A stretch of 13,405 bases of DNA from an uncultured Oscillospiraceae bacterium (lineage in GTDB: Bacteria > Bacillota_A > Clostridia > Oscillospirales > Oscillospiraceae): NCBI GenBank assembly GCA_947631215.1, contig CANRKN010000052.1, positions 1-13,405 of the forward strand, read 5' to 3'. The position numbers and the translations under genes are program-made. The notes below the pieces were generated by a model. That model made no database searches. It saw only the letters and a program-made list of their open reading frames with translations, and was not told the origin of the DNA. Every line of letters starts with the position of its first letter. Position 1 is the stretch's first letter. Below are positions 1-13,405 of the stretch, one piece after another.

Positions 1-305
1 GGAAAGCTCATCATGGCCGCGTCCATGGTGTACACGGCCAGCGCCACGGACCAGCTCACCTTCACCGTCCGCTTGTATACAAAAAACAGCGCCACGGAGA
101 TGATGGCCATGCCCGTCACCGCGTTCAGGTCCGACAGCTGCAGCGCCGCCATGGCCAGGATGCCAAGGAGCGCCAGCCCCAGCACATAGGGGATGAGACG
201 CCGCCGGGGCAGCACGCACTGGTGCATCACCGGCAGGTAGACCAATACCGCCGCCGGCAGCAGCACCAGGTCCGCCAGACAGTATTGCAGGAACTGCTGT
301 CCCAT
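1..305 (-). CDS. Membrane protein, probable sensor histidine kinase N-terminus (partial)
   Basis: This open frame starts at an ATG 3 nt after the stop of the LytTR response regulator and runs off the left edge of the window, so about 101 N-terminal residues are visible (MGQQFLQYCLADLVLL...). The visible part is strongly hydrophobic, with roughly four candidate membrane segments (about residues 8-26, 39-56, 63-78 and 85-100) separated by short basic loops such as PRRR and YKRTVK. This fits the multi-spanning sensor domain of AgrC/GHKL-type histidine kinases, which are usually encoded next to LytTR regulators. No kinase motif (H box, N box, G box) lies inside the window, so the kinase assignment rests on context. 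The near-contiguous spacing implies cotranscription with the regulator, and a GGGAAG-like ribosome site lies in the regulator's last codons. Confidence 0.65.
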   Translation of the reverse strand, partial: MGQQFLQYCLADLVLLPAAVLVYLPVMHQCVLPRRRLIPYVLGLALLGILAMAALQLSDLNAVTGMAIISVALFFVYKRTVKVSWSVALAVYTMDAAMMSF

Positions 306-308
306 GGC

Positions 309-1052
309 TCAGCTGTCTTCCCGCCGCCGCTGGGCCTGGCGTATCTGCCGGAAGGACCAGTCCTGCCACTGCCGCTCGATCTGCCGGGCGGCGCGTATCT
401 TCACCGGCAGGGCCAGCCCGCAGGCCAGAAGACAGTTGTTGCGCTGGAAGGCCGTCACCTCGTCCATGTTCACCAGTACGCCCCGGTTGATGGTGAGAAA
501 CCGGCCGTCCCCCTCCAGCTTTTCCAGAAGCTCCGAGAAGGTGAGGCGGGTGACGAAGGTCCGGCCCGCCCTGTCGGTGAGGCGGATATAGTGGCCCTCG
601 GTCTGGGCCGCGGCGATGTCGCTCATGGCTAGGCGCGCCGTCTGGCGGCTGCTGGTGAATTCCAGATACCGCTCCGCCCCGGGGATGGAGCGGACGGCGT
701 CGTCCATGAGGCGGAAGATGCGCTCTTTTTCCGCGGGCTTTTGTATGTAGTCGAAGGCGTGGCAGGCGAAGGCGTCGGGCATGTGCTCCTGGCTGGTGGT
801 GAGGAATATGAGCAGGCACCGCACGTCCCGGGCCCGCAAAAGCGCCGCCGCCTCCGCGCCGGTCATGCCGTCCATAAAGATATCCATGAACACCATGTCG
901 AAAAGGCCGGGCCGGAACTGGTCCAGCAGGGCCTCGCCGCTGGCGAACAGGCGGGTCTGGATGACCACGTCCCGGGCCATGGCATAGTCGGCCAGCATCT
1001 GCTCCAGCTGGACGGCGTCCGCGGTGTCGTTGTCAACGATGGCCAATACCAT
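309..1052 (-). CDS. LytTR-family response regulator (AgrA/VirR type)
   Basis: This is a two-domain transcriptional regulator of 247 residues from the chosen start. The N-terminal receiver domain (about 1-120) shows the acidic pocket in VDND (D7, D9), the phospho-acceptor D57 in FDMVFMD, the conserved T85/T86 in LIFLTT and the K105 of QKP. The C-terminal LytTR DNA-binding domain (about 130-230) is recognised by GHYIRL, FVTRLTFSELLEKL and FLTINRGVLVNMDEV. An ATG at 1103 would add 17 residues and an ATG at 1058 would add 2. The one at 1052 is preferred because GGAAAGGAG (1060-1068) ends 7 nt before it, whereas it would sit only 1 nt from the 1058 codon. LytTR regulators are phosphorylated by a partner membrane kinase, and the next gene 3 nt downstream is a likely candidate. 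Their usual targets are surface-protein, peptide-signal or bacteriocin genes, and the large surface-protein gene upstream is a candidate target by position only. Confidence 0.92.
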   Translation of the reverse strand: MVLAIVDNDTADAVQLEQMLADYAMARDVVIQTRLFASGEALLDQFRPGLFDMVFMDIFMDGMTGAEAAALLRARDVRCLLIFLTTSQEHMPDAFACHAFDYIQKPAEKERIFRLMDDAVRSIPGAERYLEFTSSRQTARLAMSDIAAAQTEGHYIRLTDRAGRTFVTRLTFSELLEKLEGDGRFLTINRGVLVNMDEVTAFQRNNCLLACGLALPVKIRAARQIERQWQDWSFRQIRQAQRRREDS

Positions 1053-1059
1053 GCCCATG

Positions 1060-1068
1060 CTCCTTTCC
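1060..1068 (-). promoter_or_regulatory. Ribosome binding site deciding the regulator start
   Basis: On the minus strand this reads GGAAAGGAG, close to the anti-Shine-Dalgarno complement. It leaves 7 nt to the ATG at 1052 but 1 nt to the ATG at 1058, so it supports the internal start. Confidence 0.7.
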
Positions 1069-1080
1069 GAACATACCTTT

Positions 1081-1105
1081 CCTATTTTAAATAGGTGTAT
1101 CACAC
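1081..1105. promoter_or_regulatory. Two adjoining dyads at the predicted start of the regulator transcript
   Basis: CCTATTT-T-AAATAGG (1081-1095) is a perfect 7-bp inverted repeat around one base. It abuts a second dyad GTGT-ATC-ACAC (1095-1105) that overlaps the -10 hexamer. Such placement would suit an operator for repression or autoregulation. LytTR proteins bind direct repeats, so another regulator would be more likely. The function is inferred. Confidence 0.3.
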
Positions 1106-1132
1106 TATATCATGGAATCATACGATTTTCTA
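1104..1132 (-). promoter_or_regulatory. Predicted sigma-A promoter of the two-component operon
   Basis: On the minus strand there is a -35-like TAGAAA (1127-1132; 4 of 6 to TTGACA), a 17-bp spacer and a -10 TATAGT (1104-1109; 5 of 6) preceded by TG at the extended -10 position. The predicted transcript would start near 1097, about 45 nt before the regulator's ATG. It lies downstream of the surface-protein terminator, so the two-component operon probably has its own transcript. The call is from consensus matching only. Confidence 0.5.
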
Positions 1133-1196
1133 TGAATAATTTGAGCCCTTTTTGCCGAAAAGCGGCCGATCATGCCAGAAATTGGATGTACAGGCC

Positions 1197-1231
1197 AAAA
1201 AAGCCCCGCCCTGTGTGAGAACAGGGCGGGG
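1197..1231 (-). terminator. Intrinsic terminator of the surface-protein gene
   Basis: A perfect 11-bp inverted repeat (1204-1214 CCCCGCCCTGT with 1221-1231 ACAGGGCGGGG) closes a 6-nt loop. On the minus strand it is followed by C and then TTTTTT. It begins 16 nt past the stop of the surface-protein gene and precedes the regulator promoter. This is the strongest terminator in the window. Confidence 0.93.
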
Positions 1232-1246
1232 AGGATGGGGTGTTAT

Positions 1247-4200
1247 TTATCCCTTCCGGCGGGCGGACCGTCTGCGGATGAGCAGGACGCCCAGCAGGGC
1301 GGCGCATGTCAGCCCCAGGGCGGCCCAGGCGCCGACGGGGGCGCTGTCGCCGGTCTTGGGGGCCCGGGGAGCGGGGGTGCTGCCGCTCGTTCCGCCTGTG
1401 CCTGTGCCGGCGGGACGCTTGGTGGGGCTCGGCTTATTGGTGGGCCGGCTCGTCGGTGCCGGGGAAGAGGTCCCCTGAGAGGGACTCGGTCCCGGTGTGG
1501 AGGAGGGTCCCGGCGAGGCGCTGGGCCCAGGCGTGGCGTCAGGGTCAGGCGTGGCGTCAGGGTCAGGCGTAGCGTCGGGATCGGGCGTGGCGTCAGGGTC
1601 AGGCGTAGCGTCGGGATCGGGCGTGGCGTCGGGGTCGGGCGTAGCGTCGGGGTCCGGCGTAGCGTCGGGGTCCGGCGTAGCATCTGGGTTGGGCGTGGCG
1701 TCTGGGTCCGGCGTAGCGTCCGGGTCCGGTGTGGCGTCCGGGTCCGGTGTGGCGTCGGGGTCGGGCGAAGCGCTGGGCTCAGGCGAAGCGCTGGGCTCAG
1801 GCGAAGCGCTGGGCTCAGGCGAAGCGCTGGGCTCAGGTGAGGCGCTGGGCTCAGGCGAAGCGGTGGGCTTCGGCGTGGCCGTGGGGTCCGGCGGCCAATA
1901 TCCGCCTCCGCCGCCTCCGCCGGGAGGCGGCGCGGTGTTCTTGGTATTGGTGAAGCTGGCCTCATAGGTTTTGCCCTCCGGGATGGTCCCGGAGATGGAG
2001 GCGGCGCTCTCCGTATAGCCCTGAGCGGCGGCGTCGGTCTGTGTGACCGTGAAGCCGGCGCCGGCGGGCAGGTCGCCGGACAGGACCTTCTGGCCGTCCT
2101 TCAGGCGGATCTGCGCCGTGCCGTCTTGGAAGATCATGTTGTCGCTGTTGCCCTCCACGCCGCAGTCTACTGTCACCTCATAGGTGAAGTAGTCCTCCTT
2201 GCTGGCGGCGTTGCCGGCCACGGAGACGGATACCTGCAGCTTGCCTTTTTCCTCCGGCTCCGGCGGGACAGACTGTTTGCGGTTGGTGACGGTGACGGAC
2301 GCCTCCTCGCCGGACTGTATCACACCATCCTGCTTGTCATAGGCAGTGGTGTAACCGTCCTGGCCCTCCTCTGTCTCCGTCACGGTATAGTGCGTCCCGG
2401 CCGGGATGCCGTCCGCGTATCGGCTCTCGCCGCCCTTCATGGTGACTGTGGCTTCGCCTGCGGTGAAATTCATATCGCCATGCTCGCCGCTGAAAGAGCT
2501 GTCGTCCAGGCGAACGGTAAAGGTCCAGTCTTTGTTTTCCGCCTCCGCCAGGTCGCCCTCCAGGACCTTGGTGATACGCAGGCTGCCGGGCTGGTAGTAG
2601 GTGTTCTCTATATCCACATTGCTTTCGGCGGAATAAGAGATGACGCCGCTGCCGCTGTCCGTCGTTGTGTTCTCAAAGCGGGCGGGAGCGATCCCGGCAT
2701 TGATGTCCGTGAGCGGGTCCTCGGCCACGGTGTACATCGTGCCGGCGGGGACCAGCAGGGAGATGACGTCCCCGTGCTTCATCCGGACGGCGCCGGTATA
2801 GGTGTCGCCCGCCTTGGTGAGGGGGATGCTGCCGGTCCCGGTCATGACGGCGTAGGTATCTGTGCCGAAGAAGCTCCTTGCGCCCTCCGGGAGCGTCAAG
2901 GTAATGGTCACCGGGAATGTCTGATCGGTGGGGGCGCCGGCGCCCAGCACGGTCTTTGTGATCTCGAGCTGGCCGGTGGGGACGTTGGTGAAACGCACCC
3001 AGTCCGAATCGCTCTTGCGGATGATTCCGCTCACCGACTGCGTATCGGTATGGAAGCCGGGCGTCTCCCTCTCGGTCACTGTGTACTTTGTACCCTCGGC
3101 GAGGCCGTAGATGGTGACGGCCTGGCCCTCGTTCAAGGTGACGGTGAACTTCCCGTCTTTCGGGGTATAACTGCCTCGACTGGGTGCTGTCTGCACGTCG
3201 TCATAGCCGGTGGCAACGCGGCCTATGTAGGCGAGGTCTATGTTCAGAGGCACATCCGAGGAGTCGGTCAGGTATACGTCGAAGGGGAAGGACTTGTCCA
3301 GCGCGGTGTCCTTCGGGTCCACGGCCTTTTCGATGTACAGCCAATCCTCCGAGGGGATGACGGTCACGGTCTCGGATTCGACGGTCTGTGCTTTGTCTGC
3401 GTCACCGACCGGCCAGAATTCCGCCACGGCTTTGTTGGCGTACTCGTGGGGATGCTTCACGACGGGCGTCACGCAGGTGAAGGAGAACTCCGCCGACCCA
3501 TTCGGCTCCAGCGTCACCTCCGGCCACTTCACCTTACCGCCGGACTTAAGCGTGGGGGGACCGCCCTCCACCGCATCGCCGCCCTCCAGCTCAGCTGATT
3601 CGCCGGAGGAGGTCTTGGAGATAGTATCGGTCATGATGCGCATGGGCCGGTGTTCTTCGCCGTCGGCGTCCGGCTCCGGGACCGTGTCGCTCACCTTGAC
3701 GACGACGGAGTTTTCGGCGCTCCGGTTGGTGACGGTGATGGTGTATGTGACCTGCTGGCTCGTTCCGACGACCTGGACGTCTCCGGGACCGTATGTGACC
3801 CCGTTTATGGTTTGGGCCTTTACGATGTCTATGCCGGTGGGGGTGTTCTCTATGCGGGCCTTATTGTCGCAGTTTTTCACTACGGTCCCGCTCACTGGGT
3901 CGACCTTCTCAAAGGACTTGCTTTCTTTTTCCGTGATGGTGTACTCCGTGCCGCCCGGCAGGGCGAAGACGGCGTCCCGGCCGACGGCCAGGGTGAACTC
4001 GCCCTTATAGGTGCGGTCTCCCTCCGGCGTCAGGGTAAAGGACCTCTCGCCTACGCCGGGAATGCTGTAATGGGCGATGTACGCGCCGCCCTCGGCGAAG
4101 AAGTCGTTCTCATGGCCGGCGGTGCCGGGGTCGTCGCCCGCCGGGAGCGTGAACGCGGCCTCAAAAGTGACCTCTTCGCCGCTGTATTTTTGGTTGGCGC

Positions 4201-7200
4201 CTGCGGCCAGCGTCTTATGGAGGGTGAGCCGGCCCAGGGTGGTGATGAACCAGATGGGGACCTCGCCGCCGTCTTTTATGCCTTCCCAGAAGAATTCGTT
4301 TTTATGGCCTTCGGAGCCGTTTTCCGTCTCATCATACTTATACCACGGGTGCTCTTTGAGCCACTGGCCGGCCCTGGACTCTTCGCCGCCCTCGAACACC
4401 ACGCTGACAGTGTCCAGCGTGGTATAGACAAGACGGCGGGAGATATACTTTCCTCCCCGCCCGTCCGGGAATTCCCGGTCGGAGCCATCGCCCCAGCGGG
4501 ATATCTCTGTGCCCGCCTCGTCCCTGTAATTGAAGGTGGTGTAGTAGGAAAACAGGCTCTTCACATCGGACCACTTTGCGGTGAGGTAGATGGTGTAGTT
4601 CTGCTTCTCCAGATCGTATACCTCGCCCGCGTCGTCCACCTCGCTCAGCGGGACCATGTCGTTGGCCGATATGCGGTGTTCTTCTGTGCCAAAGGGATGG
4701 CCTTCGGAGTCTGTCAGGACCCAGCCGAGGAAGGTAGCGGCATTGCCCTCCGTTTCGGGCTTGGCGGCGCTTATGGTAATGCTGTTGCTGGTGTAGACTC
4801 CGTCGCTCCTGATGAGAGAATAGTAGTTGCCCCGGTTGGTGTCTATGGTGGTGCTGGTGCCGATCATCTCGCTGCCGTCGTCATCCACCTGGCGGAAGGT
4901 AGGCATGTTCCGCACAGACAGGTCGCTGACGCCTGTATTCAAGGCGGAGCCTTCCTCGATGCCGTCCAGGTACTGCACCCGATACAGCTTGGGCTGGGCC
5001 TGTATGGACAAAAGACCAATACGGGTACCGCCGTCATAGGGATTCTGCAGCGTGATGTAGTAATATCCGTCCTTATCCGGCCCGAGGATGCTGTCCCCGC
5101 TGAACTCCTGGCTCGTAGAAGGCCCCCGGTGCTCTTCATAGAACTGGACCGTGGGAAAAGAATCGGAGCCCTCCACCTTGCCCAGGGCCCAGTTGTAGCC
5201 GTCCGCCAGACGGAAACGGATGTTGCCGTAAATGCCGGAGGGCGTGTCATTGGTCAGATTATAGTTCGTGCCGGTCGGGCTGCCCACCACGTCATAGTCA
5301 AACGTATAGGTCTCATTGGGCACCGCCCGGTAGGACTGGGCGTTCAGAAATTCCAGCCACTGCATGGAGGAACTGCCGCTCCCATTCTTGCGGTACGCCT
5401 GTACCTCAACGCCTGCAAAGAGAGAGGACACGATCTCGGAATATTTCGGATCTGCGCTGATGAATGTGCCGTGGTCGAAGATCAAATCGCGGTTCGCGTT
5501 CTCCACGGCGATGACATATTTCCTCTGCCGGATGTGACCTATGCCTTCTACAATAGTAGGCGTGCATGTTATCGTGACTTTCATGCCGCCGGGAAGAACA
5601 GTGACAGCCGTAGCGGAGTTCTCAGGACTGCCCGGATTCATAATAGAACCGTCCAGATTGATAAGCTGCCGCGGGTCCTTCAGGAACGGGATATTGAGGC
5701 TCTGGCCGTTCAGCGACAGGGAGCGCATCTCATAGTGAGACGTATCCCCGTCCTTCAGAGAGAACTCCCACTGGCAGGAATACGTGCCCGTGAGCGGGTC
5801 ATAGACAAAGTGCTTGCCCTCAAAACTGTCCAGAGCCCCGGCATTATGCCATTTATCTTTATTCACATAACTGCCGGTTCTGGCGTTGCCCATGTACTTC
5901 GCGTTGAACTTATAGTCTGTCTCCGGCCGTGTGGTGATGACCACCCGCACCGTCTGGGGCGCGTCCGCGCTCCCGGCCGGGCCGGACCGGTAGGTGCCCG
6001 AGAGGGAGAAAAAGTCGGGGGCGTCAGCACTGGTATCTATCTCCGCGCCGCCGTTGTCGAGCTTTTCGGTCTGCTTCCATTCCACGGCCTTGCCCAGCGG
6101 ATATTCGCCGTATCCGGTCTCTGTTGGGAACTTTTCCGTAACACTATTGGCGGCAAAACCAGCAGTATCGCCTATATATACGCGGCCGTAGTGCCCGGAG
6201 GGGATGGTCACGTCTACACTCAGCCACTGGTCCTGGGTCGTGGTGGGCCGCTGGCTGCCAAAGATCTGAGCGACGCTGCCGTACTTGGCCGTTGAACTGT
6301 TTGTATCCCTGTCCCATATCTCGTAGGTGATGGGGTATTCTTTCAGCGCATAGGCGATCTGGATCTTGTCGTCAGCGTTCAGGACCGCGCTGGTCATGGC
6401 GTCCGTGGTCTCAGACGCGGAGTAATAAACGTAGTTCTTCTTCACGCCTTCCACCGTTATCTCCACGTTGCCGATACGGGCCACAGTGGCCCCGTTGACC
6501 GTCAGGGCGTATATCTCATGACCTTCTATCTGTGGAAAGTTTTCCGCATAGGTGTACCGGGGCGGATTGCTGGAATGGTCCGGGGAGGCGGCGCCCTGCA
6601 CGCCGGCCATAGCACCTGTCCAGGAGGGGTTGCCCGCCAGTACAAGCAGTTCGTCGATGGTCTTTGTCTGCCACTCCACGCCGCTGCCGACGCGGGTGGC
6701 CACTATCGCCGTGAAATGGTCGGCTGTTACCAGACCGCCGGGGAACGACATGGGCGCCAGGCCGTCTATCTCCTCCAGGGTGGCGCCGTCCTGGATCATG
6801 GCGTCCAGCTGCTCCGCGGTGAGGCCGCCCGGCTCGGGACTGGCGGAGGGCTCCGGGCTGGCCGAGGGGTCGGGAGACGCCGCCGGGTCAGGGGTGGCGT
6901 CGGGGTCGGGGGACGCCTCGGGCGCGGGGGATGTCTCCGGCTCCGGCGTGGCCGCGGGTTCAGGGCTCTCGCTGGGCGCGGGAGTCTCCCCGGGGGCCTC
7001 AGTGGCCTCTGGTTCGGCTGTTGCTTCCGGCTCCGGTGTAGCCTCTGGTTCCGCCGTGGCCTCCGGCGTGGGGGATGTCTCCGGCTCCGCCGTGGCCGTG
7101 GGGGCGGGCGTGGCCGTGGGCTGGCCCTCATACCAGGGGTCCTCTATGCCCCAGCCGCCGGCCGGGCCGCCCTGCTCCTGGGGAGCGGGCGTGGGCGGCG

Positions 7201-7414
7201 CTATGGGCGACGCCGCCGGGGAGGGCGACGGCGATGGGGAGGGAGATGCCGCCGGCGAGGCCGAAGGGGACGCCGCCGGCGCGGCTATTGGCGCGGTGCT
7301 ATCCAAAAAATCGCTGCGGGGGGGGGTGAAACTCACCATGGAAGTGAGCATCAACAGGCAGAGCAGCGCCGCTGCCAGCCTGCGGGGCAGGCTATGTTTC
7401 GTGCAGGACGTCAT
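1247..7414 (-). CDS. Giant sortase-anchored surface protein with Cna-B-like domains and Pro-rich stalks (2055 aa)
   Basis: This is a secreted, cell-wall-anchored protein, probably an adhesin or surface stalk; its ligand is unknown. Order of parts: basic and hydrophobic signal peptide (1 to about 28); Pro/Ala/Ser/Glu-rich linker (about 41-195), broken by a Gly/Trp patch (81-97); an unassigned region (about 196-810); an InlB/Flg_new-like repeat starting YRVQYLDG (about 811-948); a Cna-B/DUF5979-like domain (from about 1063, LTLHKTL); a DUF11-like domain (about 1192-1350, VTYTITVTN); four more Cna-B/DUF5979-like domains (starting LYIEKAV, GQLEITKTV, GSLRITKVL, GKLQVSV). Most have the IxK, TE.E and FTN/VTN/IEN positions expected of isopeptide-forming folds. 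Then follow a Gly7 hinge, a Pro-rich tandem-repeat stalk (about 1843-2015), APKTGD (2018-2023), a hydrophobic helix and an RRRSARRKG tail. The start is supported by the signal peptide and AGAAGG 10 nt upstream. No sortase gene is in the window. Domain names are by eye; wall anchoring is close to certain. Confidence 0.93.
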   Translation of the reverse strand: MTSCTKHSLPRRLAAALLCLLMLTSMVSFTPPRSDFLDSTAPIAAPAASPSASPAASPSPSPSPSPAASPIAPPTPAPQEQGGPAGGWGIEDPWYEGQPTATPAPTATAEPETSPTPEATAEPEATPEPEATAEPEATEAPGETPAPSESPEPAATPEPETSPAPEASPDPDATPDPAASPDPSASPEPSASPEPGGLTAEQLDAMIQDGATLEEIDGLAPMSFPGGLVTADHFTAIVATRVGSGVEWQTKTIDELLVLAGNPSWTGAMAGVQGAASPDHSSNPPRYTYAENFPQIEGHEIYALTVNGATVARIGNVEITVEGVKKNYVYYSASETTDAMTSAVLNADDKIQIAYALKEYPITYEIWDRDTNSSTAKYGSVAQIFGSQRPTTTQDQWLSVDVTIPSGHYGRVYIGDTAGFAANSVTEKFPTETGYGEYPLGKAVEWKQTEKLDNGGAEIDTSADAPDFFSLSGTYRSGPAGSADAPQTVRVVITTRPETDYKFNAKYMGNARTGSYVNKDKWHNAGALDSFEGKHFVYDPLTGTYSCQWEFSLKDGDTSHYEMRSLSLNGQSLNIPFLKDPRQLINLDGSIMNPGSPENSATAVTVLPGGMKVTITCTPTIVEGIGHIRQRKYVIAVENANRDLIFDHGTFISADPKYSEIVSSLFAGVEVQAYRKNGSGSSSMQWLEFLNAQSYRAVPNETYTFDYDVVGSPTGTNYNLTNDTPSGIYGNIRFRLADGYNWALGKVEGSDSFPTVQFYEEHRGPSTSQEFSGDSILGPDKDGYYYITLQNPYDGGTRIGLLSIQAQPKLYRVQYLDGIEEGSALNTGVSDLSVRNMPTFRQVDDDGSEMIGTSTTIDTNRGNYYSLIRSDGVYTSNSITISAAKPETEGNAATFLGWVLTDSEGHPFGTEEHRISANDMVPLSEVDDAGEVYDLEKQNYTIYLTAKWSDVKSLFSYYTTFNYRDEAGTEISRWGDGSDREFPDGRGGKYISRRLVYTTLDTVSVVFEGGEESRAGQWLKEHPWYKYDETENGSEGHKNEFFWEGIKDGGEVPIWFITTLGRLTLHKTLAAGANQKYSGEEVTFEAAFTLPAGDDPGTAGHENDFFAEGGAYIAHYSIPGVGERSFTLTPEGDRTYKGEFTLAVGRDAVFALPGGTEYTITEKESKSFEKVDPVSGTVVKNCDNKARIENTPTGIDIVKAQTINGVTYGPGDVQVVGTSQQVTYTITVTNRSAENSVVVKVSDTVPEPDADGEEHRPMRIMTDTISKTSSGESAELEGGDAVEGGPPTLKSGGKVKWPEVTLEPNGSAEFSFTCVTPVVKHPHEYANKAVAEFWPVGDADKAQTVESETVTVIPSEDWLYIEKAVDPKDTALDKSFPFDVYLTDSSDVPLNIDLAYIGRVATGYDDVQTAPSRGSYTPKDGKFTVTLNEGQAVTIYGLAEGTKYTVTERETPGFHTDTQSVSGIIRKSDSDWVRFTNVPTGQLEITKTVLGAGAPTDQTFPVTITLTLPEGARSFFGTDTYAVMTGTGSIPLTKAGDTYTGAVRMKHGDVISLLVPAGTMYTVAEDPLTDINAGIAPARFENTTTDSGSGVISYSAESNVDIENTYYQPGSLRITKVLEGDLAEAENKDWTFTVRLDDSSFSGEHGDMNFTAGEATVTMKGGESRYADGIPAGTHYTVTETEEGQDGYTTAYDKQDGVIQSGEEASVTVTNRKQSVPPEPEEKGKLQVSVSVAGNAASKEDYFTYEVTVDCGVEGNSDNMIFQDGTAQIRLKDGQKVLSGDLPAGAGFTVTQTDAAAQGYTESAASISGTIPEGKTYEASFTNTKNTAPPPGGGGGGGYWPPDPTATPKPTASPEPSASPEPSASPEPSASPEPSASPEPSASPDPDATPDPDATPDPDATPDPDATPNPDATPDPDATPDPDATPDPDATPDPDATPDPDATPDPDATPDPDATPDPDATPGPSASPGPSSTPGPSPSQGTSSPAPTSRPTNKPSPTKRPAGTGTGGTSGSTPAPRAPKTGDSAPVGAWAALGLTCAALLGVLLIRRRSARRKG
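1529..1762 (-). repeat. 18-bp tandem repeat, 13 units, encoding DPDATP
   Basis: Thirteen in-frame 18-bp units encode DPDATP, with one unit reading NPDATP. Units differ mainly at synonymous positions. Some alternate in pairs (the third-fourth and fifth-sixth from the low-coordinate end), which suggests duplication of 36-bp blocks as well as single units. Copy-number change would keep the reading frame and only lengthen or shorten the wall-spanning stalk. Confidence 0.95.
1763..1852 (-). repeat. 18-bp tandem repeat, 5 units, encoding EPSASP
   Basis: Five 18-bp units encode EPSASP directly N-terminal to the DPDATP array. Three are identical at the DNA level and the outer two differ by one or two bases, a sign of recent expansion or gene conversion. 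Related single units KPTASP (1853-1870) and DPTATP (1871-1888) precede it in the protein. Confidence 0.93.
6830..7294 (-). repeat. N-terminal Pro-rich low-complexity region of the surface protein
   Basis: This encodes about residues 41-195, built from degenerate xPxAxP, TPEPEA and SPSP units. Toward its C-terminal end it carries DPDATP, DPSASP and EPSASP, the same units as the C-terminal stalk. A 17-bp stretch (6894-6910) is identical to DNA in the C-terminal array (for example 1749-1765). The units are far less regular than in the C-terminal stalk. Confidence 0.85.
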
Positions 7415-7473
7415 GGCCGGTACACCTTCTGATACGTTTTAAGAAAAAATGGACATTATCAGAATTAGATATT

Positions 7474-7482
7474 ATTATAACA
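7474..7482 (-). promoter_or_regulatory. Predicted extended -10 promoter of the surface-protein gene
   Basis: On the minus strand this reads TGT-TATAAT, a perfect -10 hexamer with the TGn extension, about 60 nt upstream of the start codon. At 17-bp spacing the -35 position reads TCTCAC, a poor match, so the promoter would depend on the extended -10 or on an activator. It lies in the AT-rich gap between the surface-protein gene and tRNA-Arg. Confidence 0.5.
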
Positions 7483-7494
7483 GTGTATAACAAG
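7476..7494 (-). promoter_or_regulatory. Direct repeat TGTTATA with 10-bp period at the surface-gene promoter
   Basis: On the minus strand TGTTATA occurs twice (7486-7492 and 7476-7482), separated by CAC, so the period is one helical turn. The first copy continues as GTTATACAC, which matches the GTTNTNCAC core of the VirR box as I recall it from Clostridium perfringens. VirR is a LytTR regulator, and a LytTR gene follows downstream of the surface gene. The repeat overlaps the -10, and part of the match may come from AT-richness. This is a candidate operator only. Confidence 0.25.
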
Positions 7495-7583
7495 CGGTGA
7501 GATATGTCAAGTCTTCAACAAGAAAACCAGATATTTTTAAACAAAGTAAACAGCTTGCATCAAAGAAAATGAGAAACGACCGG

Positions 7584-7622
7584 AAAAAGAAAATCCCTGG
7601 AACCATTACGGCTTCAGGGATT
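7584..7622 (-). terminator. Intrinsic terminator of tRNA-Arg
   Basis: On the minus strand AATCCCTG pairs with CAGGGATT (plus-strand 7615-7622 with 7592-7599), with partial further pairing of AAGCC and GGTT inside. The run TTTTCTTTTT follows. It starts 4 nt after the CCA end of the tRNA. Confidence 0.85.
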
Positions 7623-7626
7623 CAGT

Positions 7627-7703
7627 TGGCACGGCATGAGGGATTCGAACCCCCGGCCTTCTGGTCCGTAGCCAGACGCTCTATCCAGCTGAGCTAATGC
7701 CGC
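7627..7703 (-). tRNA. tRNA-Arg(ACG)
   Basis: This 77-nt gene folds as a full cloverleaf. The acceptor GCGGCAT pairs with ATGCCGT (first pair G-U), followed by discriminator G and an encoded CCA. The D stem is GCTC/GAGC. The anticodon stem TCTGG/CCAGA encloses the loop CTACGGA with anticodon ACG. The variable loop is AGGCC, and the T arm is GGGGG-TTCGAAT-CCCTC. ACG, modified to ICG, reads CGU, CGC and CGA codons. It is a single tRNA with its own promoter and terminator. No integrase or duplicated 3' end is visible, so there is no sign of use as an attachment site. Confidence 0.97.
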
Positions 7704-7715
7704 TCGCGCCAAAGT

Positions 7716-7744
7716 ATAATAGCATAAGCCCGGACAGAATGCAA
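7716..7744 (-). promoter_or_regulatory. Predicted promoter of tRNA-Arg
   Basis: On the minus strand there is a -35-like TTGCAT (7739-7744), a 17-bp spacer and a -10 TATTAT (7716-7721; 5 of 6). The -10 lies 12 nt upstream of the mature tRNA 5' end, which leaves a very short leader. Confidence 0.6.
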
Positions 7745-7763
7745 GGGGGTAATTGGAAAAACC

Positions 7764-7925
7764 TCAGAGACCGAGAGCGCCGGCCACGTTGTCCATCACG
7801 TCGCCCATGGATTTGAGGGCCTTGCCCACGTTGATCTTTTTCTTCTTCGGCATGGCGATCATGCCCACCATGGAGCCCACGGCCAGGCCCACGCCCATGC
7901 CCTTGATAAACGACATATTATTCAT
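7764..7925 (-). CDS. Small Gly-zipper protein of unknown function (53 aa)
   Basis: This short gene starts at ATG 7925 and has a good ribosome site, AGAGGGG, just upstream. The product is MNNMSFIKGMGVGLAVGSMV... ending in NVAGALGL. Residues about 6-25 form a Gly-rich hydrophobic segment with GxxxG-like spacing (GMGVGLAVGSMVGM). A basic patch PKKKK (26-30) follows, then an amphipathic C-terminal helix (VGKALKSMGDVMDNVAGAL). This layout resembles small YtxH-like proteins that I recall as common in Clostridia, with one membrane-associated helix and a short cytoplasmic tail; no function is known to me. It is divergent from ymdB and lies upstream of tRNA-Arg. Codon use (GC-rich third positions) matches neighbouring genes, which supports it being real. 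Confidence 0.8.
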   Translation of the reverse strand: MNNMSFIKGMGVGLAVGSMVGMIAMPKKKKINVGKALKSMGDVMDNVAGALGL

Positions 7926-7966
7926 GCTTTACCCCTCTTTCACCGCTAGTATTTCCCACGGAAACA

Positions 7967-8002
7967 TGATATATTTAATCTAACTGTAAAAATTTTGAGG
8001 AG
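7967..8002 (+). promoter_or_regulatory. Predicted extended -10 promoter and RBS of the ymdB operon
   Basis: TGA-TATATT (7967-7975) is an extended -10 with 5 of 6 matches. No good -35 is seen 17 bp upstream. GAGGAG (7997-8002) leaves 6 nt to the ATG at 8009. The 83-nt AT-rich gap is shared with the divergent small gene, whose own promoter I could not place. Confidence 0.4.
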
Positions 8003-8008
8003 CGTCTT

Positions 8009-8788
8009 ATGATCATCAGTATATTGGCCGTGGGCGACGTGTGCGGCGCGCCGGGCCTCGCCTTTCTGGAGAAGAATCTGAAAGCCCTCCGCCGCCAGCG
8101 GGGCATATCCTTCGTGGTGGTGAACGGGGAGAACGCCAACGTGGTGGGCGTGACGCCGGAGCAGTGCGACCGCATCCTGAACGCCGGGGCGGACGTGGTG
8201 ACCCTTGGAAACCACACCTGGGTGCGCTGGGAGCTGAAGCCCTATCTCGCCGACAACGTGCATGTGCTGCGGCCTCTCAATTTTGCGCCCCAGTGCCCGG
8301 GGCGGGGCTACGGCGTCTACCGCACGCCCTTCGGGGAGATATGCGTCATCAACCTCATGGGCCGGTTCACCCTGGACCCCAACACGGACAACCCCTTCGT
8401 GGAGGTGGACGTGCTGTTGAAAGAACTGGACCCCAAGCCGAAGATCATTTTGGTGGACATGCACGCCGAGGGCACCAGCGAGCGCCTGGCCATGGGCTAT
8501 TTCCTGGACGGGCGGGTCAGCGCCGTGTGGGGCACCCACACCCATGTGCAGACCTCGGACGCGGGCGTGCTGCCGAACGGCACGGGCTTTATAAGCGACC
8601 TGGGTATGACGGGGGCGGGCCACAGCGTGCTGGGCATCGACGTGGACCAGTCCATCAATCGCTTTTTGGGCGACCCGCCCATGCGCTATAAGCCCGGGGA
8701 CGGGGACGGGAAGATGGAGTGCTGCGTGTTCGACGTCGACACGGACACCGGCCTGTGCGTGGGGGCGGAGGCCCTTCGCATCCTATGA
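8009..8788 (+). CDS. ymdB: YmdB-family metallophosphoesterase (cyclic nucleotide phosphodiesterase)
   Basis: This 259-residue protein is close to the usual length of about 264 for the YmdB/DR1281 family. In Bacillus subtilis, YmdB cleaves 2',3'-cyclic nucleotides and influences biofilm and motility decisions. The dinuclear metal-site residues are visible: D10 in VGDVCG, E41 and N42 in NGEN, N68 and H69 in TLGNHTW, H152 in DMHAE, and H177 and H179 in GTHTHVQ. The family signature LGMTG is also present. Variations such as DMHAE (often DFHAE) and DLGMTG (often DVGMTG) are conservative. Its stop overlaps the start of the nuclease gene as ATGA (8785-8788), so the two are probably translationally coupled. 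In many Firmicutes ymdB follows rny; here it is first in its transcription unit and rny is not in the window. Confidence 0.95.
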   Translation: MIISILAVGDVCGAPGLAFLEKNLKALRRQRGISFVVVNGENANVVGVTPEQCDRILNAGADVVTLGNHTWVRWELKPYLADNVHVLRPLNFAPQCPGRGYGVYRTPFGEICVINLMGRFTLDPNTDNPFVEVDVLLKELDPKPKIILVDMHAEGTSERLAMGYFLDGRVSAVWGTHTHVQTSDAGVLPNGTGFISDLGMTGAGHSVLGIDVDQSINRFLGDPPMRYKPGDGDGKMECCVFDVDTDTGLCVGAEALRIL

Positions 8789-9888
8789 TACGCCTGCTGC
8801 ACGCCGCGGACCTGCATTTGGACTCGCCCTTTCAGGCCCTGGGCCGGGAGAAGGCCGCCCTGCGCCGGAGCGAGCAGAGAGCGCTGCTGGCCCGGATGGG
8901 GGAACTCATAAAGTCGGAGCAGGTGGATATGGCCCTGCTGGCGGGGGATCTCTTTGACGCGGACGCCCCCTATCCCGAGACGGTGCGGCTCTTGGAACAG
9001 ACCCTGCCCGCCTGGGGCGTGCCCGTATTCATCGCCCCGGGCAACCATGACTGGTACGGCCCCCGCTCCCCCTGGGCCCGGCTGGACCTGGGGGAGAACG
9101 TGCATGTGTTCACGGGCGAGGAGATAGAATGCGTCGAGGTCCCATCCCTGAACGCCCGGGTGTGGGGCGCGGCCTTCACGGGTAAATATCGAAAACCGCC
9201 CCTGGCGGGCTTCGAGGCGGAGAAGGCGGGGGATACTATTGACATCATGGTCCTGCACGGGGAGGTGGGCGTGCCCGGCTCCCCCTACGGGGCCATATCG
9301 GAGCAGGACATCGCACGAAGCGGCATGGACTATGTGGCCCTGGGCCACAGCCACGCTTATAGCGGCCTGCGCCGGGCGGGGGAGACATGGTACGCCTGGC
9401 CCGGCTGCCCCGAGGGCCGGGGCTTTGACGAGACGGGCGAAAAGGGCGTGTTCCTGGCGGAGATCGGCCCGGATGGCTGCACGGCGAAGCTCCTGGACCT
9501 GGGCGGCCGGCGGTATGAGGTGCTGACGGTGGACTTATCCGACAGCGTGGACCATGAGGGAGCCGTGCTGGATGCCCTGGGGCGGGATACGTCCCGGGAC
9601 ATATACCGCATCATCCTCACCGGCGCGCCGGAGGCGGCCCCGGATATCCCCGCCCTGCAGAGCGCCCTGGAGGGGCGGTTCTTCGCCCTGGAGCTGCGGG
9701 ACGGCACCGTCCTCAGACGGGACGTATGGGAGGGCCGGGAGGTGCTGAGCCTGAAGGGCCTTTTCCTGGACGGCCTCTGGCGGCGCTACGAGGCCGCGGA
9801 GACGGACGAGGAGCGGGCGGATATAGAGCTTGCCGCGCGGTATGGATTAGCGGCGTTAGAGAATGGGGAAGAGCCCCCGCTGGCGTGA
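8785..9888 (+). CDS. yhaO: YhaO-like DNA repair exonuclease (SbcD/Mre11-type metallophosphoesterase)
   Basis: This 367-residue protein starts in a 4-nt ATGA overlap with ymdB; an upstream in-frame ATG would overlap ymdB much further and is rejected. The calcineurin-like phosphoesterase motifs of SbcD/Mre11 nucleases are in order: D9 and H11 in HAADLHLDSPF, D55 in GDLFD, N87, H88 and D89 in GNHDW, H158 in VLHGE, and H188 and H190 in GHSH. The C-terminal part (about 260-367) is a smaller domain that would contact the partner ATPase. By family knowledge such proteins act with a SbcC/YhaN-type ATPase on broken or abnormal DNA ends. The matching ATPase gene follows, separated by an unusual 231-nt gap filled with palindromic elements. 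It could be called SbcD, but the length and the partner fit YhaO better. Confidence 0.9.
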   Translation: MIRLLHAADLHLDSPFQALGREKAALRRSEQRALLARMGELIKSEQVDMALLAGDLFDADAPYPETVRLLEQTLPAWGVPVFIAPGNHDWYGPRSPWARLDLGENVHVFTGEEIECVEVPSLNARVWGAAFTGKYRKPPLAGFEAEKAGDTIDIMVLHGEVGVPGSPYGAISEQDIARSGMDYVALGHSHAYSGLRRAGETWYAWPGCPEGRGFDETGEKGVFLAEIGPDGCTAKLLDLGGRRYEVLTVDLSDSVDHEGAVLDALGRDTSRDIYRIILTGAPEAAPDIPALQSALEGRFFALELRDGTVLRRDVWEGREVLSLKGLFLDGLWRRYEAAETDEERADIELAARYGLAALENGEEPPLA

Positions 9889-9980
9889 CCCGACGGGCGG
9901 TGAGAACCGGCAGTGTGCCGAATGCGGTTGGTGAGCGAAGCGAACTTTAGCAGCAGGCATACTGCCGGGCTCAGCCGCCC
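9889..9980 (+). repeat. Palindromic intergenic element, copy A
   Basis: The element starts at CCCGACG, the first base after the yhaO stop codon. It forms a long imperfect hairpin: GGGCGG (9895-9900) with CCGCCC (9975-9980), TGAG (9901-9904) with CTCA (9970-9973) and one bulged G, and CCGGCAGTGTGCC (9907-9919) with GGCATACTGCCGG (9956-9968), 13 bp including one G-U. The 36-nt centre contains GGTGAGCGAAGCGAAC. It is nearly identical to copy C, inverted, beyond the yhaN-like gene. The plus-strand transcript would carry the G-U form of the stem. Confidence 0.85.
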
Positions 9981-10000
9981 TGGGATAGGCTGGAATAGCC

Positions 10001-10091
10001 CGGACGGGCCCGACAGTATCCCGGCTCACTTGTTACGCTGCGCTCACGAGCCGTGAGGCCGTGACACTGCCGGCTCCCGCCGGGCGTCGGG
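10001..10091 (-). repeat. Palindromic intergenic element, diverged copy B
   Basis: On the minus strand it begins CCCGACG (10085-10091), continues with GCCGGCAGTGT, has the central GTGAGCGCAGCGTAAC and ends GATACTGTCGGGC, all in the same order as copy A. The centre is otherwise different and can form its own hairpin (CTCACG-GCT-CGTGAG). The outer stem pairs with two G-U wobbles. A and B lie head to head, 20 bp apart, and fill most of the 231-nt gap. Confidence 0.65.
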
Positions 10092-10119
10092 TTGGCATAG
10101 GGCGGCATAAGGAGAAGAT

Positions 10120-12075
10120 ATGATCATCAAAAAAATGACCGCGTGGTTCGGGACGCTGGAGGGCCGGTCCCTGGAGCTGGGACCGGGGCTCAACATCCTC
10201 TTTGCACCCAACGAGAGCGGCAAATCCACCTGGTGCGCTTTCCTGCGGGCCATGCTCTACGGCGTGGACACCGGCCAGCGGGCCCACCAGGGCCAGCAGC
10301 CGGACAAGGTGAAGTACCTGCCCTGGAGCGGGTCGCCCATGTCCGGCAGCATGGATATAGAGACCGCCGACGGCCCCGTGACCCTGCGGCGGTGGACCGA
10401 GCGGGCAAACCAGCCCATGCAGGCCTTCTCCGCCACGGTGACGGGCACGGACCTTTCAGCGGACCTCACCGCCGACGGGGCGGGACAGGCCCTCACCGGC
10501 GCGCCCCGGGAGGTATTCGAGCGCAGCGCCTTCATCCACCAGATGGGCCTGGGCCTGACCAACGACCCGGAGCTGGAAAAGCGCTTTGCCGCCATCGTCA
10601 CCGCCGGGGACGAGGAGCAGTCCTTCACCGAGACGGATAAGCGCCTGCGCGCCTGGCTGCGGCGGCGCCGGTCCGGCCGCCGGGGGGCCATCCCCGAGCT
10701 GGAGGGGGAGCTCTCCCGGCTGGACGGGAAGCTGGGCGAGATGGATAGGGCTGCTGCCGAGGTGGGCCGGCTGGAAGAGGAACTGGGTCTGGCCCAGGGG
10801 CGCCAGGAGGAGCTGGTGCGCCGCATGGAGCAGGCCCGGGCCGAGGCCCGGAAGAGGGCCCTGGCGGAGCTGGCCGCCGCCCGGGAGGCGGTGCAGACGC
10901 GGGAAGCGGACCTGAACGAGGCATCCCGCTGGGCGGAGGACGCCCAGCGGGCGCTGGACGATACTCCCTTCGCGGGCATGGAGCCCGACGAGGCGGAGAG
11001 CCAGGCCGGGGCGGATATGGATCGGCTGGAGGATCTGGACCGGCAGGCCCAGAGCCTGCCCGGGGAATGGACACCTATCATCCCCTTGATCATCGCGGGG
11101 ATATTGTGGGCGGCGACGGTGTTTCTGCCCTGCTACCCCATCGCCCCTATCGCCGGCGGGGCGGTGTTCCTGGCGGCGGCTGTGGGCGCGTGGCTCTGGC
11201 GGCGGCGCATCCGGGACCGGCGGCAGGCGCTGGAGGCTGCGGCGCGGCATATACTGGATAGCTATGACGCGGTGACGCCGGGGGGTATACGGGAGAGACT
11301 TGCGGAGTATGAGGACCTGTGGACTGAGGCCCAAAACGCGGCCCATGCCAAGACGCAGGCGGAGGCCGCGCTGGAGCGGGCCCGGGCCCGGCGGAAGGCC
11401 GCGGAGGAGCCAGTGCTGAACGGCCTGGACTTTGAACACGGCGACAGCGAGGCGGCCCGGGCTTCCCGGGCGGTGGTCCAGGGCCAGCGGGATATGGACG
11501 CGCTGAAGGAGCGGCGGGCCATGGCCGAAGGCCGGGCCCGCGCCATGGGGGACCCCATGGCCCTGCGCTCGGAGCGGGATAAGGGCCAGGACCGGCGGCA
11601 GGCGCTGCTTATGCAGGAGCGGGCCCTGCAATTGGCTATCGAGGCCATGGAGGGGGCCGACGACGCCCTCCGGGAGAGGTTCACCCCCATGGTGGCGGAA
11701 AAGGCCGCCGGGATATTCGCCGCCCTCACCGGCGGCCGCTACGACGAGATCACCCTGGCCCGGGACCTGTCCGCCAAGGCGCGGCGGGCCGGGGACGCGG
11801 TGGGCCGGGAGGCGGACTACCTGTCCCAGGGGGCCAAGGACCAGCTCTACCTGGCGCTGCGCCTGGCGGTATGCGAGCTGGTGCTGCCCCAGGAGCAGGC
11901 GTGCCCCATCGTGCTGGACGACGCCCTGGCCGCCTTCGACCAGGGGCGGATGGAGAAGGCGCTGGATATGCTGAAGGAGCTGGCCAAAACGCGCCAGGTG
12001 CTGCTGTTCACCTGCCACGTCCGGGAGCGGGAATATTTTAAGGACGACCCGGCCGTGACGGTCCAGGGGATATAA
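10120..12075 (+). CDS. yhaN: YhaN-like AAA/SbcC-type ATPase with membrane hairpin
   Basis: This 651-residue SMC/Rad50-like ATPase is the expected partner of the upstream nuclease. Seen in order: Walker A APNESGKST (29-37, with K35; Ala replaces the usual first Gly), Q-loop Q141 in FIHQMG, Glu/Arg/Ala-rich coiled coil (about 190-300), two adjacent hydrophobic segments (about 319-338 and 341-360) followed by RRRIRDRR, a second coiled coil (about 370-530), signature LSQGAKDQ (568-575) and Walker B IVLDD (597-601). A central membrane hairpin is known from YhaN-type proteins but not from SbcC. It suggests that the nuclease complex is membrane-tethered. At 651 residues it is much shorter than B. 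subtilis YhaN (about 960), mainly in the coiled coil. The start is supported by AAGGAG 5 nt upstream. The gene is flanked on both sides by palindromic elements. Confidence 0.88.
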   Translation: MIIKKMTAWFGTLEGRSLELGPGLNILFAPNESGKSTWCAFLRAMLYGVDTGQRAHQGQQPDKVKYLPWSGSPMSGSMDIETADGPVTLRRWTERANQPMQAFSATVTGTDLSADLTADGAGQALTGAPREVFERSAFIHQMGLGLTNDPELEKRFAAIVTAGDEEQSFTETDKRLRAWLRRRRSGRRGAIPELEGELSRLDGKLGEMDRAAAEVGRLEEELGLAQGRQEELVRRMEQARAEARKRALAELAAAREAVQTREADLNEASRWAEDAQRALDDTPFAGMEPDEAESQAGADMDRLEDLDRQAQSLPGEWTPIIPLIIAGILWAATVFLPCYPIAPIAGGAVFLAAAVGAWLWRRRIRDRRQALEAAARHILDSYDAVTPGGIRERLAEYEDLWTEAQNAAHAKTQAEAALERARARRKAAEEPVLNGLDFEHGDSEAARASRAVVQGQRDMDALKERRAMAEGRARAMGDPMALRSERDKGQDRRQALLMQERALQLAIEAMEGADDALRERFTPMVAEKAAGIFAALTGGRYDEITLARDLSAKARRAGDAVGREADYLSQGAKDQLYLALRLAVCELVLPQEQACPIVLDDALAAFDQGRMEKALDMLKELAKTRQVLLFTCHVREREYFKDDPAVTVQGI

Positions 12076-12094
12076 ACAAACCTGCGTGGTGCCA

Positions 12095-12186
12095 GAGCGG
12101 CCGAGTCTGACAGTATGCCTGCTGCTAAAGTTCGCTTCGCTCACCAACCGCATCCGGCACACTGTCAGACCTCGCCGCCCGTCGGG
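12095..12186 (-). repeat. Palindromic intergenic element, copy C (inverted relative to A)
   Basis: This fills most of the 137-nt gap between the ATPase and methyltransferase genes. Read on the minus strand it begins CCCGACGGGCGGCGAG. Its 62-nt core (12107-12168) matches the copy A core (9907-9968) at 57 positions. The stem CTGACAGT/ACTGTCAG replaces CCGGCAGT/ACTGCCGG by two complete base-pair swaps, and the outer CGAG/CTCG replaces TGAG/CTCA. The low-coordinate flank (12095-12105) pairs with the high-coordinate flank (12171-12180) with one bulge, as in copy A. Confidence 0.85.
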
Positions 12187-12194
12187 GGGCTTTT
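12176..12194 (+). terminator. Possible weak terminator at the edge of copy C
   Basis: GCCC-GTCGG-GGGC followed by TTTT could form a short stem with a brief U run after the ATPase gene. It overlaps the end of the palindromic element and lies just before the next ribosome site. The U run is short, so read-through into the methyltransferase gene is likely. Confidence 0.25.
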
Positions 12195-12212
12195 CAAGGA
12201 GAGGTAGAACAT

Positions 12213-13319
12213 ATGTCTGAATTTCTGGTGCCGTGCCTGTTCGGGCTGGAGGGGCCATGCGCCGACGAGCTGCGGCGGATGGGCGTCCATGACGTCCGGG
12301 CGGAGAACGGCCATGTCCGCTTTGCCGGGGACGCGGCGGACTGCGCCCGGGCCAACATCCGCCTGCGCACCGGCGAGCGGGTGCTGCTGCGGCTGGGGGG
12401 CTTCGAGGCCCCCACCTTCGACGCCCTTTTCGAAGGCGTGAAGGCCCTGCCGCTTTCCCGGCTCATCCCGAAAGACGGCCAGTTCCCCGTGAAGGGCTAT
12501 TGCCTGAACTCCGCCCTCCACTCCGTGCCGGACTGCCAGAGGATCATCAAAAAGGCCGCGGCGGAGGCTCTTGGCGCGGCGTATCATGTCCAGTGGCTGC
12601 CGGAGACCGGCGCCCTCTATCAGATCCAGTTCTCCATCGTGAAGGACTTTGCGGAGATATTCCTGGACACCACCGGCACGCCGCTCTTCAAGCGCGGCTA
12701 CCGGCCCGGCCATGTGGCGGCCCCCCTGCGGGAGACGCTGGCGGCGGCGCTGGTGGGCTTTGCCCGCTACCGGGGCCGGGACGCGTTCTGGGACCCCTTC
12801 TGCGGCAGCGGCACCATCCCCATCGAGGCGGCCCTCATGGCCCGGAACCGGGCCCCGGGGCTCAACAGGACCTTTGCCGCCCAGGCATGGCCCAACGTGC
12901 CCGCCCGGGTGTGGCGGGACGCGGCGGCGGAGGTCCGGAGCTTGGAATACCACGGGGATTACCACATCTTCGCCTCGGACATCGACCCCAAGGCGGTGGC
13001 CCTGGCCCGGGAGAACGCCCGCCGGGCCGGGGTGGAGGGGGATATCACCTTCTCCGCGGCCGACGCCCTCACCGCCCCCGCGCCCTGGGAGAAGGGCGTG
13101 CTCGTGTGCAACCCGCCCTATGGCGAGCGGATGCTGGAAAAACAGGAAGCACAAGACCTTTACAGAGCCATGGGCAGGGCCTGGCGGGCCATGGACGGCT
13201 GGCAGAAGTTCGTCATCACCTCCGAGCCGGACTTCGAGCGGCTCTACGGCGTCCCCGCCCAAAAGCGCCGCAAGCTCTACAACGGCATGATCCAGTGCAA
13301 TCTGTATCGGTATGACTGA
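12213..13319 (+). CDS. THUMP-type class I SAM-dependent rRNA methyltransferase (YpsC/RlmL-N family)
   Basis: This 368-residue protein probably methylates an exocyclic guanine N2 in 23S rRNA, by family analogy with the N-terminal half of E. coli RlmL and with B. subtilis YpsC. The N-terminal ferredoxin-like plus THUMP region (about 1-155) recognises RNA. KRGYRPG (160-166) is the family signature before the catalytic domain. The SAM-binding motif is DPFCGSGTIPIEAAL (194-208), an acidic ribose-binding region is at ASDIDPKAV (254-262), and the catalytic loop is NPPYGER (300-306). The length is typical of the single-domain family. GAGAGG, 8 nt upstream, supports the start. The gene follows copy C by 26 nt and is codirectional with the ymdB-yhaO-yhaN group; whether it shares their transcript is unclear. 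Confidence 0.92.
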   Translation: MSEFLVPCLFGLEGPCADELRRMGVHDVRAENGHVRFAGDAADCARANIRLRTGERVLLRLGGFEAPTFDALFEGVKALPLSRLIPKDGQFPVKGYCLNSALHSVPDCQRIIKKAAAEALGAAYHVQWLPETGALYQIQFSIVKDFAEIFLDTTGTPLFKRGYRPGHVAAPLRETLAAALVGFARYRGRDAFWDPFCGSGTIPIEAALMARNRAPGLNRTFAAQAWPNVPARVWRDAAAEVRSLEYHGDYHIFASDIDPKAVALARENARRAGVEGDITFSAADALTAPAPWEKGVLVCNPPYGERMLEKQEAQDLYRAMGRAWRAMDGWQKFVITSEPDFERLYGVPAQKRRKLYNGMIQCNLYRYD

Positions 13320-13354
13320 CAAAAAACATCTTCCAAATTTGTGCAGATTACCAG

Positions 13355-13383
13355 TTGAAGAAAACATATAGATAGGGTATTAT
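13355..13383 (+). promoter_or_regulatory. Predicted sigma-A promoter of a heat-shock operon
   Basis: TTGAAG (13355-13360; 4 of 6), a 17-bp spacer and TATTAT (13378-13383; 5 of 6) form the best-spaced promoter in the window. It begins 35 nt after the methyltransferase stop in AT-rich DNA. The CIRCE arm begins 7 nt after the -10, at the expected start of transcription. Confidence 0.75.
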
Positions 13384-13390
13384 TACGGTG

Positions 13391-13399
13391 TTAGCACTC
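13391..13399 (+). promoter_or_regulatory. Left arm of a CIRCE operator (HrcA binding site), cut by the window end
   Basis: TTAGCACTC is an exact match to the left half of CIRCE (TTAGCACTC-N9-GAGTGCTAA). The window ends 6 nt into the spacer, so the right arm cannot be seen. CIRCE overlapping the start of transcription is the standard arrangement for HrcA repression of groESL and of hrcA-grpE-dnaK-dnaJ. One of these operons is therefore predicted just downstream. Confidence 0.8.
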
Positions 13400-13405
13400 A
13401 TAGGA

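Follow-up and report, generated by a model that had tools for sequence, protein, structure and literature searches.

We describe a family of short, non-coding palindromes dispersed through one genus of gut Oscillospiraceae, which is REP/REPIN-like in build and is probably moved in trans by an enzyme that acts on single-stranded DNA and does not look like a Y1 transposase. All elements share one plan, in which an unpaired 5′ YGAC tag precedes a long imperfect hairpin that conserves its G.T and G.A irregularities, usually ends in a GNA-type cap and folds best on the tagged strand. The copies are dispersed, their stems covary, most show the strand bias and the tag, dimers carry their tags outward, one doublet insertion is visible, and there is little or no preference for the sense orientation.

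Three elements surround a yhaN-like gene

The window, the whole stretch of 13,405 nt that was analyzed, contains three elements. Copy 1 (A-type) occupies 9890..9982 and folds on the plus strand, with the 5′ tag CGAC at 9891-9894 and the cap GCGAAGC at 9935-9941. Copy 2, likewise A-type, lies at 12093..12185 and folds on the minus strand (tag CGAC at 12184-12181, cap at 12140-12134). Both belong to the training set of our covariance model R1, with which they score 108.5 bits (E 1e-21) and 105.9 bits (E 4e-21), respectively. A sequence-only reading of this DNA had described 62-nt palindromic cores at 9907-9968 and, as reverse complement, at 12107-12168, and its details hold: 57 of 62 positions are identical, the differences fall at positions 2, 4, 15, 59 and 61, full pair swaps link 2/61 and 4/59 while position 15 is a lone change, and the outer stem carries a further swap (TGAG/CTCA to CGAG/CTCG). 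The cores are real palindromes, but the extent given was too short, as the unit measures ~93 nt (9890-9982 on the plus and 12093-12185 on the minus strand). Between 9889-9983 and 12092-12186, compared on opposite strands, 84 of 95 nt are identical. As single-stranded DNA, the two 93-nt units fold with z = -4.45 and -4.84, respectively, beating 200 of 200 dinucleotide shuffles.

The same reading had counted only two copies and overlooked a third, on the minus strand at 9996..10090 (R1 62.6 bits, E 8e-12, outside the training set; DNA fold z = -3.90). This C-type copy has the stem and 5′ tag of the A-type and a different apical part. Its untagged end and that of copy 1 point towards each other, and the two form an inverted doublet whose inserted unit of 218 nt (9889..10106) begins immediately 3′ of the upstream gene's stop codon. 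That gene (8719..9888, plus strand; ORF start uncertain) encodes a metallophosphoesterase (PF00149, 2.6e-14) that we take to be YhaO/SbcD-like. The yhaN-like ATPase gene lies between the elements (10120..12075, plus strand; AAA_23 1.4e-6 and AAA_27 9.5e-6, above their cut-offs), and an RlmL-like RNA methyltransferase gene occupies 12213..13319 (plus strand; PF01170 7e-51, PF22020, PF02926). The copies do flank the yhaN-like gene, as had been noticed, but not as a conserved unit: a close relative, G002, lacks the left doublet and carries at the right site a copy with a different stem. The position of the elements around yhaN is incidental.

Two further features of the window deserve mention. 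A 600-codon ORF (10456-12258, minus strand) that extends across copy 2 and along the strand complementary to yhaN is probably spurious and presents an annotation risk, and 1247-7414 (minus strand) encodes a 2055-aa surface protein that combines DUF7601/DUF5979 repeats with a long tract of P-D-A-T repeats and carries a PKTGD sorting-like motif.

The family is dispersed within one genus

In a collection of 84,980 species, a 25-mer of the core occurred in eight stretches from two genomes, G001 and G002, both rabbit-gut Oscillospiraceae MAGs. BLAST with one copy (E ≤ 1, fragments counted) returned 34 matches in G001 and 59 in G002, and the covariance model at least 21 and at least 55, respectively, among the matches listed. 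Across the genus, at least 13 of 35 genomes had model matches at E ≤ 0.01 (122 candidates scored per genome, among the matches listed). Among 300 genomes sampled from the family, for each of which 3 candidates were scored with DNA and 14 with the model, strong matches came only from G001 and G002. The weaker matches within the genus are hairpins that have diverged but follow the common plan, and the GC-GNA-GC cap is kept in 14 of 16 diverged copies inspected. G316 has at least 30 matches (best 2e-5), and its diverged hairpins alternate in orientation in a BIME-like manner. Two stretches of this genome, which gave no Y1_Tnp match, are BIME-like arrays in which hairpins of two types alternate in orientation and the linkers recur (G316:C12:11195-11665 and G316:C19:8845-9197).

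The sequence-only reading had proposed that a mobile family would reveal itself in a genome-wide covariance search by many intergenic copies in both orientations with covarying stems, and this is what we found. Restriction to two copies, always at the same locus, was not observed, since other copies exist and the G002 site differs. Searches of phages and plasmids gave no match, and an exact 22-mer occurred 0 times among viral contigs. In a literature search that had most subscription journals outside its reach, we found no description of the family, including in the available text of PMC3733652, PMC8040213, PMC1525189, PMC4686876, PMC8266576 and PMC3116915.

Stems covary while tag, cap and irregularities persist

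We collected 81 A/B cores from 458,767 nt of DNA around elements and aligned 22 of them, chosen for diversity, as alignment A1; the covariance model has a length of 93. G002:C52:6867, whose arms come from different stem types, was left out of A1 and included in the 81-core counts. In A1, whose copies, like all those counted here, are kin and represent non-independent events, 93.5% of cells are paired and both sides have changed in 17 of 31 pairs. The covariation score was 0.288, compared with 0.123 (sd 0.011) after shuffling (0 of 500 reached it) and with a maximum of 0.085 for a slid control, over which the A1 structure is favored because it was hand-drawn from the same copies. The number of further pair types was less striking (29 vs 25.5 shuffled; 15 of 500). 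Over the 81 cores, the Watson-Crick fraction was 0.926, against 0.21-0.36 when slid. The inner arm types agree across the hairpin in all but two cases, a gross chimera and a mismatch of a single pair (window copy 1), and outer and inner stem layers occur in several combinations.

With DNA parameters the tagged strand forms a more stable fold than the complementary one in 75 of 81 cores, and with RNA parameters it does so in 76. On this strand G.T outnumbers A.C by 106 to 15, and 93 of the 106 G.T fall at two positions. An unpaired 5′ YGAC tag is present in 74 of 81 copies. The apex loop is GNA in 61 cores, GNNA in 2 and other in 18; GNA/GNNA loops on at least two G-C pairs are described in the available part of PMC4686876 as extraordinarily stable DNA mini-hairpins (Tm of GCGAAGC, 78 °C). 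Tandem G.A occurs at the apex (TGAG/CGAA) and in the next layer, where CGAG/CGAG is the most numerous class (16 of 81). In this YGAR context tandem G.A is a sheared-pair motif, and on the opposite strand it would become C.T. Most elements are single rather than in doublets. Among 13 close pairs, 11 are inverted, all with tags outward like those of REPINs, two are tandem and none is head-to-head.

Insertion of a doublet and the search for a mobilizer

The orthologous site in G002:C2 lacks the window doublet, and its flanks are 91-95% identical. The filled site reads GCGTGA[..]ATAAGGAG in the window, the empty one GCATAGAGATAAAGGAG in G002:C2. No target duplication was seen at this one clean empty site; a single empty site is not a measurement of transposition, and there is no target duplication to mark the mechanism. 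Doublets may be the moving unit, with singles mostly their remnants. At another locus, the G002 orthologue (C1, ~97417) of G001:C20:3483 retains only a short remnant that resembles the inverted foot of the element.

The sequence-only reading had named a RAYT as a possible mover and suggested looking for a transposase gene with the same ends. In the DNA around elements, no such gene was found. Classical REP/REPIN elements moved by a RAYT (Y1) that was missed in drafts or since lost would resemble ours in strand bias, in inverted doublets and in having a tagged, imperfect hairpin, and Y1_Tnp genes are present in 12 of 35 genus genomes, five of them among the 13 with elements. Y1 is, however, no commoner with elements (5/13) than without (7/22). 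It was not found in eight of the 13 element-bearing genomes, all drafts (G001, G002, G313, G316, G317, G323, G327 and G329), which include G001 and G002, the richest in close copies. Ten Y1 loci (30,735 nt) contained no element, the tag is YGAC rather than GTAG, and the hairpin is twice as long. We therefore consider it unlikely that a Y1/RAYT transposase moves the elements.

TnpA-REP is reported in the available text of PMC8266576 to recognize folded REPs on one strand only and to require irregularities. The one-strand folding and irregularities of our elements match these needs, which makes a single-strand enzyme of another kind our preferred guess. Such a trans-acting enzyme would recognize the folded single strand and cut and join single-stranded DNA, as TnpA-REP does for REPs. 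Repeated proteins near elements (surface proteins and tyrosine-recombinase-like paralogues) were rejected as evidence for a mobilizer because sampling was centered on elements.

The elements might instead be MITEs, mobilized in trans by a DDE transposon whose inverted repeats form their ends, a reading consistent with the palindromic ends, the dispersed copies and the existence of a full form with GGCCGCCC outer repeats. We judge it distinctly unlikely: no target duplication was seen at the one clean empty site, the stems vary yet stay paired where transposase-bound ends should keep their sequence, and no autonomous copy was noticed in the element-centered DNA.

Placement argues for a DNA-level element

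Genomic context was assigned with a crude gene finder that miscalled one window gene. By its calls, 94 elements comprise 32 in convergent, 47 in unidirectional and 5 in divergent gaps, 4 in called ORFs and 6 at edges; 84 of the 88 placed elements are intergenic. Among gaps of 80-1000 nt, those lacking an A/B element were unidirectional in 81 cases, divergent in 31 and convergent in 12, compared with 38, 4 and 25, respectively, for gaps with one. An element that acts at the RNA level (as mRNA stabilizer, terminator or processing site) and has spread through selection or by copying could explain this convergent enrichment (25/67 with an element vs 12/124 without). The folding strand is stabler as RNA too (76/81), and the strand bias and the G.A motifs would be equally at home in RNA. 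REPs in convergent gaps are often transcribed. Within unidirectional gaps, however, 25 elements are sense and 22 antisense, which argues for function at the DNA rather than the mRNA level; TTTT follows the 3′ arm within 12 nt in only 2 of 81 cores, and an Rfam search of 9400-12700 gave six matches with E values of up to 5, all of them far from its cut-off. An RNA-level element thus appears quite improbable, and the earlier preference for a DNA-level, MITE/REP-like dispersed palindrome over an mRNA motif is supported by the sense:antisense ratio together with the dispersed copies and covarying stems.

T-run terminator-like hairpins occur within 25 nt before the tagged end in 17 of 81 cores, against 1.9% of random positions. 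Within 40 nt, the tagged end has 18 and the opposite end 3 (P 0.0015 with orthologues kept in); this polarity includes at least one case of orthologous sites counted double, and some of the "terminators" resemble repeats themselves. Landing behind genes and terminators may be tolerated. In six genomes, the gap before one gene is an insertion hot spot that holds different element types and orientations, or another palindrome family (G327:C22:36756, G308:C9:4273, G324:C5:19802, G313:C3:81689, G317:C4:72811 and G001:C2 ~106070). We take the downstream gene, from its appearance, to be clpB.

Some orthologous stems differ in whole blocks

At the copy 2 site, G002 carries an A-type element with other stem layers. 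Over 19 orthologous pairs, four are identical across all 22 stem pairs counted, and six show 2-6 simultaneous Watson-Crick double changes. These six represent five distinct sites, three of which compare a single element with a doublet member, so that two are clean (window 12124/G002:C2:91156 and G001:C3:48393/G002:C6:127937). The remaining nine comprise eight without a Watson-Crick double change and one with one. One-sided changes over the orthologous pairs amount to 21 cells, many of them G.C/G.T. Whole matched stem blocks that differ at once point to replacement by, or conversion from, another copy, and block replacement fits better than stepwise compensation in this small clean sample. A resident copy could be replaced by another via inter-copy recombination, with both arms staying matched.

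Hairpin selection and template-switch homogenization had earlier been posed as the two choices; block replacement or conversion supplies a third answer, and pure homogenization is disfavored. Template switching at a cruciform (quasi-palindrome correction), which would match the arms with no selection on the fold, does predict paired changes with few intermediates, as at pair 32/75 (CG 41, TA 39, TG 1). We find it very improbable, as the conserved G.T and G.A irregularities, which such correction should erase, persist with the unpaired tag in diverged copies, and as stem types are common to several loci, which indicates spread by copying. A folded single-stranded recombination site of a tyrosine recombinase, resembling an integron attC, would share structure conserved above sequence and one folded strand, and three tyrosine-recombinase-like paralogues adjoin elements in G002, but we give this reading hardly any credence because such adjacency is expected in DNA chosen around elements, crossover-site repeats and cassettes were not seen, and the recombinases were identified from the look of their sequences. 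Tyrosine-recombinase-like paralogues that lie close to elements and to large surface-protein genes (G002:C24:26336-27182, G002:C17:351-1197, G002:C24:30716-31637 and G002:C60:6652-7795) perhaps relate to phase variation.

A second palindrome nests in the hairpin apex

A second palindromic repeat of ~115 nt lies exactly within the apical loop of six A-type hairpins and one C-type hairpin in G001/G002 (L062, L063, L067, L087, L041, L150 and L068). Its own cap is AGCGAAGC or AGCGCAGC, and elsewhere it sits inside another hairpin family. Seven of 25 distinct copies are exactly at an A/C apex, and one more has one arm only; these cases have common boundaries and could go back to a small number of events. 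A statistic for a general placement of the second element in hairpin loops gave no support (mean flank duplex energy -18.0 vs -17.5 cross-paired and -17.1 shuffled), and our claim is therefore limited to the direct apex cases.

Implications

If the favored reading of a REP/REPIN-like family moved by a single-strand enzyme is true, abundant gut bacteria are a setting in which REP-like elements arose or survived independently of the GTAG/RAYT system, with stems that evolve freely while fold, tag and irregularities stay. The copies would then form a natural mutational scan of what a hairpin-recognizing enzyme reads and define a clear search for that enzyme. By extension, covariation and dispersal in gut Clostridia need not imply structured RNA. 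More tentatively, the family may be part of an undescribed Clostridia superfamily of GNA-capped, multi-layer palindromes, moved by a non-RAYT single-strand enzyme, inserting tag-first behind terminators, prone to nesting and subject to block-wise stem turnover.

Comparison with known systems

The family is REP/REPIN-like by build: it has many dispersed, mainly intergenic copies and inverted doublets. We do not file it as REP because tag, length and RAYT association fail: YGAC (74/81) stands in place of 5′ GTAG (or GGAG), the palindrome measures 93 nt rather than 20-50 nt, and no association with a RAYT (Y1) was found in drafts of unstated completeness. As far as the available text of PMC3116915 goes, the REPINs and REP doublets of Pseudomonas are alike in their inverted doublets as a unit, intergenic location, hairpins and strand-specific features; they differ in length (20-50 nt vs ~93 nt here), tag (GTAG vs YGAC), host (Firmicutes here) and their RAYT, not found here in eight of 13 element-bearing genomes. 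CGTC-tagged REPs, including Rickettsia RPE-4/6 and dRS3 (PMC3733652, available part), are similarly tagged palindromes without a known dedicated transposase, lie near gene 3′ ends and form dimers. They differ in that they are mostly alpha-Proteobacterial, with stems of 8-9 bp that begin with AT, loops of 4-5 nt and CCA tails; our elements have neither the CGTC tag nor this stem, loop and tail, and neither "Firmicutes" nor "Clostridi" occurs in the main text of that paper. The BIMEs of E. coli (PMC8266576, available part) are alternating inverted hairpin arrays, as in the diverged relative family of G316, and differ in REP type and length and in that G316 has no Y1 match. Finally, IS elements such as IS1397 and IS621 are known to enter REPs (PMC1525189, available part), which likewise places mobile DNA inside palindromes; in our case, the inserted DNA is a small non-coding palindrome as well.
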